DNA of 64,000 nucleotides from positions 1 through 64,000 of the forward strand of contig JAIORZ010000002.1 of assembly GCA_021107855.1 (NCBI GenBank). Direction: 5' to 3'. The notes under the pieces are model-generated. The model did not search any database, was not told the origin of the DNA, and worked only from the letters and a program-made list of their open reading frames with translations. The translations under genes were made by a program, and so were the position numbers. Source of the stretch: an archaeon. Its GTDB lineage: Archaea > Nanobdellota > Nanobdellia > Pacearchaeales > GW2011-AR1. Within the stretch, counting starts at the first letter, position 1. Every line of letters starts with the position of its first letter. Shown here piece after piece: positions 1-64,000 of the stretch.

Positions 1-2276
1 CTAATAGGCAATCTATACTGCTTATTATTATACACATAAATACCCTCTGGCTGCCCATAGCCAACATGACTCTGATTGCCCAACTCAACGACACTCTTCT
101 CCAAAACTATCGCTCCAATTCCCGCCTTACCCTTCGGCAAAAGCACATTTACAGACCCATCGTTATATATCAAATCATCATCCAGAATAGTCCCACCCCT
201 ATACATTCGAACAGAACCATTTTTTGTTTCCTGAATATCAGAAGGGCTCGAAGTCAAAGTTGCAATCCAAGAAGTCCGGTCATCAACCTCATTACCAGTA
301 CCGATAGAAGAATAAGCCGCATATTTCCCAATGTCCGTCGGGTCAATCAACAAATAAGAAATATTATTCGACTTAAAAAAAGACTTAGCACTATTTGGAT
401 ACGGCGTCGTCAAAACATAACGTCCCATCATATGATTTCCAAAAGCTCCCTGAGAATGTCCACCATCTGAAAATGAAGGCCTATTCCCACCAGTCTGAAC
501 CCAATAACCATAATCCCACCAATGCCCGAAAATAGAACCCTCAGCAGTATTATCACGGACCCAACTCATCGCATTCTGCCAATCCTTATTATAAGAAGGA
601 GTTTGATGTTTCGCCTGGGAATCCACCAAATTATAATACCCAAACAAAGAAAATACCAACAAAATAGACAAAGCAACTGCAACAACCATAGACGTCACCC
701 TCACCAACTCATCTTTACTCTTGCCCCATTTCCCTATCTCAAACAAAGCCAAAGGAACCATCATAGAAATAAACGGGACAATAGCAAAGAAAACCCTAAT
801 AGCCGAACGAACCGCCAAAAGCATCGGAATCATCCAAGCAACAATCATAATCCACCTCACATCAACTTTCCAATCCGATTTCTTATAAATATAAATAGAA
901 GATATAGCAATAATCAAAAAAGAAACAAAAAATAACACCTTCGAAGCAAAATTGTCCCCATTAAAAAAAGAAGTCGACGAAATTTTAGAAAATAAAATCC
1001 CAAAAATAAAAAAAGCAAAAGAACCCATAAACAGAGGTCTCAATTTCTTCTTCTTAATCCCAAAGGCGATTTTACCCCCGACAATCAAACACCCCACTAA
1101 AAAAGTATAGAACATAGTTTTCCCAACCTGTCCAATTAACTCACTCAAATAAGGGGCTTTCTGTTCCGCAACAGTTTGAGCCAACCTACTCCCCTTAAAC
1201 GGATCCAATACATTAGACAAAACACTCAAAATAAAATCAAAAACATTACCAATAAATATCTGATAAAATAACGCACCCAACAAAAGAACTACACCCAAAG
1301 ATATCAACTCCCTATATTTTTTCAACTCCCTATTCAACAATTTAAACTGAATCAACAACGCCTCAATAATTAAATAACCCAAAACAATAAACGTCAAAAT
1401 TCCAGAAGGAGACAGCCCATTCCCCCTAATCGTTTGCACCATAGGATAGCCAAAAATAAAAGTACTAACACAAATCCCAACAAACCATGAGACATAAAAC
1501 AAAACATAATTCCACACTTCCTCATTGTCTTTCAAGAGCCAATTAACCAAAAACGTCAAAGGCAAAATCATAAACAAAAACTTACCAACGCCACCCCATG
1601 TAGCAATAGTAAGCATCGTCCCAAACCCAGCAACTAAACCCAAAGCAGCAGCCTTGCCAAGCGACAACTTCCCTTTCTCTAGATACCACAACCCAATAAA
1701 AAACAACAGCAACGCAATAAAAAAACCAAACATACCAATAGCTTCATGGTCACTAAACCCAGCCAATGTCCTATAAAGATAAGGAGGAATAACAGTTAAA
1801 ATAATAGAAGCGACAAGAGCTACCAATTTACTCCTAGTCAACATCCAAACCAAAACAAAAAAAGCAATCAAACCCAAAACAAAAAAAATCACCGGATTCA
1901 AAACTGCCGCATAATTCAAAGTAACATCTGGACTAAAAACCCGAATCACCTTATAAGTCAGAACTATAGACTGCGGCAATATCTCACTATGCCAATTAAC
2001 ATCCAAATGAGGAGACCTAAAAGTATCAAAACCAGGATAAACTCCATCATTCGCTATCAAAGTCTCAGCATGCCTCAAAAAATAATAAGGGTCCAGCGCC
2101 AGAGGAGTATAATCTCCAGTTGTCGAATCGACTAAATTTTCAGTAGTAATCGGCTGAATCCTTATATCTATTCCAACAAATAAAGTAACCAAAAATAAAA
2201 ACAAAACGAACCCCAGTTGCCACTTCTTATCCCCAGCAATTTTTAAAACAGACCCCTTAACCTCATCATAACCCAT
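1..2276 (-). CDS. aglB: AglB/STT3 oligosaccharyltransferase (3' end outside window)
   Basis: Membrane enzyme that transfers a lipid-linked glycan to asparagine in N-glycosylation. The reading frame starts at ATG 2276 and stays open to the window edge, so the C-terminus is missing (758 codons present). Translation shows an N-terminal TM, an external segment with LDPYYFLRHAE of the type that forms the metal-binding loop, about a dozen hydrophobic helices, then a soluble domain beginning with the family hallmark WWDYGYW (around nt 497-520). It lies just upstream, in the same direction, as the Alg7-like and UDP-sugar dehydrogenase genes read from 2311 and 3334, forming a glycosylation cluster. 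Family assignment is firm; the exact glycan is unknown. Confidence 0.93.
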   Translation of the reverse strand, partial: MGYDEVKGSVLKIAGDKKWQLGFVLFLFLVTLFVGIDIRIQPITTENLVDSTTGDYTPLALDPYYFLRHAETLIANDGVYPGFDTFRSPHLDVNWHSEILPQSIVLTYKVIRVFSPDVTLNYAAVLNPVIFFVLGLIAFFVLVWMLTRSKLVALVASIILTVIPPYLYRTLAGFSDHEAIGMFGFFIALLLFFIGLWYLEKGKLSLGKAAALGLVAGFGTMLTIATWGGVGKFLFMILPLTFLVNWLLKDNEEVWNYVLFYVSWFVGICVSTFIFGYPMVQTIRGNGLSPSGILTFIVLGYLIIEALLIQFKLLNRELKKYRELISLGVVLLLGALFYQIFIGNVFDFILSVLSNVLDPFKGSRLAQTVAEQKAPYLSELIGQVGKTMFYTFLVGCLIVGGKIAFGIKKKKLRPLFMGSFAFFIFGILFSKISSTSFFNGDNFASKVLFFVSFLIIAISSIYIYKKSDWKVDVRWIMIVAWMIPMLLAVRSAIRVFFAIVPFISMMVPLALFEIGKWGKSKDELVRVTSMVVAVALSILLVFSLFGYYNLVDSQAKHQTPSYNKDWQNAMSWVRDNTAEGSIFGHWWDYGYWVQTGGNRPSFSDGGHSQGAFGNHMMGRYVLTTPYPNSAKSFFKSNNISYLLIDPTDIGKYAAYSSIGTGNEVDDRTSWIATLTSSPSDIQETKNGSVRMYRGGTILDDDLIYNDGSVNVLLPKGKAGIGAIVLEKSVVELGNQSHVGYGQPEGIYVYNNKQYRLPI

Positions 2277-2310
2277 GCACAAAAACACCAAACTCTATTT
2301 AAAAACATTC

Positions 2311-3297
2311 TCACATCATCAAAAACCCAATCAAAATAAACAAAATCTGAAACGCATGAATCAAATAAACAATCTTCTTCTCCGTAGCACTCTTCCCCAA
2401 AACCTTAATCGCCAAATGCTCCAACCCATAAACCTTATCCTCAGGCATCTTCAAAATCCCATTCTTATCAGGAATCCCAAACGAAGAAACCTTCAACTTC
2501 CCACGCACCTTCAAAGCAACTTCCAAAATATAGGGAATAAAAATCACAAAAGCAATCTTCTCAAAATTCCCAAGAATCGCCATCCCAGCAATCAACGCCC
2601 CAATCCCATACGTCATAACATCCCCAGGAAAAACCTTAGCAGGAAACTTATTAAAAATCCAAAACCCAGCCAACGCCCCAACCATACAAAGACCAACAAT
2701 CGCGAGCCACGCAGAACCCGTCGCATAAGAAACAAAACTCAAAAAACTCAAAATCAAAATACCCTGCCCAGCCTCAAGCCCATTAAACCCAGCCAAAAAA
2801 TTATAAGTCGTACTTACACCAACAACAGCCAAAGGAACCAAAATCAAAGGATATAAAATTCCAAAATCAATCACCCCCAAAAAAGGCAAACTCATAAAAT
2901 GCGTACCAGCGTTAATAACAACCAACGGAACAGAAGCCGCAGCAGCCAAAAGAAGCCGAATTCTCATAGGCAATCCCCCATTCTTCCAACCCAACAAATC
3001 ATCGACCAAACCAGCAATTCCCAAAATCAAAATAACAGCCAACAAGGCAAAAATCTCCAAAGCTTTAACCTGCCCCCCAAATAAAAAAGTCTTCAAAGCA
3101 AGATAGCTCAAAACACCCAAAACAAACGCCATAACAACAACAGCCCCGCCACTAGAAACCACATTCTTCGGATGCCCAAACTTATTCATATCCTCCCAGA
3201 CCAGACCCACTTTCCGACAAACCCGAATCCACATCGGCAAAAAGCTAACCGCTAAAACAAAACTAACCAAAACCGAAATGAGCAATACATATTCCAT
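2311..3297 (-). CDS. GlcNAc-1-phosphate transferase, Alg7/GPT type
   Basis: Polytopic membrane transferase that loads the first sugar phosphate onto a polyprenol (dolichol) phosphate carrier, the first step of the pathway that AglB completes. The 328-residue protein has about ten TMs and the PNPT family signatures: GLVDDLLGW (catalytic DD), NFLAGFNGLE and FPGDV in cytoplasmic loops. Those loops resemble eukaryotic/archaeal Alg7 more than bacterial MraY/WecA. Start ATG at 3297. It sits 34 nt upstream of aglB on the same strand. The sugar donor (UDP-GlcNAc or a derivative) is inferred from the family. Confidence 0.9.
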   Translation of the reverse strand: MEYVLLISVLVSFVLAVSFLPMWIRVCRKVGLVWEDMNKFGHPKNVVSSGGAVVVMAFVLGVLSYLALKTFLFGGQVKALEIFALLAVILILGIAGLVDDLLGWKNGGLPMRIRLLLAAAASVPLVVINAGTHFMSLPFLGVIDFGILYPLILVPLAVVGVSTTYNFLAGFNGLEAGQGILILSFLSFVSYATGSAWLAIVGLCMVGALAGFWIFNKFPAKVFPGDVMTYGIGALIAGMAILGNFEKIAFVIFIPYILEVALKVRGKLKVSSFGIPDKNGILKMPEDKVYGLEHLAIKVLGKSATEKKIVYLIHAFQILFILIGFLMM

Positions 3298-3333
3298 GAA
3301 GTATTCTAATAATATCAGCTTAAAAATCTTACC

Positions 3334-4503
3334 TTAGCTGTCCATAATACCATAATCATAACGGCTTTCCTCAAAAATATCATGATTCACCGCCTTAACT
3401 ACAAAATCAGGAGACTCAATTTCTTCATTATCATAACCAAAAATCTTCATCTCTTTCACATGAGGGTCATAAATATTTACCTCGCATCCATACGAAGCCA
3501 GCTCATGCGCAACATCACAAACTTTTGAATTTCTAATATCCGAAACATTTGGCTTAAAAGTAGCGCCCAAAATAACAACCTTCGCTCCCTTTATTTTTAT
3601 ATCCTTATCTATCATAAGTCTTATTATTCTAGAGGTCTCATACTTCGCCATGTAGTCGTTTATTTTCCTCCCAGCTAAAATTATTTCTGGAGAGTGCCCG
3701 AGCCTTTTCGATATATCAGCAAGATAATATGGGTCCACACCTATACAATGTCCCCCAACAAGCCCCGGCGAAAATTCAAGAAAATTCCATTTTGTTACAG
3801 AAGCCTCAATAACCTTTCTCCAATCAATATCCAACAAATCAAAAATTATCTTTAATTCATTCATCAGCGCAATATTAATATCCCTCTGAGTATTCTCAAT
3901 TATTTTAGCAGCCTCGGCAATCTTAATAGAATCCGCCCGATGGACCCCAGCGGAAATTATTTTCTCATATTTCGTCGCAATAAGATCAAGAGACTCCGCA
4001 TCCATTCCAGAAACAACCTTAACAACCTTATCGACGGTATGAACCTTGTCCCCAGGATTCATCCTTTCCGGAGAATATCCTATTTTAAAATCAGTTCCAC
4101 AAGACAAGCCCGATTCCTTTTCAATAACCGGGACACAATCACCCTCCGTACATCCAGGATACACAGTAGATTCAAAAACAACAATAGCGCCAGGCTTCAA
4201 ATTTTGTCCCACAATTTTAGACGCCGAAAGCAAAGGCCTTAAGTCCGGCTGTTTTGATTCATCAATTGGCGTAGGAACAGCAACAATAATAAAATCAGAA
4301 TCCGAGATAGACTTTGGATTTGTAGAAAAAACTATATCCGCTTTCTCTAATTCCTCTGCAGAAAGTTCCCCTGTCGAATCAATATTTTTAGAAAGTTCTT
4401 CAATCCTCTCAGAATTAATATCAAATCCAATCACTTTTTCGGTAAGACCAAATCTTACAGCTAAAGGCAACCCTACATATCCAAGACCAACAACACAAAT
4501 CAT
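3334..4503 (-). CDS. UDP-sugar 6-dehydrogenase (UDP-GlcNAc/ManNAc or UDP-glucose dehydrogenase family)
   Basis: NAD-dependent four-electron oxidation of a nucleotide sugar to a uronic acid, probably for the envelope glycan. The 389 residues start with a Rossmann dinucleotide-binding loop VVGLGYVGLPLA. The mid-protein has GGHCIGVDPYYL, containing the catalytic cysteine, followed by the C-terminal UDP-binding domain with ATFKPNVSDIRNSK. The signature fits the WecC/UDP-ManNAc dehydrogenase branch, but substrate cannot be read from sequence alone. Transcription appears to continue toward the Alg7-like and AglB genes. Confidence 0.9.
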   Translation of the reverse strand: MICVVGLGYVGLPLAVRFGLTEKVIGFDINSERIEELSKNIDSTGELSAEELEKADIVFSTNPKSISDSDFIIVAVPTPIDESKQPDLRPLLSASKIVGQNLKPGAIVVFESTVYPGCTEGDCVPVIEKESGLSCGTDFKIGYSPERMNPGDKVHTVDKVVKVVSGMDAESLDLIATKYEKIISAGVHRADSIKIAEAAKIIENTQRDINIALMNELKIIFDLLDIDWRKVIEASVTKWNFLEFSPGLVGGHCIGVDPYYLADISKRLGHSPEIILAGRKINDYMAKYETSRIIRLMIDKDIKIKGAKVVILGATFKPNVSDIRNSKVCDVAHELASYGCEVNIYDPHVKEMKIFGYDNEEIESPDFVVKAVNHDIFEESRYDYGIMDS

Positions 4504-4543
4504 AAAATTTTATAAGAATGACCCCTTTTAAACATATTTAGAT

Positions 4544-5398
4544 TCAAAACAAAAGCGGCGTCAAATAAACTTCCATCAAAGCCGCCACAATCAAAACCAT
4601 AATCGCAATAATAATCATCAGCAACGAGTCCTGCAAAATTCTCCAAGTTCCCTCTCCCCTCAAATCCTTCCTAATCACCGCGACAGAAATTATCCCTCCA
4701 GCCAACGCCCCAATAAAATACGCCCCAATCTCAGGTATCCCATGAATCATATATCTCAAAACACCAAGAGGTAAATTAACGAGACTCCCTTTCGCAAAAA
4801 TCCCAATCGCCGCCGCAATCACCGAAGCGTTCCAAACAAGAATAAACATCGCCCCGGCCCCAAACACCAACGAAAACAAAATCGTAAAAATCAAAACATA
4901 AATATTATTAGCAAAAATCCCAAGAACCGCCCCCGTCCCCGCCGCATTTCCAGTCCCAACCGGCACCCCATTCTTCTCAACACAATAATCATAACTCGAC
5001 GGACTATTAATAGCGCAAAAAGTTTTAATCTGAAAATTAAAATTCTCCCCAGCAACATCAGGCAAAACCAAATACCAGAAAGAAAACGCGATAACAAATC
5101 CAAAAAACATCCACATCAAAGCACGAATAGCCTTAGAATGCTCCTTAATCAACATTCCAGAATCACTAATCTCAATATCCTTCCCCTCCTCCAACTTAAT
5201 AATATAATACATAAATGGCAAACAGCAGATAACCGTAAAAATAACCAGCAACAACCCGTTTCCATCCCTCAAGACAGAATCATTTCCAAACACAAAAGTC
5301 ACCAACAAAAACGAAATCGACGCCCAAAACAACCCAACAAAAAACATTTCCCACGGCCTTCTCTCAGCATGCTTGGGTTTCATTAGAAGTTCAATCAT
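4544..5398 (-). CDS. SpoIIM/DUF95 family integral membrane protein
   Basis: About 284 residues with six or so TM helices and the SpoIIM/DUF95 pattern: long polar segment after TM2, then Gly-rich helices including GIPEIGAYFIGALAGG. In bacteria SpoIIM works in engulfment; the archaeal role is unknown, though membrane remodelling or a channel role is often suggested. I choose ATG 5398 (MIELLMKPK); an in-frame upstream start at 5431 exists but overlaps a short upstream reading frame whose first five residues are also MIELL. It follows, in the same direction, a promoter at about 5490. Confidence 0.8.
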   Translation of the reverse strand: MIELLMKPKHAERRPWEMFFVGLFWASISFLLVTFVFGNDSVLRDGNGLLLVIFTVICCLPFMYYIIKLEEGKDIEISDSGMLIKEHSKAIRALMWMFFGFVIAFSFWYLVLPDVAGENFNFQIKTFCAINSPSSYDYCVEKNGVPVGTGNAAGTGAVLGIFANNIYVLIFTILFSLVFGAGAMFILVWNASVIAAAIGIFAKGSLVNLPLGVLRYMIHGIPEIGAYFIGALAGGIISVAVIRKDLRGEGTWRILQDSLLMIIIAIMVLIVAALMEVYLTPLLF

Positions 5399-5459
5399 TT
5401 TCTTTCTCCATCGAGCCCCTCCATGAACCAAGACCTTGGTACTTTAGAAGTTCTATCAT
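5391..5459 (-). promoter_or_regulatory. Candidate upstream ORF (22 codons) before the SpoIIM-type gene
   Basis: ATG 5459 opens a 22-residue frame (begins MIELLKYQG, ends SMEKEND) whose TGA overlaps the start of the main gene by 8 nt in another frame. A TATA-like tttatgta lies about 30 nt upstream, so the short ORF would be first and nearly leaderless on the mRNA. Both ORFs begin MIELL, and the underlying DNA is nearly repeated, which suggests a local duplication of the start region. Function is inferred only. Confidence 0.45.
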
Positions 5460-5526
5460 AACATCACAACTCTCATTATATCAAATACATAAACATCTTT
5501 TTAAAGTTTTATCAGCTAAAACTTCT

Positions 5527-6393
5527 ATGAAAAAGAAGGTGCAAAATAAAAAATTTGATAAAATTATCTCCGACATAAAATCAATCAAAATCCAAGGCGC
5601 CGAAAACGTAGCCAAAGCCGGTATCCGAGCCTACCTTCTACAACCAAACAAAGCCTCAGCAAAAAAAATTCTCTCACTCAGACCGACCGAACCTCTCCTC
5701 CAAAATGCAATAAAGTCCCTCCAAAAATTCAAAAGAGTCCACCCACAGTTCAAAAAATACAAATCCAAAATCCTAAAACAAGCAGCCAGCAAATTCCTAG
5801 AAGACCTAAAATCCTCACACGAAAAAATAGCAGAAAAAGGTGCAACCCTAATAAAAAATGACATGAACATCTACACCCACTGCCACAGCTCAACCGTAAT
5901 GGACACTCTCAAATACGCCAAAAAGAAACAAAAGAAAAAATTCGTAGTTTATACAACCGAAATCGAACCTTTATTACAAGGACGCACAACCGCTGAAGAC
6001 CTCGCAAAATCCCAAATCAAAACAATCATCGCACCAGACCTAGCAGCCGAACAATCCCTCTCAAAATGCGACCTCTTCCTATTCGGAGCCGACGCCTTCA
6101 CATCCCAAGAAGTCGCAAACAAAATCGGAACCTCAACACTAACAAAATTAGCAAAAATACACAAAGTCCCAACCTACACTTGCGGCGTCTCCCTAAAATT
6201 CACAAAAAAAATAACTATCAAGCCACGTTCAGGAAAAGAAGTTTGGGATGAACAGATAAAAGAGGTAGAAGTCTTAAATCCACCATTTGACAAAACAAAA
6301 CTAAAAGACATAACAGGGATAATTTCGGAATTCGGAATATTAAAGCAAAAAGAGTTCGCAAAAAAAGCTAAAGAGAAAATTAGAGCAATTTAA
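5527..6393 (+). CDS. Ribose-1,5-bisphosphate isomerase / eIF2B-like (e2b2 family)
   Basis: Member of the eIF2B-alpha/MtnA superfamily, 288 residues. The motif THCHSSTV (about residue 118-125) holds the cysteine equivalent to the catalytic Cys of archaeal ribose-1,5-bisphosphate isomerase, and LFGADAF (about residue 186) the Asp. A helical N-terminal domain precedes the Rossmann-like half, as in the family. In archaea this enzyme converts ribose-1,5-bisphosphate made from AMP into ribulose-1,5-bisphosphate for type III RuBisCO. The AMP phosphorylase of the same pathway is in this window at 27843; RuBisCO is not. A translation-factor-like homologue is the alternative. Confidence 0.8.
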   Translation: MKKKVQNKKFDKIISDIKSIKIQGAENVAKAGIRAYLLQPNKASAKKILSLRPTEPLLQNAIKSLQKFKRVHPQFKKYKSKILKQAASKFLEDLKSSHEKIAEKGATLIKNDMNIYTHCHSSTVMDTLKYAKKKQKKKFVVYTTEIEPLLQGRTTAEDLAKSQIKTIIAPDLAAEQSLSKCDLFLFGADAFTSQEVANKIGTSTLTKLAKIHKVPTYTCGVSLKFTKKITIKPRSGKEVWDEQIKEVEVLNPPFDKTKLKDITGIISEFGILKQKEFAKKAKEKIRAI

Positions 6394-6409
6394 ATAATGG
6401 AACAAGTGA

Positions 6410-7114
6410 TTAATTCGAATTCCAAAGAAGTTCAAAAATGCTTTTATAGGTCTTTGCTATTTCAGGGTCATTAATTTTAACAGCAAAAAAGTCGTCATTA
6501 ACAAGGTTTCCAGTAACTACAACATCCCCATAAATAAAAAGTGCAACTCCAGTCGAATTCTTCTCATGGACAAATTTTATTTTAAAATTTGAAAAATATT
6601 TTTTATATTCGTTGTCTCTAGGTTTAGGTTGAATAGTTCTTATGTCTAAAGAAGAAAGCTTTTCAACCAATTGCTTGCGTTTAAAATCCAACATATTTAA
6701 AATATTGAAACCTCCTCCAATCCAATAAATTTTCCCTCGCGCCTTCTCCATTTCATAAATAATAGTTTTCACGGCATCTGTTCCCCTTAATATTTCCACG
6801 CAAGGGTTTTTCATTTGGTTCGAAAAATATTCATTTAAGACAGGAAGAATAGAATCAATCTCAAGCATTTTTTCTTCCTCATTCTTTTTCAAGATATCAG
6901 GAGAGTTAGCTTGAAAATACTTAACACCTTTCTCGCTAAAAAAAACAACAAACCCCTTATTGGCCAAGATATTAAGGTTATCATAAATAGTCCGCCTATG
7001 TATTTTGGTTTCTTTTGCAATGTCAATAGCAGTAAGGCTCCCCCTTTTTATGAGTTGCAGATATATTTCAGCTTCAATTTTAGTAAAACCAATTCTTAAT
7101 AAAGAGTCTTTCAT
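6410..7114 (-). CDS. TrmB-family transcriptional regulator
   Basis: Starts at ATG 7114 (MKDSLLRIGFTKIEAE). Residues 1-70 form a winged helix with the TrmB signature (GFTKIEAEIYLQL, then IHRRTIYDNL as recognition helix). The remaining 160 residues form an alpha/beta sensor domain with a conserved WIGGG segment, as in TrmB proteins that bind sugars or other small ligands. It is divergent from the DedA/VTT gene at 7168 across 53 nt, and an imperfect palindrome lies right before its start. Base composition is more balanced than its neighbours, hinting at later arrival. Ligand unknown. Confidence 0.82.
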   Translation of the reverse strand: MKDSLLRIGFTKIEAEIYLQLIKRGSLTAIDIAKETKIHRRTIYDNLNILANKGFVVFFSEKGVKYFQANSPDILKKNEEEKMLEIDSILPVLNEYFSNQMKNPCVEILRGTDAVKTIIYEMEKARGKIYWIGGGFNILNMLDFKRKQLVEKLSSLDIRTIQPKPRDNEYKKYFSNFKIKFVHEKNSTGVALFIYGDVVVTGNLVNDDFFAVKINDPEIAKTYKSIFELLWNSN

Positions 7115-7115
7115 G

Positions 7116-7133
7116 GTGTGGAGATGCCCACAC
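7116..7133. promoter_or_regulatory. Palindrome, possible TrmB-type operator
   Basis: GTGTGG-N6-CCACAC lies 1 nt upstream of the regulator start and inside the 53-nt divergent promoter shared with the DedA/VTT gene. Its position between the minus-strand TATA (cttaaatatg) and ATG suits autoregulation. No experimental basis. Confidence 0.4.
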
Positions 7134-7167
7134 ACATATTTAAGATTTACGCTTCTTAATTTTTTTT

Positions 7168-7830
7168 ATGAAAAAGATTAAAATTATTTGGGTAGCACTG
7201 ACAGTAATACCAATACTCCTAATAATTCTAGGTTATATCTTCCCATCACAATTTTTTTCAAATCAGGAATCAATAAGAGATTTTGTAAATCAGTTCGGGG
7301 CGCTAGCGCCCATAGCCTTTATCCTTCTACAAATCCTCCAAGTGGTAATAACGCCAATAAGCCATTACGTAATCTCAATAGCAGGAGGTTACATTTTCGG
7401 AGTCTGGCAAGGATTCATATACAACTGGATAGGCAGAGTCATCGGAACAGCAATCGCATTCTATATTGGAAGATATCTAGGAAGAAGAATAATCAAACAT
7501 GTCGTAAGCCCAAAAACGATAAAAAAATATGACCACTATTTCAACAAGGGCAAACTACTATTGTTCTTAGCATACTTTCTCCCTCTATTCCCAGACGATG
7601 AACTTTCCTACCTAGCAGGAATCTCAGCAATGAGCCCAAAAATATTCCTACCGCTAATGGCAGTCGGACACATAGGAGGCAGCCTAGGGCTTTCATATTT
7701 AGGGAATGGATTACAATCATTAAACGACCCAATATTCATAGCAATCCTAATAACAACATTGATTGCTGGAGTATGGTTTGCATGGCACTATAGAAAAATA
7801 AAAAACATTAAATCCATCAAAACTACTTAG
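7168..7830 (+). CDS. DedA/VTT (SNARE-associated) family membrane protein
   Basis: 220 residues, five to six hydrophobic segments, with the VTT domain core: GGYIFGVWQGFIYNWIGRVIG followed by the FYIGRYLGRR stretch and the re-entrant PLFPDDELSYLAG motif with conserved acidic residues. DedA-family proteins move lipids or undecaprenyl/dolichyl phosphate across membranes; the substrate here is unknown. Its 3' end overlaps by 8 nt the convergent gene at 7823. Divergent from a TrmB-type regulator that may control it. Confidence 0.85.
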   Translation: MKKIKIIWVALTVIPILLIILGYIFPSQFFSNQESIRDFVNQFGALAPIAFILLQILQVVITPISHYVISIAGGYIFGVWQGFIYNWIGRVIGTAIAFYIGRYLGRRIIKHVVSPKTIKKYDHYFNKGKLLLFLAYFLPLFPDDELSYLAGISAMSPKIFLPLMAVGHIGGSLGLSYLGNGLQSLNDPIFIAILITTLIAGVWFAWHYRKIKNIKSIKTT

Positions 7831-8281
7831 CAAACTTCAACTTCCCATACTTAAAATAATCATAAATAGAAGAAATCTTATCAATCCTATCCATAATTTG
7901 AATCTGATGAATATAATCCAAAACCAAATGAAAACCAAATCCTAAACTCACAAAATAAAAACCATCCCAAACAAAATAACCCAAGGCCCCAAACAAAATC
8001 AAAGCCTCAATCCCATGTAAAAAATAAAACCCAATATAAAATTCACTACGTCTCTTCCTTCTCATCTTCTTCAAAATCTTGCCCTTTCTCAAAACCCACC
8101 TAATCGCATTAGCCAAACTCCAATCCCTCTTCCTATAAATATAATACAAATAATGGTCAATATCAATCAAAACGGTCGCCATCAAAAAAACAACCAAACC
8201 CAAAAATTCAATCTCAGGAAAAACCAAATACAAAACAACAGAAACTATCAGCCCAAACAAAAAATGATTCTGTGGTAACAT
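7823..8281 (-). CDS. Membrane-bound metal-dependent hydrolase-like protein (YdjM/DUF457 type)
   Basis: 152 residues with four TMs and conserved charged residues typical of the YdjM/DUF457 group: an N-terminal NHFLFG with His, DIDHYLYY in the second hydrophobic region, FLHGIE in the third and FHLVLDYIHQ in the last. These His/Asp residues could bind metal, hence the family name, although activity is rarely shown. A very basic loop (KKMRRKRR) separates the halves. Start ATG 8281. Confidence 0.65.
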   Translation of the reverse strand: MLPQNHFLFGLIVSVVLYLVFPEIEFLGLVVFLMATVLIDIDHYLYYIYRKRDWSLANAIRWVLRKGKILKKMRRKRRSEFYIGFYFLHGIEALILFGALGYFVWDGFYFVSLGFGFHLVLDYIHQIQIMDRIDKISSIYDYFKYGKLKFAK

Positions 8282-8312
8282 TCAAGCAAAACCCCAAAAT
8301 TCTTTTTAGACC

Positions 8313-8822
8313 TTACGCTTCGATAAAATCTTTCAAATCCAAAAACTCAACTTCTTCTCTTGTCGCCTTCAAGTCCCGAAACGTAAAATTCTGCGTCTCA
8401 TCATCCATAGCGACACAACAATCTTTAATCACTTTTATGCCAAAGTCTCGGTCATAAGCACCCTCAACAAAGCTCCGAACACAAAGATTCGTCAAAATCC
8501 CACAAACAACAATCCCACTCACTCCCTCGAGAGATTTTTTCATATCTGTCTTAAAAAAAGAACTAATCCTCTTCTTCTCAACAACTAAATCAGAATCTTT
8601 CACATCAATTCCATCAATAAACTCAACGCTTTTCGACCCCTCAATGAAAGCATTCCCACTCTCTTCAATATGCCGGACAAAAATTATTTTATAATCCTTT
8701 CTCCGGCAAAACCCAATCAACCTATTAACTTTCCCAACAATATCAGAAACATCTCCAACAAAATAATCCGAATCTCCATCGACCCACTCCTTCTCAAAAT
8801 CAATAAGCACCAAAGCTTTCAT
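8313..8822 (-). CDS. Isochorismatase-family cysteine hydrolase (nicotinamidase-like)
   Basis: 169 residues. The family triad is visible: Asp in LVLIDFEKEW near residue 9, Lys in LVVEKKR, and the nucleophile Cys in GILTNLCVRSFVEGAYD. Members hydrolyse nicotinamide, ureidoacrylate or isochorismate; the RH[IV] segment and the absence of clear metal-binding His residues leave the substrate open. The gene is 12 nt from the EMC3-type gene on the same strand, perhaps in the tail of the ribosomal operon. Confidence 0.82.
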   Translation of the reverse strand: MKALVLIDFEKEWVDGDSDYFVGDVSDIVGKVNRLIGFCRRKDYKIIFVRHIEESGNAFIEGSKSVEFIDGIDVKDSDLVVEKKRISSFFKTDMKKSLEGVSGIVVCGILTNLCVRSFVEGAYDRDFGIKVIKDCCVAMDDETQNFTFRDLKATREEVEFLDLKDFIEA

Positions 8823-8834
8823 AATAGAGTAAAA

Positions 8835-9233
8835 TCACGCAACTTTAAGAACTTTCCTCAAAACAATACTCGCCACAACACTATATCCAATATAATACCA
8901 AATCCATCCACTAAGCACTGGAGCATAAACTCCCCTCAGCCAAACAAACAACAACAAAAACGGAATCATCGTCACAAACATCGGCTTCATCGACTTCTTA
9001 AACATCACCCCAGTCAACTGCAACATCTCGGCATTCAACTCCTGCATAACACTCGGCTCCTTCGTCTTCTTTATCTCCTTCTGAATCTCCTTCTGCCTTT
9101 TCTTCAAACTCTTCAAATGCTCCTGGTCCGTAAACTTCTTCTGAACTAAAGTCGAAATCAGCGTCACAATAACCGAAAATATCCCAATAGAAATCTTCGG
9201 ACTCGCGGTCATCACCTCAATAATTGTCATCAC
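8835..9233 (-). CDS. EMC3/TMCO1/DUF106 family membrane insertase
   Basis: 132-residue archaeal member of the Oxa1 superfamily. It has an N-terminal TM, a positively charged coiled coil (residues 31-60, KKRQKEIQKEIKK), a conserved methionine-rich stretch (LTGVMFKKSMKPMFV) that lines the substrate groove, and two further TMs. This is the archaeal equivalent of EMC3/TMCO1, helping insert short membrane proteins. It lies directly after secY, the usual archaeal placement, supporting a joint role at the translocon. Confidence 0.85.
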   Translation of the reverse strand: MMTIIEVMTASPKISIGIFSVIVTLISTLVQKKFTDQEHLKSLKKRQKEIQKEIKKTKEPSVMQELNAEMLQLTGVMFKKSMKPMFVTMIPFLLLFVWLRGVYAPVLSGWIWYYIGYSVVASIVLRKVLKVA

Positions 9234-9260
9234 AAGAAATACAATTTTACCTATATAAAC

Positions 9261-10628
9261 TTAAGCCCCAAAAAATCCCTTCAAGGCCGGATTCATGTCG
9301 ACCGCATGCTGCTGCGCAATATTCTGGTACAACTGATACAAAATCATAATAGCCAAAAGAATAGCAGTCCCACCAACCAAAGCCCCAAGCAGATCAGCAA
9401 TCGAAGCAAGAAGACCAATCGCAACACCACCCATAATCGTCAAAGGTCCAATATATCTCTTCAAAATGCTCTCAAGCACCCTCTCGTCCTTCCTAAACCC
9501 AGGCATACTCATACCACTATTCACAATCTTGTTCGCCTGACTCCGAGCATCCATCCCAGAAGTCCCAACCCAAAAGAAAGAAAACATAACAGAGAACACA
9601 ACATAAAACACAACATGACCAACAGCCTGACCCGCATAAATCCATCTAAAACTCCCAGTAATAAGCGTCTCCAAAATCGGAGTCGAACCAATCCAAAACG
9701 CCAAACCACTAACCGCATGTCCACCCTCAGCAAACCCTCCAAGGAAAGTCGCATGACCCAACCAATTCTGCAACAGCGAACCAAACAACTGCAAATTAGC
9801 AACCAAAGCCGAAACCAAAATCACCGGAATAACACCAGCATAAAAAAACTGCAACGGCCACTTAACAGAATGCCCACGAATTCTATCAAAAGCCAACGGA
9901 ATCTCAACCTTCAAACTCTGCGCAAAAACAACCGCCAAAAACAACAACGCCGTTACGACAATCGGGAAAAAGGCCCGAATAACCCCAGTCCCATCACCAA
10001 TAATCACCGAGGAAATAATCGCCAAAACATGCCCACTAGCTTCAAAATCTCCCTGCGGTCCAATAAACTGAAACAACAAACTAAACAACCTCCAACCAAT
10101 ACCAGCAGCAATAAACAACGAAACCCCACTCCCAAAGCCCCACTTCTGCGTAACCTCATCCATAAAAATAATCAAAAAACCACCAATACACAACTGCGTA
10201 ATCACAATCCCAGTAAACCCAGGCTCGGCCGCAATCCCCTTCATCAAAACATAAACTATCGCCTCAAAAATCACAAACGCAAACGCCAGCAGCTTCTGCA
10301 AACCCTGAAAAAACTTCTTCCCCTCAGTCGTATTCGTATCAATATTCAAAATCTGCGCCCCATTCAACAACTGCAAAATAATCGAAGCCATCACAATAGG
10401 ACCGATACCAAGCGAAATAATCGAACCGAAACTCGTTCCCAACATAATCGCCAGATACTCAAAACGAGACAAAGAACTCCCACTAATTCCAAACAACGGA
10501 ATATTCGCCAAAATGAAATATCCAACCAAAATCACAAGCGTCCACTTCAACTTTACGTTAAAACTAACCTTCTTCTCCGTCGGCGCCCGAACCTCAGGCA
10601 AATTCTTCAATAAATCCCTCAAAGCCAT
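9261..10628 (-). CDS. secY: Preprotein translocase subunit SecY (Sec61 alpha)
   Basis: 455 residues with ten TM helices, forming the protein-conducting channel. The sequence shows the plug and archaeal features such as the cytosolic loop IPLAFDRIRGHSVKWPLQF and the C-terminal RYIGPLTIMGG. It closes the spc part of the superoperon, 40 nt after uL15. SecE is encoded at 41306; no SecG/Sec-beta was found in the window. Length is normal. Confidence 0.97.
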   Translation of the reverse strand: MALRDLLKNLPEVRAPTEKKVSFNVKLKWTLVILVGYFILANIPLFGISGSSLSRFEYLAIMLGTSFGSIISLGIGPIVMASIILQLLNGAQILNIDTNTTEGKKFFQGLQKLLAFAFVIFEAIVYVLMKGIAAEPGFTGIVITQLCIGGFLIIFMDEVTQKWGFGSGVSLFIAAGIGWRLFSLLFQFIGPQGDFEASGHVLAIISSVIIGDGTGVIRAFFPIVVTALLFLAVVFAQSLKVEIPLAFDRIRGHSVKWPLQFFYAGVIPVILVSALVANLQLFGSLLQNWLGHATFLGGFAEGGHAVSGLAFWIGSTPILETLITGSFRWIYAGQAVGHVVFYVVFSVMFSFFWVGTSGMDARSQANKIVNSGMSMPGFRKDERVLESILKRYIGPLTIMGGVAIGLLASIADLLGALVGGTAILLAIMILYQLYQNIAQQHAVDMNPALKGFFGA

Positions 10629-10668
10629 GTCACATCAACATAAAAATGTTTTATAAAGTTTTGTAGAA

Positions 10669-11148
10669 CTATTCCTTCTTTTCCTTTTCGACAACCTTCT
10701 CTTTCTTGACCCACTGCTTAACCCCCTTCCCCTCAACCGGCAAAACAATCTTCCCACCAGCCTTCGCCATCTTCTCAATCGCAGCCTTCGTCGCACCCAA
10801 AGCCAAAATCTCAGCCTTAAACCCGTCCCCAGTCCCAAGAATTTTATGCTTACTCAAATCAATCTTCTGCCCTTCTTTCACAAACAAATTATCCTTAATC
10901 GAATACAAATTAATCTTCTCATACTTATGAACAGCAGTCCCCCTGGAAGTCACACCCTGCTTCCCAAAATACTTCTTCTTCTTATCAGCCATAACCGCAA
11001 CCTGTTTTTTATGGTCCGCCTTCTTCCCAGTCCCAGCCATCCCAAATCCGCCCTTATTTCCATGACCCTTGTGCTTCTGCCTAAATCCCCAACCAACAGT
11101 CCGCGCCCCACGAATCCTAGAATTCTTCGGTCTCTTATGGACTTTCAT
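10669..11148 (-). CDS. rpl15: Ribosomal protein uL15
   Basis: 159 residues, large-subunit protein binding near the peptidyl-tRNA side of domain II. The N-terminal glycine-rich basic extension (RPKNSRIRGARTVGWGFRQ, then KGHGNKGGFGMAG) and the C-terminal globular part are typical of archaeal uL15. ATG overlaps the stop of the small orphan gene upstream (ATGA). Confidence 0.97.
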   Translation of the reverse strand: MKVHKRPKNSRIRGARTVGWGFRQKHKGHGNKGGFGMAGTGKKADHKKQVAVMADKKKKYFGKQGVTSRGTAVHKYEKINLYSIKDNLFVKEGQKIDLSKHKILGTGDGFKAEILALGATKAAIEKMAKAGGKIVLPVEGKGVKQWVKKEKVVEKEKKE

Positions 11149-11450
11149 AATCCAGCCTCTCTTAACATCGCCGTATCTCCATCGACCATATCATCAATCT
11201 TAGCAAGATATCTATCTTGATACGCGAATTCCCCAGTTTTATTATCAAAATCCCCAACACAAGCAATTATTTTTTCTACCAAACGAGAATCTCCAGAACT
11301 AGTCTTGCCCATTATAAATAAATGCTCACTATTTTCAAAAACAACTTGTTCCTCCCCGCAGTATAAAACAGTCGAACCAGTTGGAATATCTTTTGGACCA
11401 AAATTAGACCCAAATTCATACACAACCCTAGCACATCCCTCCCCACACAT
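11145..11450 (-). CDS. Orphan small protein wedged between uL30 and uL15
   Basis: About 101 residues, start ATG 11450 in a TGATG overlap with the uL30 stop; its own TGA overlaps the uL15 start (ATGA). I do not recognise a family. It is acidic, with four cysteines (MCGEGC at the N-terminus, LYCG, ACVG) and no TM. Base composition is more balanced than the A/C-rich plus strand of its ribosomal neighbours. The tight overlaps show it is translated as part of the operon. No archaeal S10-spc operon I know carries a gene here. Confidence 0.75.
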   Translation of the reverse strand: MCGEGCARVVYEFGSNFGPKDIPTGSTVLYCGEEQVVFENSEHLFIMGKTSSGDSRLVEKIIACVGDFDNKTGEFAYQDRYLAKIDDMVDGDTAMLREAGL

Positions 11451-11794
11451 CACAACATCCTCCCAACCAATTTAACAATATCCTCATGCTCCCCCAAAAT
11501 TCCCTTAGGCGTAGGCAATCTCGAACTCTTCTTAAACCCACCACGCGCAGGATGCAAAAAATGAACCCCGTCCTTAGCCGGTCTCTTCTTCTTCAATTCC
11601 TTAACAAAATCCTCACCAACCTTTCCGAAAGCAACCATATGAGCAACCGACCTCACCATTCCCATCCTCACAACATCGCTCTCCTCAACAAAAACCGAAG
11701 AAAATTTCTTCCCCATCTTCAATCTCTTCAAAGTCTCATTATCTTTCTTCCTATTCTTAACTTGCCCCGCAATTCTTACAACAAAATATACCAT
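11450..11794 (-). CDS. rpl30: Ribosomal protein uL30
   Basis: 115 residues at most; ATG 11794 (MVYFVVRIAGQ) overlaps the upstream orphan's TGA. Short archaeal uL30 with the ferredoxin-like opening VRIAGQVKN and a conserved C-terminal HPARGGFKKSSR extension. Positioned between uS5 and uL15 as in all archaea, except for orphan genes on both sides. Confidence 0.93.
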   Translation of the reverse strand: MVYFVVRIAGQVKNRKKDNETLKRLKMGKKFSSVFVEESDVVRMGMVRSVAHMVAFGKVGEDFVKELKKKRPAKDGVHFLHPARGGFKKSSRLPTPKGILGEHEDIVKLVGRML

Positions 11795-12090
11795 CACTTA
11801 CTACCTCCCACAACATATTTTTCTAATCCGAATTGCTGAACTGCATTATGAACATCCGTATGCTCACTTCCAAAGACAAATCCCCTACCTAATAAAACAT
11901 CGTTCCAATGATGACGTGACCGAGTTACATGGATACTTATAACAGCTCTCCCCAAATCATAATTCTCAACATCGTTACCAAGAGTCCCATTACGGAGAGA
12001 GCAACCTTCTCCAGCTTTAACGATAGTAGCATAAAGCCCATTTTTTTCATTTTCTTGTAAAAATTTAAAATCAAGTTTTACATTTACCAT
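11794..12090 (-). CDS. Orphan small protein wedged between uS5 and uL30
   Basis: 98 residues from ATG 12090, which shares its A with the uS5 stop (TGATG). An in-frame earlier start exists but would run into uS5. No family recognised. The sequence looks like a small alpha/beta domain with a His-rich stretch (HVTRSRHHW) and ends YVVGGSK. It has no TM and no signal peptide. It is joined by overlaps on both sides, so it is co-translated with ribosomal proteins. Confidence 0.72.
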   Translation of the reverse strand: MVNVKLDFKFLQENEKNGLYATIVKAGEGCSLRNGTLGNDVENYDLGRAVISIHVTRSRHHWNDVLLGRGFVFGSEHTDVHNAVQQFGLEKYVVGGSK

Positions 12091-12923
12091 CAAACCCGAA
12101 CCTCCCCAATCTTCTCCAAAGCAGCCATACAAGCCTTAGCCGCGTTAAACGTCGTCCTAACTTTCCCCTCAGTCTTACTATAAATATCCTTAATCCCAAC
12201 AGCCCTCAAAATCTTCTTCAACTCATCATTCACAACCAACCCAGTCCCCTGAGGCGCCGGCATCAACTTAACACAAACCGAAGAAACCTTCCCCTCAACC
12301 GCAACCGGAATACTATGCTCCTCCTCACACGAACAATCAAACGAAGCACATCCCAACTTAATCTTAGTAATATTCAATTTAGCCTTCCGAAAAGCCTTCT
12401 CCTTGGCCGGCAAAGTCTCAGCAGCCTTCCCATAACCAAGCCCAACATGACCCTTCCCGTCGCCAACAACAGCCATAACACCAAAAGTCAAAACACTCGC
12501 CTCCTTAGTCTTCTTCTGCGTCTGTCTAAACGGCCTTCTCTTCCCGCCACCAAATTTACCCTTAGCCTGTCCAATAAAAAGCGTATCACTCTTCAAATTA
12601 GGAAGCAACAAATCAACAATCTCAGGCTCCATAATCTTCTTACCCTCACTCAAAACCACATCAATATCAGTCACCTTCCCAGCCCGAACAGCCCTGCCCA
12701 ACTCAGTCTTAGGAATCCATTTCTCCAACTTCTCTTTATGCTCCCTAGCAATCCTATCCTCAAAAGATTCTCTCGGCCCGTTGCCCCGCCCCTTATATCC
12801 ACCCCGTTTCTCCTCAACCTTCGCCTTCGCATCAAACTCCTTAGAAACCTTCGCATCTTCCTTCTTCTCTTTCTCTTCAACAACTTTCTCCATTTCCTTC
12901 AACTGTTTCTCAGCGTCCGTCAT
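12090..12923 (-). CDS. rps5: Ribosomal protein uS5
   Basis: 277 residues, longer than most archaeal uS5 (about 210-240) because of a charged, lysine/glutamate-rich N-terminal tail of about 60 residues. The core has the double-stranded RNA-binding fold (KRRPFRQTQKKTKEASVLTFGVMAVVGDGKGHVGLGYGKA) split here across the description: VGDGKGHVGLGYGKA is the hallmark loop involved in decoding fidelity. Followed directly by an orphan gene. Confidence 0.96.
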   Translation of the reverse strand: MTDAEKQLKEMEKVVEEKEKKEDAKVSKEFDAKAKVEEKRGGYKGRGNGPRESFEDRIAREHKEKLEKWIPKTELGRAVRAGKVTDIDVVLSEGKKIMEPEIVDLLLPNLKSDTLFIGQAKGKFGGGKRRPFRQTQKKTKEASVLTFGVMAVVGDGKGHVGLGYGKAAETLPAKEKAFRKAKLNITKIKLGCASFDCSCEEEHSIPVAVEGKVSSVCVKLMPAPQGTGLVVNDELKKILRAVGIKDIYSKTEGKVRTTFNAAKACMAALEKIGEVRV

Positions 12924-12924
12924 T

Positions 12925-13404
12925 TTATTTCAACCCTCCCTTAACTTTCTCAACCATATCTCTAATCTTAACATGCTCTCCCATCAACCTATCCTCAGCA
13001 GGAAAAACTTTATCATTAGCAGGAATATCAAGTCCACCCTCAATCAAACCAGCAACAACCGCAAAAACCCTTCCACCTTTTCTGGTCCGAGCCATTCCCA
13101 AATCCATAATATACTTACCCTTGCCTAACTTCTTCGCCATCAAAATCCCCGTCAAATACCCAGCAGAAATCCCCTTCAAACTTCCAGCCTTCTTCTTATC
13201 CCAGCCATTCTTCAAAAGCTCCTTCGATGTAACCGTCATCAAAACCTTATCCTGCGCCTCAACACTCTCAACAACCTGCAAAATAAAATACTTATTCGTA
13301 CTCCTAACAACAATCCTCGGCACACCCGAAACCAACAAAATCCGACGAGCCTTGTAATCCGTCTTATTCTCCCTTCTCCTTCGCTTCTCTGTTCTTAGTC
13401 CCAT
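12925..13404 (-). CDS. rpl18: Ribosomal protein uL18
   Basis: 159 residues; binds 5S rRNA with uL5. Begins with the basic segment KRRRRENKTDYKARR, followed by VVRSTNKYFILQVV and the conserved GISAGYLTGILMAKK. Start ATG 13404 overlaps the TAA of the preceding orphan gene (TAATG). Confidence 0.96.
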   Translation of the reverse strand: MGLRTEKRRRRENKTDYKARRILLVSGVPRIVVRSTNKYFILQVVESVEAQDKVLMTVTSKELLKNGWDKKKAGSLKGISAGYLTGILMAKKLGKGKYIMDLGMARTRKGGRVFAVVAGLIEGGLDIPANDKVFPAEDRLMGEHVKIRDMVEKVKGGLK

Positions 13405-13640
13405 TATTTTAACATTCCTACTATTTTATTAGTTAAATTAATATGATTAGAAACCACACACTCATCATTTCTCCTCAGAGGCTTTGATTTTTGAGAAGTG
13501 GCAAAAAGAAATTTCTCTTTTATCTCCTCAGTATAAGCACTTGAGGGTTTTGCTGGGGCAACATTACAGATATAACTTGCATATCCACCAAAACAATCTC
13601 CTACAGTTCCTTTTCTAAAGTCTTCTTTCCGATTTCCCAT
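13404..13640 (-). CDS. Orphan small protein wedged between eL19 and uL18
   Basis: 78 residues from ATG 13640 (MGNRKEDFRKG), one base after the eL19 stop (TAAGATG); its TAA overlaps the uL18 ATG. No known family. It has three cysteines (DCFGGYASYIC, ECVV) and a basic middle (SQKSKPLRRND). The plus strand here is balanced, unlike the T/C-rich flanks, which fits later acquisition. Confidence 0.7.
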   Translation of the reverse strand: MGNRKEDFRKGTVGDCFGGYASYICNVAPAKPSSAYTEEIKEKFLFATSQKSKPLRRNDECVVSNHINLTNKIVGMLK

Positions 13641-13641
13641 C

Positions 13642-14043
13642 TTAATTGCTCTCAATAGCCTCCTTTAACTGTCTTTTGCTTCTAAATTTCCGAGCCCTAA
13701 TCTGCTTCCGAATCTCCTGTTTCTCAACAGCGGTAATCTTCCCAGTCCTAAAAGCTCCCCTAACAAACGCCCTCAACTTCCGCGTAATAATGACATACTC
13801 CGCTTTCCGATTATTAACCTGCTTCTTAATCTTCCCAGTCCGCCTCCGATGCTTCCTCCCAACAATCTTCTTCCTCCCACTAACCTCTCGAATCAAAATA
13901 GCGCCAGACTTATGCAAATCCATAATATCCATCCTACTAATCGCTTCCTTAATTTCTTTAAGCCGACCCTCAGCAAAAACAATCCGATTCTTCCCAACCT
14001 TCAAAACCTTCGCCGCCAACTCCTTCTTCCTAGCTAACTGCAT
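13642..14043 (-). CDS. rpl19e: Ribosomal protein eL19
   Basis: 133 residues, archaeal/eukaryotic large-subunit protein. Recognised by the opening QLARKKELAAKVLKVGKNRI and the basic RKHRRRTGKIKKQ linker followed by the ARKFRSKRQLKEA helix. TAATG-type junction with eL32. Usual position in the spc cluster. Confidence 0.95.
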   Translation of the reverse strand: MQLARKKELAAKVLKVGKNRIVFAEGRLKEIKEAISRMDIMDLHKSGAILIREVSGRKKIVGRKHRRRTGKIKKQVNNRKAEYVIITRKLRAFVRGAFRTGKITAVEKQEIRKQIRARKFRSKRQLKEAIESN

Positions 14044-14426
14044 TATTTCTTAGCCTCCTTCATATAACGATTCAAAATCTTCAACTTCATCTCACCAGCC
14101 TTCTTCACAATCTCAGCTCTCTTCTTCGCTCCAACCTTTCCAATAATAATTCCGACATTTTTTAAGCCCTCAAGCATCTTAACATTCTCAACCCTAACAG
14201 ACTCGACACCACCAATAAAATTCTTACCATCACTCTCCGCTCCCCATCCAACCTTCGGCCTCTGCCCCCGACCCTTCCGACACAACCTAAACTTATTCTG
14301 CCTTCCCTTAGCCCCATGCCATTTCTGATTCTTCTTAACTCCTCGCCCAAGCCTAATCTTCTTATGCCAATCCGTTCTCAAAAACTTCGGCTTCTTCCTT
14401 ACTGTAGTTTTCTTTTCTTCCGCCAT
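14043..14426 (-). CDS. rpl32e: Ribosomal protein eL32
   Basis: About 127 residues. Core PKFLRTDWHKKIRLGRGVKK and GWGAESDGKN are typical of eL32. ATG 14426 overlaps the uL6 TGA (TGATG). Standard position after uL6, with no insertion at this junction. Confidence 0.95.
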   Translation of the reverse strand: MAEEKKTTVRKKPKFLRTDWHKKIRLGRGVKKNQKWHGAKGRQNKFRLCRKGRGQRPKVGWGAESDGKNFIGGVESVRVENVKMLEGLKNVGIIIGKVGAKKRAEIVKKAGEMKLKILNRYMKEAKK

Positions 14427-14968
14427 CAAATAGTCCTATAAGGTTTTTTAGTTATAAATATCCCATCCTGAAAAATCCGCCTATCACGTCCAGTCAACTT
14501 CGTAGCAATCTCCAAATTCGCCGCAACCTGTCCAGCAGCCTCGATATCATGCGAAGTCACACTAATCTTATTCCCCTTAATATCAACCTTCACACCATCC
14601 AAAACTTTCGCTTCACGAACAGTCGTCTCACCCAAAAAACTCTTAATCACAATCTTATTCCCCTCAACCTTAACGTTCATAGGAAAATGCACATTGCAAA
14701 CTTCCAACTCATAAACAAAATCCTCGCCAACACCCTTAACCATATTCTTCAAATGCGCCCAAATCGTCCCTATCATCTTTGACTCCCTTCTCGTCGCACC
14801 CTTAGCAACCAAAACAACCTTCCCATCCTTAACACTAGCCTTAATCTTCCCAATATCAAAACTCCGCTTCAACTCCTTCCCATTCCCCTTAACAACAAAC
14901 TCATTCCCCTTAACAGAAACCTCAACACCATCCACAATCTCAACAGTCCTTTCTAAGTCTTTATTCAT
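14426..14968 (-). CDS. rpl6: Ribosomal protein uL6
   Basis: 180 residues, two repeated domains of the uL6 fold that bind near the sarcin-ricin loop. Segments such as GTIWAHLKNMVKGVGEDF and the C-terminal GRDRRIFQDGIFI are diagnostic of archaeal uL6. Start overlaps the stop of the preceding orphan (ATGA). Confidence 0.96.
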   Translation of the reverse strand: MNKDLERTVEIVDGVEVSVKGNEFVVKGNGKELKRSFDIGKIKASVKDGKVVLVAKGATRRESKMIGTIWAHLKNMVKGVGEDFVYELEVCNVHFPMNVKVEGNKIVIKSFLGETTVREAKVLDGVKVDIKGNKISVTSHDIEAAGQVAANLEIATKLTGRDRRIFQDGIFITKKPYRTI

Positions 14969-15228
14969 AGTAAGCCCTCCAATTTCAACAACTCGTCATT
15001 TAAACCCCTAATTTGGTCATCAGCACTATTAAGAATTTCAAAAGAATGAACCATTTTGCCACAATCAGAAGTTTGTTCAGCCATAACAGAATATACCTGT
15101 CTAGCAGCCCCTATTTTTTCCCGAGCCACACCTAAATTACCTTCATCAATTGCAGCAGAAGCACCCCTTACAGAACCATCAAAAGCACTTACAACCTCAC
15201 AAGGATAATCATTCATTTTAACTCCCAT
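14965..15228 (-). CDS. Orphan small helical protein wedged between uS8 and uL6
   Basis: 87 residues from ATG 15228, in a TGATG overlap with uS8; TGA overlaps uL6 (ATGA). It looks all-helical: repeated Ala/Glu/Asp helices (ASAAIDEGNLGVAREKIG; AARQVYSVMAEQ; RGLNDELLKLEG), perhaps a small helical hairpin bundle. Two cysteines. No family recognised. Confidence 0.72.
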   Translation of the reverse strand: MGVKMNDYPCEVVSAFDGSVRGASAAIDEGNLGVAREKIGAARQVYSVMAEQTSDCGKMVHSFEILNSADDQIRGLNDELLKLEGLL

Positions 15229-15605
15229 CAATAAAAATAAGCAACAACGCTCCCTCCAATATTTTCTTTCAAAGCATCCAAATGACTAAGCATCCCCTTA
15301 TTCGTAGAAATAACCAACGTCCCAAAATTCCTCGACGGCAAAAACCGTCTCAAATACTTATCAATATCCCCAACACCAACAAAATACCGAGGTTTCACGG
15401 CCTTACACTCATTCAACTTAACAATCTTAACAGTCACGGTTTTAGCCTCAGCATCAACCTCAAAATCAATATGCCCCTTCGTCTTCATCATCTCAAACAA
15501 ATTCAACAAAACCTTAGAATACCTCTTAATCACAAGTTCCCTTTTCTCAATACGCTTAGCATTCATAATCTCATTCAACCCATCCGCAACAATATCCTGA
15601 CTCAT
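15228..15605 (-). CDS. rps8: Ribosomal protein uS8
   Basis: 125 residues, primary 16S rRNA binder of the central domain. Archaeal form: VADGLNEIMNAKRIEKRE at the start and the C-terminal STNKGMLSHLDALKE, GSVVAYFY. ATGA overlap with the orphan upstream. Confidence 0.96.
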   Translation of the reverse strand: MSQDIVADGLNEIMNAKRIEKRELVIKRYSKVLLNLFEMMKTKGHIDFEVDAEAKTVTVKIVKLNECKAVKPRYFVGVGDIDKYLRRFLPSRNFGTLVISTNKGMLSHLDALKENIGGSVVAYFY

Positions 15606-15820
15606 CCTTCATACCTCCAATTACTTACATCAACTTCAAGGCTGTCTATCTCTTTTCTCATATCAGAAGCCCTACTTTCTTCGGGAGTTTTAAAATAATA
15701 AGAACTTGCGACACTAAGAAAAAAGTCAACTTTACTAATAGGCTCTCCTACTGCAAATGCTTCTCGAGCAATAGCTATAGACGAATAAAAATTCTTAGCA
15801 TTTCTGTCTTGTATTTCCAT
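15602..15820 (-). CDS. Orphan small helical protein wedged between uS14 and uS8
   Basis: 72 residues from ATG 15820 (MEIQDRNAKNF), one base after the uS14 stop (TAAGATG), ending in an ATGA overlap with uS8. Predicted mostly helical with aromatic patches (FFLSVASSYYF) and a Trp near the end (VSNWRYEG). No family recognised. Longer in-frame starts lie inside uS14 and are less likely. Confidence 0.7.
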   Translation of the reverse strand: MEIQDRNAKNFYSSIAIAREAFAVGEPISKVDFFLSVASSYYFKTPEESRASDMRKEIDSLEVDVSNWRYEG

Positions 15821-15821
15821 C

Positions 15822-16052
15822 TTAACTATACTTCTTGAACCCCAACTCAACCGCAAGCTCCCTAAAACAGTGCCTACATAAATTTATATTATAAGATGAA
15901 ATATGCGCCCCATGCCTACCGCAAACCTCGCACTTATACGCAGCAACCCCAAACTTCCTAGGCTTAGGTCTATTATGCTTCAAAAACTTCTTCAAAATAA
16001 CAGGCTTACTACGAAGCTGCCTCGTTATCTTCCTCCAATCACTTGCTGTCAT
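15822..16052 (-). CDS. rps14: Ribosomal protein uS14, zinc-binding form
   Basis: 76 residues; slightly longer than the 54-56 of typical archaeal uS14 because of an N-terminal extension. Zinc ligands CEVCGRHG and CRHCFRE are present. Both neighbours are orphan small genes, so this ribosomal gene is isolated between two inserts. Confidence 0.93.
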   Translation of the reverse strand: MTASDWRKITRQLRSKPVILKKFLKHNRPKPRKFGVAAYKCEVCGRHGAHISSYNINLCRHCFRELAVELGFKKYS

Positions 16053-16294
16053 TATGACATACCTCCCTTAGCTGCTTCATATTTAACATCCAATGCCCTT
16101 TCAAGCTCACTAGCTATTTCTTCCGCCCTTGCCTTGTATGTTTCACAAAATCCAGACTCAAGTTTCAATTCCTTAAAATCCACATACGTCTCTATGGCAT
16201 CGTCCATACTCGGAGATTCCTTTATGGAAGCCTTCGTCCCAGAGGCTGTTACACTATAAATTAACAATTTCTCCTGCTGTTCTTTATTCCCCAT
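16052..16294 (-). CDS. Orphan small protein wedged between uL5 and uS14
   Basis: 80 residues, ATG 16294 overlapping the uL5 TAA (TAATG), and TAA overlapping uS14 (TAATG). Acidic and probably helical in its second half (AEEIASELERALDVKYEAAK). One cysteine. No family recognised. Confidence 0.72.
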   Translation of the reverse strand: MGNKEQQEKLLIYSVTASGTKASIKESPSMDDAIETYVDFKELKLESGFCETYKARAEEIASELERALDVKYEAAKGGMS

Positions 16295-16830
16295 TATTCT
16301 TCGTCCTCCACCATTTTCTTCTTCTTCCTCAAAATTTCAGTCTTAAAATTACTCACCAAATAATTCTCAATCTCTTCCCGACTAACAGTCAACCTACGAG
16401 ACTTACCCCTTTTAATCTTTTTCATCTCAACGGATTTCCCCGCTCTACTAAAAACGACACTAACCTCGAACCCCATAATTCCAACCTCACGAATATACTC
16501 AACACCGGGAATCTCAATATACTCATGAATCCCAAACGAAAAACAATTCTTCTGAATCTGCTTCTCCTTCAAAGTATTATCAATCGCAGGCAACAACTTC
16601 TTAACCATAGCCAGAGCATCCTTCCCCCTCAAAGTAACCTTCGTTCCAACCTCCAAACCCGGCCTAACATTCCAAGTCGGAATTCTCTTCCCAGCCTTAA
16701 CCTTAACAGCCTTCTTCCCAGAAATCGCCTCCAACAAAATAACACCCTTATCCAACTTCTCGCCAACTCCACCAATATTCAAAATAACTTTATCCAATTT
16801 AATCTCCCTCATTAAATTCTCCTTCACCAT
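16294..16830 (-). CDS. rpl5: Ribosomal protein uL5
   Basis: 178 residues; binds 5S rRNA and contacts P-site tRNA. Diagnostic stretches: KVILNIGGVGEKLDKG and GIHEYIEIPGVEY. The C-terminus carries a lysine-rich tail ending MVEDEE. TAATG junction with eS4. Confidence 0.96.
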   Translation of the reverse strand: MVKENLMREIKLDKVILNIGGVGEKLDKGVILLEAISGKKAVKVKAGKRIPTWNVRPGLEVGTKVTLRGKDALAMVKKLLPAIDNTLKEKQIQKNCFSFGIHEYIEIPGVEYIREVGIMGFEVSVVFSRAGKSVEMKKIKRGKSRRLTVSREEIENYLVSNFKTEILRKKKKMVEDEE

Positions 16831-17495
16831 TATCCAACCACCAAAATAGTCTTATAAGGCAAACTCACAAGCCCATGCTCCAATTTAACTTCATAATTCC
16901 TACCACGAATCAACTCCTCAAACCCAACCAACTCACCCTTCTCACCAGCATGCTTACCTAAAATAATTTCAACCTTCGCGCCCTTCTTCAAACCCAAAAC
17001 CTTCCCAACCTTATCATTCTTAGTATCCAAAACAACAGAATCCCCGACGCTAAACTTAACCTTAGTCAAAAAATTCTGCCCATCCCTCAAATTCATCTGA
17101 ACCTTCCCTTCACTCAAAACCTTCTTTCCGACAATCTTCACAATCTTACTATCTGCCTCCTTCGCATCAATATCAACCAGACTAAACTTCTTATTCACAA
17201 TCGCCAACCTATAATATTTATTTTCCTTTCCAGCATTCAAATTAAGAATATCAAGAACATTAACAGGAAAATTCTCATCATGTCTAACCTTATTATTAAT
17301 TTTCACCATTCCATTCAAAGTCATATGCTTAACTTCCTTCCGAGTTTTCGCAATCCCCAAAACATCCCTAATCAAAAATAACAAACTAATCCCTTTCCCA
17401 ACATTATGACTAGGCACAGCCACAAATCTCTTACCCCTACCCTTCCGCGGAACAGGCCACGTCTTCGGCATCTTCGTCTTCTTTATATGAGCCAT
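16830..17495 (-). CDS. rps4e: Ribosomal protein eS4
   Basis: 221 residues with an S4-like RNA-binding domain (RDVLGIAKTRKEVKHM), the central eS4 domain and a C-terminal KOW segment (KHAGEKGELVGFEEL). Archaeal/eukaryotic-specific small-subunit protein found at this place in archaeal spc operons. Confidence 0.96.
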   Translation of the reverse strand: MAHIKKTKMPKTWPVPRKGRGKRFVAVPSHNVGKGISLLFLIRDVLGIAKTRKEVKHMTLNGMVKINNKVRHDENFPVNVLDILNLNAGKENKYYRLAIVNKKFSLVDIDAKEADSKIVKIVGKKVLSEGKVQMNLRDGQNFLTKVKFSVGDSVVLDTKNDKVGKVLGLKKGAKVEIILGKHAGEKGELVGFEELIRGRNYEVKLEHGLVSLPYKTILVVG

Positions 17496-17953
17496 TATTT
17501 TTTACCCTCCACAGTTTTCTTCTTCACGACCTTCTTGACTTCCTTGACTTTTTCTTTAGTTTTTTCCTCAACAACAACCTTACCCCTCTTCAATCTCCTC
17601 TTGTCATCAACATTCAAAATAATAATCTTAACCTTCGACGGATGAAACCAAGTAACCAACTTCTCCCCACCAAGTTTCTTCTTCCTCTGAATCCCCTCAA
17701 CCTGAATCCTCGTATTCTTAACATCAACATCCCCGACCTTCCCCTGCTTCCCCTTAAACTTACCCCTCATAATCTTAACTTCATCCCCCTTCCGAACCTC
17801 AATATTCCTCCGACCATATTTCTCCCTAAGCTTCTTATCCAAACTACAGCCCATAAACTTCCTCCGAATATGATTCGGCGCATTCGCCCTAAACTTAACC
17901 TGCCTCCGAGGCTGCACACTCGAATTCCACGATTTATTAAATTCAGATTTCAT
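17495..17953 (-). CDS. rpl24: Ribosomal protein uL24
   Basis: 152 residues, with the KOW motif VRKGDEVKIMRGKFKGKQG. A lysine/valine-rich C-terminal tail of about 35 residues is longer than usual. The stop/start overlap with eS4 is TAATG; upstream lies an orphan gene. Confidence 0.95.
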   Translation of the reverse strand: MKSEFNKSWNSSVQPRRQVKFRANAPNHIRRKFMGCSLDKKLREKYGRRNIEVRKGDEVKIMRGKFKGKQGKVGDVDVKNTRIQVEGIQRKKKLGGEKLVTWFHPSKVKIIILNVDDKRRLKRGKVVVEEKTKEKVKEVKKVVKKKTVEGKK

Positions 17954-18183
17954 TATAATGTTTCCTCCGAAGCATAATTAATTGCAATGTATCTACTAAC
18001 ATAAGGAGTAACATTTCTTTCAATACACGCAATTTTTCCCTCTTCTTCCCATTTCTCAATTATTTTAGTAGCACTACCAAAGGGCAAATAGGCTTTATTC
18101 TCAAACTCAGTAGGCACAAGCCCACTTTCTTTCACCCTATCAAGTTCCATTCTAAGTTTTTTCCCAACATTTTGCTTCCCCAT
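17953..18183 (-). CDS. Orphan small protein wedged between uL14 and uL24
   Basis: 76 residues from ATG 18183 in a TGATG overlap with uL14. The pattern basic helix (GKKLRMELDRVKESG), then GSATKIIEKWEEEG followed by a beta-rich tail, could be a small winged helix, but no family is recognised. Balanced base composition compared with flanks. Confidence 0.7.
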   Translation of the reverse strand: MGKQNVGKKLRMELDRVKESGLVPTEFENKAYLPFGSATKIIEKWEEEGKIACIERNVTPYVSRYIAINYASEETL

Positions 18184-18584
18184 CAATACACACTCCCCGC
18201 AATCTTAGCAATTTCCTTCCACCTTTCCTGAACCTCTCGAGCAACCGCTCCCTTAATCTGCGTCCCCTTCGGATTCCCCTTCTCGTCCTTCAACAAAGCA
18301 ACAGCATTATCAGAAAAACAAACTCTCTCCCCAGTATTCCTCCTCCACGGCTTCCTCTGCCTCACAAGAACAGCGTCAAAGACCTCACCCTTCATCTTCG
18401 GGTCTCCCTTTCTAACCGAAACCTTAACATGGTCCGCAATCTTCGCATAACCCATCCGACCCTTCGATGTCTTCCCGTGCTTAATCGAAACAATCTTACA
18501 AATCCTCGCACCAGAATTATCACAAGCCTCAAGCAAACTCCCAATATTCAAACTCTTAGTCGTCTTAGCACTCACAGCTTTCAT
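18183..18584 (-). CDS. rpl14: Ribosomal protein uL14
   Basis: 133 residues, five-stranded barrel at the subunit interface. Shows ACDNSGARICKIVSIK and the C-terminal GAVAREVQERWKEIAKIAG. Start overlaps uS17 stop by 4 nt. Confidence 0.97.
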   Translation of the reverse strand: MKAVSAKTTKSLNIGSLLEACDNSGARICKIVSIKHGKTSKGRMGYAKIADHVKVSVRKGDPKMKGEVFDAVLVRQRKPWRRNTGERVCFSDNAVALLKDEKGNPKGTQIKGAVAREVQERWKEIAKIAGSVY

Positions 18585-18946
18585 TCTTTCTTCTCCTTCA
18601 CTTTAATTACCTTCGAAACAACAAAATGAATCATCTTCGAAATCGGCCGAGTCTCCGCAATCTCAATCAAATCTCCAACAGCAACATCATCCTTCATACA
18701 ATCAGGCAATCTCGCATGAATCTTAGTCCGCCTCTTCTCATACCTCTCATACTTAGGCAACTTCAACATTCTCTCAAAAGCAATCGTAACCCGACCCGGC
18801 AACTTCTTCACAACCTCACCCTGAAAAGTCCGACCCCTCATCTTCAACTTCTTATCCCCATGCTTAGGACAAAGTCTATCTTTACAAGCAACTACCGTTT
18901 CCGCTTTCTTCTTCGCTGTTTTCTTCTTTTCTACTTTTTTTACCAT
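18581..18946 (-). CDS. rps17: Ribosomal protein uS17
   Basis: 121 residues. Basic N-terminal tail, then CKDRLCPKHG, GRTFQGEVVKKLPGRVTIAFER and RTKIHARLPDCM, typical of archaeal uS17. The usual archaeal RNase P subunit gene rnp1 that often precedes uS17 is absent between it and aIF1. Confidence 0.95.
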   Translation of the reverse strand: MVKKVEKKKTAKKKAETVVACKDRLCPKHGDKKLKMRGRTFQGEVVKKLPGRVTIAFERMLKLPKYERYEKRRTKIHARLPDCMKDDVAVGDLIEIAETRPISKMIHFVVSKVIKVKEKKE

Positions 18947-18952
18947 TGTATT

Positions 18953-19252
18953 TTAATCTTTAATCTGCTCCTCGGGAAAACCCTCACTAACCAAAATCGG
19001 TTTAATGAAGCCCTTATGATTTCCCTGCAATTCGATTTTCTTGTTTTTCATCGTCCCACCACAAGCCCGTTTTGCCTTGAGCCTTTTTGCGATAGCCTTA
19101 ATGTCAACTCCGTCGTCAAATCCCGAAATTATCGTATTAACTTTTCCAAAGCGTCTTTTCTCAGTTCTAACTTCGATGTTCTGCTGCGTCTTAGCAATCT
19201 CGCCACAAACACAGGCAGCCTCGGGCAAACCACACTTCGGACAAATTTCCAC
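18953..19252 (-). CDS. Translation initiation factor aIF1 (SUI1/eIF1)
   Basis: 99 residues starting with GTG 19252 (next to the uL29 stop). N-terminal zinc knuckle CPKCGLPEAACVCG, then the SUI1 fold: RRFGKVNTIISGFDDGVD, KRACGGTMKNKKIELQGNH. aIF1 checks start-codon choice on the small subunit. Archaeal operons commonly carry it between uL29 and uS17, as here. Confidence 0.95.
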   Translation of the reverse strand: MEICPKCGLPEAACVCGEIAKTQQNIEVRTEKRRFGKVNTIISGFDDGVDIKAIAKRLKAKRACGGTMKNKKIELQGNHKGFIKPILVSEGFPEEQIKD

Positions 19253-19417
19253 TTAACTACTGCCCTCCACTGATTTAGCTAAATTCTCCATAGTTAAAAG
19301 TCGCGCAATTTCCTTTTTAATCCTTCCTCTCTTCGTCGGACTCTTCAACAACTCAATCTTCAACTCCTTAATCTTCTTCGCAATTTCCTTCTCGCTCAAC
19401 ATTTTCTTATCCGCCAT
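19253..19417 (-). CDS. rpl29: Ribosomal protein uL29
   Basis: 54 residues, too short to stand out as an ORF. ATG 19417 overlaps the uS3 TAA (TAATG); stop TAA 19253-19255. Translation MADKKMLSEKEIAKKIKEL continues as a two-helix hairpin with SPTKRGRIKKEIARLLT, the uL29 signature near the exit tunnel. Position between uS3 and aIF1 is standard. Confidence 0.93.
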   Translation of the reverse strand: MADKKMLSEKEIAKKIKELKIELLKSPTKRGRIKKEIARLLTMENLAKSVEGSS

Positions 19418-20118
19418 TATTTTTTATTCTCCTTTTTCTTAGCCGCTTTTCTCTTCTTCTTAACCTTCTTCACAGTCTCCTCAACTTCCTCAAAAGTAAG
19501 ATTCCTCTTAACCGCCTCCAACAACTCCTCATCTACAATAATTTGGTCAGGCATCTTAACCCCAGGAGCCAGAACCGCAACCTTAATCCCCACAATACCC
19601 TGCTTAGTCTTAGCAGTAGCCTCCGCTCTATCAACCAACTTAACCGCATCCCCAGTCTTCTTCAAATAACCAAACGCAAACCTCCAAGACCGCGCCCTAT
19701 CACTAGGCAACTTCCCAGAAACCCTAATTTCAGCACCCAAAGCCCCACCATTTTTAATCCGTCCCAAGGCCCGATAACTCGAAGCCTTGTATTTCTGCGA
19801 ACCAAATCTCTCAAGAGTCAAAGCAATATCATCAGCAACCAACTGAGCATCAAACTCCGGATGAATAATCTCTTCAATATCAACATGCGGATTCTCCATC
19901 TTAAATCGCCTCTTCAAAATCTCAGTCAACTCCGCAATCTTCTCACCCTTTCTACCAATAATCCAACCAGGCCGATGCGTCGCAACAACAATCCTCTCTC
20001 CAACAGGCGTATACTCAATTGTCACCCTCGAGACCTTCCCCTTCCCAAACATCCGCTTCACAAACTGCTTAACATTATATTCATCCTTCCTAACAGCAAC
20101 AAAAGTCTTTTCTTCCAT
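19417..20118 (-). CDS. rps3: Ribosomal protein uS3
   Basis: 233 residues with an N-terminal KH type II domain; the GXXG loop is in IIGRKGEKIAELTEIL. The conserved C-terminal domain has GALGAEIRVSGKLPSDRARSW-type sequence. A lysine-rich tail follows. Forms part of the mRNA entry site. Confidence 0.97.
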   Translation of the reverse strand: MEEKTFVAVRKDEYNVKQFVKRMFGKGKVSRVTIEYTPVGERIVVATHRPGWIIGRKGEKIAELTEILKRRFKMENPHVDIEEIIHPEFDAQLVADDIALTLERFGSQKYKASSYRALGRIKNGGALGAEIRVSGKLPSDRARSWRFAFGYLKKTGDAVKLVDRAEATAKTKQGIVGIKVAVLAPGVKMPDQIIVDEELLEAVKRNLTFEEVEETVKKVKKKRKAAKKKENKK

Positions 20119-20690
20119 TATCTCTTTCTCCTAAGCAATTTAGTTTTCTCAACAATCTCAATATAAATATGCGTTCTCTTTGCCTTCCGACCAGCTTTCC
20201 TATACGGAGCAGCAGCCCTATCCGACCTAGCAATCCGAATCACAGGAGCCTCAATACCATTAACAACAGCATTCGCACCAGCCTGCTTCACAATTTCCAT
20301 AATACCCTTACACGCATTCTTAGGAAAACGACCACCAGCCAAACCCTTTCCCTTTCTATGCCCAATCTCCAAACCAGCCATAGGCACCGGTCTCTTCTCG
20401 TCGATAACAGCCTGCAATCTAGCAACAGCAGCATCAGGACTCTTCCCTCTAATTATCCTACAAATATACTTCGATTGTTTAGGCGAAATCCTCAAGGCAA
20501 ACCCATTCGCAATCGCAACATCCTTTTTCTTAACCTTAGCCACAACCTTCTTCTCAGTCTTAACCTCAGCCGTATCTTTCTTAACTTCCTTCTCAACCTT
20601 CACATCTTTTTCTTTCGCCTTCGGAGATTGCTTTACTTTTGTAGTTTTCTTAATTTCTTTCTCAATTTTCGTGTCCTTTTTCTCTACCAT
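20118..20690 (-). CDS. rpl22: Ribosomal protein uL22 with long charged N-terminal extension
   Basis: 190 residues. Residues about 60-190 are a normal archaeal uL22 (RISPKQSKYICRIIRGKSP; GRRKGKG-like and RSDRAAAPYRKAGRK). The first 60 residues are almost only Lys, Glu, Val and Thr and are unlike the usual short N-terminus. Joined to uS19 by an overlap at 20690. Confidence 0.95.
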   Translation of the reverse strand: MVEKKDTKIEKEIKKTTKVKQSPKAKEKDVKVEKEVKKDTAEVKTEKKVVAKVKKKDVAIANGFALRISPKQSKYICRIIRGKSPDAAVARLQAVIDEKRPVPMAGLEIGHRKGKGLAGGRFPKNACKGIMEIVKQAGANAVVNGIEAPVIRIARSDRAAAPYRKAGRKAKRTHIYIEIVEKTKLLRRKR

Positions 20691-21067
20691 TATTTCTTTT
20701 TCCCCAGCGACGTATGTTTAGCTATCTTCCTAGTCATAGAAAACTCTCCCAACCTATGACCAAGCATATCAGAAGTAATCACGACCTTCAAAAACTCCTT
20801 CCCATTATAAACTCCAACAGACTTCCCAACCATCTTCGGAACAATAACAATAGTTCTATCATGCGTCTTCGGAAGTTTCCCCTTAGCAGACTTCTCCTCA
20901 ACCTTCCGAACAAAAGCCTCAACAACATCATAATTCCTCAAAAGCGTCCTCCGAGCCCGAGCCTTAACCAACTTAGCAAACTCCCTAGTATCAGCCTTCT
21001 TCAATTCCTCAACATTCTTCCCCCGGAAAAACTTATCCTTACTTTTCCTTACTAATTCTTCAGCCAT
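20690..21067 (-). CDS. rps19: Ribosomal protein uS19
   Basis: 125 residues; head protein of the small subunit. Contains KTHDRTIVIVPKMVGKSVGVYNG and the DMLGHRLGEFSMTRK region, as in archaeal uS19. Confidence 0.97.
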   Translation of the reverse strand: MAEELVRKSKDKFFRGKNVEELKKADTREFAKLVKARARRTLLRNYDVVEAFVRKVEEKSAKGKLPKTHDRTIVIVPKMVGKSVGVYNGKEFLKVVITSDMLGHRLGEFSMTRKIAKHTSLGKKK

Positions 21068-21068
21068 T

Positions 21069-21767
21069 TTATCTTTTCTTCCTCCCTGTCCTACTCGGTC
21101 TCAAATGCCCAACCTTCTTACCCGGCGACGCATTCCTCTTCGCAATCTTGCTCTTAATCCGCTTCCCTCGACCCGAACCAAACGGATGATCAATAGCGTT
21201 CATCTTAACAGCGGAAACCCGAGGCCACAACTTAGACTTCATCTTCATTATATAAAACTGCTTACCGGCCTTCAAAATCGGCTTATTAACTCGACCATCC
21301 CCAGCAGCCCTACCAATCGTTGCCCTACAATTAACCTTAAACTTCTTAATTCTCTTCGACGGCATCATAATCTTCGCAACATCCCCCTCCTTCGCCATAA
21401 TCACAGCAGCATTCCCACCAGTACGAACAAACTTCCCACCATCTCCAGGATTATGCTCAATATTAAAAATCTCCGTCCCATTCTTCAAATCCCCAAGCTT
21501 CGCAATATCCCCAGAACTATTTCCACCTATCTTAATACTCTGCCCAACATAAAGCAAATCAGCAGCAAAATTACAAAAAATAACACCAGCCTTATCCATA
21601 AACTTCGCAATAGGAACCGAATGCCCAACACTCGAAATCAAACTCACACACTTAAACTCCCCCTTCAAATCAGCCAGATAACCAACCCTAACCCTTCCAG
21701 CCTTCTCCCTAGTCTTATAAGTATGCCCACCCCTTCCTCGCCTCTGCTGAATAATTCTCTTACCCAT
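21069..21767 (-). CDS. rpl2: Ribosomal protein uL2
   Basis: 232 residues from ATG 21767 (MGKRIIQQRRGRGG). Contains GDGGKFVRTGGNAAVI and the peptidyl-transferase-associated NAIDHPFGSGRGKR. The start lies 8 nt inside the upstream orphan gene. Confidence 0.96.
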   Translation of the reverse strand: MGKRIIQQRRGRGGHTYKTREKAGRVRVGYLADLKGEFKCVSLISSVGHSVPIAKFMDKAGVIFCNFAADLLYVGQSIKIGGNSSGDIAKLGDLKNGTEIFNIEHNPGDGGKFVRTGGNAAVIMAKEGDVAKIMMPSKRIKKFKVNCRATIGRAAGDGRVNKPILKAGKQFYIMKMKSKLWPRVSAVKMNAIDHPFGSGRGKRIKSKIAKRNASPGKKVGHLRPSRTGRKKR

Positions 21768-22014
21768 TATTGGCCTCCTCAACAAGTATTATTTTCCTGC
21801 CAATAAGATTATATTTTTTAAGAGCCAAAAAAACAACATAAGGTCCGGAAAAAATCTCATTAGATTTCCAAGAATAATGATTTCCGGTACTCCCGATAAC
21901 AGCTTCCCCGTTGAAGCTAGGCAGAATAACTTCGTGTTCTTCAAACTCCCCATTGTTAAGAATGTCAAATAAAACATCTTGCTTTTCCGCCAGCCTTCCT
22001 TCCAACCCTACCAT
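21760..22014 (-). CDS. Orphan small protein wedged between uL23 and uL2
   Basis: 84 residues from ATG 22014, overlapping the uL23 TGA (TGATG); ends 8 nt into uL2. Predicted beta-rich: GSTGNHYSWKSNEIFSGPY followed by VVFLALKKYN and KIILVEEA. No cysteines, no TM. No family recognised. Confidence 0.72.
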   Translation of the reverse strand: MVGLEGRLAEKQDVLFDILNNGEFEEHEVILPSFNGEAVIGSTGNHYSWKSNEIFSGPYVVFLALKKYNLIGRKIILVEEANNG

Positions 22015-22271
22015 CACATCATCCCCAACTTAGTCGCAACATCCACAGCTGGAAAATCCGACTTCAATTTAACATAAGCTAACTTCTTATTTTTCAAAGT
22101 ATGCGTCCTGACCTTCGCAACCTCAACCCCAAACAAATCCTCAACTTCCTTCCTAATCTCCGGCTTATTAATCGCCCTATCGACGACAAAAACCAAAACA
22201 TTCTCAACTTCAATTTGCCGAACAATCTTCTCCGTCGACTTCACCTTCTCCAAAATTATAGTCTTACTCAT
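22014..22271 (-). CDS. rpl23: Ribosomal protein uL23
   Basis: 85 residues; lies at the tunnel exit and contacts SRP and the translocon. Contains the family motif VENVLVFVVDRAINKPEIRK-type segment and KVRTHTLKNKKLAYVKL. Orphan genes on both sides. Confidence 0.95.
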   Translation of the reverse strand: MSKTIILEKVKSTEKIVRQIEVENVLVFVVDRAINKPEIRKEVEDLFGVEVAKVRTHTLKNKKLAYVKLKSDFPAVDVATKLGMM

Positions 22272-22608
22272 CTTCTCCCTCCAATGTTTTTAAAATATCC
22301 TCAGCTTCATTACTCCTCAATCCTACCAAACCTTTTCTGGTACCAGAAAGAAGAAGTTTCTTCTCTTCATTAGCACGAGAGATATCATAACCATAAACTC
22401 CTGAGATCCTGGAGGCAATATCATAATTTGCATTAAATTTGCCTACGCATTCCCTAATTATTCTCAAGTTATTCTCATTATTACTCTCAGAAATAGTTGT
22501 CATAGATTTACGGAGCCCGCTCAATATCCCTAAAATATTAGCATAATCATTCTTACTAATACGTTTTGCAACCACACTAGAGGCATTACCATTAATATAT
22601 ACCCCCAT
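22264..22608 (-). CDS. Orphan small protein wedged between uL4 and uL23
   Basis: 114 residues from ATG 22608 (ATG 22611 also possible; ATGATG holds the uL4 TGA). Ends 8 nt inside uL23. Mostly helical with many Asn and Ser (TTISESNNENNLRIIREC), ending in an acidic EDILKTLEGEDE tail. Two copies of Ser-Arg-type basic motifs, one cysteine. No family recognised. Confidence 0.72.
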   Translation of the reverse strand: MGVYINGNASSVVAKRISKNDYANILGILSGLRKSMTTISESNNENNLRIIRECVGKFNANYDIASRISGVYGYDISRANEEKKLLLSGTRKGLVGLRSNEAEDILKTLEGEDE

Positions 22609-23393
22609 CATCCAAACCGCCCCCCAATTTCCTCAACAGCTTTCTCCGTATAACAAACCAACCGACCAGCAACACCATTCGGAGCCAAATCCTTAACAGC
22701 CAAATCATTCACATGAACAATCTCAATCCCCTTCCTCTTCATGCTTTCCTCGTTCCCAACAACGAACAACAAACCAGCATTGGACTTATACTTCCGACCC
22801 CTCATCTTCCCAATCCCAGCACGAATCGACTTATGTTTCAAAACCGAATCAAACGACTCACCAAAAACGCTCTTCATAGCCAAAACAAAATCCTTAGTCT
22901 TAACTTCCAAAATCCCAGAATTAAAAACCCCACCCATCCCCATCTTCCTATTATATTTTTTCTCCAAAGCCTTAACATCAAATGTCCCAACCAAAGCCGA
23001 CTTCAGAGCAATCAACAATTCCTTCTTATTAATTTTCTTAAACAAATTCTTCTCAGCCCTCGGAGCATGCGGTCTTCTACCTCCCCGAGTCGAAGCAACA
23101 GTCGCACCAATCCAATTAAAACTCGCACCATGTCTCGACATAATCTTCCGCGGAACCCTCGAAATCCCCTTCCCATAAGTCGCCTTCCAATCATGCCTCT
23201 TCTTCTTACTAATCCCCGAGGCCGAATACTGAGCACCGGCACCTTCCTTCGCACCATAAGCCTGAGCAAACGAACCCTTCTGCGCCTCAAAAACCTTCAA
23301 CAAAATATCCGCCCTAATCCTAAAACTAAAACACTTAGGCAAACTAACATCCCCCTTCGCCTTTCCTCTCTTGTCATAAAGTTTCGCTTTCAT
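22608..23393 (-). CDS. rpl4: Ribosomal protein uL4
   Basis: 261 residues from ATG 23393 (MKAKLYDKRGKAKGDVSLP), two bases after the orphan's stop; longer in-frame starts would lie in that orphan and lack uL4 similarity. The internal arginine-rich loop and GGRRPHAPRAEKNLFKKIN region line the exit tunnel. Archaeal uL4 length. Confidence 0.95.
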   Translation of the reverse strand: MKAKLYDKRGKAKGDVSLPKCFSFRIRADILLKVFEAQKGSFAQAYGAKEGAGAQYSASGISKKKRHDWKATYGKGISRVPRKIMSRHGASFNWIGATVASTRGGRRPHAPRAEKNLFKKINKKELLIALKSALVGTFDVKALEKKYNRKMGMGGVFNSGILEVKTKDFVLAMKSVFGESFDSVLKHKSIRAGIGKMRGRKYKSNAGLLFVVGNEESMKRKGIEIVHVNDLAVKDLAPNGVAGRLVCYTEKAVEEIGGRFG

Positions 23394-23394
23394 A

Positions 23395-23607
23395 TTAAAC
23401 AGATGCCCCCATTTTTTCAAGAGAAATAACTTTGCTTGGCGAAGCACACTCAACACTATAAACAATCCCATTATCTTTTGTTTCTCTTCCCCCTCTCACT
23501 TCCCTATCCCCACGAATATAAGTTCCAACACAAGCTTTTCCTTCGCCAACTAAACTACATTCATTAGCAAGAGGACACTCCTTAGCTCCCTCATAATATT
23601 CTACCAT
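23395..23607 (-). CDS. Orphan small Cys protein wedged between uL3 and uL4
   Basis: 70 residues from ATG 23607, one base after the uL3 stop (TAAGATG). Four cysteines, the first pair spaced as ECPLANECSLV, which resembles ECPSMDECKLY in the orphan at 35458. A small metal-binding or disulfide fold is possible. No family recognised. Confidence 0.68.
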   Translation of the reverse strand: MVEYYEGAKECPLANECSLVGEGKACVGTYIRGDREVRGGRETKDNGIVYSVECASPSKVISLEKMGASV

Positions 23608-23608
23608 C

Positions 23609-24523
23609 TTATCTCAACTCAAGCACCTCAAACTTCTGCTTAGCAGTATATTTAGTCGGTCTCAAAGCATGACTAACAACAATTCCCCTCTTAGCAGGTC
23701 CAGGAACCGAACCCTTCAAAATCAAATAATCATTCTTCAAAACCCCATAATTCTTAAAACCACCCTTCCGATTAACATCCTTCTCACCAGCCTTCCCAAC
23801 TTCCAAAATCAAACTATTATAACTAATCCTCTTATGATACCCAGTCTGTCCAGCCTGAGGAGCCCTAAAAGTAACCCTCGCTGGATGCCACGGAGCCAAA
23901 CTCCCCGGTCGCCTCTGCCCCTTCTCCGACTTATGACTCTTCAACGAAATCCCAAACCTCTTCACCGGTCCAGAAGTCCCATATCCCTTAGTCACACCAC
24001 GAACATCAACCAAGCCACCACTAAAAACATCCCCAACAGAAATCTCCTTCCCCAGATTTTCCTTAACAAAAGCCAACTTCTCATCCTCTTTCCCCGAAAC
24101 ACCAACCTCAACCAAATCAGATTTCTTCTTCCCAATGCCAGTCTTCCCAACACCGCTCCCCATAATCACACGAACATCATCAAAACCCTCAACACTATCC
24201 AAATCCTCAGCCTTAAACTTCTTACCAACCAAAAATTCCTTACTCACTCTCCCCTTCTTATAAAACCGAACCGAATAAATCTTCATAGCAGGACACTCAA
24301 TCAAAGTCGCCGGAACCACAATCCGCTTCCCTTTAGTCATAGAATCCGCACCATCATCTTTAGCAAAAACAGAAATCATCCCAACCTTATATCCAACAAA
24401 ACCCATCAACCCAACACCGTCCCTCTTCACCGGACTCCAATTCACTCTAGGCACGACCTTCTTCGCACGAACCCTCGGGTAAAACTGCAAACTTCCACTG
24501 CGTATTCCGTTGTTATCTGTCAT
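23609..24523 (-). CDS. rpl3: Ribosomal protein uL3
   Basis: 304 residues, first gene of the superoperon. Archaeal uL3 features: KVVPRVNWSPVKRDG near the N-terminus, GFVGYKVGMISVFAK, and the tip region HKSEKGQRRPGSLAPWHPARV reaching toward the peptidyl-transferase centre. Shown in parts, the motif order is normal. Start ATG 24523, with a leader of about 70 nt. Confidence 0.97.
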   Translation of the reverse strand: MTDNNGIRSGSLQFYPRVRAKKVVPRVNWSPVKRDGVGLMGFVGYKVGMISVFAKDDGADSMTKGKRIVVPATLIECPAMKIYSVRFYKKGRVSKEFLVGKKFKAEDLDSVEGFDDVRVIMGSGVGKTGIGKKKSDLVEVGVSGKEDEKLAFVKENLGKEISVGDVFSGGLVDVRGVTKGYGTSGPVKRFGISLKSHKSEKGQRRPGSLAPWHPARVTFRAPQAGQTGYHKRISYNSLILEVGKAGEKDVNRKGGFKNYGVLKNDYLILKGSVPGPAKRGIVVSHALRPTKYTAKQKFEVLELR

Positions 24524-24551
24524 TTTTCATTTACGATAGCTCTAACTACCT

Positions 24552-24583
24552 GATAATTTCTCGATAGCACTCGAGCAGTTATC
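24552..24583 (-). promoter_or_regulatory. Two-stem hairpin in the leader of the S10-spc superoperon
   Basis: In the mRNA sense, GATAA-CTG-CTCGA-GTGCTA-TCGAG-AAA-TTATC: a 5-bp inner stem CTCGA/TCGAG within an outer GATAA/TTATC stem. It sits about 30 nt before the uL3 start. This would be a natural place for autogenous control by a ribosomal protein, but no binding motif is recognised. Confidence 0.45.
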
Positions 24584-24610
24584 GTGACCAACCAATCACA
24601 AAATTCTCTT

Positions 24611-24635
24611 CATCCAAACATTTAAGTTTTGGATG
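24611..24635 (-). promoter_or_regulatory. Palindrome over the superoperon promoter
   Basis: CATCCAAA (24611-24618) is repeated inverted as TTTGGATG (24628-24635). The 9-nt spacer holds the minus-strand A-box aacttaaatg, which lies about 95 nt before the uL3 ATG. A perfect 8-bp inverted repeat centred on the TATA box suggests an operator for a dimeric repressor. Confidence 0.5.
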
Positions 24636-24746
24636 GAACCGTAAGAATTACCAGAAATAAGGGTATATAAAGCTTACTCCAACTCAAAAACCCCATCAAT
24701 AATACCCCCCAAAATTTATAAAACAACATCTCGTTTTAACACCATA

Positions 24747-25397
24747 ATGGCAATCAAAACACCAGACATCCTCCCAGGAGAAAAAGGCTACATCTCAAAA
24801 AAGCAAAAAACAGCCACCAAAAAAGTTCGAGAAAAAAAAATAAAAGCAGTTAGAAGAAAAAAAGAAAAAACAATTGGCAAAATAAAAACCGGAAGAAAAG
24901 GATACAGAATAGGAAAAATGTCGATAACTCCCCGAAAAGAAAGAAAATACCCAATCTGGAGATACTCAAAAAAAATCGGAGAAATCATAGTAAAAAACAA
25001 AGACACTCCCGAAGAAAAAGCCACTCTGGCATTCAAACGCCTCGGAGGAATCGGAAACCACAAGCACCTAATCCAAGACGTCGACTTCCAACTCCAGTGG
25101 GCAATCCGAGAACAAGAACTCCTAATGACCCAAGAAAAATGCTACACATGTCCCAAAAAAATATCCAAAGCCGCAAAACCGAACCTCTACCACTACAACA
25201 TGTTCAAATTCAGAACAGACCTCCTAGAAAAGGCAGCAAAAGTCCCAGAACAAGTCGTCTCCGGAAAACTAACAATAGAAAAAGGCTGGGAAAGATTCAA
25301 CAACATCCTAGAAGAAGGCAACCGATACTACATGTCCCTCAAAGACACAGCTCTACTCTGCGCCGCATGCGCCAAACAAAAAAACCTCAATCTATAA
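24747..25397 (+). CDS. Unknown basic protein with a four-cysteine zinc site
   Basis: 216 residues, start ATG 24747 with an A-box tttataaaa about 28 nt upstream. The first 75 residues are extremely Lys/Arg-rich (KKQKTATKKVREKKIKAV), as in nucleic-acid or ribosome binders. The rest is a helical domain containing CYTCPKK and LCAACAKQ, a likely Zn(Cys)4 site. I do not recognise the family. It is divergent from the ribosomal superoperon and followed after 1 nt by a GIY-YIG gene, so a role in RNA or DNA handling is plausible. Confidence 0.7.
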   Translation: MAIKTPDILPGEKGYISKKQKTATKKVREKKIKAVRRKKEKTIGKIKTGRKGYRIGKMSITPRKERKYPIWRYSKKIGEIIVKNKDTPEEKATLAFKRLGGIGNHKHLIQDVDFQLQWAIREQELLMTQEKCYTCPKKISKAAKPNLYHYNMFKFRTDLLEKAAKVPEQVVSGKLTIEKGWERFNNILEEGNRYYMSLKDTALLCAACAKQKNLNL

Positions 25398-25398
25398 C

Positions 25399-25662
25399 AT
25401 GGAAGAAAAACCCTGGTTCGTATACATCCTCGAGTGCCAAGACGGCTCTTTCTACACCGGCGTCACAAACGACCTCGACAAACGAATGAAAACCCAAGCA
25501 TCAGGCAAAGGATCAAAATACGTTCGAAACAAAAAATTCAAAAAACTTCTTCACGCAAAACAATGTCTTTCAAAATCCGACGCACAAAAAGCCGAATGCC
25601 ACATCAAAACATTATACAAATACGATAAACTAGATTGGTTTAACCCCGAGCCTCCAAAATAG
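25399..25662 (+). CDS. GIY-YIG nuclease domain protein (YhbQ/UPF0213 type)
   Basis: 87 residues containing only a GIY-YIG domain. The signature is present as VYILECQDGSFYTGVTND, the Arg in KRMKTQ, and the catalytic Glu in KAECHIKTL. Small stand-alone members are widespread and of unclear role; DNA repair is commonly proposed. Its 3' end overlaps the convergent gene by 23 nt. Confidence 0.85.
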   Translation: MEEKPWFVYILECQDGSFYTGVTNDLDKRMKTQASGKGSKYVRNKKFKKLLHAKQCLSKSDAQKAECHIKTLYKYDKLDWFNPEPPK

Positions 25663-26026
25663 GCAAGTTCGCCTCAGTCGGGACATAAATCACCTCGGTA
25701 TTCCCATCATTCAAACCCTCAACAAACTTATACCGAATATATTCCTCAGTAATACTCCCCGCAATAATCTCATTCGCCTTCGCAATCCCCTCAGCTCTCA
25801 AAACCTCAGCCTCCGCCATCAACTTCGCCGACTCCTTCAAAGCCTCAGCCTCCTGAATCGCAATCTGCCTATTCCACTCAGCCTCCCTCAACTGCGCCTT
25901 ACCATTCAACTCCCGCGCATAAACCTTATAATTAGGAATCCCCCAAAGCAAACCAACAAGTAAAAACAAACCAACAACAACACCACCAACCGCCAGCCAA
26001 TCAACTCTCATAACAAACACAGACAT
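25640..26026 (-). CDS. Small membrane protein with SPFH-like C-terminal segment
   Basis: About 128 residues. One N-terminal TM (WLAVGGVVVGLFLLVGLLW), then a long Ala/Glu-rich helix (AEALKESAKLMAEAEVLRAEG) and an ending YVPTEANLPILEARG. The helix and tail recall the end of band-7/SPFH (stomatin) proteins, but the SPFH domain itself is absent. Its likely role is scaffold or stress-type membrane protein; uncertain. Confidence 0.55.
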   Translation of the reverse strand: MSVFVMRVDWLAVGGVVVGLFLLVGLLWGIPNYKVYARELNGKAQLREAEWNRQIAIQEAEALKESAKLMAEAEVLRAEGIAKANEIIAGSITEEYIRYKFVEGLNDGNTEVIYVPTEANLPILEARG

Positions 26027-26045
26027 CCAAATTATATAAACTTAA

Positions 26046-26750
26046 CTAAGCCGCAAACTCCGCCTCGCTCACCTTCTCCTCGCCATCAACAACAACCTTC
26101 CTCTTCAAAACACCTTTCCTCTTCGCCATCTCCCTAATCTCCGCCGGTTTCAAACTCTCCATATCAGCAGGATAAACAATATCAGTCACATCAATCTCAT
26201 GCGAAACATTCACCTTCCCAAATTCCGAAACACCAAAAAACAACTCATCCAAAATCCCCTTATCCTCAGTCTTCAAAGTACAAAAATCCGGAACAGGTCC
26301 ACCCTCTTTCTCTTTGCCCGGCTTCCCGCTCGTCGGTGCCTTCGGTTTAATCTTCAAAACAAAACCATCCCCCTTAAAACTCAAAGCAAAAAACGCCTTC
26401 GGATATTTATCCATCAAAGCAAAAATCTCCTCACTATTAACTTCTCCATCGACGACGTGTTTCCTCACACCCTGAAAATTAGCAACCTTTTTCAAATCAA
26501 AATTAATTTCATCCCTCAAATCCAAAGTCGAAACAATCACACCCTTAACACTAACAACATCACCCATCTTCTCCAAACACCGTCGAACCAAAAAATTCGC
26601 ATATTCCGAACCAGCCTTCACAGCCCAATTCTTCGCCTGTCTTTTCCCTTCAAGTAAAAACTTATCACGATAAACACCCTTGCCAAACTTCAAAAAACCA
26701 ACATGCACCTCATCATCAAAAACCCCATCAAAAATTTTCTTAATAATCAT
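26046..26750 (-). CDS. Conserved-looking hypothetical protein, 234 residues
   Basis: No family recognised. A soluble alpha/beta protein with an N-terminal segment IIKKIFDGVFDDEVHVGFLKFGKG, a Lys/Pro linker (KPKAPTSGKPGKEKEGG) near residue 135 and an acidic C-terminus. Typical strand skew and an A-box upstream at about 26780 mark it as a resident gene. Confidence 0.6.
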   Translation of the reverse strand: MIIKKIFDGVFDDEVHVGFLKFGKGVYRDKFLLEGKRQAKNWAVKAGSEYANFLVRRCLEKMGDVVSVKGVIVSTLDLRDEINFDLKKVANFQGVRKHVVDGEVNSEEIFALMDKYPKAFFALSFKGDGFVLKIKPKAPTSGKPGKEKEGGPVPDFCTLKTEDKGILDELFFGVSEFGKVNVSHEIDVTDIVYPADMESLKPAEIREMAKRKGVLKRKVVVDGEEKVSEAEFAA

Positions 26751-26818
26751 CCTCTAAAAATATCATTTCCCTTTATAAAATTTCCTAAACTTTATAAGTA
26801 GCGAATACATATACTATA

Positions 26819-27835
26819 ATGGCAAACTCTAATCATGTAAAGAAGTGGGTAACTCTAGCTATTATCCTCTCTATATTCACCCTAACCTTCCTCATTCTAA
26901 AGCCAATAATCATGCCAATCATCTTCGGACTCCTCTTTGCCTACATCTTCGGTCCCGTCTATAAAAGAATCAAAGCTATAGTAAAAAACGAAAATCTAGC
27001 CGCAACCCTTCTAGTCCTCAGCCTAACCGCACTAGTCGCAGTACCAGTAATATATCTAGTCCCAGTTATAGTCAACCAAGCATTCGAAACCTACGTCATG
27101 ATTCAAAACTTAAATCTCACAGAAATTCTAGGCAATATTATAGAATCCGACGCAGTCTCAACTCTCGCAATAAACATAGACAGCATTATTGGCGCAATGT
27201 TCACCACATTCCTCACCCAATTCAAAGACATGTTAGTCAACCTACCCACCCTAATATTCCAATTCGCAGTCTTCCTATTTACCTTCTTCTTCGCAACACG
27301 AGACGCAGAGAAGTTACAAAAATACATAAGTTCACTCTCTCCATTCCCAAAAGCGACAGAAGAAAGATTTCTAAAAGAGTTCCGAGGAATTACAAACGCA
27401 ATAATCTTCGGGCAAGTCTTCATCGGAATCATTCAAGGTCTCGCACTCGGAGCAGGATTATTTTTCCTAGGAGTCCCAAAAGTACTCGTCCTAACCTTCA
27501 TCGCAATGATAGTGTCAATGATTCCAGTCCTCGGCTCATGGCTCGTCTGGTTACCAACCAGCATCTTCCTCTTAATGACCGGTCAAGCATTCGCAGGAAT
27601 CTTCCTAATTCTATACGGCGGTCTCTTCGTCTCATCAATTGACAACCTACTCAGACCCTACATCCTCTCCAAAAGATCAACCCTCCCAATAGCTCTAAGT
27701 CTAATCGGAACAATCGGCGGACTCTTCTACTTCGGAATCATCGGACTAGTACTAGGACCTCTAATTATCGCATACACACTAATCATCATAGAATTCTACC
27801 GCCAAGGAAAATTAAAAGACCTATTCAGCAAGTAA
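26819..27835 (+). CDS. AI-2E family (TqsA/PerM-like) transporter
   Basis: 338 residues with eight TM helices. It has the family features: paired N-terminal helices with IIMPIIFGLLFAYIFGP, a long amphipathic region (residues 80-150), LPTLIFQFAVFLFTFFFATRD and the conserved C-terminal GLVLGPLIIAYTL. Members of AI-2E export diverse small molecules or exchange ions; true AI-2 transport is unlikely to apply to archaea. Start ATG 26819 is leaderless with ctttataag upstream. The next gene begins 7 nt on. Confidence 0.85.
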   Translation: MANSNHVKKWVTLAIILSIFTLTFLILKPIIMPIIFGLLFAYIFGPVYKRIKAIVKNENLAATLLVLSLTALVAVPVIYLVPVIVNQAFETYVMIQNLNLTEILGNIIESDAVSTLAINIDSIIGAMFTTFLTQFKDMLVNLPTLIFQFAVFLFTFFFATRDAEKLQKYISSLSPFPKATEERFLKEFRGITNAIIFGQVFIGIIQGLALGAGLFFLGVPKVLVLTFIAMIVSMIPVLGSWLVWLPTSIFLLMTGQAFAGIFLILYGGLFVSSIDNLLRPYILSKRSTLPIALSLIGTIGGLFYFGIIGLVLGPLIIAYTLIIIEFYRQGKLKDLFSK

Positions 27836-27842
27836 TAAATCA

Positions 27843-29318
27843 ATGAAACTAAAAGTAAAGAACTTCAACTGGTATGCCGGTCACCCAGTAGTAATCCTAA
27901 CTGACAAAACCGCGAAAGAAATGAACGTTTTCGTGGACGACAGAATAGCAATAACAGCATCAAATAAAAAAATCTATGCAGTAGTAGACATTTTCTCAAA
28001 ACTAGTAAAAAACAAAGAAATAGGAATCTCCCACGAATTAAATAGAGTTTTAAAAGTAAAAACCGGGGACAAAGTCGAGGTCACAGTTTCCGAAACGTCC
28101 GACGCATCTTTCCTAATCAAGAAAAAAATAAAAGGAGAATCCCTTTCCCAAAAAGAGCTAGAAATTATAATATCAGAAATCGTACACAACAACCTAACCA
28201 ATTCAGAAATCGCATTTTTCACAGCAGCAGAAAAGCTCAACGGAATGAATTTTGAAGAAATAATTTCTTTAACAAAAGCAATGGTAAAAACCGGCGCAAG
28301 ATTAAAATTCAAAGGAAAATATACCGCAAATAAACATTGCATCGGAGGAGTCGCGGGGAATAGAACAACTCCAATCACAGTAGCAATTTGCGCATCCGTC
28401 GGGCTAACCCTTCCAAAAACTTCTTCTCGAGCAATAACCTCTGCCTCAGGAACAGCCGACGTGATAGAAACAATTTCAAACGTAGAACTCCCATTAAAAA
28501 AAATCATAAAAATCGTCAACAACAAAAAAGCCTGCCTAGCATGGGGAGGCTCCCTCGGACTCGCTCCTTCCGACGACAAAATCATCCAAGTCGAACGACT
28601 CCTGAATCTCGACATCGAATCACAACTCCTAGCATCAGTCATGTCAAAAAAAATAGCAACTGGCGCAAAACACATTCTAATCGATATCCCATACGGACAC
28701 GGCTCAAAAATAGAAGATTTAAAAAATGCGAAAAGTCTCGGAAGAAAATTCTACAAAATAGCAAAACGTTTCAATCTCAAGATGAAAGTCGTTTACACCG
28801 ACGGAACTCAACCAATAGGAGATGGGTTCGGACCAGTCCTAGAAATGATTGACATCATAAAAGTTTTCAAAAGCGAAGGTCCCGAAGACTTAAAAGAAAA
28901 ATCAATATACCTCGCAGCCGAACTAATAAAACTCTGCAGAATAAAAAACGCCAAAACCAAAGCTCGAGATGCCCTAGAATCAGGAAAAGCCTACGAAAAA
29001 TTCAAAGAAATAGTCAACGCACAAAACGGGAAAAACAACTTCGATAAAAAAATCAAAGAATTAAAATTAGCCAAATTCAAAAAAATCATCCCAGCAAAAA
29101 AATCAGGACGAATAACCAAAATAAGCAACAAAGGAGCAAACTCACTCTGCAGAATTCTCGGAACTCCAGAAACAATATCCGCTGGAGTCTACCTCCACAA
29201 GCATCTCGAAAAAATAAAAAAAGGCGAACCACTTCTAACTCTCTACACAGAGTCCAAAGTCAAAATGAAAGACGCCCTAAAATTTCTAGAAGAATTCAAA
29301 CCAATTAAAATCAGATAA
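27843..29318 (+). CDS. deoA: AMP phosphorylase (archaeal DeoA-like)
   Basis: 491 residues, of which about 80 N-terminal are the extra domain that separates archaeal AMP phosphorylase from shorter thymidine phosphorylases. The phosphate loop and ribose site appear in KHCIGGVAGNRTTP and SSRAITSASGTADVIE. It converts AMP plus phosphate to adenine and ribose-1,5-bisphosphate, the substrate of the isomerase encoded at 5527. Together they make ribulose-1,5-bisphosphate for type III RuBisCO, if that gene exists elsewhere in the genome. The 3' end overlaps the cyclophilin gene by 8 nt. Confidence 0.92.
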   Translation: MKLKVKNFNWYAGHPVVILTDKTAKEMNVFVDDRIAITASNKKIYAVVDIFSKLVKNKEIGISHELNRVLKVKTGDKVEVTVSETSDASFLIKKKIKGESLSQKELEIIISEIVHNNLTNSEIAFFTAAEKLNGMNFEEIISLTKAMVKTGARLKFKGKYTANKHCIGGVAGNRTTPITVAICASVGLTLPKTSSRAITSASGTADVIETISNVELPLKKIIKIVNNKKACLAWGGSLGLAPSDDKIIQVERLLNLDIESQLLASVMSKKIATGAKHILIDIPYGHGSKIEDLKNAKSLGRKFYKIAKRFNLKMKVVYTDGTQPIGDGFGPVLEMIDIIKVFKSEGPEDLKEKSIYLAAELIKLCRIKNAKTKARDALESGKAYEKFKEIVNAQNGKNNFDKKIKELKLAKFKKIIPAKKSGRITKISNKGANSLCRILGTPETISAGVYLHKHLEKIKKGEPLLTLYTESKVKMKDALKFLEEFKPIKIR

Positions 29319-29913
29319 CCATTGCCTTCAAAATCACAACATCCTCAACCGGCCGAGCCCCAGCACCAACAGCAACCTTAGCAATCTTATCCACAACATC
29401 CATTCCCTCAACAACCTCACCAAAAACCGGATGCTTACTAGTCAAAGGCTCCTTATCATAATCCAAGCGAGAATTATCAATCAAATTAATAAAAAACTGA
29501 CTCGACCCAGTATTCGGTCCAGCATTAGCCATCGAAATCGTCCCCCTAACATTAGAATGCCCAGGCACAAACTCATCCTTAATCTTCGGAATCTTCGGGT
29601 CACCCATCCCAGTCCCAGTCGGGTCACCTCCCTGAATCATAAAATCATCAATCACCCGATGAAAAATAACCCCATCATAAGTCCCAGCCTCGACCAATTC
29701 CTTAAAATTCCCAGCAGTCACCGGCATGTCCCCATACAACTCAATCACAATATCCCCATGATTCGTCTCCAACTTAACTTTCACATTTCCCATATTTTTA
29801 TCAATGTTGTCAAACATCTTCATAACAAACAACGTAAACAAAACAACCAAAACCACACTTAAAAATATTGCCACATCTTTCCTCTTCAAAATCTTAACAA
29901 TATGTTTCTTCAT
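29311..29913 (-). CDS. Membrane-anchored cyclophilin-type peptidyl-prolyl isomerase
   Basis: 200 residues from ATG 29913 (MKKHIVKILKRKD). A single N-terminal TM (VAIFLSVVLVVLFTLFVMK) anchors a cyclophilin domain facing outward. Catalytic motifs FHRVIDDFMIQGGDPTGTG and SSQFFINLID are intact. Probably a foldase for exported proteins, of which this genome has many. Confidence 0.93.
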   Translation of the reverse strand: MKKHIVKILKRKDVAIFLSVVLVVLFTLFVMKMFDNIDKNMGNVKVKLETNHGDIVIELYGDMPVTAGNFKELVEAGTYDGVIFHRVIDDFMIQGGDPTGTGMGDPKIPKIKDEFVPGHSNVRGTISMANAGPNTGSSQFFINLIDNSRLDYDKEPLTSKHPVFGEVVEGMDVVDKIAKVAVGAGARPVEDVVILKAMVI

Positions 29914-29935
29914 GTTTTCTACTACCAGCCCCAAT

Positions 29936-30532
29936 TTAAAAATCCTTCCTCAACACTATCTCCTCATCACCCAAAATAATCAAACTGCAATAATTCTCAT
30001 TACACCCAACAGCCCCACCACTATATTTCTCCAACTTAACTATATTCTTAATAAAATAGATACGATTGAATTCTTCCTTGAAACCCTTAATGTCCCGACC
30101 CCCCAGAGAATAAATATTAGTATAATGAACAGAAGCCTCAGTCAAACCAATCCTATTCTCAATAAATTCATTCCTCTCAGGCGCCTGCCTAAACAATAAA
30201 GCATCCTTATCCTTCCTGTTCGCCATATCCAAAGCGACTATATACACATCATAAGAAAAATCTAAAGCAGAAAGATTATTCGCGACACGAAACTCATTAA
30301 CATAATCAAACGCCTCTTCTGAAAGAGCATCCGCACGAAGAATAATCTCTTCCCTCTCTTCAATCTCCTCGCTCTCCAACGAACCAAGATTCTGAATAAT
30401 CGAATAACCCAGAACCAAGAAAATCAACACCAACACAATAAGCACCCCAGCAATAAATTTCTCAGATTTCACCAATTTCAACAAATCCCCTTCCACCTTC
30501 TCCTCCTCCTTCTTAACAGCCTTCTTAGCCAT
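29936..30532 (-). CDS. Membrane-anchored protein with a divergent CAP/SCP-like domain
   Basis: 198 residues from ATG 30532. A charged cytosolic start, one TM (IAGVLIVLVLIFLVLGYSII), then an external domain. The stretch YVNEFRVANNLSALDFSYDV followed by ALDMANR resembles the start of CAP/SCP (PF00188) domains, but the active-site His residues are not obvious. Similarity is by eye only; it may be an unrelated envelope protein. Confidence 0.55.
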   Translation of the reverse strand: MAKKAVKKEEEKVEGDLLKLVKSEKFIAGVLIVLVLIFLVLGYSIIQNLGSLESEEIEEREEIILRADALSEEAFDYVNEFRVANNLSALDFSYDVYIVALDMANRKDKDALLFRQAPERNEFIENRIGLTEASVHYTNIYSLGGRDIKGFKEEFNRIYFIKNIVKLEKYSGGAVGCNENYCSLIILGDEEIVLRKDF

Positions 30533-30647
30533 AACACTCACCAGCTAAACAAATTTAAAAACCTTTCCAACTCCAAATTGCGAATAGTCCAGGTTCGATT
30601 CACCAACGCAGACAAACTTAAAAACCAAATCTCTCTTCACCTATCAA

Positions 30648-30728
30648 GCCTGTATCGCATAATGGTATTGCACTGGACTTGAAATCCAGGCCCTTCGGGG
30701 CATCCCAGTTCGATTCTGGGTACAGGCG
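30648..30728 (+). tRNA. tRNA-Ser (anticodon TGA)
   Basis: Acceptor GCCTGTA pairs with TACAGGC, discriminator G. Anticodon stem CTGGA/TCCAG with loop CTTGAAA gives UGA. The long variable arm GCCCTTCGGGGC and T-arm CCCAG-TTCGATT-CTGGG confirm a class II serine tRNA. CCA is not encoded. Promoter aacttaaaaacc about 35 nt upstream. Confidence 0.93.
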
Positions 30729-30729
30729 T

Positions 30730-30809
30730 GCTCGTATCGCATAATGGTATTGCACGCGGCTCGAACCCGCGGCCCTTTGGGCATCCCCGTTCGATTCGGG
30801 GTACGAGCG
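30730..30809 (+). tRNA. tRNA-Ser (anticodon CGA)
   Basis: Begins one base after the preceding tRNA. Acceptor GCTCGTA/TACGAGC, discriminator G; anticodon stem CGCGG/CCGCG with loop CTCGAAC (CGA); variable arm GCCCTTTGGGC; T-arm CCCCG-TTCGATT-CGGGG. Its D-arm region is identical to that of the neighbour, so the pair likely arose by tandem duplication. Confidence 0.92.
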
Positions 30810-30851
30810 TAGTCTAGATAAATTTATTAACAAAATAAAGCAACCATTACT

Positions 30852-31472
30852 ATGATAGGTACTAACAAATGTCCTAATTGTGGAGAAAATAAAAAGCCAT
30901 GGTTTCCATTATGTTGGAAATGTTCTGAAAAAGAAAAAAATAAACCCATATGTGAAAAATGTGGAAAACATACTTCTAATGGAAAGCCTCTTTGTTTGGA
31001 TTGCTGGAAAGAAAAAGAAGAAGCAAAGAAGGAAATAAAAAAAGTAGATTATGTCAAAAAAACAAAAGTTAAAGACTATAAGAAAAACTTTGAAAGTGGA
31101 AAAATCTACGATTCACCTTTCGGAAAAGTTAGATCAAAAAGTGAATTAATTATTGCCATATTTCTACATGCAAATGACTTTAAAAAAATCGAGTATGAAA
31201 AGACATTATTCATTAATGATGTTTATTACAAGCCAGATTTTATTATCCAAGAAGATAATAAAACTGTAATTTTAGAGCATTTTGGAATGAGTGGAGATGA
31301 GGATTACGATAAAAACATGGAGCATAAAAAAGAAATATTCACAAAATATTGCAAGGAAAATGAAGGTATCGAATTTATTTATACTACCGAAGAAGACATT
31401 AAAAACATTAAAGACAAATTAGGTTATAGATTCAATAAAAATACTTCTATACATAGAGATATGTGGAACTGA
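30852..31472 (+). CDS. Zinc-ribbon plus PD-(D/E)xK nuclease-like protein
   Basis: 206 residues. The N-terminal 60 residues hold three CxxC pairs (CPNCGE, CWKC, CEKCG and CLDC), i.e. tandem zinc ribbons. After a charged linker, residues 95-205 show the order expected of a restriction-like fold as in the nuclease domain of UvrD-like helicases: GKVRSKSELIIA, then YKPDFII, then TVILEHFGM. Strongly AT-rich and balanced, unlike most of the window, and directly downstream of tandem tRNA-Ser genes, a typical integration site. Probably acquired; its substrate and partners are unknown. Confidence 0.68.
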   Translation: MIGTNKCPNCGENKKPWFPLCWKCSEKEKNKPICEKCGKHTSNGKPLCLDCWKEKEEAKKEIKKVDYVKKTKVKDYKKNFESGKIYDSPFGKVRSKSELIIAIFLHANDFKKIEYEKTLFINDVYYKPDFIIQEDNKTVILEHFGMSGDEDYDKNMEHKKEIFTKYCKENEGIEFIYTTEEDIKNIKDKLGYRFNKNTSIHRDMWN

Positions 31473-31615
31473 TTAGAAATATCAGGAATTATAAATAAAA
31501 TCTCCACAAAAAACCCCCAACCCAAACCAACCCCATCATCCGTCGCCAAGCCAACCAGACCTCGCTACCCAGTCTACCTTCAGTCGCTCAAAACCCAATT
31601 CAGTCGCCAATTCTA

Positions 31616-31675
31616 CAAACAAAAATTTTAACTGCAGGTGTCCTCTGGACGGCAGTATTAAGGAATTTTTGTTTG
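31616..31675 (-). ncRNA. Structured hairpin element, copy 1 (3' of the uL1-uL10-P1 operon)
   Basis: 60 nt lying about 70 nt after the P1 stop. A 12-bp perfect outer stem (31616-31627 with 31664-31675), a middle stem ACTGC/GCAGT and an inner hairpin GTCC-TCT-GGAC. A second copy at 37217 keeps the loops and inner hairpin but changes both other stems with full compensation. It could be a terminator or 3' processing element, or a small RNA. No known family recognised. Strand is given as that of the upstream genes. Confidence 0.6.
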
Positions 31676-31743
31676 CCTTATATCGTGAGCGATAGCTCAC
31701 CCGACTAAAAGGGTACACGTCTGAGGGAAATATTTCCCTGAGA

Positions 31744-32037
31744 CTATCCAAACAACGAAGCCAAACCTTCAGCCGCTTCAGCCTTTGGTTCTTCTTTCTT
31801 CTTCTCTTCCTTTGGTGCCTCAGCAGGCGCATCCCCAGAGCTAGCAGCCGGAGCCGCAGCAACAGACGCATTCGCCAACTTGTCAGCGATATCAACACCA
31901 CTCAAAGACGCCACCATTACCTTAACCTTCGCTTCGTCAACCTTAGCGCCAGTCGCGGAAATAACAGCCTTCAAGTTAGCTTCGTCGATATCCTTGCCAA
32001 CCTTGTGCAACAAAAGAGCCGCATATGTGTATTCCAT
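31744..32037 (-). CDS. rpl12: Ribosomal stalk protein P1 (aL12)
   Basis: 97 residues. Helical N-terminal dimerisation domain ([19 protein letters not shown]), then an Ala/Pro hinge and the acidic C-terminal tail ending GLASLFG, which recruits translational GTPases. The same C-terminal end occurs in uL10, as normal. Its ATG directly follows the stop of an inserted orphan gene. Confidence 0.95.
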
Positions 32038-32322
32038 TTATTCCTTTTCCTCCGAAGTATTTACTCCTTCAGTATTCAATGTTGAAACAAGTATATCTTT
32101 AGACCCAAGTGCAGCTTCTAGTTTTCTCATTTTTATTCTAGTTAATTCTAATTCAGAAGTCACCTCTCCAACGAGATATTTCCGAGCAATATCTTCGGCC
32201 TTTTCAAGAGTTGCTCCAGCATCAGGTTGTTTCCCCGCATAATAAACCACGTATTGACTCCCAAATTGAATTATATTACACCCCAGTCCACAAACTGAAT
32301 ATTTTTTAGAAACATAACTCAT
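32038..32322 (-). CDS. Orphan small protein wedged between uL10 and P1
   Basis: 94 residues; ATG 32322 abuts the uL10 TAG and its TAA abuts the P1 ATG. N-terminal part is beta-like with CGLGC, and the second half a helix (TSELELTRIKMRKLEAALG) ending in an acidic tail. No family recognised. It interrupts the otherwise near-universal uL10-P1 neighbour pair. Confidence 0.75.
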   Translation of the reverse strand: MSYVSKKYSVCGLGCNIIQFGSQYVVYYAGKQPDAGATLEKAEDIARKYLVGEVTSELELTRIKMRKLEAALGSKDILVSTLNTEGVNTSEEKE

Positions 32323-33219
32323 CTACCCAAACAAACTAGCAAGACCCGCAGCGGATTCTTCCTTAGCCTCCTCCTTTACTTCTTCCTTCTTCTCCTCAAC
32401 CGGCGCTTCCTCAGCAACAGCTTCCACAACAGGCTCCGGCTCTCCACTAACAATCCGACTAATCACACCCCCATGAGCCTTAGCCTTCCCCAATATAGAA
32501 TCCAAAGTCTCCGAATTAACAATCCCCAACTCAACAGCAAAAGCAAACCCTCGCCCACAAGCATACTCCAAGTCAGCCAAAGCCGCATCCTTATCAATCA
32601 CAATATCAACATAAACCTTCTTCACGTCCCCATCAAAGGCAGCAACAGGCTCGACACCAACCTCAAACGGAATAATATCCAACTTAGCCATAATCGAAGC
32701 AGCGTTCTCACTAATCTCCTTCCCTTCCTTAACAATTACCTTATCCTGCATAACCGCAATCTTCCCATTCTCAACCTTAGGTGCAAGCCCAACAGCACTC
32801 AAAGCAGAAATATCAGGACCAGGCAACAACTCGGTAGGACCAGCCTTAACCTCAATATCAAACGGAGCAATCATCCCAGCCTTCGCCTTCGCCGGACTCT
32901 TCTCATCAGCCAAAATCCCAGAAATCACAAAAGCATCCTCGTCGCTAAACAACATAGCAGTCGAATCCTCAACATACGGAATCAAATCATCCAACTCCTT
33001 AACCTTATTAGCCTCCAAAGCAAAATTAACCAAATTCTTTTTCACAACCTGAATCTTCGCCTTCCTCCTCAACTTCTTCTTAATATCCTGAAACTGCGCC
33101 GACGGCAAACCCTTAATAGAGATAATCATAACAGTCTTCTTCTTCAACAACTCAGCCAATTCCTTAACCTTCGCCTTTTTCACGTCGCTGACATGCGTCG
33201 TGGTATCATTCGCATTCAT
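32323..33219 (-). CDS. rpl10: Ribosomal stalk protein uL10 (P0)
   Basis: 298 residues. Contains the rRNA-binding N-terminal domain (IISIKGLPSAQFQDIKKKLR), the archaeal-specific insertion domain, P1-binding helices and a C-terminal acidic tail ending AAGLASLFG. Overlaps uL1 by 4 nt. Confidence 0.96.
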   Translation of the reverse strand: MNANDTTTHVSDVKKAKVKELAELLKKKTVMIISIKGLPSAQFQDIKKKLRRKAKIQVVKKNLVNFALEANKVKELDDLIPYVEDSTAMLFSDEDAFVISGILADEKSPAKAKAGMIAPFDIEVKAGPTELLPGPDISALSAVGLAPKVENGKIAVMQDKVIVKEGKEISENAASIMAKLDIIPFEVGVEPVAAFDGDVKKVYVDIVIDKDAALADLEYACGRGFAFAVELGIVNSETLDSILGKAKAHGGVISRIVSGEPEPVVEAVAEEAPVEEKKEEVKEEAKEESAAGLASLFG

Positions 33220-33839
33220 TTTCTCTCCACAACAACAACCGGCTTAGTCATCGTAAATTTAACCAAAACATCCTTAACATTATCCCGACCCCGAGGCAAC
33301 TTCTTCTCAAGCTCCTTAGCCGCAGCATCAACATTCGCAGCCAACTCCTCGTCCTTCATGCTCTCCTTCCCGACACAAACCTTAACCGACATCTCCTTAT
33401 TCTTAACCCTAATCGCCTTCTTCATCTTATCAACCATAGCCTTAACCATCTCGTCACTCTCCTGAGGAACAATCCCAGCCAAAGGCGACGGCATCTTATT
33501 CATCGGACCAAAAACCCGACCAAACTTCGTCGCGACCTTACCCATCATCGGCGCAACAGCCAAAAACGCATCATACTTCTTCGCCAATTTCTTCAAATCC
33601 TTCAACTCCTTATACTTCACAAAATCCTCCTCGGTAATCGTGTCAACAAGCTTACTCCTCTTAACAAAAAACGCAGCCAACTTCCTAGGCAAACCATACG
33701 GCACAAAAATAAAAGTATTCAAAGCCTCACGCCTCACATCAAAATTCTTCAAATTCACAATCAGGTCCACCGACTGGTCAAACTTCCGTTTCCTTTCCTT
33801 TCTCAGTTCCCCAATAGCCTTTATCGTTTCCATGTTCAT
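33216..33839 (-). CDS. rpl1: Ribosomal protein uL1
   Basis: 207 residues, forming the mobile L1 stalk. Two-domain pattern with GPMNKMPSPLAGIVP in domain II and the C-terminal VLVKFTMTKPVVVV. First gene of the uL1-uL10-P1 operon; archaeal L1 is a known autogenous repressor in methanogens, and an inverted repeat lies in its leader. Confidence 0.95.
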   Translation of the reverse strand: MNMETIKAIGELRKERKRKFDQSVDLIVNLKNFDVRREALNTFIFVPYGLPRKLAAFFVKRSKLVDTITEEDFVKYKELKDLKKLAKKYDAFLAVAPMMGKVATKFGRVFGPMNKMPSPLAGIVPQESDEMVKAMVDKMKKAIRVKNKEMSVKVCVGKESMKDEELAANVDAAAKELEKKLPRGRDNVKDVLVKFTMTKPVVVVERK

Positions 33840-33842
33840 AAA

Positions 33843-33882
33843 ACTGTTAGAATTATTTCGGATTACTCCTCCTACTAACAGT
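33843..33882 (-). promoter_or_regulatory. Inverted repeat in the uL1 leader
   Basis: ACTGTTAG (33843-33850) and CTAACAGT (33875-33882) form an 8-bp stem immediately upstream of the uL1 start; the 24-nt loop contains GGAGGAG. With the A-box gttttataaac about 60 nt upstream, this gives a leader of roughly 40-50 nt. It could be an L1 control site or sequester the SD-like sequence. Confidence 0.42.
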
Positions 33883-33981
33883 AGTATTAATCAATCAAAA
33901 TTTTAGTTTATAAAACTTACCTTTCTCAATTTTTAACAACAGCACAATAATAATTAAATACCCAACTCAATTAAAATCAAA

Positions 33982-34335
33982 ATGGAACTCGTAGCACTCC
34001 TCTCAACCGGCAAAGGAACATGGGGACAAGTCGCAGGACTAATCCAAAAAGGCGAATGGGAAAAAGTCATCGTAGTCGGCCCACCCTTCGCAAAAGATTT
34101 CACAGTCCAAAACGAACCCTTCGATTTCATAGAATTCGACCCCAACAAATCCCTAATCCAACTCAAAAAAGAACTCTCCACCAAGCTCAAAGGCAAATTC
34201 CAAGGACTAGAAGTCGCACTCTCAATTGCATCCGGCAACGGGAAAGAACACATGGCACTCCAGTCCGCACTTCTGAACCTCCCAGTCGGGGTTCGATTTA
34301 CAGCGCTGACTAAAGACGGGATAATAATGTTGTAA
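33982..34335 (+). CDS. Hypothetical 117-residue alpha/beta protein
   Basis: Starts MELVALLSTGKGTWGQVAGL: a strand, a Gly/Ser/Thr loop and a helix, as in a Rossmann-like fold. Later IVVGPPFAKDF and SIASGNGKEHMALQSALL repeat strand-loop-helix. It vaguely recalls CARF-type nucleotide-binding domains, but I cannot assign a family. Divergent from uL1 and convergent with taw1. Confidence 0.6.
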   Translation: MELVALLSTGKGTWGQVAGLIQKGEWEKVIVVGPPFAKDFTVQNEPFDFIEFDPNKSLIQLKKELSTKLKGKFQGLEVALSIASGNGKEHMALQSALLNLPVGVRFTALTKDGIIML

Positions 34336-34349
34336 TCTTCAATCCAACC

Positions 34350-34395
34350 TTCCATAAGAAATGCAGCGTCGAAGACGATGCAATTTTTTATGGAA
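34350..34395. terminator. Long hairpin between convergent genes
   Basis: TTCCATAA (34350-34357) pairs with TTATGGAA (34388-34395); inside, GCA-G-CGTC pairs with GACG-A-TGC around a GAA loop. The stem is almost continuous over 46 nt and sits midway between two gene ends (34335 and 34432), fitting a bidirectional terminator or 3'-end stabiliser. Confidence 0.5.
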
Positions 34396-34431
34396 ACAAA
34401 TACCCAATCCCAAATACCCAATCCCTTATCT

Positions 34432-35427
34432 TCAGACCTTCCCAATCTCCAACTCAACCCCGTCCCTCGCAATCATCACAACACAACTCCTCTCATCCTC
34501 AGCCCTAATCGAATACCCGTCCAACCCCTCACAAATCTTCCCAGCATAATCCAAAACCTCATCATGCCAAACCTGACTATCATACCCCATCCTCTCCCTC
34601 GCGAACCCAACAGCCTTATACCCCTTAACATGCACAAAATCAGGACTAGCCTTCCTAATCAACTCACAATACTCCCCAACATTTTCCTCACTCATATTCG
34701 TCATCCCACCAAACTCACCTTCCTTTCCCCTCTTAACAACCGTCAACCGAATCACCCTTCTAACCTTCCCCTTCAACTCCCGCATCACATCCAAACTCTC
34801 CAAAAAAACATTCCAAGCATCCTTCTTGCTAGACCGATGCCATTTATTCCATAAAGCCTCATTAGGAGCATTAGTAGAAATCACAAGTTGCGTCGGTAAC
34901 CCACTCTCTTCCAACCCCCTCAAAACATCAGGATTCAACCCATTCGTCACCAAAAAACTCACAGCCCCACGCTTCCTAATCTCAGCAAACATCTCCCCCA
35001 GCCTCGGATAAAGCGTCGGCTCCCCACTCAAACTCATCGTAAACAATTTCGGCTCAATATTCTTTTCAAAATTCTCCAAATCAACCTTCTTATTCCCCTT
35101 CATCCCCATCAACATCTCCCTCCTCTTCGCAACAATCCCATCCAAAATCTCAACCGGGTCATCAACCCCAGGCAAATCCGTCCCAAGATTCATCTCAATC
35201 GGCCTCCAACAATGTAAACACTGATTCTCACACCACATCACAGCCGGCGTCATCTGAACACAACCCGAACTCGAAATCCCATAAAACTTTTCCTTCCAAC
35301 ACCCACGGTCCCCCCGCAAAGAATTCTTCGTCCAACGACAAATCTGCACCGCACTCGTCTTTCCAACAAGCCCATAATTCATTTTTTTTAATTTCTCTCG
35401 AACATCCTTCAAATCACGATTATCCAT
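34432..35427 (-). CDS. taw1: tRNA-Phe 4-demethylwyosine synthase Taw1 (TYW1)
   Basis: 331 residues from ATG 35427. Radical-SAM enzyme that forms the tricyclic base of wyosine at G37 of tRNA-Phe using pyruvate. The SAM-cluster motif is WCENQCLHCWRP. TYW1 features include GLVGKTSAVQICRWTKNSL near the start (other cluster Cys) and LTVVKRGKEGEF. Length typical of the archaeal form without a flavodoxin domain. Confidence 0.93.
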   Translation of the reverse strand: MDNRDLKDVREKLKKMNYGLVGKTSAVQICRWTKNSLRGDRGCWKEKFYGISSSGCVQMTPAVMWCENQCLHCWRPIEMNLGTDLPGVDDPVEILDGIVAKRREMLMGMKGNKKVDLENFEKNIEPKLFTMSLSGEPTLYPRLGEMFAEIRKRGAVSFLVTNGLNPDVLRGLEESGLPTQLVISTNAPNEALWNKWHRSSKKDAWNVFLESLDVMRELKGKVRRVIRLTVVKRGKEGEFGGMTNMSEENVGEYCELIRKASPDFVHVKGYKAVGFARERMGYDSQVWHDEVLDYAGKICEGLDGYSIRAEDERSCVVMIARDGVELEIGKV

Positions 35428-35457
35428 AAAAACAAAAAACAAAATTCCCTTATAAAA

Positions 35458-35742
35458 CTAATCACTAGCCGTTTCTTCCAATTCAAAAAACCTGCATTTT
35501 TTTCGCAGTTTTCTCACAACACCAATAGAAGCGGAGCGCCTTCTATACGCGCTCTGAAAAATACAAGGTTCTGCAACAAGATTTCCCCTAGGACAACCCT
35601 TAGAGGTATAATGAACAAGACGTATTTCCAAAGAACTATCCCTGACATAAAGTTTACATTCATCCATAGACGGACATTCAAATCTCTTACGAATATCGTC
35701 CTCAATCACCTCCAAATCTTCATCGCCACATTTCAATACCAT
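35458..35742 (-). CDS. Small Cys-rich orphan between Taw1 and site-2 protease
   Basis: 94 residues with six cysteines, including ECPSMDECKLY, GCPRG, EPCIF and KKCRFF. The first pair matches the spacing and residues of ECPLANECSLV in the orphan wedged between uL3 and uL4 (23395). A basic patch (YRRRSASIGVVRKLRKK) follows. Possible zinc-binding protein; balanced base composition. No family recognised. Confidence 0.65.
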   Translation of the reverse strand: MVLKCGDEDLEVIEDDIRKRFECPSMDECKLYVRDSSLEIRLVHYTSKGCPRGNLVAEPCIFQSAYRRRSASIGVVRKLRKKCRFFELEETASD

Positions 35743-35772
35743 AACAATACATAAGAGAACACCTTATATCTT

Positions 35773-37152
35773 TTACCAAACCCGAATAAACCAAAAAAAC
35801 ATCATCACCGCAAACAAGAACAAAATAAAATAAGTCGCAAACTTATACGCACCCTTAGCAATCTTCTTCGAGCCAAAAGCCCCCAACACCATCAAATAAA
35901 AGAACCTCCCACCATCCAAAATCCCCAACGGCATCATATTAAACAACGCCACAAGCAAATTAATAATCATAATCCACCACAACAAATGATAAATAAAGAA
36001 AACAAACTCCCCATCCCACGTCGGCTTATAATAAGTAGATGATTCCTTAAAACTCATAAACTTCGCCAAAAATCCCTGGATAAAACCCTTAGGCTCCGCA
36101 ACATTATGCCCAACGCCCAAATACGCCCGACCTCCAACCTCAGGATGCTCGCCCAACATAACATCATACTCATTCAGTCCATCAACATCCTCAGTCACAA
36201 ACCTAACAATATCCCCAGGATTCTTATTCTCCAAAAACCACCTCAAACTATCCATTCCCAAAATCTTAACATCATCAGCCTGAATAATCGCTCCCCTCAT
36301 CCCAGCCAAAACCGCCGGCGCCTCGGTATAAACAAGTAAATACTCCACACCCTCATTCTCCAACTGCACCGCCAACCCCTCATCCAAATAATAATCCCCC
36401 TGCTCAGTCAAAACCTTCGTCAATCGTTCCCCTTCTTCATACCCAGTCACATTCTCCAACGGAATCGCCGCAGCACCATAAGAATTAAAAATATAACCCG
36501 ACGCAGCAAACGAACTAAAAAAGAACCCAACATAAAGCCCATAAAACAACAACGCTGTCAAAGTATTCGCAAAAACACCCGCAGCCAAAACCGTCATCTG
36601 CTCCACCTTCTTTTTCTTCTTCATGCTCTTCTCATCCTGCTCAACAAACGCCCCAAGAATAGGCCCCAAAAAAACCAACCCAGTAGATTTAATCTTAATC
36701 TTGAACAACTTCATAAAAATCCCATGACTAAACTCGTGGACAATCGCCACAATCGCCAACGCCACAATAAAATAAGTAAAATAGAACGGCGGGAAGAAAC
36801 TCTCCATCCCAAACAGCTTCGGGAAATACGGAATCAGCGGAGCAATCGGAGGCGCCTTAATCAACTTCGTAATCTCAGGATGCAACAAATAAATCAACGC
36901 AGTCTGTCCCAACATCCAAACCATCACTCCCATCAAAAACACTCCAATCCCAATAATCAAATACTTCAACCTATGCAACAGCCCAGAAAATTTCTCCGCA
37001 AACCAGTTAATCGCCTCCACCCCAAACTGCGTTCTCCACATAAACATAATCCCCTCACGAGACAATTCCTTCTGCCTATTCCTCAAAAACCAAAAAACAC
37101 CAACGCTAAACAAAACCAGAAACGTCACATCATAAACCCAAAAGCTCACCAT
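35773..37152 (-). CDS. Site-2 protease-like intramembrane metalloprotease (M50)
   Basis: About 459 residues from ATG 37152 (MVSFWVYDVTF). Zinc motif VHEFSHGIFM (HExxH) in an early TM and the third ligand in LGILDGGRFFY near the C-terminus. A PDZ domain (about residues 200-330, MRGAIIQADDVKILGMDSL) lies between. Cleaves membrane-bound regulators or leftover signal peptides. A structured hairpin element precedes it. Confidence 0.92.
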   Translation of the reverse strand: MVSFWVYDVTFLVLFSVGVFWFLRNRQKELSREGIMFMWRTQFGVEAINWFAEKFSGLLHRLKYLIIGIGVFLMGVMVWMLGQTALIYLLHPEITKLIKAPPIAPLIPYFPKLFGMESFFPPFYFTYFIVALAIVAIVHEFSHGIFMKLFKIKIKSTGLVFLGPILGAFVEQDEKSMKKKKKVEQMTVLAAGVFANTLTALLFYGLYVGFFFSSFAASGYIFNSYGAAAIPLENVTGYEEGERLTKVLTEQGDYYLDEGLAVQLENEGVEYLLVYTEAPAVLAGMRGAIIQADDVKILGMDSLRWFLENKNPGDIVRFVTEDVDGLNEYDVMLGEHPEVGGRAYLGVGHNVAEPKGFIQGFLAKFMSFKESSTYYKPTWDGEFVFFIYHLLWWIMIINLLVALFNMMPLGILDGGRFFYLMVLGAFGSKKIAKGAYKFATYFILFLFAVMMFFWFIRVW

Positions 37153-37216
37153 CCCAACCAAACACAATTCTTCTTTAAAAAACTATTCTATCAGTTTTTT
37201 GGTTGACCAAGCCCGC

Positions 37217-37274
37217 AAATTAAAATTTTAGTTGCAGGTGTCCTCCGGACGGCAACGTTAAGAAATTTTAATTT
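37217..37274 (-). ncRNA. Structured hairpin element, copy 2 (3' of eL40)
   Basis: 58 nt, about 105 nt after the eL40 stop and 65 nt before the protease start. A 12-bp perfect outer stem (37217-37228 with 37263-37274), a middle stem GTTGC/GCAAC and the inner hairpin GTCC-TCC-GGAC. Compared with copy 1 at 31616, two middle-stem pairs and several outer pairs have changed on both sides, while the joining segments are conserved. This is strong evidence for a conserved RNA (or ssDNA) fold. Confidence 0.6.
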
Positions 37275-37378
37275 ACATTAAATACGATATTTTAAATTGC
37301 ATTTTTTATTAGAAAATGAAATTTAAAAGAATCGCTAACTAAGTTTTGATTCCAGGGAACCTTTTTCTAAAAGGGAGC

Positions 37379-37543
37379 CTACTTTTTCCTAACCGGTCTA
37401 AAATCCCGCCCCTTACACTTCCGACATCTAACCTTCCCACCAATAATCTTCAAAGGCTCAACCTTCATTTTATGCTTACAGACCTTGCAAACAAACGCAT
37501 TCTTATACAACCTATTTTGCGCAGCCGGAATTTTCGTTGCCAT
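37379..37543 (-). CDS. rpl40e: Ribosomal protein eL40
   Basis: 54 residues, ATG 37543 to TAG 37379. MATKIPAAQNRLYKNAFVC, then CKHK, CRKCKGRDFRPVRKK: two CxxC pairs forming the eL40 zinc finger, with the archaeal start lacking ubiquitin. The middle is a little longer than usual. Downstream lies the hairpin element copy 2. Confidence 0.88.
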   Translation of the reverse strand: MATKIPAAQNRLYKNAFVCKVCKHKMKVEPLKIIGGKVRCRKCKGRDFRPVRKK

Positions 37544-37560
37544 AATAAGAAGCAAAGATT

Positions 37561-37974
37561 TTACTTTTTAAAACTATTGGTAGACTTCCACTCTCGCAAC
37601 AATGTGCGGCGAGGAGTATCATTAATATAATCATATTCAAGCTCAGTCATTTTTCTGTCACGCATTTTCATTTCGAGATTAGCAACATGATTATAGACCA
37701 AAGTGGGATAGTCAGTAAATCTAGCCCAAAATCCAGAATCTATGGCAGCCTGTTGCACAAACTTAATTTTTCTATAAACAGGGTCTAAATCTTTAGCACC
37801 ATCGAGACAACCTGTTCTTTTATTACACTCACTTATTCTCATTTTAACATCAGAAGGGGAATACATTCTGTCCCAATTAAAAGCAAGATTCATAACAAAA
37901 TTAATTCTTTTCTCAGTTTTCTCTATTATATCGTGTTGGTTTTCAATATATTCCGGAAATGAAAATTTATCCAT
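37561..37974 (-). CDS. Orphan protein before eL40
   Basis: 137 residues, 18 nt upstream of eL40 and codirectional. Helical and charged, with an aromatic-rich middle (SGFWARFTDYPTLVYNHV). Two cysteines (ECNKRTGC). AT-rich and balanced, unlike flanks. No family recognised; behaves like the other orphan genes next to ribosomal genes. Confidence 0.6.
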   Translation of the reverse strand: MDKFSFPEYIENQHDIIEKTEKRINFVMNLAFNWDRMYSPSDVKMRISECNKRTGCLDGAKDLDPVYRKIKFVQQAAIDSGFWARFTDYPTLVYNHVANLEMKMRDRKMTELEYDYINDTPRRTLLREWKSTNSFKK

Positions 37975-38035
37975 AACAGAATCAAAATAATCTACTTAAT
38001 AAATATACAACATAATAAAAAATATACTTCAAAAA

Positions 38036-38422
38036 TCAAAGAGCTCTCTTCAACAATTTCTCACCCTCGACATCCCAATACTCAACATTCCCACCCTCAA
38101 CAATTCCCTCAACACCCTCGCCAATCTCCAAATCCAAATTCTCAAAACTCTCACTATCCATAATACTCGCCATATTCCCATGAACCGACAGAACCTGCCC
38201 ATTCCGTTTATCAATCATAGGAACCTCAAACTTATCATGCCCAGGAACAACCTGAACCTTTTTCTTCCCAGTAAAAATATTCACAGCCTCAAACCGAACC
38301 TTCGAATGCCCATGCTTCCCAGTCTTAGAAATATCCATCTTCTTCACCTGAAACGCAGAACCGTCAATCAAAAGGAAAGTATTTACCCTCATCTCCGTAG
38401 CATCAATAACTCTAGCAACCAT
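38036..38422 (-). CDS. Translation factor aIF5A
   Basis: 128 residues from ATG 38422 (MVARVIDATEMRV). The hypusine loop reads SKTGKHGHSKV, with the modifiable Lys in place. SH3-like then OB domain. It promotes peptide bond formation at stalling sequences and termination. Deoxyhypusine synthase is not in this window. Confidence 0.95.
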   Translation of the reverse strand: MVARVIDATEMRVNTFLLIDGSAFQVKKMDISKTGKHGHSKVRFEAVNIFTGKKKVQVVPGHDKFEVPMIDKRNGQVLSVHGNMASIMDSESFENLDLEIGEGVEGIVEGGNVEYWDVEGEKLLKRAL

Positions 38423-38444
38423 GCACAACTAAAATTAATTTCTT

Positions 38445-38831
38445 TTATAAAACTTTGCCAGATTCTATAAATTTCCTAACAGAAAGAACAACATTTTCTT
38501 TTCTCACTTCCTCCACGGAAAAAAACCTCATACCCTGTCCCTCTTTTTGCTCAAGCTCATCGATCTCAACAGTCCCCAAATATTCATAGATATAAACATC
38601 CGAAATCCCAGGAATATTAATTTTCTCAATAAATTTAACTTTTCCAGAAACATCAAAACAAAGCTCCTCCATAATCTCACGAACCACAGCTTCCTCAGGA
38701 GCCTCCCCTCCATCAACCGCTCCACCAAAAAGCCCCCACATATTACGACAAGCAATCTCCTCTTTATCATCTCTATGCTGAAGCAAAAACTTACCTTCCT
38801 CATTCCTCAAAATGATACCAACACTATCCAT
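38445..38831 (-). CDS. NUDIX hydrolase
   Basis: 128 residues from ATG 38831 (MDSVGIILRNEEG). The NUDIX box is complete: GGAVDGGEAPEEAVVREIM followed by EEL. Small house-cleaning pyrophosphatase of the MutT type; the substrate is not predictable. An A-box tatttataa precedes it. Confidence 0.9.
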   Translation of the reverse strand: MDSVGIILRNEEGKFLLQHRDDKEEIACRNMWGLFGGAVDGGEAPEEAVVREIMEELCFDVSGKVKFIEKINIPGISDVYIYEYLGTVEIDELEQKEGQGMRFFSVEEVRKENVVLSVRKFIESGKVL

Positions 38832-38902
38832 GAAAAACAAAAGTATAATATATTTATAATTTCTTCCCAAACTCTTAAAAAGCAAAATAATTTCACTGAC
38901 TT

Positions 38903-39550
38903 ATGACAATCCAAAAAAACGACTTCATAGAAATATCCTTCACCGGGAAAATGACAAACACAGATGAAATCTTCGACACAAACATCAAAGCCGACGCAGA
39001 AAAAGCAGGCTTCAAAACAGAAGGCATAAAACCATTCATTCTTTCAGTCGGACACAAAATGCTCCCAGGAGGTTTCGACGACGACCTAACAGGAAAAGAC
39101 GTAGAAAAAGAATACACGCTAAATCTAACTCCGGAAAAAGCGTTCGGAAAAAGAAACCCACAACTAATAAGAATGATTCCAACAAAACTCTTCCACGAGC
39201 AAAAAATCAACCCAGTCAAAGGCATGCAACTAAACCTAGACGGCCAAATAGTAAAAGTCCTATCAAGCGACAGAGGACGAACACTCACAGACTTCAACAA
39301 TCCACTCGCCGGAAAACCAATCACCTATATATATAAGATAAACAAAATGATAACCGAGCAAAAAGAAAAAATCGACGCACTCCAAGACTTCCTCTTCCGA
39401 CAAACATTCGAATACGAACTAAAAGACAAAACAATCACCTTCAAAGTCCCAAAAGAAGCCGAGCAATTCATAAAAATGCTTTCACCAAAATTCGAAGAAA
39501 TCCTAGGATTAAAAATCAACACAAAAGTAACAGAAGAAAAGAAAAAATAA
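38903..39550 (+). CDS. FKBP-type peptidyl-prolyl isomerase (SlyD-like)
   Basis: 215 residues. Opening FIEISFTGKM and the inserted-in-flap chaperone domain (GKDVEKEYTLNLTPEKAFGKRNP) are those of archaeal long FKBPs/SlyD. A C-terminal extension of about 70 residues is typical of the archaeal long form. Cytosolic folding helper. Shares the promoter string aaactcttaaaaag with the secE promoter region at 41269. Confidence 0.9.
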   Translation: MTIQKNDFIEISFTGKMTNTDEIFDTNIKADAEKAGFKTEGIKPFILSVGHKMLPGGFDDDLTGKDVEKEYTLNLTPEKAFGKRNPQLIRMIPTKLFHEQKINPVKGMQLNLDGQIVKVLSSDRGRTLTDFNNPLAGKPITYIYKINKMITEQKEKIDALQDFLFRQTFEYELKDKTITFKVPKEAEQFIKMLSPKFEEILGLKINTKVTEEKKK

Positions 39551-39603
39551 TTATCCACCCAACCCCACAAATTCTTAAAAACCCAATTCTCCAAAAGAAA
39601 TCT

Positions 39604-39685
39604 ATGGAACTAAATCAAAACGTAGTTTTGGAAACTAAGTTTCTCTACTTGCGAGAAATTTCTCTTTTCTAAAGAGAAAGAAATC
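39604..39685 (+). promoter_or_regulatory. 82-nt leader element with conserved upstream peptide, copy 1 (ftsZ)
   Basis: From ATG 39604 to the base before the FtsZ ATG. Contains a 22-codon ORF (39604-39672; MELNQNVVLETKF... ending YLREISLF) in a different frame, whose TAA lies 13 nt before ftsZ. An A-box cttaaaaa is centred about 27 nt before the upstream ATG, so that ORF would be leaderless. Hairpins: CAAAAC-GTA-GTTTTG, TTTCTC-N7-GAGAAA and TTCTCTT-TTCTA-AAGAGAA. Nearly the same 82 nt precede uL11 and rpoP. Confidence 0.8.
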
Positions 39686-40798
39686 ATGGAAGATATACTA
39701 AGAGATGATATGCCAGAAACCCAGTCGTTCCCACAGCAAAACGCAAACTCAGAAATAGACCACGAACTCGAACAAATTCTACGAAAACAATCCGCAAGAA
39801 TCAAAGTTGTCGGAGTCGGGGGCGGAGGCGGAAACACAACTTCCCGAATGCGAGAAATCGGAATTAAAGGCGGCGAAATTATAGCAATCAACACCGACGC
39901 ACAAGATCTCCTCTACACAAACGCCGACCGAAAAATACTAATCGGACGAGAAATCTCAAGAGGGCTAGGAGCAGGATCAAATCCAAGAATAGGAGCCGAA
40001 GCCGCAAAAGAACAAGCCCAAGAAATCAAGAAAAAAATTACTAATTCAGATTTAGTCTTTATAACATGTGGACTCGGAGGAGGAACCGGAACAGGCGCGG
40101 CACCAGTCGTAGCTGAAATTGCAAAAAAACAAGACGCCCTAGTCATCGGAGTCGTAACACTACCATTCACAGTAGAAGGGGCGAAACGAATCGAAAACGC
40201 GATGGACGGACTCGAAAGAATGGAAGGAATCGTCGACACACTAATCGTAATCCCAAACGACAAACTCCTCGACCTCGCACCAGACCTACCCCTAACAACA
40301 GCCTTCAGAGTAGCGGACGAAATACTAACAAACGCAGTCAAAGGAATCACAGAGCTAGTAACATCCTCGGGGCTAGTAAATTTAGATTTCGCAGACATCA
40401 AAGCAATCATGGCAAACGGAGGAGTGTCCCTAATAGGAATGGGAGAATCCGACTCAAGCGACCGAGCAGCAGAAGCAATAGACAAAGCACTAAACAACCC
40501 ACTCCTAGACGTCGACATAAAAAACGCGAGCGGGGCATTAGTAAACGTAATCGGCGGAACCGACCTGTCCCTCGAAGAATATAAACAAGTAGTTCAAAAA
40601 GTCGGCGAACAACTTTCCCCAGACGCAAAATTAATCTCAGGAGCACAAATCAGCAAAGACCTGGAAAAATCGATAAAAGTAATGGTTATAGTAACAGGAG
40701 TCAAATCCCCACAAATCTCAGGCGAAAAATTACCCATAGAAGAAGCCCGAAGAAAAGACATAGAAAGCGAACTCGGGATAGAGTTTTTCGAAGAATAA
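39686..40798 (+). CDS. ftsZ: Cell division protein FtsZ
   Basis: 370 residues; tubulin-like GTPase forming the division ring. GTP-binding loop VGVGGGGGNTTSRM, tubulin signature GLGGGTGTGAAPV and the T7-loop region NLDFADIKAIM are intact. A short N-terminal tail of about 35 residues and a C-terminal peptide ending ELGIEFFEE are present. SepF, the membrane anchor of archaeal FtsZ, is encoded 3.5 kb downstream in the same cluster. Translation may be controlled by the upstream peptide element. Confidence 0.97.
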   Translation: MEDILRDDMPETQSFPQQNANSEIDHELEQILRKQSARIKVVGVGGGGGNTTSRMREIGIKGGEIIAINTDAQDLLYTNADRKILIGREISRGLGAGSNPRIGAEAAKEQAQEIKKKITNSDLVFITCGLGGGTGTGAAPVVAEIAKKQDALVIGVVTLPFTVEGAKRIENAMDGLERMEGIVDTLIVIPNDKLLDLAPDLPLTTAFRVADEILTNAVKGITELVTSSGLVNLDFADIKAIMANGGVSLIGMGESDSSDRAAEAIDKALNNPLLDVDIKNASGALVNVIGGTDLSLEEYKQVVQKVGEQLSPDAKLISGAQISKDLEKSIKVMVIVTGVKSPQISGEKLPIEEARRKDIESELGIEFFEE

Positions 40799-40800
40799 TA

Positions 40801-41127
40801 TCAGATAGTATGCATCAATCCGTAAAAAAACCAAAAAAGAAATAAGGTCATTATTATCCAAAATATATTTATTTTAATATAAGATTTATAAAATTTATTT
40901 CTAAAGCTTTCGTCCTTATTTTTAACAAAAAATGAGAATAGAAGAGCAACCAAAGGTAATAATAAAATAAATGCAACAGGAAGAAAAAATACACCAAAAA
41001 TTCCATCAAAAATACACCCAATACCAGGACAATATATTATAGAAAGTCCAATCATATAAGAAACAAAAACCAATCCTAAGATAAGAGCAACAAAAGAAAC
41101 AACATAAAAAAGGGTCTTCCGCTCCAT
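40801..41127 (-). CDS. Small membrane protein on the opposite strand between ftsZ and secE
   Basis: 108 residues with three or four TM helices (VVSFVALILGLVFVSYMIGL; FFLPVAFILLLPLVALLFSF) and a polar loop before the last one. AT-rich, balanced and antiparallel to the surrounding operon, so probably a later insert. No family recognised. Confidence 0.6.
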   Translation of the reverse strand: MERKTLFYVVSFVALILGLVFVSYMIGLSIIYCPGIGCIFDGIFGVFFLPVAFILLLPLVALLFSFFVKNKDESFRNKFYKSYIKINIFWIIMTLFLFWFFYGLMHTI

Positions 41128-41238
41128 ATTAACATTATATCTAAGTATTTTATAAATTTATCCGTACCCGAAATTTCATTTAATATCAGCAAAAACGAAA
41201 ATAACAAACTCCGAAGTTTTAGCTCACCAGAGATACCT

Positions 41239-41260
41239 ACTGGGTAAAAGCCAGTTTTTA
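41239..41260 (+). terminator. Small hairpin with T-run before secE
   Basis: ACTGG-GTAAAAG-CCAGT followed by TTTTT. Lies after the antisense gene and before secE. A weak terminator or RNA processing site on the plus strand. Confidence 0.3.
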
Positions 41261-41305
41261 AGAGAACCCCCAAACTCTTAAAAAGTCAATCTAATTACAA
41301 CCTGT

Positions 41306-41497
41306 ATGGCAAAAAAACTAACAAGAAAAATATCAACCCAATATCACAAATACCTTCGAGTCTGGCACCTACTTAAAAAACCGACCATGGAAGAATTCAA
41401 AACAATTTCAAAAGTAACCGTCATAGGACTCCTAGTAATCGGCGCCCTCGGATTCGTAGTCTCTATAATTATAAAAAATGTTTTTCAATTTCATTAA
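41306..41497 (+). CDS. secE: Preprotein translocase subunit SecE (Sec61 gamma)
   Basis: 63 residues: an amphipathic helix (RVWHLLKKPTMEEFKTIS) and one C-terminal TM (VIGLLVIGALGFVVSIII). Partner of SecY encoded at 9261. Placed before spt5 as in most archaea. Confidence 0.93.
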   Translation: MAKKLTRKISTQYHKYLRVWHLLKKPTMEEFKTISKVTVIGLLVIGALGFVVSIIIKNVFQFH

Positions 41498-41574
41498 CAC
41501 CCAAACTTTTTTAAACCCAAACTTTTAATAAATTATATCTAGTTCTTAGATTTCTTTGAATTAGCATAAGCAAA

Positions 41575-42249
41575 ATGGGCATAGGATACAACGATGAATT
41601 CGACTACCTCGATGAAGAGGATACTAGCAGCGCAGAAGAAACATTCGCACCAAAGATAAAGGGATCAAGCAAACCTTCTCTGGTCCCAGAAGATCAAGTA
41701 GACACAGAACCAGCAAAAGAATTAGCCGAAGAGGAAAAGGAAATAGAGGAAGAAGCAAAAATTAAAAAAAAGCCCGCAAGAAAATTCGAATCCCAAATCT
41801 ACATCGTAAAAGTTACAACAAACAAAGAAGACAAAGCACTCGAGATGATTGCCGACAAAGTCAAGAAAAAGAAAATCGGAATTTACGCAATAGCAAGACC
41901 GCACGGACTAAGAGGCTATATATTTCTAGAATCTCCAGACCACAAACACGCAGAAGACGCAGTATTTAACCTACCATACGTAAAAGGAATCATCGGCGAA
42001 ACCGTAACCTACGACAAAATCAAACAAATGCTCGAGCCAGTCGCAGCCGACATCAAAATCGAAAAGAACGACATCATAGAAATAATCTCCGAACCATTCA
42101 AGAACGAAAAAGCAAAAGTCGTACGAGTAGACAAACCAAAAAACGAATGCGTCGTCTCTCTCCTGGCAGCAGCAGTTCCAATTCCAGTAACAGTAAAACT
42201 AGACAACATCAGAGTAATAAGAAGGGAGGAACTCGAAGACGAGGAATAG
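41575..42249 (+). CDS. spt5: Transcription elongation factor Spt5 with acidic N-terminal extension
   Basis: 224 residues. Residues about 75-165 are the NGN domain (QIYIVKVTTNKEDKALEM; ARPHGLRGYIFLES) and the rest a KOW domain (NDIIEIISEPFKNEKAKVV). The first 75 residues are Asp/Glu-rich and resemble the acidic N-terminus of eukaryotic Spt5, which archaeal Spt5 normally lacks. Links RNA polymerase to the ribosome; Spt4 is not in the window. Confidence 0.93.
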   Translation: MGIGYNDEFDYLDEEDTSSAEETFAPKIKGSSKPSLVPEDQVDTEPAKELAEEEKEIEEEAKIKKKPARKFESQIYIVKVTTNKEDKALEMIADKVKKKKIGIYAIARPHGLRGYIFLESPDHKHAEDAVFNLPYVKGIIGETVTYDKIKQMLEPVAADIKIEKNDIIEIISEPFKNEKAKVVRVDKPKNECVVSLLAAAVPIPVTVKLDNIRVIRREELEDEE

Positions 42250-42279
42250 TTTTTTAAACTAACCTCTCAAAAATCTAAC

Positions 42280-42361
42280 ATGGAATTAAATCAAAACGCA
42301 GTTTTGGAAATTAAGTTTTTCTACTTGCGAGAAATTTCTTTTTTCTAAAAAGAAAGAAATC
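42280..42361 (+). promoter_or_regulatory. 82-nt leader element with conserved upstream peptide, copy 2 (uL11)
   Basis: Same length as copy 1 and begins with ATG 42280; ORF of 22 codons (MELNQNAVLE...YLREISFF) ends TAA 42346-42348, 13 nt before uL11. A-box ttttttaaac centred about 25 nt upstream of its ATG. In the third hairpin the C of TCTC becomes T and the paired G of GAGA becomes A, keeping the pair. Confidence 0.8.
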
Positions 42362-43003
42362 ATGACAGTCATCAAATTACTAGTCGAAGGCGGAAACATG
42401 ACACCAGGTCCAGCCGTAGCACAGCAACTAGGACCAATGGGAGTCAACATGGGGAAAGTAATCTCCGACGTGAACGAAGCAACACAAGAGTTCAAAGGCG
42501 TAACACTCCCAGTCCATCTAACAATCAACCCAGAAACAAAAGAAGTCTCAATAAAAGTATTATCCCCTCCAACTTCCGAACTAATCAAAAAAGAACTCGG
42601 AATCGAAAAAGCATCCGGCGCAAGACTAAAACAACGAGTCGGGAACTTCGCAATAGAACAAGTCATCTCGGTAGCAAAAGCAAAACACGATTCAATGCTC
42701 TCAAATAATTTCATGGCAACACTAAAATCAGTATTAGGAACATGCCAAGCTCTGGGCGTATTAGTAGAGAACAAAGAAATCAAAGAAGTCCTAGAAGAAA
42801 TCCAAGAAGGAAAATACTCAGAAGAAATCTCAGCTCAAAAAACCGACATCGATTCAGAAAAGCGTCAAAAATTAGATTCTTATTTCAAAGAAGTTGCGGC
42901 AGAGCAAGAAGCAATCAAGAAAGCCGAAGATGCTGAGAAGGCGGCAGAAGAAGAAGCAAAAGCCACAGAAACAACAAAGCCAGAAGAAACAGAAGAGAAA
43001 TAA
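42362..43003 (+). CDS. rpl11: Ribosomal protein uL11 with long acidic C-terminal tail
   Basis: 213 residues; normal uL11 (about 160) plus a C-terminal extension rich in Glu, Ala, Lys and Thr. Core motif GGNMTPGPAVAQQLGPMGVN marks the GTPase-centre protein. The tail starts after residue 150 and could be a coiled coil. Preceded by copy 2 of the leader element rather than directly by spt5. Confidence 0.95.
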   Translation: MTVIKLLVEGGNMTPGPAVAQQLGPMGVNMGKVISDVNEATQEFKGVTLPVHLTINPETKEVSIKVLSPPTSELIKKELGIEKASGARLKQRVGNFAIEQVISVAKAKHDSMLSNNFMATLKSVLGTCQALGVLVENKEIKEVLEEIQEGKYSEEISAQKTDIDSEKRQKLDSYFKEVAAEQEAIKKAEDAEKAAEEEAKATETTKPEETEEK

Positions 43004-43021
43004 GTTTATAAGTCAATAATT

Positions 43022-43040
43022 CCCCATGAAACTCATGGGG
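43022..43040 (+). promoter_or_regulatory. Inverted repeat overlapping the tRNA-Pro 5' end
   Basis: CCCCATG (43022-43028) and CATGGGG (43034-43040) form a 7-bp stem whose 3' arm includes the first four tRNA bases. In a longer precursor it would compete with the acceptor stem. Confidence 0.4.
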
Positions 43041-43109
43041 CCATGGTCTAGCCTGGTATGATTCGAGGTTTGGGACTTCGCGACCGCAGTTCAAATCTGC
43101 GTGGCCCCA
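43037..43109 (+). tRNA. tRNA-Pro (anticodon TGG)
   Basis: Acceptor GGGGCCA/TGGCCCC with A discriminator; anticodon stem CGAGG/CTTCG (one G-T pair) and loop TTTGGGA; T-arm CGCAG-TTCAAAT-CTGCG. CCA not encoded. Lies between uL11 and eL43 in the same direction, perhaps cotranscribed. Confidence 0.92.
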
Positions 43110-43122
43110 TTCAAAATAAAAA

Positions 43123-43299
43123 ATGGAAACAAAAACACACTACGGAGACGAAGGGATAGGATATAATATCCTAGCTAGAGACATGTCTCCCATTGGAGCA
43201 CAGCAGTATTTAATTGAAACTAAAAATGATGGGCTTATTGAAAAAATGAATCAAGACAGGTTAAAAGCATTAAAAATAAGAGCAGGAGAAAAAAAATAA
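43123..43299 (+). CDS. Orphan small protein between tRNA-Pro and eL43
   Basis: 58 residues, ATG 43123 to TAA 43297-43299, ending one base before the eL43 start. METKTHYGDEGIGYNILAR then an Asn/Asp/Lys-rich helix ending RAGEKK. No family recognised. Another small insert directly upstream of a ribosomal gene, this time behind a tRNA. Confidence 0.6.
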   Translation: METKTHYGDEGIGYNILARDMSPIGAQQYLIETKNDGLIEKMNQDRLKALKIRAGEKK

Positions 43300-43300
43300 A

Positions 43301-43531
43301 ATGGCAGTAAAGAAGAAAAAAATCGGAAGCGCAGGAAGATTCGGCGCAGGTTACGGCAAAGTAAAACAGAAACTCATAGCTGTAGAAAGAAAACAGCGAG
43401 TCAAACAAGAATGCCCATTTTGCAAAGGGCACGCAAAAAGAGAAGCTCCCTCAATTTGGCTATGTAAAAAGTGCAACAAAAAATTCGCTTCAGGAGCGTA
43501 TCATTTAAAAAACCAAAAAACCAAGAAATAA
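43301..43531 (+). CDS. rpl37ae: Ribosomal protein eL43 (L37ae)
   Basis: 76 residues with zinc ribbon CPFCKGHAKREAPSIWLC plus KKC. GSAGRFGAGYGKVKQKLIAV is the basic N-terminus of the family. Followed after 2 nt by the third leader element and then rpoP. Confidence 0.95.
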   Translation: MAVKKKKIGSAGRFGAGYGKVKQKLIAVERKQRVKQECPFCKGHAKREAPSIWLCKKCNKKFASGAYHLKNQKTKK

Positions 43532-43533
43532 TC

Positions 43534-43615
43534 ATGGAATTAAATCAAAACGCAGTTTTGGAAAAGAAGTTTCTCTACTTGCGAGAAATTTCTCTTTTCT
43601 AAAGAGAAAGAAATC
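43534..43615 (+). promoter_or_regulatory. 82-nt leader element with conserved upstream peptide, copy 3 (rpoP)
   Basis: Starts at ATG 43534, 2 nt after the eL43 stop. ORF 43534-43602 (MELNQNAVLEKKF...YLREISLF). An A-box tttaaaaa is centred about 27 nt upstream of the ATG, inside the eL43 3' end. Differs from copy 1 at few positions, mostly in codons 3, 7 and 11. Confidence 0.8.
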
Positions 43616-43753
43616 ATGGCAGGATACAAATGCTTTCATTGTGGAAATAAACTAAAGTCGGAAGACTTAAAAAAACGATTCGTCTGCCCAGAATGTGGCT
43701 CAAGAATATTTTACAAACCACGAGCTAAAATGAAAACAATTAAAACAGATTAA
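43616..43753 (+). CDS. rpoP: RNA polymerase subunit P (Rpb12/RPABC4)
   Basis: 45 residues: MAGYKCFHCGNKL, then FVCPECGSRIFYKPR. Four zinc-binding cysteines as in archaeal RpoP; joins subunits D, L and N in the polymerase assembly platform. Too small to stand out. One base before prefoldin beta. Confidence 0.93.
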   Translation: MAGYKCFHCGNKLKSEDLKKRFVCPECGSRIFYKPRAKMKTIKTD

Positions 43754-43754
43754 A

Positions 43755-44147
43755 ATGGCAAAAGAAAACAAAGACGACCACGGGCAAGCACCAACAAACC
43801 CAAATCCCCTAGCAAACCTAGACGAGGAAACTCAACAAAAAATACAACAGCTCCAAATGATGGAACAATCATTCCAACAACTTCTCATGCAAAAAAATGC
43901 CTTCAGTATGGAAGCAACTGAAACAGATTTCATAATCAAAGAAGTCGAAAAAACCAAAGGCGAAGTATCAAGAATAATAGGAAACCAAGTCGTGATTAAA
44001 GCAACAAAAGAAGAAATTTTAGAAGATATGAAAAATAAGAAAAAACTTATCGACACAAGAATGAAATCAATCGACGAACAAGAAAAAGAATTCTCTCAAA
44101 AAATCGAAGAAATTCGAAAAGAAGTCATGGAAAAAATCCAAGGATAA
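43755..44147 (+). CDS. pfdB: Prefoldin subunit beta
   Basis: 130 residues with two long coiled-coil helices and a central hairpin; motif EKTKGEVSRIIGNQVVIKATKEEI is typical of prefoldin beta. Co-chaperone handing substrates to the thermosome. The gene order eL43-rpoP-prefoldin is common in archaea. Confidence 0.93.
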   Translation: MAKENKDDHGQAPTNPNPLANLDEETQQKIQQLQMMEQSFQQLLMQKNAFSMEATETDFIIKEVEKTKGEVSRIIGNQVVIKATKEEILEDMKNKKKLIDTRMKSIDEQEKEFSQKIEEIRKEVMEKIQG

Positions 44148-44258
44148 ATTTCTCAAAAGATTCTAAACATAAAACAATATTCGTTCTCCTATATAATACA
44201 AGTCTAAAGGATACTCTGTCACATAAATATTTAAATACTGACATCATAAAAATATATT

Positions 44259-44651
44259 ATGGTATTCAACCCGTTTAAAAAAATGCTCGGAAAAGACGAA
44301 GATTTCTCCCCAGACTTCATAGAAATAGACCTAGAACAAGAAAAGTCAGATTCCAAAGTCTTAATCAAAACATTCACATTAAAAGTCTACGAAGACATCA
44401 ACCCAATCCTGAACTCCTTACGTGAAGGCTACACAATCGCAATAATCGATATCAGAATCCTAAAATCAAAAGATGTAGTCGAGTTAAAAAGAGCAATCTC
44501 CAAAATCAAGAAAACAGTCGAGGCGCTAGAAGGAAAGATAGCAGGATTCGGAGAAAACACAATAATCGCAACCCCATCAAAAGTTTTCGACATTCAAAAG
44601 GGCACAGCAGAAGCTCCAAAAGCAAAATCCGACGAACTAGAACGATTCTAA
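44259..44651 (+). CDS. sepF: SepF, FtsZ membrane anchor
   Basis: 130 residues. N-terminal amphipathic start (MVFNPFKKMLG) for membrane binding, then the SepF/DUF552 domain: IKTFTLKVYEDINPILNSL and GYTIAIIDIRILKSKDV. Archaeal SepF tethers FtsZ to the membrane. Leaderless promoter tatttaaata about 28 nt upstream. Confidence 0.9.
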   Translation: MVFNPFKKMLGKDEDFSPDFIEIDLEQEKSDSKVLIKTFTLKVYEDINPILNSLREGYTIAIIDIRILKSKDVVELKRAISKIKKTVEALEGKIAGFGENTIIATPSKVFDIQKGTAEAPKAKSDELERF

Positions 44652-44683
44652 ATAAATAAAAACCACCTTCCCCATATTATACA

Positions 44684-45337
44684 ATGAAAAATCTATTTAT
44701 AGAAACAAAACGCAAATTCAAAGACGCCGAAATAAATCTACCCCTCTTAGACACACTCCCAGGCAAAACAATATCTCTCGCAGCAACAATCCAATATATA
44801 GACCTAGTCCCAAAAGTAAAATCCTACCTTGAATCCCTAAACAAAAAAGTCATAATAAAACAAGGCGCACACCACAAAGCCCACATCCTCGGATGCAACT
44901 CAACAGCCCTAGATAAAACATCAGACACTCTCCTCATCATAACCGACGGCAAATTCCACGCCATCAACAACGCAATCCAACTCCAAAAACCAATCTTCGT
45001 TTTCAACACAAAAACCCTAGACAAAGTCACTCAAGCAGAAATCGACACTCACAACGCCAAAACCCTCACAAAACAAAAAAAATTCCTATCCGCAAAATTC
45101 ATCGGACTTCTAATCTCAACAAAACACGGTCAACACCACAAACAAATTCACAAAATAAAAAAGAAAATCCAAGCCCTAAATAAAAAAGTCTACACCTTCG
45201 AGTCCAACAGCATCAACACAGCAGAATTCGAAAACTTCCCACAAATCCAAATCTGGATAAACACCGCCTGCTTCGGTCTAGCCCAAGATGATATGCGAAT
45301 AATAAATCTTCAAGATATTACACAATTTCTAAAATAA
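44684..45337 (+). CDS. Short Dph2-like protein lacking the first domain
   Basis: 217 residues against about 330-340 for archaeal Dph2. Second-domain motif ILGCNSTALDKTSDTLLIIT with its Cys and GKFHAINNAIQLQKPIFVFN are present, as is the third-domain NTACFGLAQDD. The first domain with its iron-sulfur cysteine is missing. Dph2 makes the first step of diphthamide on EF2 using three cysteines; here only two can be provided. It may be a partner of another subunit, a repurposed enzyme or a diverged remnant. Confidence 0.78.
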   Translation: MKNLFIETKRKFKDAEINLPLLDTLPGKTISLAATIQYIDLVPKVKSYLESLNKKVIIKQGAHHKAHILGCNSTALDKTSDTLLIITDGKFHAINNAIQLQKPIFVFNTKTLDKVTQAEIDTHNAKTLTKQKKFLSAKFIGLLISTKHGQHHKQIHKIKKKIQALNKKVYTFESNSINTAEFENFPQIQIWINTACFGLAQDDMRIINLQDITQFLK

Positions 45338-45343
45338 AATCAA

Positions 45344-45712
45344 CTAAATTTTCGCCATCGAAAAAACCGTCTTCAACGCCACAACAATCGTCGCTGGAAC
45401 AAACAAAACCAACAAACTCCCCAAGACATTCCGAAGCGAAGTCACAACATAATTATCAAGAGCAATATACTTCAAAGGCTCCGTCCCAAGCGAACCAACA
45501 ATAACAAGCGACAAACTCGCAATCAAAAAAGTCATCGAATCACGATCACTCGTATTCATAAAACCAACAATCAAACCAATCAAAACCAACGCAGAATAAA
45601 ACAACCCACCAGCCAACTCAAGCGGCTCATTAAACAATCCAAAAATAACAGCCAAAACCACCCCAATCAAAAAAGCATATGCACCCCACAAATTTTCCTT
45701 CGACTTTACCAT
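45344..45712 (-). CDS. Small four-TM membrane protein
   Basis: 122 residues, nearly all hydrophobic, with four predicted TMs (YAFLIGVVLAVIFGLF; GGLFYSALVLIGLIVGF). Conserved polar residues are few. No family recognised. Convergent with the Dph2-like gene by a 6-nt gap. Confidence 0.6.
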   Translation of the reverse strand: MVKSKENLWGAYAFLIGVVLAVIFGLFNEPLELAGGLFYSALVLIGLIVGFMNTSDRDSMTFLIASLSLVIVGSLGTEPLKYIALDNYVVTSLRNVLGSLLVLFVPATIVVALKTVFSMAKI

Positions 45713-45815
45713 ACAACATCGACGACAATATTATATTTAAATCTATCCATCTCCAAAATAATTATCCCACACCAACAGAAAACTTTATAAATAGATGTAA
45801 CTCTAGAATTACAAC

Positions 45816-47513
45816 ATGATAAAGAATACATTCGCAACTTTGGGGATTTTCGCAGTCTTAGTACTAACATTAGGATTAATTTCAGCAGTAGAATATAACC
45901 CAACATCACTTTCTCAAACAGCAGAACAAGGAACAACGGCGACAATGACATTCACAATCTATAACAGCCACACGGCAAACCTTACAGATATCTCAATGGA
46001 AACAGAAGATTTAGTAAGCGGGTCAGACACAATTTCAGTAAGCAATATAAATATTCTAAATTTACCTTCAGAAATAGAACAAGGCGCAAATTCTTCAACA
46101 GTTACATTAGAGGTAACAATCCCCACATCACAAGCTACAGGGACATACGAAGGAGAACTAGATTTATTTGGAACACTAACAGCAAACGCATCAAGAGGAA
46201 AATTGAACGTAACACTAATAGTAACTACTACATCTTCAACAGCAAACACCCTCTGCGAACTAGAAGGCTACGATGAAGACGGAGACCTAGAAATCTCAGA
46301 CTTCGACATAAACGTTGACGGAGAAGGCTCAGATGACGAATGGCAATACCTAGACAAAATCGAAATAGTAGTAGAAATAGAAAACACAGATAACGACGAC
46401 GACATTGACGATGTAGAAGTCATGATAATGATATTAGACAACGAAATAAACAACGGCGGAAACGACGTAACAAACGACTTCGATATCGACGACGAAATAA
46501 TCACAAGCATCGGAAAATTAAGAGACGGCGACGAAGAAACAGTAACATTCTTGATTGACGAACTACCTGCAGACCTAGATGACGGAACATATTATATGTA
46601 TATAATGGCCTACGAAGACGGCAACGAAGATGAACAATGTGTATCCGAATCGAACAAACTAGACGACGATTACTACTTCAAATTCACAGTTGAATCCGTA
46701 GACTATGACGAATCAGTCGTAGCAAGAGGGGCAGAATTACAACTACAAATTGACACTTACTGCGACCAGCAAAACCTAGAAATCCAAATACCAGTTTACA
46801 ACTTAGGAAGCGACGAGGAAGAAAAAGTCCTAGTAAATATTTATAATTCAGAATTAGGAATCAACGAATACACAGTAATTGACGACCTAGACAACGGCGA
46901 CAAAGAAGTAGTAACCTTTTTCATAGACATTCCTTCCCAATTAACCAAAGAAAAATACAACCTAGACATATCCGTTTATTTCGACTGGGACAGCGACGAA
47001 GACGACGATGAAATTCTATCATATGACGAAGAAACTTCCGCAACAATCAGACTAAATATCATAGGATGTAAAGCACCAGTCCCAACAATAACAGCAAATC
47101 TAGGGTCCACAGCAGAAGTCGGAAAAGAATTAATAATCAAAGCGACAATAAAGAATAATGGACAACTTAACGATTTCATAATCGCCCCAACGGGATTCGA
47201 AACATGGGCAGACCTAGTAAGTGTAGAACCTGGAACACTATCAATAGCTTCCGGAAATTCGCAAGAAGTAACAATCACACTATTGCCAAAACAATCTGGA
47301 GCACAAACATTCAAAATCGAAACAATGGTCGACGGAGAAAGTTACATCCAGCCAGTATCCGTAAACGTCAAAGGTAAGCCAGGCATTTTCGACGAACTAG
47401 GATTGAGCGATACGATGCTCTACCTAATCATAGGAATCACAGCACTATTAATCCTGATCTTTTTAGTATTAATAATCAAAATCGTTCGAAAACCAAGCAA
47501 GAGAGAATTCTAA
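45816..47513 (+). CDS. Secreted surface protein, CARDB/NPCBM-like, with C-terminal anchor
   Basis: 565 residues. Signal peptide (MIKNTFATLGIFAVLVLTLG...), then Ig-like beta domains of COG1361/CARDB type with extremely acidic stretches (ENTDNDDDIDDVEV; DWDSDEDDDE) likely to bind cations, and a final TM (MLYLIIGITALLILIFLVLI) followed by RKPSKREF. Followed 41 nt later by an archaeosortase-like gene, so it might be its substrate, although no classic PGF/PEF motif is visible before the TM. Promoter ctttataaatag upstream. Confidence 0.7.
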   Translation: MIKNTFATLGIFAVLVLTLGLISAVEYNPTSLSQTAEQGTTATMTFTIYNSHTANLTDISMETEDLVSGSDTISVSNINILNLPSEIEQGANSSTVTLEVTIPTSQATGTYEGELDLFGTLTANASRGKLNVTLIVTTTSSTANTLCELEGYDEDGDLEISDFDINVDGEGSDDEWQYLDKIEIVVEIENTDNDDDIDDVEVMIMILDNEINNGGNDVTNDFDIDDEIITSIGKLRDGDEETVTFLIDELPADLDDGTYYMYIMAYEDGNEDEQCVSESNKLDDDYYFKFTVESVDYDESVVARGAELQLQIDTYCDQQNLEIQIPVYNLGSDEEEKVLVNIYNSELGINEYTVIDDLDNGDKEVVTFFIDIPSQLTKEKYNLDISVYFDWDSDEDDDEILSYDEETSATIRLNIIGCKAPVPTITANLGSTAEVGKELIIKATIKNNGQLNDFIIAPTGFETWADLVSVEPGTLSIASGNSQEVTITLLPKQSGAQTFKIETMVDGESYIQPVSVNVKGKPGIFDELGLSDTMLYLIIGITALLILIFLVLIIKIVRKPSKREF

Positions 47514-47554
47514 TCTTACGACATCTTTTTTAACTCAAAATCATTCTAAAAGAG

Positions 47555-48070
47555 ATGAAGCAATCAACCAAAATTTCCATGCTCTTTGCTAGATACTTCT
47601 CAATAATCCTACTAGGACTCGGCAACCTTTACATCTTCTACGAAATCCTTATTCCCCTAACAGCCAAAACTACAAACGCACTCCTAAAAATCTTCACAAG
47701 AACATACCTAATCGGAGATATAATTTACCTCCCTCACGCCGTAATCGAAATTGCCCCATCTTGTGTCGCAGCCTCAGCATTCTACCTCTTAACCATACTA
47801 ATACTCTCAACAGCAAACATCAAACCAGAAAAAAGACTCGCCGCAATCTCAACAGCATTCTCAATCCTCTTCGCCCTCAACATCACAAGAATCCTAATCT
47901 TAATCCCCTTCATAAATCAATCCTACTTCGAAACACTCCACTGGATATTCTGGCACCTAGTCTCAATCGTCTTTGTCTTGACCACATACTTCGTAACAAC
48001 AAAAATTCACAAAATAAAATCAGCCCCAATATACACAGATTTCAAATACATAAAATCCTTAATAAAATAA
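47555..48070 (+). CDS. Archaeosortase/exosortase-like transpeptidase
   Basis: 171 residues with about five TMs. The catalytic trio of the exosortase/archaeosortase superfamily is in the usual order: Cys in IEIAPSCVAASAF, Arg in LNITRILI and His in TLHWIFWHLVS. It is shorter than ArtA. This enzyme class trims C-terminal anchors and attaches surface proteins to lipid. The adjacent acidic secreted protein is a candidate target; S-layer and pilin-like genes are within 15 kb. Confidence 0.78.
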   Translation: MKQSTKISMLFARYFSIILLGLGNLYIFYEILIPLTAKTTNALLKIFTRTYLIGDIIYLPHAVIEIAPSCVAASAFYLLTILILSTANIKPEKRLAAISTAFSILFALNITRILILIPFINQSYFETLHWIFWHLVSIVFVLTTYFVTTKIHKIKSAPIYTDFKYIKSLIK

Positions 48071-48072
48071 AC

Positions 48073-48774
48073 TCATTCTAACAACCTAGCTTTAGAACCA
48101 AAATCCCAGACAGACTTCGTAATAAACTTCTCAATTCCAGAAATATCCTCACAATCTTCCGCATAAATCGTATAACAATAAGGGTTCTTCTCGTCTTGTA
48201 TAACTCCAGACTCCCCTATGTCAACAATAACCAAAGTTCTATCTAAAATCGTCTCACAACTACCAAACCGCCTACCACTCTCAACCGCAACAAATTTATC
48301 ACTAGACCCGCTCTCAACAGGTCCCACACTAGCTCCCTGCCTCAAAAAAGCACTCAAATCAAAAATACCCCGACTCAATTCTCCTCGACAAGCATCAACC
48401 TCAGGACTAAGAGCAATAACACCTCCATACTTGAAACTATCAAAAATCCCAGTCGTAGCAACATCATTCTCTCTGGGGTCCACTCTCAAATAAACATTAT
48501 AAAACAACTCCGGATTAGCAAAAGAAACAAACCTTCCGTGATAGATTTTCAAATATTCATAATCCTCAATCTGCCAATCTATACCACCAAACTCAAAACT
48601 CTTAGAGCTCTCAATCCAAAAATACGGTATCAGAACCCCAGCAAAAATAACCCCCACGACAACAAAAAACCAAAACAACATCCTATTCTCATTCCCCTCG
48701 ACATCTTTCTTAGTAGGCTTTTTATCCTTATCAGAAGCCACCACCTTTTTGCCCGATGATTTCTTCTTCTTCAT
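48073..48774 (-). CDS. Membrane-anchored envelope protein A of a pair
   Basis: 233 residues. Lys-rich cytosolic start, one TM (MLFWFFVVVGVIFAGVLIPYFW), then an external domain with cysteines near the end (GSCETI; YCYTIYAEDCEDI). It shares layout with the next gene: TM, NP-containing YFV/YNV strand, and a C-terminal two-Cys segment. No family recognised. Confidence 0.6.
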   Translation of the reverse strand: MKKKKSSGKKVVASDKDKKPTKKDVEGNENRMLFWFFVVVGVIFAGVLIPYFWIESSKSFEFGGIDWQIEDYEYLKIYHGRFVSFANPELFYNVYLRVDPRENDVATTGIFDSFKYGGVIALSPEVDACRGELSRGIFDLSAFLRQGASVGPVESGSSDKFVAVESGRRFGSCETILDRTLVIVDIGESGVIQDEKNPYCYTIYAEDCEDISGIEKFITKSVWDFGSKARLLE

Positions 48775-49359
48775 CTAAACCCCCAAAATCTTATACAGAA
48801 ATGCGTCAACACCCCTGATAAAATCCCCCTCGATAAAAACACAATTCTCCTCCCCATAAACCCTAGTCTCATTCCCAGCTTCAAAGATAATTAAATTAGA
48901 ATTACAATCCTTAACCGGCAAATCCCCCTCGCAAACAGTTTCGTTAGTACTATTTTCTTCATACCCAGAATCCAAACACGCTTCCTGATACCTCAAAAGA
49001 TATTCCCCCAAAACATTCAAAATCTCCCCAGCTCCCTCACTAGGATTCACAAAATAAAGCGGCTGCCCAGGATAATTTCCAAACTCAACCGACACATTCA
49101 CGTCAACTTCATCAACCTCCGACGGCAAATACTGAAAACTAAAAAACTTACCTTCGTCAAGACCCAGCTTCCACATCCCCCCATCTCGAACAAACTTAAA
49201 CCCTCTTTCCTCGACGACATTTTCATCCTCAGAATCCGCACTCATCAACGAATACCCAGCCGTCGACCCAACAAGCAACGCAATCATAACAACCCCCAAA
49301 ATAATATTATTCCTACGTCGAACCCTTTCAATATCCGCCATGCTCTTAATCTTTCTCAT
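48775..49359 (-). CDS. Membrane-anchored envelope protein B of a pair
   Basis: 194 residues, start ATG 49359. One TM (IILGVVMIALLVGSTAGY), an external domain with GQPLYFVNPSEGAGEI and cysteines around CEGDLPVKDC and ENCVFIEGDF. It is joined to the preceding-listed protein without a gap, and both look like distant paralogues acting together at the cell surface. No family recognised. Confidence 0.6.
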   Translation of the reverse strand: MRKIKSMADIERVRRRNNIILGVVMIALLVGSTAGYSLMSADSEDENVVEERGFKFVRDGGMWKLGLDEGKFFSFQYLPSEVDEVDVNVSVEFGNYPGQPLYFVNPSEGAGEILNVLGEYLLRYQEACLDSGYEENSTNETVCEGDLPVKDCNSNLIIFEAGNETRVYGEENCVFIEGDFIRGVDAFLYKILGV

Positions 49360-49485
49360 CGTAAAAAAAACAATTCACCGAATATAAACCTTACTAATCA
49401 AAAAACTCTCGTCCCGTTTCTTAAAAAAATAAAAATAAAAAAGAAAAAAAAGAAGGGCGAACCCTCCATAATTTTTGTAACTAAC

Positions 49486-51603
49486 TTATGCAGTAACAAC
49501 AGTAGCTTCAGTAGCAGATGTACCCTTCATTTTAGTCCCGACAGTTGTATCAACGTCGTTATTCAATAAATAAGTAACAGCCTTTTCAGTATCAGCAGCA
49601 TTGTAACCAGCAACTAAGAGAGCAGTCTGTCCAGCCCTACTAAAGGACTCGATTAAAAACTCACCAGCAGCAACACCCGTAGCGGATGTAAACAAAGCCT
49701 CTCTGTAAGCACCACCAAGTAACTCAGCAGCAACAGAATTGATAGCCGAACCTCCGATAACAACCAAGTTCTTTCCAGCAACAGTCGCAACATCTGCGTC
49801 CTTTACCGTCATAACTCCAGCGTCTCCAGAAGTACTAGCTTGTCCACCAGCAACAACCGAAACCTCAGCGAAAACTTGCTCATCAGGGATACTCAAAGTA
49901 ACCTCATCCTCATCAGCATTGCCTTCTACACCACCAGCGTCTTCATCAGCAACAATAATACCATAGTAATCCATAATTGATTCTTCCTTAGTGGAAACAT
50001 CAGTTCCGTTTACTTTAATATCATCAGCATCAGCATCTTCAGCAACAGCTCCTAATCTCTCAAGAGTACCTGCAGTAGCAGTTATCTGAGTTCCTCCAAT
50101 TGCCAAGTCGATATCACTATCGCTTGGGTTTTCGAAGTGAACTGTAGCATATCCACCAGTAGCAGAAACATCTACATCCATAACAGTATCTCCAATTTCG
50201 ATAGTAGCCACATTAACTCTTGTCAAAGCACCAGCACTAGTCATAGTCTTGTTAAGTTCAAACCGAGCCCTTCCTGTAGGAGTAGCATCTCCATCATGGT
50301 CTCGATAGAAAACTTCAATACTTCCCGTAACTGAAGGAACAGCAGCCCCTTCCGTTTCGGAATTATTTGCAGCAAACCAGATATAAATCTCGTCAGTCTC
50401 TTCAGAACCTACGGTAATTGAAGAAGTAGTCTCTGCAGTAATTACAACAACATATTCATCTTCTAAGTTAGCAGTACCATAAGTTGAATTAAACAAATCC
50501 TCCTGAGCGAACTTTACAGTTACATCTTCATAATCAGCATCAGTTAAACTGTCTAATCTTACCTCAGCGAAGCTAGTAGGCATAATATACCCAGCACCTT
50601 CGTATTTGATAGAATCTCCAGCTTCATCATCATCAGCGTCATTAATGTTTGCATTGTATTTTACACCAACATAACCATCAGCCTGATCAGCATCCACGAT
50701 GTTCCAAATCCACAATGGATCATCCTCATCTTCTCCAATGTACTCATCTCCACTACTATAAGTTTTAGTAATATCTTCACCAATTCTTATAATAACTTTA
50801 CTAAGTTCTGGGGCATTAGAATGATAACCAACAGTATCCAGCCTTACCTGAACACCATCAATCTTTTCAGTTGCACCTTCAGAGATAATTTCTCCGTTAA
50901 TTTGTGCTTTACCATCAAATACATCATCAACTGTGAAAACCTTGCCATCTGCGGTAACGCTTTCTCCAATTGATAAAGCAACCTCATCAGAAGTTACAAC
51001 TTTAATAGTAGTTGCAGTCATATCGTCAATTTCGTATTGTTTACCCAAAATAGTCATATAAAGAGTATCAGCATCATCAGTGCCAATCAAACTCACATTA
51101 AGAGCATCATCAAAAATATACCGATATTCAAAGGCCTTATTGTTTGTAAGAGCAACACCGTCTAAATCTTCATCGTCAAGAGAAGTAATAAGCGACATAT
51201 CTCCAATTATAATTTCTTCATGAATATCATAATCATCAGATCCATCTCCATCGTCCCAGGAAATCTTTTCATCCAAAAGACTTGGAATTTTTGAATCTGT
51301 CATTGTAGACTCAACCTTATATCCAGTAGCATCAATCTGTCCTCCAAGAACAACTTCTTCCTCAGTAACACCTTCAGCATCAGTTAAAGTAGTAGTAGAC
51401 GTTCCAGCAGATTCAGCATCCAAATTAGCAGCAATACTAGCAGCAGCAATATTATCAGATGGAGCAGCACCTGCACCAACAACAATAGCAGTGTCACTTG
51501 TGAAAGGATCTGGGTAGGACGCAGCAGCAGCCACACCTACAGTCAAACCAACCAAAGCAACACTTCCCGCAACATTCATAGCTTTTCTAAATAATTTTTT
51601 CAT
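49486..51603 (-). CDS. S-layer protein (methanococcal-type S-layer domains)
   Basis: 705 residues. Signal peptide MKKLFRKAMNVAGSVALVGL... and then SDTAIVVGAGAAPSDNIAAA, the start of the S-layer N domain; near the C-terminus the matching GKNLVVIGGSAINSVAAELL. Asp/Thr/Ala-rich with very few Cys. Base composition and codon use differ from most genes, as expected of the most abundant cell protein. A strong SD (GGAGGT) and a long structured leader precede it, both rare in this window. Probably the main envelope lattice. Confidence 0.88.
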   Translation of the reverse strand: MKKLFRKAMNVAGSVALVGLTVGVAAAASYPDPFTSDTAIVVGAGAAPSDNIAAASIAANLDAESAGTSTTTLTDAEGVTEEEVVLGGQIDATGYKVESTMTDSKIPSLLDEKISWDDGDGSDDYDIHEEIIIGDMSLITSLDDEDLDGVALTNNKAFEYRYIFDDALNVSLIGTDDADTLYMTILGKQYEIDDMTATTIKVVTSDEVALSIGESVTADGKVFTVDDVFDGKAQINGEIISEGATEKIDGVQVRLDTVGYHSNAPELSKVIIRIGEDITKTYSSGDEYIGEDEDDPLWIWNIVDADQADGYVGVKYNANINDADDDEAGDSIKYEGAGYIMPTSFAEVRLDSLTDADYEDVTVKFAQEDLFNSTYGTANLEDEYVVVITAETTSSITVGSEETDEIYIWFAANNSETEGAAVPSVTGSIEVFYRDHDGDATPTGRARFELNKTMTSAGALTRVNVATIEIGDTVMDVDVSATGGYATVHFENPSDSDIDLAIGGTQITATAGTLERLGAVAEDADADDIKVNGTDVSTKEESIMDYYGIIVADEDAGGVEGNADEDEVTLSIPDEQVFAEVSVVAGGQASTSGDAGVMTVKDADVATVAGKNLVVIGGSAINSVAAELLGGAYREALFTSATGVAAGEFLIESFSRAGQTALLVAGYNAADTEKAVTYLLNNDVDTTVGTKMKGTSATEATVVTA

Positions 51604-52021
51604 TTTTTTAAACCTCCTTTCAGTACTATTAGGTTAGCCGCCTTTTTCAAGGCTGTGGAAATCCACATTCAACTTTTCTAACAGTCTGGCAGGTCTTATA
51701 ACTTAGGGAGCGTTATAAGTTGTCATCTCTAGGATCCCTATATGTACACTGACGTCAATGCATTATTGATTAACAATAACGCTAAACAGCTCACTCACTT
51801 TCCCTATATAAAGCTTACCCCGCATACCGTCGACAAACCCCGAAAATACCCAATTTTAGCTGGTTTACTTATAAAGCTTTCGTTATCACAAGAAAATACA
51901 ACACATATACAACCAGTCCATTATCACTTTAAATCTTATAGGCGATATATATGGTACAAAATAACCCATATCTATAAAACATAAAGTTTATATATCTAAA
52001 TAAACTTACCCTATATATAAA
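51604..52021 (-). promoter_or_regulatory. Promoter and about 180-nt structured leader of the S-layer gene
   Basis: Minus-strand A-box ctttatata at about 51805-51815 implies a start near 51780. The leader holds three perfect inverted repeats: CTTATAAC/GTTATAAG (51695-51702, 51712-51719), GTGGA-AA-TCCAC (51655-51666) and GCCTT-TTTC-AAGGC (51640-51653). A Shine-Dalgarno GGAGGT lies about 8 nt before the ATG. Beyond 51820 the stretch to 52021 is AT-rich with the divergent regulator's A-box (tatatataaa near 52012) and no gene visible. Confidence 0.6.
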
Positions 52022-52378
52022 ATGGCACAAAAAAAAAGAACTAAAGTCCGATATGTCGACATAAACGTCAATAAAGAAAACTTCGTCTCAAAACTAATCG
52101 GCGAGAAAAAATCTCACGACTTTTCAGACGTCAAACTCTTCCGAAAACTCCTCTCAAACGAAAAATCCAGGATTCTTTACGCCCTCAAAACAAAAAACCC
52201 TCCCTCAATCTATGCTTTAGCAAAACTTCTAGGCAGAGACTTCAAATCCGTCCGAGACGACATTAAACTCCTAGAAAGATTCGGATTCATAGAATTCCAC
52301 TTAGAAAAAACCGGCAAACGAGAAGCCCTCAAGCCCGTCCTAATAATCAACAAACTCCAAATAATAATAGACATCTAA
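52022..52378 (+). CDS. Winged-helix transcriptional regulator
   Basis: 118 residues. Basic N-terminus, then an ArsR/MarR-like winged helix (LLSNEKSRILYALKTKNPPS; ALAKLLGRDFKSVRDDIKLL; then a wing ending with IIDI). Divergent from the S-layer gene across 418 nt, so that gene is a natural candidate target. Leaderless start. Confidence 0.75.
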   Translation: MAQKKRTKVRYVDINVNKENFVSKLIGEKKSHDFSDVKLFRKLLSNEKSRILYALKTKNPPSIYALAKLLGRDFKSVRDDIKLLERFGFIEFHLEKTGKREALKPVLIINKLQIIIDI

Positions 52379-52382
52379 CCAT

Positions 52383-52883
52383 TTAAATAGAACACACCCT
52401 CATCCTAACAATCAACTTATCGCCCCCAGAAACAATCGACCTCTGTGCCCCACTAACCCCCCCACTACAATTTCCCCAATTCTCTATCTTCAAAATCCCA
52501 ATTTCCCCGTCCTCATCCTTCTCAACAAAATAAATACCCCATCCAACAACCCCAGACTCAGTCATCATCATCCCATCAATAACATCCACCAAGCTCTCAT
52601 TTAAATAATCACACGCCTCACGACCCAAATTAGAACAAATCTTTCCCCCATAACAACTCTTAAACAAGTCCTCAAACGTATCATAATCCGGCTCATAGAT
52701 AATCGCGCACTCAGTAGTCGTCCTCATAACAACATCCAAAATATTCGAAACCCTAACACTCTCCAAATCCTCTCCTCCGCCCCTCATCGAAATCACCAAA
52801 AACACCATCAGCCCAACCACAACCAAAACTACAATCAACACGAACCCCACAATTTCCTGCTGTCCCCTCTTACTACTATTCAT
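52383..52883 (-). CDS. Type IV pilin-like protein (class III signal)
   Basis: About 166 residues from ATG 52883 (MNSSKRGQQEIVGF). The cleavage motif KRG|Q followed by a 20-residue hydrophobic helix (EIVGFVLIVVLVVVGLMVF) fits archaeal prepilins processed by EppA/PibD peptidases. External part has five cysteines. Last gene of the first surface cluster. Confidence 0.72.
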   Translation of the reverse strand: MNSSKRGQQEIVGFVLIVVLVVVGLMVFLVISMRGGGEDLESVRVSNILDVVMRTTTECAIIYEPDYDTFEDLFKSCYGGKICSNLGREACDYLNESLVDVIDGMMMTESGVVGWGIYFVEKDEDGEIGILKIENWGNCSGGVSGAQRSIVSGGDKLIVRMRVCSI

Positions 52884-53394
52884 CCCCACCTCCCAACTGC
52901 CTAGTCCCAACCACAATCTTCCCAATCTCACACTTATCATAAACACTCCCAAATTCTCTCATCCTCCTACAAATCGAAACAAACGAAGAATATGTCAGAG
53001 CATCCCGTTCTCCAGAATCCACAATCTCATAATAATTACACCCAACCCCAGGGCACTTCTTCTCTTCCCCAAAAACCGGATAAACCTTGTAAACCCGAAG
53101 TGAATTGACTGGCAAAAATAATGCATACTGAGCTCCAAAACCTCCCGACATCACAGTCAACTTATCCTCGTCCAACATCATCGACTCCCTAGAATTAAAC
53201 GTAAACTCACCCATCCCTGCAATAACCTCAAGCGACGAAATCGCCTGTTTCTTTTCCAAATCCTGCGCATTCGCTCTAATATCCTTAAATGCAATCCCCA
53301 AAAAAAACAAACCCACCAAGACAAAAAAGAAAAAAACCGCCACAATCATAAACATCATCTGCATAATCTTCATCTGCCCAGAATTAAAATTCAC
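52876..53394 (-). CDS. Type IV pilin-like protein
   Basis: About 172 residues. Start taken as GTG 53394, in a GTGA overlap with the upstream gene; ATG/TTG alternatives would lengthen or shorten the leader. Signal NFNSG|QMKIMQMMFMIV followed by a very hydrophobic helix. Cysteines KKCPGVGC and SICRRM. Overlaps both neighbours, so the cluster is one operon. Confidence 0.68.
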   Translation of the reverse strand: MNFNSGQMKIMQMMFMIVAVFFFFVLVGLFFLGIAFKDIRANAQDLEKKQAISSLEVIAGMGEFTFNSRESMMLDEDKLTVMSGGFGAQYALFLPVNSLRVYKVYPVFGEEKKCPGVGCNYYEIVDSGERDALTYSSFVSICRRMREFGSVYDKCEIGKIVVGTRQLGGGDE

Positions 53395-54326
53395 CACACC
53401 CCACAAACCTCCCCATCGTTCATCCTCTCCAAATCCCTTGCCATACTCTCCAACGAAACCAAATCCTCAGCAGAAGCATTCTCAAGCAACGCACTCCAAG
53501 CAATCAAATCTCCCCTCAAATTGCTATCACATCCCCTAGCCCCCATCAAATTCGCTTTTTCACTAAAAATCCTTGCAATTTTAGAAGCCCGAAACATCAA
53601 CCTTTCAACATTACACTCATAAATTCCCATATCCGAAAAAATCGCCCCATATAGCAAACTTCCAACATACATCATCTCCCCAGAATTCGTCACGACCTTC
53701 CCATAATCATAAATAGAATCACAACCCGACTCACACAAACCATAAACAAAAATATCACAATCCAAACCTCCACCAAAACAAACCTTTTCCCCAACACCCG
53801 AACAATTATCAATCTCAATATTCTTAATACCCAAACCCAAAATCTCATTCTTAATCTCATCCGGCGCATCCAAAAAACAATAATCCTCACTCAGTAAAAA
53901 AATCAAATCACTAACCTTATACGGGAAATCAAACGGCTTCGAAAATACATAATAATCCAACCCCTCAATCTTCTCCCCAGAAAAAATATACTTATTATGA
54001 ATCGACGTCGCACCTCCCGCCAAATTCCAATCCTCCCCAACATTACTCCGCGTCGCAACAGAAATATCATTCTTCCCAAATCCCCCACTAAAACAGATAT
54101 TATTTATCCTCGTCTCAGACTGGAAACTAATCTTCCCAACCGACCCTTCCGCAAATCCAGCCTGCAACGGGTCCGTAATAATCGAAATACTCTTCCCAAT
54201 TTCCGTATCACTCGCAAACCTCATCGTATCCCCCGTCCTCACAGCACCAAAAATCGCCAAAGCCAAAATCGCACCCCCAGCCAAAATCGCAAAAATCCAA
54301 ACAAAATTAAACTGCCCTCTTTTCAT
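53391..54326 (-). CDS. Large type IV pilin-like protein
   Basis: 311 residues; class III signal MKRG|QFNFVWIFAILAGGA, one hydrophobic helix, then a long Cys-containing external domain (CFGGGLDCDIFVYGLCESGC). It is bigger than a major pilin and may be a tip or adhesive subunit. A-box tttataaat upstream at about 54345. Confidence 0.7.
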   Translation of the reverse strand: MKRGQFNFVWIFAILAGGAILALAIFGAVRTGDTMRFASDTEIGKSISIITDPLQAGFAEGSVGKISFQSETRINNICFSGGFGKNDISVATRSNVGEDWNLAGGATSIHNKYIFSGEKIEGLDYYVFSKPFDFPYKVSDLIFLLSEDYCFLDAPDEIKNEILGLGIKNIEIDNCSGVGEKVCFGGGLDCDIFVYGLCESGCDSIYDYGKVVTNSGEMMYVGSLLYGAIFSDMGIYECNVERLMFRASKIARIFSEKANLMGARGCDSNLRGDLIAWSALLENASAEDLVSLESMARDLERMNDGEVCGVW

Positions 54327-54356
54327 AAAAATATAAACTATAGTAAATTTATAAAT

Positions 54357-54845
54357 CTACTCAACCCAAACCAACCTATCATAAAACCCCTTCCGAATCC
54401 TCAACCCCACATCAACATCAACACAATACGGGTTCTGCATCCTCGTAATATGCGAAACATTCAAATGCTCAATCTTCTTCCACTGCATCCCCTTCGCATA
54501 CTCCGGCGGCACCAAAAAAACATTCGCATCATAAACATCATAATTTCTAATAGCATCATACTCCGCCCCATAATTAGTAATCACCCCAGACAAATTCGCA
54601 AAGCAAACTATCTTGATGTCCCCAGGCAAATCAATCTCAAACTCGGTATCACTCGACTGTCCACGCATCGCCCCATCCACAGCATTCTGCAACTCGTCAT
54701 AAAACATCCCCACACCAGCAGTCTTCCCAATATCCAAAAACCCGGAAACAGCAATCCCAGCAATCACAACAAAAACAACAATCAGAATGATAGCAAAAAT
54801 CATCCCAAACGGCATCCCCATCGTCTGCTGCCCTCTCTTCTCCAT
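54357..54845 (-). CDS. Type IV pilin-like protein
   Basis: 162 residues from ATG 54845. Signal MEKRG|QQTMGMPFGMIFAIILIVVF. Moderate-size external domain with two cysteines (IVCFANL; NPYCVDV). First of four consecutive pilin-like genes; each has its own small variations, suggesting a hetero-pilus or secretion pseudopilus. Confidence 0.7.
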   Translation of the reverse strand: MEKRGQQTMGMPFGMIFAIILIVVFVVIAGIAVSGFLDIGKTAGVGMFYDELQNAVDGAMRGQSSDTEFEIDLPGDIKIVCFANLSGVITNYGAEYDAIRNYDVYDANVFLVPPEYAKGMQWKKIEHLNVSHITRMQNPYCVDVDVGLRIRKGFYDRLVWVE

Positions 54846-54875
54846 CCCAAACAAAACAAAACTAAATTTATAAAT

Positions 54876-55355
54876 TTATAGATTAGTAAAAGTCTTTCCC
54901 CAGTCTCTCAGTATTTCCTCCCCAGTCTTCCTCTTAAATTCGGCAAAAGTCTTCCCCCATCCTCTCAATATCTCTTCTCGAGTCTCCTCATCGAAATCAT
55001 TGGGGTCAGGAATCTCCAAAAACTCCCCCAAAATATTCCCACATTCTTCCTCAATCCGCCTCTTGTCCTCCTTACCCAGAGAACGAAATTCTTCATAATC
55101 ATCCACAAGCAACTCAAAAGCAGAATAAGCATCCCCAATAAACTTCGCAGGAATCCCCAAAGACGCAACTCCCAAATAATGTCGTTGCAATTCAGAATCA
55201 TATTTCCTGCTCAAAAATTCTCGCCTCTCCCTCAGATATTCCAGACTACAACAATCATTATGAGCAACGCAATGAAGAACCCCTTTCAGCTCATCCTCCA
55301 GACTCATCATCAATTCTCTAGAGCCATCACAAACGACATCAAAAACACTTCCCAT
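54876..55355 (-). CDS. Orphan helical protein with an internal repeat
   Basis: 159 residues, soluble, acidic/helical. The C-terminus holds two copies of a unit: EEILRGWGKTFAEFKRKTG then EEILRDWGKTFTNL, also visible in DNA (about 54880-54990). N-terminal cysteines (VVCDG, LHCVAHNDCC). It sits between surface-protein genes but has no signal peptide. No family recognised. Confidence 0.6.
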   Translation of the reverse strand: MGSVFDVVCDGSRELMMSLEDELKGVLHCVAHNDCCSLEYLRERREFLSRKYDSELQRHYLGVASLGIPAKFIGDAYSAFELLVDDYEEFRSLGKEDKRRIEEECGNILGEFLEIPDPNDFDEETREEILRGWGKTFAEFKRKTGEEILRDWGKTFTNL

Positions 55356-55399
55356 TCACAAACAAGCCAAAATACATTAATAAAAATTTATATACTAAG

Positions 55400-57403
55400 C
55401 TACAAAAAATTCTGCGTCGGCCTAATAATCACATTACAACCAGCTCCCTCGCTAACAAACTCATCCCTACACTTAATATAATAAGTCTTATCCTCATTCC
55501 ACTCCGCAACATGAACCGTGCTCTTCCCATACGGCATCTCCGTCCCCTCATCAAACACAAAATCACAATTATCAAAACTATACGCGCAATCACTCTCCCG
55601 AGTCGTCACAATTTTCAACATATTATCCTCCTCATAAATCCTCGCAACAATCGGCGGATTCGTATCAATATCCAAAGTAAAAGTAACATTACTATTAACC
55701 AAATTCCCACCCGCATCGATACAACGAACATAATAAGTATGTTGCCCCCCGTGCAAATCCAACCTCTGCGTATTAATCCCATCCTCGGTATTCGTATCAA
55801 AAAACTCAATATAATCCACCCCATCGTCAGACCAGAAACAAACTGCCCGACCGTTATTACAACCGAACAAAGTCTCCGCATACAACTCAACAGGCATCGG
55901 GTCAATCGCCCCACTAATCGTCTCATTCGGTCGCAAATTCTTCAAAACCAAAGCCGTGCTCCCCCTCAAACTAAACACATAACTCTGCTTCATAATATTC
56001 ACATCATCAGCCCTGTCAGCACATCTAACATAAAACTCCGCCCCATCTCTAGGAATTCCACCCAACTCACTAATACAAGTAAACAACAATGCAGTATTCG
56101 ACTGATAAGTCTCATCCCCACAATCCATATCATTCATCATATTCTCATAAGACTGGTCAACAGTACTCCACCTACACTGCGCCGGCTCATTCGTATAAAA
56201 CCGAACCTCCGCCATATCAACACCCTCAGCAACACACCCACCATTCATAACCGAAGTCGCCTCAATCAACGGAGCCGTACTATCAGGCGTCGGATCCACA
56301 CAGAAATTCACAGCATACTCAGCCCCATTCTCATTCCCATTCTTATCCCGACACCTCACAAAGAAAGTCAGTTCCTCACCATTCTCAATAATCAAAGACC
56401 CATTCTTCAAAGCCGCAGAACTAGGCAACCTGAAACTCTCACTATGATTATACAAATACAAATTACTCCCACCCATATAACTAACCATATCATCAAATTT
56501 CTCCGTATGGTTAAAATCAATCCTACACTGCGCCGGCTCGTCTATACTCAAACCAAACTCCAACGGAGTAAACGCCAACAAACACCCATCCGAAGCATCA
56601 GTCCTAATAATATTAAATCCCGGTCCAGGAGGTGAATTTCTAACATTAGTATACTCATGCCCAGAAGTCAACACAGCATAATTCGGCTTAATTATCGGCG
56701 GATTCACATCCCTCGGATTCACATAAACACACTTCTCCTCCTCGGTCCCAGAATTCACAATCTCACAAGCTTGCCCCAAAGACTTACATCTATACTCCGA
56801 ACACGGCAAGTCCTCATCATTACAAATCTCACAATCATTCCCCCCAGTCGGCGCCTGCCAAGGCATACAAGTAAACGTCACAACCTTCGTGTCAACCTTC
56901 TTATACATCATAGCAAAAATAACAACCGCAACAGCAAGACCAACCCAACCAGCATTCCCACCCAAAGTACCCTCTGAGCCAAACATACCTGAACCCCCTA
57001 ATCCATCCCCCTCCGCATAAACGGACAAAGCCTTATACACTCCAGCCCCAGCAGCCAACGCTGTCCCCAAAGCTTCACTATTATCCGAACTCATCCCCAA
57101 CATATCCCCAAGCATTGTCCCAAGAAAATAAGCCATCACAGCCCACTGCACACCCGAAGCCAAAGCACTACCGCCAGTCCCCTCGTCAAGTCCTAGCATA
57201 TCAGAAAGTCCGGAATCGGTGTTTGTGGGGGTTTGGGCATTGCTTGAACCCTTATTAGACAACTCATCAAACTTCTTCTGTTCCTCAGGGGTAAGAACCT
57301 TATCAGCTCCACTAACAACTCCTATCATAAATGCAAAACCAACAATTCCAAAAACCAACAACCAAACCTGCAACAAGGCAGCGCCTTCCACACCAATCTT
57401 CAT
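55400..57403 (-). CDS. Large Cys-rich surface protein with Ig-like repeats
   Basis: About 667 residues from ATG 57403. N-terminal TM or signal (LLQVWLLVFGIVGFAFMIGV), two more hydrophobic stretches (residues 85-180), then a region with CEICNDEDLPCSEYRC and at least four Ig/fibronectin-like beta repeats each with the pattern QCR-(Y/F)..., ending YYIKCRDE. It is a paralogue of the partial gene at 62814: both hold GSNLYLYNHS, a CRW...M(D/V)C unit and the same C-terminal unit. Probably an adhesin or stalk. Confidence 0.75.
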   Translation of the reverse strand: MKIGVEGAALLQVWLLVFGIVGFAFMIGVVSGADKVLTPEEQKKFDELSNKGSSNAQTPTNTDSGLSDMLGLDEGTGGSALASGVQWAVMAYFLGTMLGDMLGMSSDNSEALGTALAAGAGVYKALSVYAEGDGLGGSGMFGSEGTLGGNAGWVGLAVAVVIFAMMYKKVDTKVVTFTCMPWQAPTGGNDCEICNDEDLPCSEYRCKSLGQACEIVNSGTEEEKCVYVNPRDVNPPIIKPNYAVLTSGHEYTNVRNSPPGPGFNIIRTDASDGCLLAFTPLEFGLSIDEPAQCRIDFNHTEKFDDMVSYMGGSNLYLYNHSESFRLPSSAALKNGSLIIENGEELTFFVRCRDKNGNENGAEYAVNFCVDPTPDSTAPLIEATSVMNGGCVAEGVDMAEVRFYTNEPAQCRWSTVDQSYENMMNDMDCGDETYQSNTALLFTCISELGGIPRDGAEFYVRCADRADDVNIMKQSYVFSLRGSTALVLKNLRPNETISGAIDPMPVELYAETLFGCNNGRAVCFWSDDGVDYIEFFDTNTEDGINTQRLDLHGGQHTYYVRCIDAGGNLVNSNVTFTLDIDTNPPIVARIYEEDNMLKIVTTRESDCAYSFDNCDFVFDEGTEMPYGKSTVHVAEWNEDKTYYIKCRDEFVSEGAGCNVIIRPTQNFL

Positions 57404-57467
57404 AGACAATACAATATTTCTTTATTTATAAATTCTATTGTAGCAAGCTAAACCATCTATCAGAAAA

Positions 57468-58187
57468 TCAATCATTAGATAATTCAACTAAATCCCTGGT
57501 AATGTTAATTTCTTTCTTAAAAACTTCAGAGCACTCATCCTGTTGAACATAAATTGTGTATTTCCCAGGACTTTCTTTACTTACTCCATTTAAGTTATCT
57601 ATCCAATCTCCAGAAGTCACTTTTGGGCTACTGGTATAACCCATCCACGTTTTCTTTCCTTCTCTCCTTCCTTGTGAAATCTTGTTTCCGCTAGAATCCA
57701 AAACAAAAAAAGTTATCGGCGAAATAGATGTTGTTTTTAAATCAACGCTTAACCCATATTCATCTAAATTCACAGCTCCATCAACCTTCCCTAAAACTTC
57801 TCCCTTATCCAGCTTCCCATTCCCATTAAAATCCTTCCAATACTGCACAATCAACTTCCTCTTATGCTCAATCGGACTCGACCCGACCCGTTCCCCTCTA
57901 TCATGCTGAGCATCACTCCGATTCTCCGCATCTCTCACCACATAACTATGCATATGAGCCTTAACCAAACTCTTCCCAAATCTATTCCCCGCAGGTGTAA
58001 CACATCCAGAACTCAAACCAGCAACAGTAAGGGCAACAACTCCAATCAACCCATTCTTTGCACCCTTCACCAAATCAACATCAGAAGCCAAGCCATCACC
58101 AAGACCATCATAAATCTTATTCCCCAAATTCCTAGCTCGCTCATTCAAGCCAGCTCTCATCCCCGAAACATACTTTTCAATTGTCAT
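57468..58187 (-). CDS. Hypothetical lipoprotein-like protein with an EF-hand-type loop
   Basis: 239 residues. A hydrophobic segment around residues 48-62 ends ALTVAGLSSGCVTP, a possible lipid-attachment Cys, but it is preceded by 47 residues, unlike a normal signal. A calcium-loop-like DFNGNGKLDKGE lies near residue 118. The first half of the gene (toward 58187) has the skewed base composition of the window and the second half does not, suggesting a fusion. No family recognised. Confidence 0.55.
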   Translation of the reverse strand: MTIEKYVSGMRAGLNERARNLGNKIYDGLGDGLASDVDLVKGAKNGLIGVVALTVAGLSSGCVTPAGNRFGKSLVKAHMHSYVVRDAENRSDAQHDRGERVGSSPIEHKRKLIVQYWKDFNGNGKLDKGEVLGKVDGAVNLDEYGLSVDLKTTSISPITFFVLDSSGNKISQGRREGKKTWMGYTSSPKVTSGDWIDNLNGVSKESPGKYTIYVQQDECSEVFKKEINITRDLVELSND

Positions 58188-58401
58188 ATAATTACATATC
58201 TCCTAACTATATAAACCTTTCTATTTGTAACTATTCGATAGAGACAACACTACTATCCCAAAATCATAAAAAATAAATAAAGGGTAACCAATGGTAACCA
58301 CATCCACAAAAAATTTGTGTATATAACATGGCGAAACCACACACACAAATTTATTTTTCTCATAATAACATCCTCCATATTTTATTTTAACAAACATTAA
58401 T
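58188..58401. other. Intergenic region with GGTAACC direct repeat
   Basis: AT-rich. GGTAACCA occurs twice 10 nt apart (around 58276-58294), and each GGTAACC core is near-palindromic. CACAAA-AAA-TTTGTG is nearby. May hold operator sites for the gene starting at 58187. No convincing gene. Confidence 0.35.
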
Positions 58402-58761
58402 CTACCCACACCGAACAGAAACAACAACATCCTCATCCAAATTATCTACCTTAGAAATCAAAAAAGTTTTACTCTTCTCTCCAAACGACACAGCAAACAT
58501 ATTATCAATATCAAACAAAGTGCATTCAAGAGTTCCGGACGACATATCTAATCTCAAAATAAACCCCATATACCAGATATCAAGCGAACCATCCTTATAC
58601 TCAAAAGGTTTATCCTTCTTCAGCAACGGCAACTTTATCGCCAGCTCACAATTTTCATTAGAATTCTTCTTAGACCAATTCCCAGAAGAAGCAAAACACG
58701 CCAAAAGGAAAAGGCCTCCAGCCATAATCACAACAAAACAAAACAAGTTTATATTTTTCAC
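58402..58761 (-). CDS. Small lipoprotein-like secreted protein, bacterial style
   Basis: 119 residues from GTG 58761, with a bacterial-type SD (GGGGG) just upstream. N-terminus KNINLFCFVVIMAGGLFLLAC looks like a signal peptide with a LLAC lipobox. Mature part is small, beta-like, with cysteines NCEL, LECTL and VRCG. Composition is balanced. No family recognised. Confidence 0.5.
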   Translation of the reverse strand: MKNINLFCFVVIMAGGLFLLACFASSGNWSKKNSNENCELAIKLPLLKKDKPFEYKDGSLDIWYMGFILRLDMSSGTLECTLFDIDNMFAVSFGEKSKTFLISKVDNLDEDVVVSVRCG

Positions 58762-58869
58762 GGCATCCCCCTTTTAGCCATTATTTCAATTAATACCAAC
58801 AAACCAATTCCCTAAATACATATCCGACAAATCAAACACACACATAGAAAATCGCCCAACAAACAGCGA

Positions 58870-58909
58870 CGGGCTTGCGTGCGAACAAACACCTCCACAC
58901 ACAAGCCCG
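58870..58909 (-). terminator. Hairpin terminator after the beta-barrel gene
   Basis: CGGGCTTG (58870-58877) pairs with CAAGCCCG (58902-58909), extended by GTG/CAC after one mismatch. It lies 6 nt after the stop of the beta-barrel gene. A GC-rich hairpin at this place is more typical of bacterial termination. Confidence 0.45.
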
Positions 58910-58915
58910 ACCGGA

Positions 58916-59770
58916 TTAGAACTTCAGAACAAATCCACCAGCTATCGCCTCTTTATTAAAATCGACGACGACCACACCTCCGAACATAGGATATTCAATA
59001 CCAATTCCAGGCAAGAAAGTCTTTTTATCCCACTCAAAGTCAATATTAGAATCCATCGAATCTCCGCTCGGAAAGGTATAATACTCTTCCAAGTCGACTT
59101 CCACATTGGTCGCAGAGTAACATACATTACCCTTTATTGCCAATCCACGAAGAAAAGTCTTTTCAAAAAACCACGCCTTCCCCTCAAGACCAGCTTCCAT
59201 ATGAGTGATTTCCATTTCCGCCTCATAACTATCCGGAAAAGAATATCCAGCAACAACTGCCTCGGTGAAGTCCACTCCATTCAGAGTCATCTCAAGGTCT
59301 TTTACCTTTGCCTTGTAACCTTCAGCCCAGCAAGATAACGCAAAGTATTTACCCTTGACAACAGGGATAATAATTCCCCCACCAAAATACGGCGTATTCT
59401 TTCCCGATTCAAATCCAATATCCTCCCAGAGACCACCAGGCATCTTATCAAAATCAGTGAGTTCCACTTTCATCAACCCGACCGTAACATAAGGATTCAC
59501 ACCACCAGGCAAAATAATCCCAAAATCTCCAGATACCCTCTCTGTATTGAGAATCCCGTCTGGTTGATTTTCATCATTGGACCCACTGTCCTTATATGCC
59601 ACCGTCCCATCCGGATTATAAGCTGTTATATCAAAATCAAACCCATCGGCACTCATATCCTCTTCAAAAGAACCCGCTTCCAGTTTAAAAGTAAACAAGT
59701 CACCTGCAAAAGCAACTCCACTCCAGCCAACAATACAAACTACAATAAGCATTAAAGTAAATCGTTTCAT
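58916..59770 (-). CDS. Probable bacterial-type outer-membrane beta-barrel protein
   Basis: 284 residues. Sec signal MKRFTLMLIVVCIVGWSG... with a cleavable AFA|GD site; the mature part alternates polar and hydrophobic residues in short strands separated by turns (e.g. YVTVGLMKVEL, GGGIIIPVVKGKYFALS) and the final residue is Phe (GGFVLKF), the signal read by the BAM complex in bacteria. Archaea of this kind should lack such an outer membrane. Strong SD GGAGG and a leader shared with the gene at 59850. Horizontal transfer or a bacterial assembly fragment are both possible. Confidence 0.62.
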   Translation of the reverse strand: MKRFTLMLIVVCIVGWSGVAFAGDLFTFKLEAGSFEEDMSADGFDFDITAYNPDGTVAYKDSGSNDENQPDGILNTERVSGDFGIILPGGVNPYVTVGLMKVELTDFDKMPGGLWEDIGFESGKNTPYFGGGIIIPVVKGKYFALSCWAEGYKAKVKDLEMTLNGVDFTEAVVAGYSFPDSYEAEMEITHMEAGLEGKAWFFEKTFLRGLAIKGNVCYSATNVEVDLEEYYTFPSGDSMDSNIDFEWDKKTFLPGIGIEYPMFGGVVVVDFNKEAIAGGFVLKF

Positions 59771-59796
59771 AACATTTCCTCCATTAAATTAAAAGT

Positions 59797-59847
59797 TTAT
59801 AAAAATTAAATTAGAAAACATCCTCAATCAATAAGACCTCCTTTCAA
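59797..59847 (-). repeat. Duplicated SD-containing leader, copy 1
   Basis: About 50 nt, in the sense GAAAGGAGGTcttatTGATTGAGGATG and then a T/A-rich stretch to the gene's own SD. Matches the copy at 59987-60036 with few differences. It would come before the beta-barrel gene. Confidence 0.55.
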
Positions 59848-59849
59848 AA

Positions 59850-59972
59850 TTATCCTTCCTTGTCTTTATACTCCTTCCTTGCCCTCCATCGAACAAAGAA
59901 CATAACGGCAACTGCCATTAAAACTATGACCAATAAAGCTGGTAAATCTTGATGTATATTAGAACCAAACAT
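59850..59972 (-). CDS. 40-residue single-TM protein
   Basis: ATG 59972 to TAA 59850, with SD CAGGAGGAATGTT just before the ATG. MFGSNIHQDL, then a TM (LLVIVLMAVAVMFFV) and a basic tail (RWRARKEYKDKEG). Same size and layout as small bacterial membrane subunits such as CcoQ-like or stress peptides, but no family can be assigned. Precedes the beta-barrel gene. Confidence 0.6.
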   Translation of the reverse strand: MFGSNIHQDLPALLVIVLMAVAVMFFVRWRARKEYKDKEG

Positions 59973-59986
59973 AACATTCCTCCTGT

Positions 59987-60036
59987 TATAAAAATTAAAT
60001 CAAAAGCATCCTCAATCAGTAATACCTCCTTTCACA
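59987..60036 (-). repeat. Duplicated SD-containing leader, copy 2
   Basis: Second copy, in the sense GAAAGGAGGTattacTGATTGAGGATG, before the 40-residue gene. The two copies imply duplication of an upstream control segment. Confidence 0.55.
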
Positions 60037-60337
60037 TTTTTCAATACGATAAAATTTGCATAATAGTTCTTCGAACTTTCTTTCAAAATCAAAGTCCAAA
60101 CTATGTCAATTAATCAAAGTCCAAACGTATTTCACTCACCTTCAGAAAACCTCAGAGGTATTCCGGGTACGAGCGAACGCCTGAACCAAATTTTTAACAC
60201 AAGTTTTTATATAATCACCACGCGAAAGCGTGAGTAGTAGTTGTAGTTTCTGTTAGTTTTGCATATTATGTTATACAAAAAACTACACACAATCCTTTAA
60301 AAACTTTTCCATTGTCACTACTCAGAAAAGACAATAC
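60037..60337. other. AT-rich intergenic region
   Basis: No gene seen. Contains two direct copies of aatcaaagtccaaac (about 60087-60125), a short hairpin ACGC-GAAA-GCGT (about 60221-60232) and a copy of a tRNA-Ser 3' end. Confidence 0.5.
60160..60175 (+). repeat. Copy of the tRNA-Ser(CGA) 3' end
   Basis: ATTCCGGGTACGAGCG differs by one base from the T-arm/acceptor end ATTCGGGGTACGAGCG of the tRNA-Ser at 30794-30809. Such partial copies often mark attachment sites of integrated elements. Confidence 0.45.
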
Positions 60338-62020
60338 TTACCCCGTACTCGTCTTAAGAATTCCTCCAGTTGAAGTCAACTGAGCATCATTCTTCGGTTT
60401 CTTATTCACTCCGTCTATAGTCCACTCATATCCATCATCCGTATAAACTCCCTGATAATTAACATAACCACCACAATCTCCAAGCATCGAACAAATTTTA
60501 TTCGCAGCCGCTGCCCAATTCTCCAACAAGCAATCACAATTTTCAACACACTTCTTATCTCCATACAACTTCTTCTCATAATAAACAGTACAGTTTGCAT
60601 GAGCCTGCCCACAAATTGCCGAAGCACTCGAATTATCCCAAAACTTCAAACCAGGCGGATAATTTGGAAGGCATAACCCAATACGTACCTCAACTGCCAC
60701 CTCGTCATCCTCGTCACCATCACCAAAAATCGACTTACCAGTAATCGGCGCGATAACAGACCCAGTACCAGCACTACTCCCCGGGTCAGATGCAGGCGCC
60801 CAATTCACTCCCGGCAATGCACTACTCCAAAGACAATCTCTCTTATCAATATTCAAACAATTCTCCTCCTTTGTCTGTATCATACAATCCTGCCATCTAT
60901 TAACCCTGCAAGCTGCCGTCCCAAAAGTTCCAGCACTAGTTTCAATCGAACCTTCCAAACAAATCTCATTCCTATAATCCGCACACGGCTCAACCCTCAC
61001 CTCACCATCCACACAAATTTCTCTATAATACCGTGAACCAGCAGGGTCCGTCCCCTCTCCAGTAACCCCATCATCAATACACCATGACTCCCCATTAATC
61101 CTCGCATTCCCGCTCCTATCCACACACTCAGTCCTCCTACAATAATGATCCCCATACTCCGGACCTCCAGCAAAACCACTCCACTCCGCACACCGACTTC
61201 CAAGCATATAATCACAATTTCCACAATCTATATCCGACCCACTATTAGGATCACAAACATCATCACTATCAATAACTTTCCCCCGATTCCAACTCCGAGC
61301 CATATCATCAGAATAAACATTCTCCCTATTCCCACAAGAATCAACCCAATAAACATCTCCCTTATAACAAGTCGTAGTCGTCTGCCGCGCACAAGCCGTA
61401 CTCAACTCTTCCGCCGAACAAAGAAAGTCCTGATAAAAAATCTTCCCACTATCAATCGACGCATTCTCATCAATTATCTCAACCTGCTCAACCGCCCCAC
61501 ATTCCCCACGCGTCGTAAAATCACAAACTCTCTCAAAATCCTTATCATAAACACACGCTCCAACATCCTGCGCATTAGCAACAGCGATACACTCAACCTC
61601 ACTCTTAATATCCGTCCGATAATCATTCTCAACTCCAAACAGCGTCGACAATCTCTTACATCGAACCAACGGAACAAACGCAGCCTGGTCAGCAATTATA
61701 CAACATCCAAGCTGACATTGCGGAATCTCATTAACTCCCCTCTCATCCCAAGTGCCACCACCATCCCTACAAACTACTCCAGGCGTCCTCTCCATACAAA
61801 TTCCCTCCTCACTCTCATAACAAGTCCCAAGCCTACAAAAAGAAGTCGATTCACACGAAGTCGGTGCAACGCTATAAGAAATATCACAAGCACTCTCTTC
61901 CTCATTTATACACCACCCTCCAGAAGTCGTCCTCTCGCAACAAAAACTCGGACCACTAGTAGCAGCCGCTCCAAGCCCAATCAGCAAAACAGCGACGAAA
62001 CCAAACATTAATTTATTCAT
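60338..62020 (-). CDS. Very Cys-rich secreted protein
   Basis: 560 residues with a signal peptide (MNKLMFGFVAVLLIGLGAAA) and several dozen cysteines, many as CC, CxxC or CxxxC (FCCERTTSGGWC; LGCCIIAD; NPGS-type loops with DCGNCDY). No TM at the C-terminus. No family recognised. ATGA-type overlap with the pilin-like gene upstream suggests it is part of the same surface structure, perhaps a disulfide-rich cap or adhesin. Confidence 0.7.
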   Translation of the reverse strand: MNKLMFGFVAVLLIGLGAAATSGPSFCCERTTSGGWCINEEESACDISYSVAPTSCESTSFCRLGTCYESEEGICMERTPGVVCRDGGGTWDERGVNEIPQCQLGCCIIADQAAFVPLVRCKRLSTLFGVENDYRTDIKSEVECIAVANAQDVGACVYDKDFERVCDFTTRGECGAVEQVEIIDENASIDSGKIFYQDFLCSAEELSTACARQTTTTCYKGDVYWVDSCGNRENVYSDDMARSWNRGKVIDSDDVCDPNSGSDIDCGNCDYMLGSRCAEWSGFAGGPEYGDHYCRRTECVDRSGNARINGESWCIDDGVTGEGTDPAGSRYYREICVDGEVRVEPCADYRNEICLEGSIETSAGTFGTAACRVNRWQDCMIQTKEENCLNIDKRDCLWSSALPGVNWAPASDPGSSAGTGSVIAPITGKSIFGDGDEDDEVAVEVRIGLCLPNYPPGLKFWDNSSASAICGQAHANCTVYYEKKLYGDKKCVENCDCLLENWAAAANKICSMLGDCGGYVNYQGVYTDDGYEWTIDGVNKKPKNDAQLTSTGGILKTSTG

Positions 62021-62766
62021 GCCCCACCTCCCAAATCAAACCCAGCAGGCCAAACCAAACTCCGACTAGCAAAAGAAAACTCATTACCGAAAGTCTTACT
62101 CTCCAAAACATAAACCGTAGTTCCCTCTCCCCGCTTAGTCTTCGCGATAAAATACTCCGGATAATAAATCATCAACTCACTAACATCACTATCCCCAAAC
62201 CTAGCCTCAGACTGAACAATCGAAGTCGAAATCATCAACATCTCATAAATCGGAGAATTCACCCTAACATTAAATCTAGTAAAACTCTGATCCCCAATAT
62301 TCGTCGGTGCACTAATCTCAACTCTAACAATCCCAGGCTCAATCTCCACGTTATAATCCACCGCTCCCGACGTAACTGAATAACCCTGATCCCTCAAACT
62401 CTCCAAACTCGAATCATAACAAGCATCCACCTCTTCCCGAATCAAAAGCTTAAGTTGCTCATCAAAAACATTTTTCAAAAACGGAACCTGCACCGTACAA
62501 GTCACGTAATAATCCTCGGTATAACAAAGATAAGTAAACTTCTTTCCTTGATAAGGATAAGTAAAATCAGGATTAATAAAACCAGCCTTCCCCTCTAACT
62601 CAGAGATTCCACGCTCCACAACATCCTTAACACAACCCTCAAAACCAAGGTTCCCAGCCCTGTCCGAAAAGTAAACCGGTTGCGCCCACAAAAAGAAAAC
62701 CAAAACAGCACTAATAATAACAATACCAAGAATAATAAAAATCGTTACCTGCCCTTTTTTTTCCAT
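62017..62766 (-). CDS. Type IV pilin-like protein (class III signal)
   Basis: About 249 residues from ATG 62766. Signal MEKKG|QVTIFIILGIVII, a long hydrophobic helix, then an external domain of about 210 residues with four cysteines. Fits an archaeal prepilin; it is the pilin of the second cluster. A-box tttataaat at about 62793. Confidence 0.72.
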   Translation of the reverse strand: MEKKGQVTIFIILGIVIISAVLVFFLWAQPVYFSDRAGNLGFEGCVKDVVERGISELEGKAGFINPDFTYPYQGKKFTYLCYTEDYYVTCTVQVPFLKNVFDEQLKLLIREEVDACYDSSLESLRDQGYSVTSGAVDYNVEIEPGIVRVEISAPTNIGDQSFTRFNVRVNSPIYEMLMISTSIVQSEARFGDSDVSELMIYYPEYFIAKTKRGEGTTVYVLESKTFGNEFSFASRSLVWPAGFDLGGGA

Positions 62767-62813
62767 ATTAAATACTACCATTTCATATTTATAAATTCTA
62801 TCATCCAACCCCC

Positions 62814-64000
62814 TCACAACACATTCGTAACAATCGAACAGGCACTCGGCACATTCCCGAAATCATCCATACACTTAACATAATAAGTCTGCCCATGCAT
62901 AGCACTAATCGAATGTCTATCCCCGCCTCCAGCCGACGACGCATTCTCCCATCCAAACTGACAACTCTCCGTAGAATACCGACACTCCTCACTATCTTCC
63001 GTAATAAAATAAAGCGTATTCCCATTCTGCCAAACCCGAGCAACAAGCGGACTTGAACTATCCCGAATAATCTCAAACTCAGTAAAGTTCCTATTAAAAT
63101 CACCAGTCTCATCTACACACTCAATATAAGCCTTATTCTTTCCAGCCGGCCGACTAAGAACCTGTATATGCTTAGTCCCTCCCGTCTCAAACATCTCAAT
63201 CATTCTATCATAACCCGAAAACGAATACGAACAAGTATGAGAATCTCCCCCACCAGAAGTCGCAACCTTCAACTCAATCGTTGTCATAGCCGTACCAACC
63301 ACAATAACACCCTCGGGCCTCACCTTACCAATCAAAATCATAAAATCAGGTTTCCTCAAATTCAAAACATAACTCCTCACATTAGCATTCCCCAAGCCAT
63401 CCAACCACGGCTGGTCCATACACCGAATATAATAAGTGCTACTCACATTCACCGGCAAAACAGAACTACAAACATAACCAAAAGGATTAGACGGTGCCCC
63501 AAACACATCGTCGCAAACCATCTCATTAACCATCAAAGAATAATCCCTATCCTGAAAGTCCCACCGACAAGTAGAAAGTTCATTAGTACGCACCTCAAGG
63601 TCCTGAGAAACGGTCTCAAATCCAACAATCCCATCATTCTCTGGAGAAACACTCCTAATCACCGGCTCCCGCGTATCCTCTCCCTCCTTCAAACACATAT
63701 CAATCGTATAAAATCCCGAACTCTCATGCCCATGCGTATCCTCACACTTAACATAAAGAGAATAATCACTAGTCCAATTATAACCCTGACTCTGCCCGTG
63801 ACTAAGGTCTGGCAATTCAATAGTCACACTATGATTATAAAGATAAAGATTAGACCCAAACTCATGAGTCATATTCTCAAAATCAATCATTTCACCATCA
63901 AACTTACAACGCGCCAACTCACTCGTTGTAACACCAAGCACTATTGGGATATAAGCATCAAGGCAACCCCCATCAGCCGCCCTCAAACTAAATCCAGAAC
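62814..64000 (-). CDS. Large Cys-rich Ig-like surface protein (5' end outside window)
   Basis: Open to the right edge, so the N-terminus is missing. Contains GSNLYLYNHS, CRWDFQDRDYSLMVNEMVC, CSSVLPVNVSSTYYIRCMD and an ending YYVKCMDDFG, all with clear counterparts in the gene at 55400. Four cysteine-pair repeats are visible in the part present. Probably the first gene of the second surface cluster. Confidence 0.75.
   Translation of the reverse strand, partial: SGFSLRAADGGCLDAYIPIVLGVTTSELARCKFDGEMIDFENMTHEFGSNLYLYNHSVTIELPDLSHGQSQGYNWTSDYSLYVKCEDTHGHESSGFYTIDMCLKEGEDTREPVIRSVSPENDGIVGFETVSQDLEVRTNELSTCRWDFQDRDYSLMVNEMVCDDVFGAPSNPFGYVCSSVLPVNVSSTYYIRCMDQPWLDGLGNANVRSYVLNLRKPDFMILIGKVRPEGVIVVGTAMTTIELKVATSGGGDSHTCSYSFSGYDRMIEMFETGGTKHIQVLSRPAGKNKAYIECVDETGDFNRNFTEFEIIRDSSSPLVARVWQNGNTLYFITEDSEECRYSTESCQFGWENASSAGGGDRHSISAMHGQTYYVKCMDDFGNVPSACSIVTNVL

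Follow-up and report, generated by a model that had tools for sequence, protein, structure and literature searches.

The open reading frame at 58916..59770 (minus strand) of the window, by which we mean the whole 64,000-nucleotide stretch that was analysed, is probably a genuine gene of the archaeon, coding for an exported beta-barrel of the bacterial outer-membrane protein (OMP) type, which would have been acquired and used as surface cargo without a BAM machine of the host's own. The preliminary description had treated this protein as a single oddity, a view that had to be given up: the protein belongs to a set of OMP-type proteins scattered over the phylum, and the phylum-wide result is stronger than the case for the window protein itself. 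The contig that begins with this window measures 389,723 bp; the genome comprises 936 kb in 14 contigs and carries the gene in single copy.

The frame encodes 284 amino acids and begins with an ATG codon preceded by a clear Shine-Dalgarno GGAGG (59778..59782, minus strand). Its extent and strand had been given exactly in the preliminary description, and the anatomy that was described with them was confirmed on reading the sequence. The predicted Sec-type signal peptide, MKRFTLMLIVVCIVGWSGVAFA (59705..59770, minus strand), consists by inspection of MKR, a hydrophobic core and a cleavage site between AFA and GD. At the other end, the last amphipathic strand AIAGGFVLKF (58919..58948, minus strand) carries a C-terminal aromatic residue, the expected Phe of GGFVLKF, and is similar to a BAM-type beta-signal. 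Examples of strands with barrel-style alternation are LFTFKLEAGSF, RVSGDFGIIL, FLPGIGIEYPM, NPYVTVGLMKVEL, TPYFGGGIIIPV and GLAIKGNVCYSATNVEVDL.

The alternation was assessed by a simple count of alternating hydrophobicity, expressed as strands per 100 aa and percentage of coverage. The 284-aa protein reached 3.4 strands and 38% coverage. Both values fall among those of nine E. coli OMPs (2.5-4.7 strands, 32-65% coverage), which agrees with the barrel-like strands noticed earlier; compared with shuffles of its own residues, the values were only mildly raised (strands z 1.8, coverage p 0.12), as they were for OmpX and Tsx. Soluble or periplasmic proteins (n = 11) gave 0.5-3.1 strands and 9-33% coverage, with only FimA near the OMPs, and seven other secreted proteins of the same contig longer than 100 aa gave 0.6-2.3 strands and 7-27% coverage. 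The 119-aa product of the neighbouring gene scored 3.1 strands and 43% coverage, indicating that the count is unspecific for short proteins. Taken together, the signal peptide, the strand density and the terminal Phe suggest that the 284-aa protein is a barrel, which may have about 10 strands.

Searches for relatives of this protein were uniformly empty. No protein homologues were detected in 36 close relatives and 371 phylum genomes, where the weak matches (E 0.02-0.09) were short and chance-like; back-translated peptides found nothing in genome contigs or viral contigs, tblastn against plasmids and phages returned no relative and one chance match, and the PDB sequence search was empty. The Pfam, NCBIfam and PHROGs profiles contained no matching family; the OMP_b-brl profile PF13505 did not match the protein even at E<=10, so not above its curated cut-off, and had no matches elsewhere in the source genome. 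Pattern scans with two artificial alignments (the query with substituted copies, weighted for strand motifs) likewise revealed no relatives, such alignments being no evidence of family structure. AlphaFold2 predictions from the single sequence gave a pLDDT of 30-31 for both the precursor and the mature protein and nothing usable. Of the central claim of the preliminary description, the part that an OMP-like protein is encoded in a truly archaeal locus was supported; the barrel nature of the protein has its grounds in anatomy and obtained no confirmation from profiles or from structure prediction.

The missing profile match and structural confirmation are also what would be seen if the gene encoded a soluble beta-rich protein, secreted or S-layer-associated (an adhesin, a sandwich or a lipocalin-like barrel), that is OMP-like in its strand pattern only. 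In the strand count, FimA, a soluble beta protein, and the 119-aa neighbour come up to the low end of the OMP values, and the neighbours of the OMP gene are surface proteins. However, the strand density and coverage of the 284-aa protein exceed those of the other soluble proteins tested and of the seven secreted proteins from the contig, the protein ends in Phe, and proteins with clear OMP profiles are present in the same genus. We therefore regard a soluble protein as unlikely.

The preliminary description had also implied a BAM pathway, and this found no support. The BamA search that it proposed was carried out with one Pfam model, PF01103, on which the absence of Omp85 is based: there was no Omp85/BamA in the source genome (85% complete), in 33 relatives or in 279 phylum genomes, and the same profile matched 7 of 14 control genomes over its cut-off. 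An earlier survey also reported no Omp85 in archaea (PMC4104836).

The genome sizes and gene content of the phylum suggest that it is of the DPANN type. At the phylum level, PF13505 matched in 17 of the 279 genomes at E<=0.01 and in 8 at E<1e-3, against about 0.3 expected (E-values are per genome), and among the controls its matches were confined to E. coli, Caulobacter, Thermus and Bacteroides. Within the genus, 3 of 16 genomes had a match, two of them over the curated cut-off. In phylum and genus together, proteins of genomes G239, G011, G001 and G006 pass this cut-off. Several of the matches were accompanied by further OMP families (Autotransporter, Opacity, YfaZ, Surface_Ag_2, Chlam_OMP, TDE1717). 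When the sequences of ten archaeal OMP-like proteins were reversed, none matched OMP_b-brl, and composition and alternation therefore fail to explain the matches. No plasmid, PDB or viral relatives of the archaeal OMP-like proteins were found. A terminal Phe closes 9 of the 17 proteins, compared with 10 of 172 neighbouring genes (~6%; p 1.2e-7).

The retention of this residue in a phylum that lacks Omp85, together with the patchy and accessory distribution of the genes, would fit a barrel destined for the outer membrane of a diderm bacterium, be it partner or prey, where the partner's BAM would install it by means of the retained C-terminal signal. On the other hand, no delivery system was identified, the Phe may have been kept by inheritance or be needed for barrel closure, and one of two orthologues, that of genome G196, ends in Leu. 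We consider delivery to a partner's BAM rather improbable.

Several of the OMP-like genes have firmly archaeal surroundings. In G239, the gene lies on a 351-kb contig and encodes a 492-aa protein with a C-terminal barrel ending in FRYTF; it adjoins Diphthamide_syn, and a thermosome-type Cpn60_TCP1 gene occurs within a few genes. The barrel gene of G011 (287 aa, ending in FVWKF) abuts a threonyl-tRNA synthetase gene with an archaea-specific editing domain, and in G001 an OMP gene is located next to ThrRS in the same way, on its own contig. A search of 138 family genomes, a draw in which its presence was not known beforehand, did not recover the G011 protein. The orthologues of G133 (on a 382-kb contig) and G196, 28% identical, have their PAP2 and coiled-coil gene neighbours in common, and a third genome of that genus is missing the gene. 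As a group, the archaeal OMP-like genes are not contamination; they occur as patchily distributed accessory genes, which is what one would expect if they had been gained laterally and lost again more than once. The context was not relied on for the short contigs (G074, G225 and G001:C37) or for G006:C49.

Some of these loci deserve separate mention. At L115 (G006:C49) and L117 (G001:C37), the neighbours of the OMP-like genes look unlike the rest of the respective genomes, and both contigs are possibly bacterial contamination of the assemblies. In G113, a 649-aa protein (L108 6668-8617) combines a PKD domain with a weak C-terminal OMP-like match (DUF481) and a terminal Phe, and could possibly be a surface adhesin with a barrel anchor. 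The OMP-like genes at L103 (G157) and L106 (G047) belong to two different families, yet their surroundings are alike: each has lipoprotein-like genes nearby and lies between a gene for an FAD-dependent oxidoreductase similar to geranylgeranyl reductase and genes for large secreted proteins.

Returning to the window, the statement that the gene sits between archaeal pilin clusters was borne out: the flanking genes encode pilin-like KRG/KKGQ proteins and Ig-like surface proteins, and across the genus the gene order is conserved in a block that starts at 48 kb and extends past 64 kb. A ribosomal protein S4e gene is found at 16.8 kb of the same window. Upstream of the OMP gene lies a gene for a 560-aa surface protein (60338..62020, minus strand) that has orthologues in the genus, and downstream one for a 669-aa Ig-like surface protein (55400..57409, minus strand). 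In several relatives these two are the N-terminal and C-terminal halves of one fused gene of ~1370-1440 aa (G003, G005, G006, G009 and G014), in G001 and G012 they are adjacent, and elsewhere their joint is occupied by different cargo: a 736-aa secreted protein in G015, a nucleotidyltransferase-like pair in G008 and several genes in G004. In the window, the joint (57410-60337) contains, besides the OMP operon, genes for a secreted lipoprotein-like protein of 119 aa with the motif LLAC (58402..58761, minus strand) and for a 239-aa secreted protein with an EF-hand-like D-N-G motif (57468..58187, minus strand). Homologues of the latter occur in two congeners (E 6e-9 and 8e-9), in one of them (G004) at the same joint, and they identify this flank of the island, too, as archaeal. 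The OMP gene is a further insert at a site where insertion occurs naturally.

The same joint was recognised at L045, L046, L047, L049 and L051, with cargo that differs among G000 (the source genome), G004, G008 and G015. The EF-hand-like secreted family (DFNGNGK/DFNDDGE) is represented in the window at 57468-58187, at L049 6075-6734 and at L061 9866-10432; in G015, its gene has a tyrosine recombinase gene and a duplicate of the 669-aa gene as neighbours. Nucleotidyltransferase/HEPN toxin-antitoxin-like pairs were also observed between surface-protein genes at this locus (L051 in G008, L047 in G001 and L056 in G009).

The OMP gene is the second of an operon whose first gene encodes a small membrane protein of 40 aa with its own AGGAGG (59850..59972, minus strand). 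This frame lies between two copies of an extended Shine-Dalgarno sequence, TGAAAGGAGGT: copy 1 at 60024..60034 and copy 2, which is followed by a short leader, at 59836..59846 (both minus strand). A candidate archaeal TATA box (TTATATAA) is located at 60207..60214 on the same strand. In 144 kb, a strong GGAGG precedes 6.8% of genes versus 0.9% by chance, and TGAAAGGAGGT occurs four times, whereas ~0.3 occurrences of its 10-base core would be expected. Two of the four belong to the OMP operon, one precedes the S-layer gene and one the gene for a secreted 312-aa protein (C2:115718-116653). The leader with copy 1 is 81% identical over 42 nt to the leader of this 312-aa protein gene, and TTGAAAGGAGGTATA also stands ahead of the ATG of a further secreted protein, encoded near 224 kb of C2. 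The codon usage and GC3 of the OMP gene are inside the range of the genome. The expression signals of the OMP operon are native to the archaeon.

Leaders of the TGAAAGGAGGT type were seen at window positions 51612, 59836 and 60024, at C2:116662 and at C2 near 223977 (L067), and they mark secreted-protein genes (those of the S-layer protein, the 312-aa and 309-aa proteins and the OMP operon); these genes may have in common a leader for high expression. The leader and a very short reading frame together form a repeat of 53 nt, whose copies at 59802-59854 and 59990-60042 of the window are 79% identical. One copy precedes the gene of the 40-aa membrane protein and the other the OMP gene, and the repeat looks like a duplicated leader unit.

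These features bear on whether an assembly chimera or bacterial contamination placed a bacterial gene in an archaeal contig. The gene is an orphan with a bacterial-looking signal peptide and a terminal Phe, and two matches in the genus (G006:C49 and G001:C37) come from possibly foreign contigs. Yet it lies deep in a 390-kb contig with genus-specific genes on both sides, its codon usage is ordinary, and relatives show the same joint with different inserts. The OMP operon also shares its native leader with the S-layer gene, and a chimera is therefore very unlikely. Chimerism as the origin of the OMP gene, hardly credible on the evidence of contig, synteny, leader and codon usage, was rejected.

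The S-layer gene is relevant to the envelope as well. Its match to PF05124 (E 5e-4, below the curated cut-off) suggests a usual archaeal envelope, which argues against an outer membrane of the archaeon's own into which barrels would be inserted spontaneously or by an unrecognised insertase. Double membranes have been reported in a few archaea (Ignicoccus, ARMAN and Altiarchaeum; PMC8871954), and several OMP-like genes are placed in clusters of lipoprotein-like genes (G047 and G157). With no Omp85 and a PF13505 barrel in only ~6% of the phylum genomes, however, we judge an outer membrane of this kind to be quite improbable.

The course of events that we favour, with the protein as an acquired and exported barrel, would be as follows. 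The barrel gene would have been taken up laterally from a diderm bacterium; the fold type and the patchiness are what suggest this lateral origin, since the homologue searches found no bacterial donor. It became cargo in a surface-protein locus that repeatedly accepts inserts and came under the strong extended Shine-Dalgarno leader that serves the S-layer and other secreted proteins. The product would be exported by Sec and cleaved after AFA. Installation by an own BAM machine would be impossible as judged by the profile used, and folding would most likely take place outside the cell, followed either by unaided insertion into the envelope or the membrane of a partner cell, or by a role in binding or adhesion as a barrel that stays attached to the surface. 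The simplest reading of the function suggested by the sequence would be an exported, surface-used barrel that folds without BAM. The 284-aa protein would be one of the scattered accessory barrels of the phylum, and the best reading of these archaeal OMP-type barrels is that they are laterally acquired and accessory and work, having no BAM of their own, either on the surface of the archaeon or in the membrane of a partner; the mechanism is what we infer. We propose only tentatively, and with some doubt, that the phylum uses bacterial-type OMP barrels as functional surface proteins without Omp85, either self-inserting into a membrane outside the cell or passed on to a bacterial partner for its outer membrane.

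To our knowledge, OMP barrels are regarded as a hallmark of diderm bacteria and of the organelles descended from them, where they always come with Omp85. This pairing is broken by an archaeal phylum that has barrels, in firmly archaeal gene surroundings, but no Omp85. The barrels raise the question whether such proteins are inserted without a machine, remain outside as soluble surface proteins or are placed in the membrane of another cell.

In the open literature searched, we found no report of OMP-type barrels without Omp85 across such an archaeal phylum, besides a tentative mention by the authors of work on the PopA superfamily of lipid-trapping porin-like proteins, who point to a DPANN archaeon of the Altiarchaeales as the possible owner of a distant relative (PMC12228718). 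PopA and its relatives are an OMP barrel family, but the PDB sequence search gave no sequence link to the window protein, and this archaeal mention is single. Compared with Omp85/BamA-dependent OMP biogenesis, the C-terminal aromatic residue of the window protein resembles the BAM signal, whereas its genome and phylum lack Omp85. The closest likeness in anatomy is to the bacterial 8-10-stranded barrels of PF13505 (OMP_b-brl). Some relatives in the phylum and the genus pass the Pfam cut-off of this family, whereas the window protein itself goes unmatched and its host is an archaeon without Omp85; like small OMPs such as OmpX, OmpW and Opacity, it has a Sec signal, short amphipathic strands, a glycine-aromatic pattern and a C-terminal Phe.
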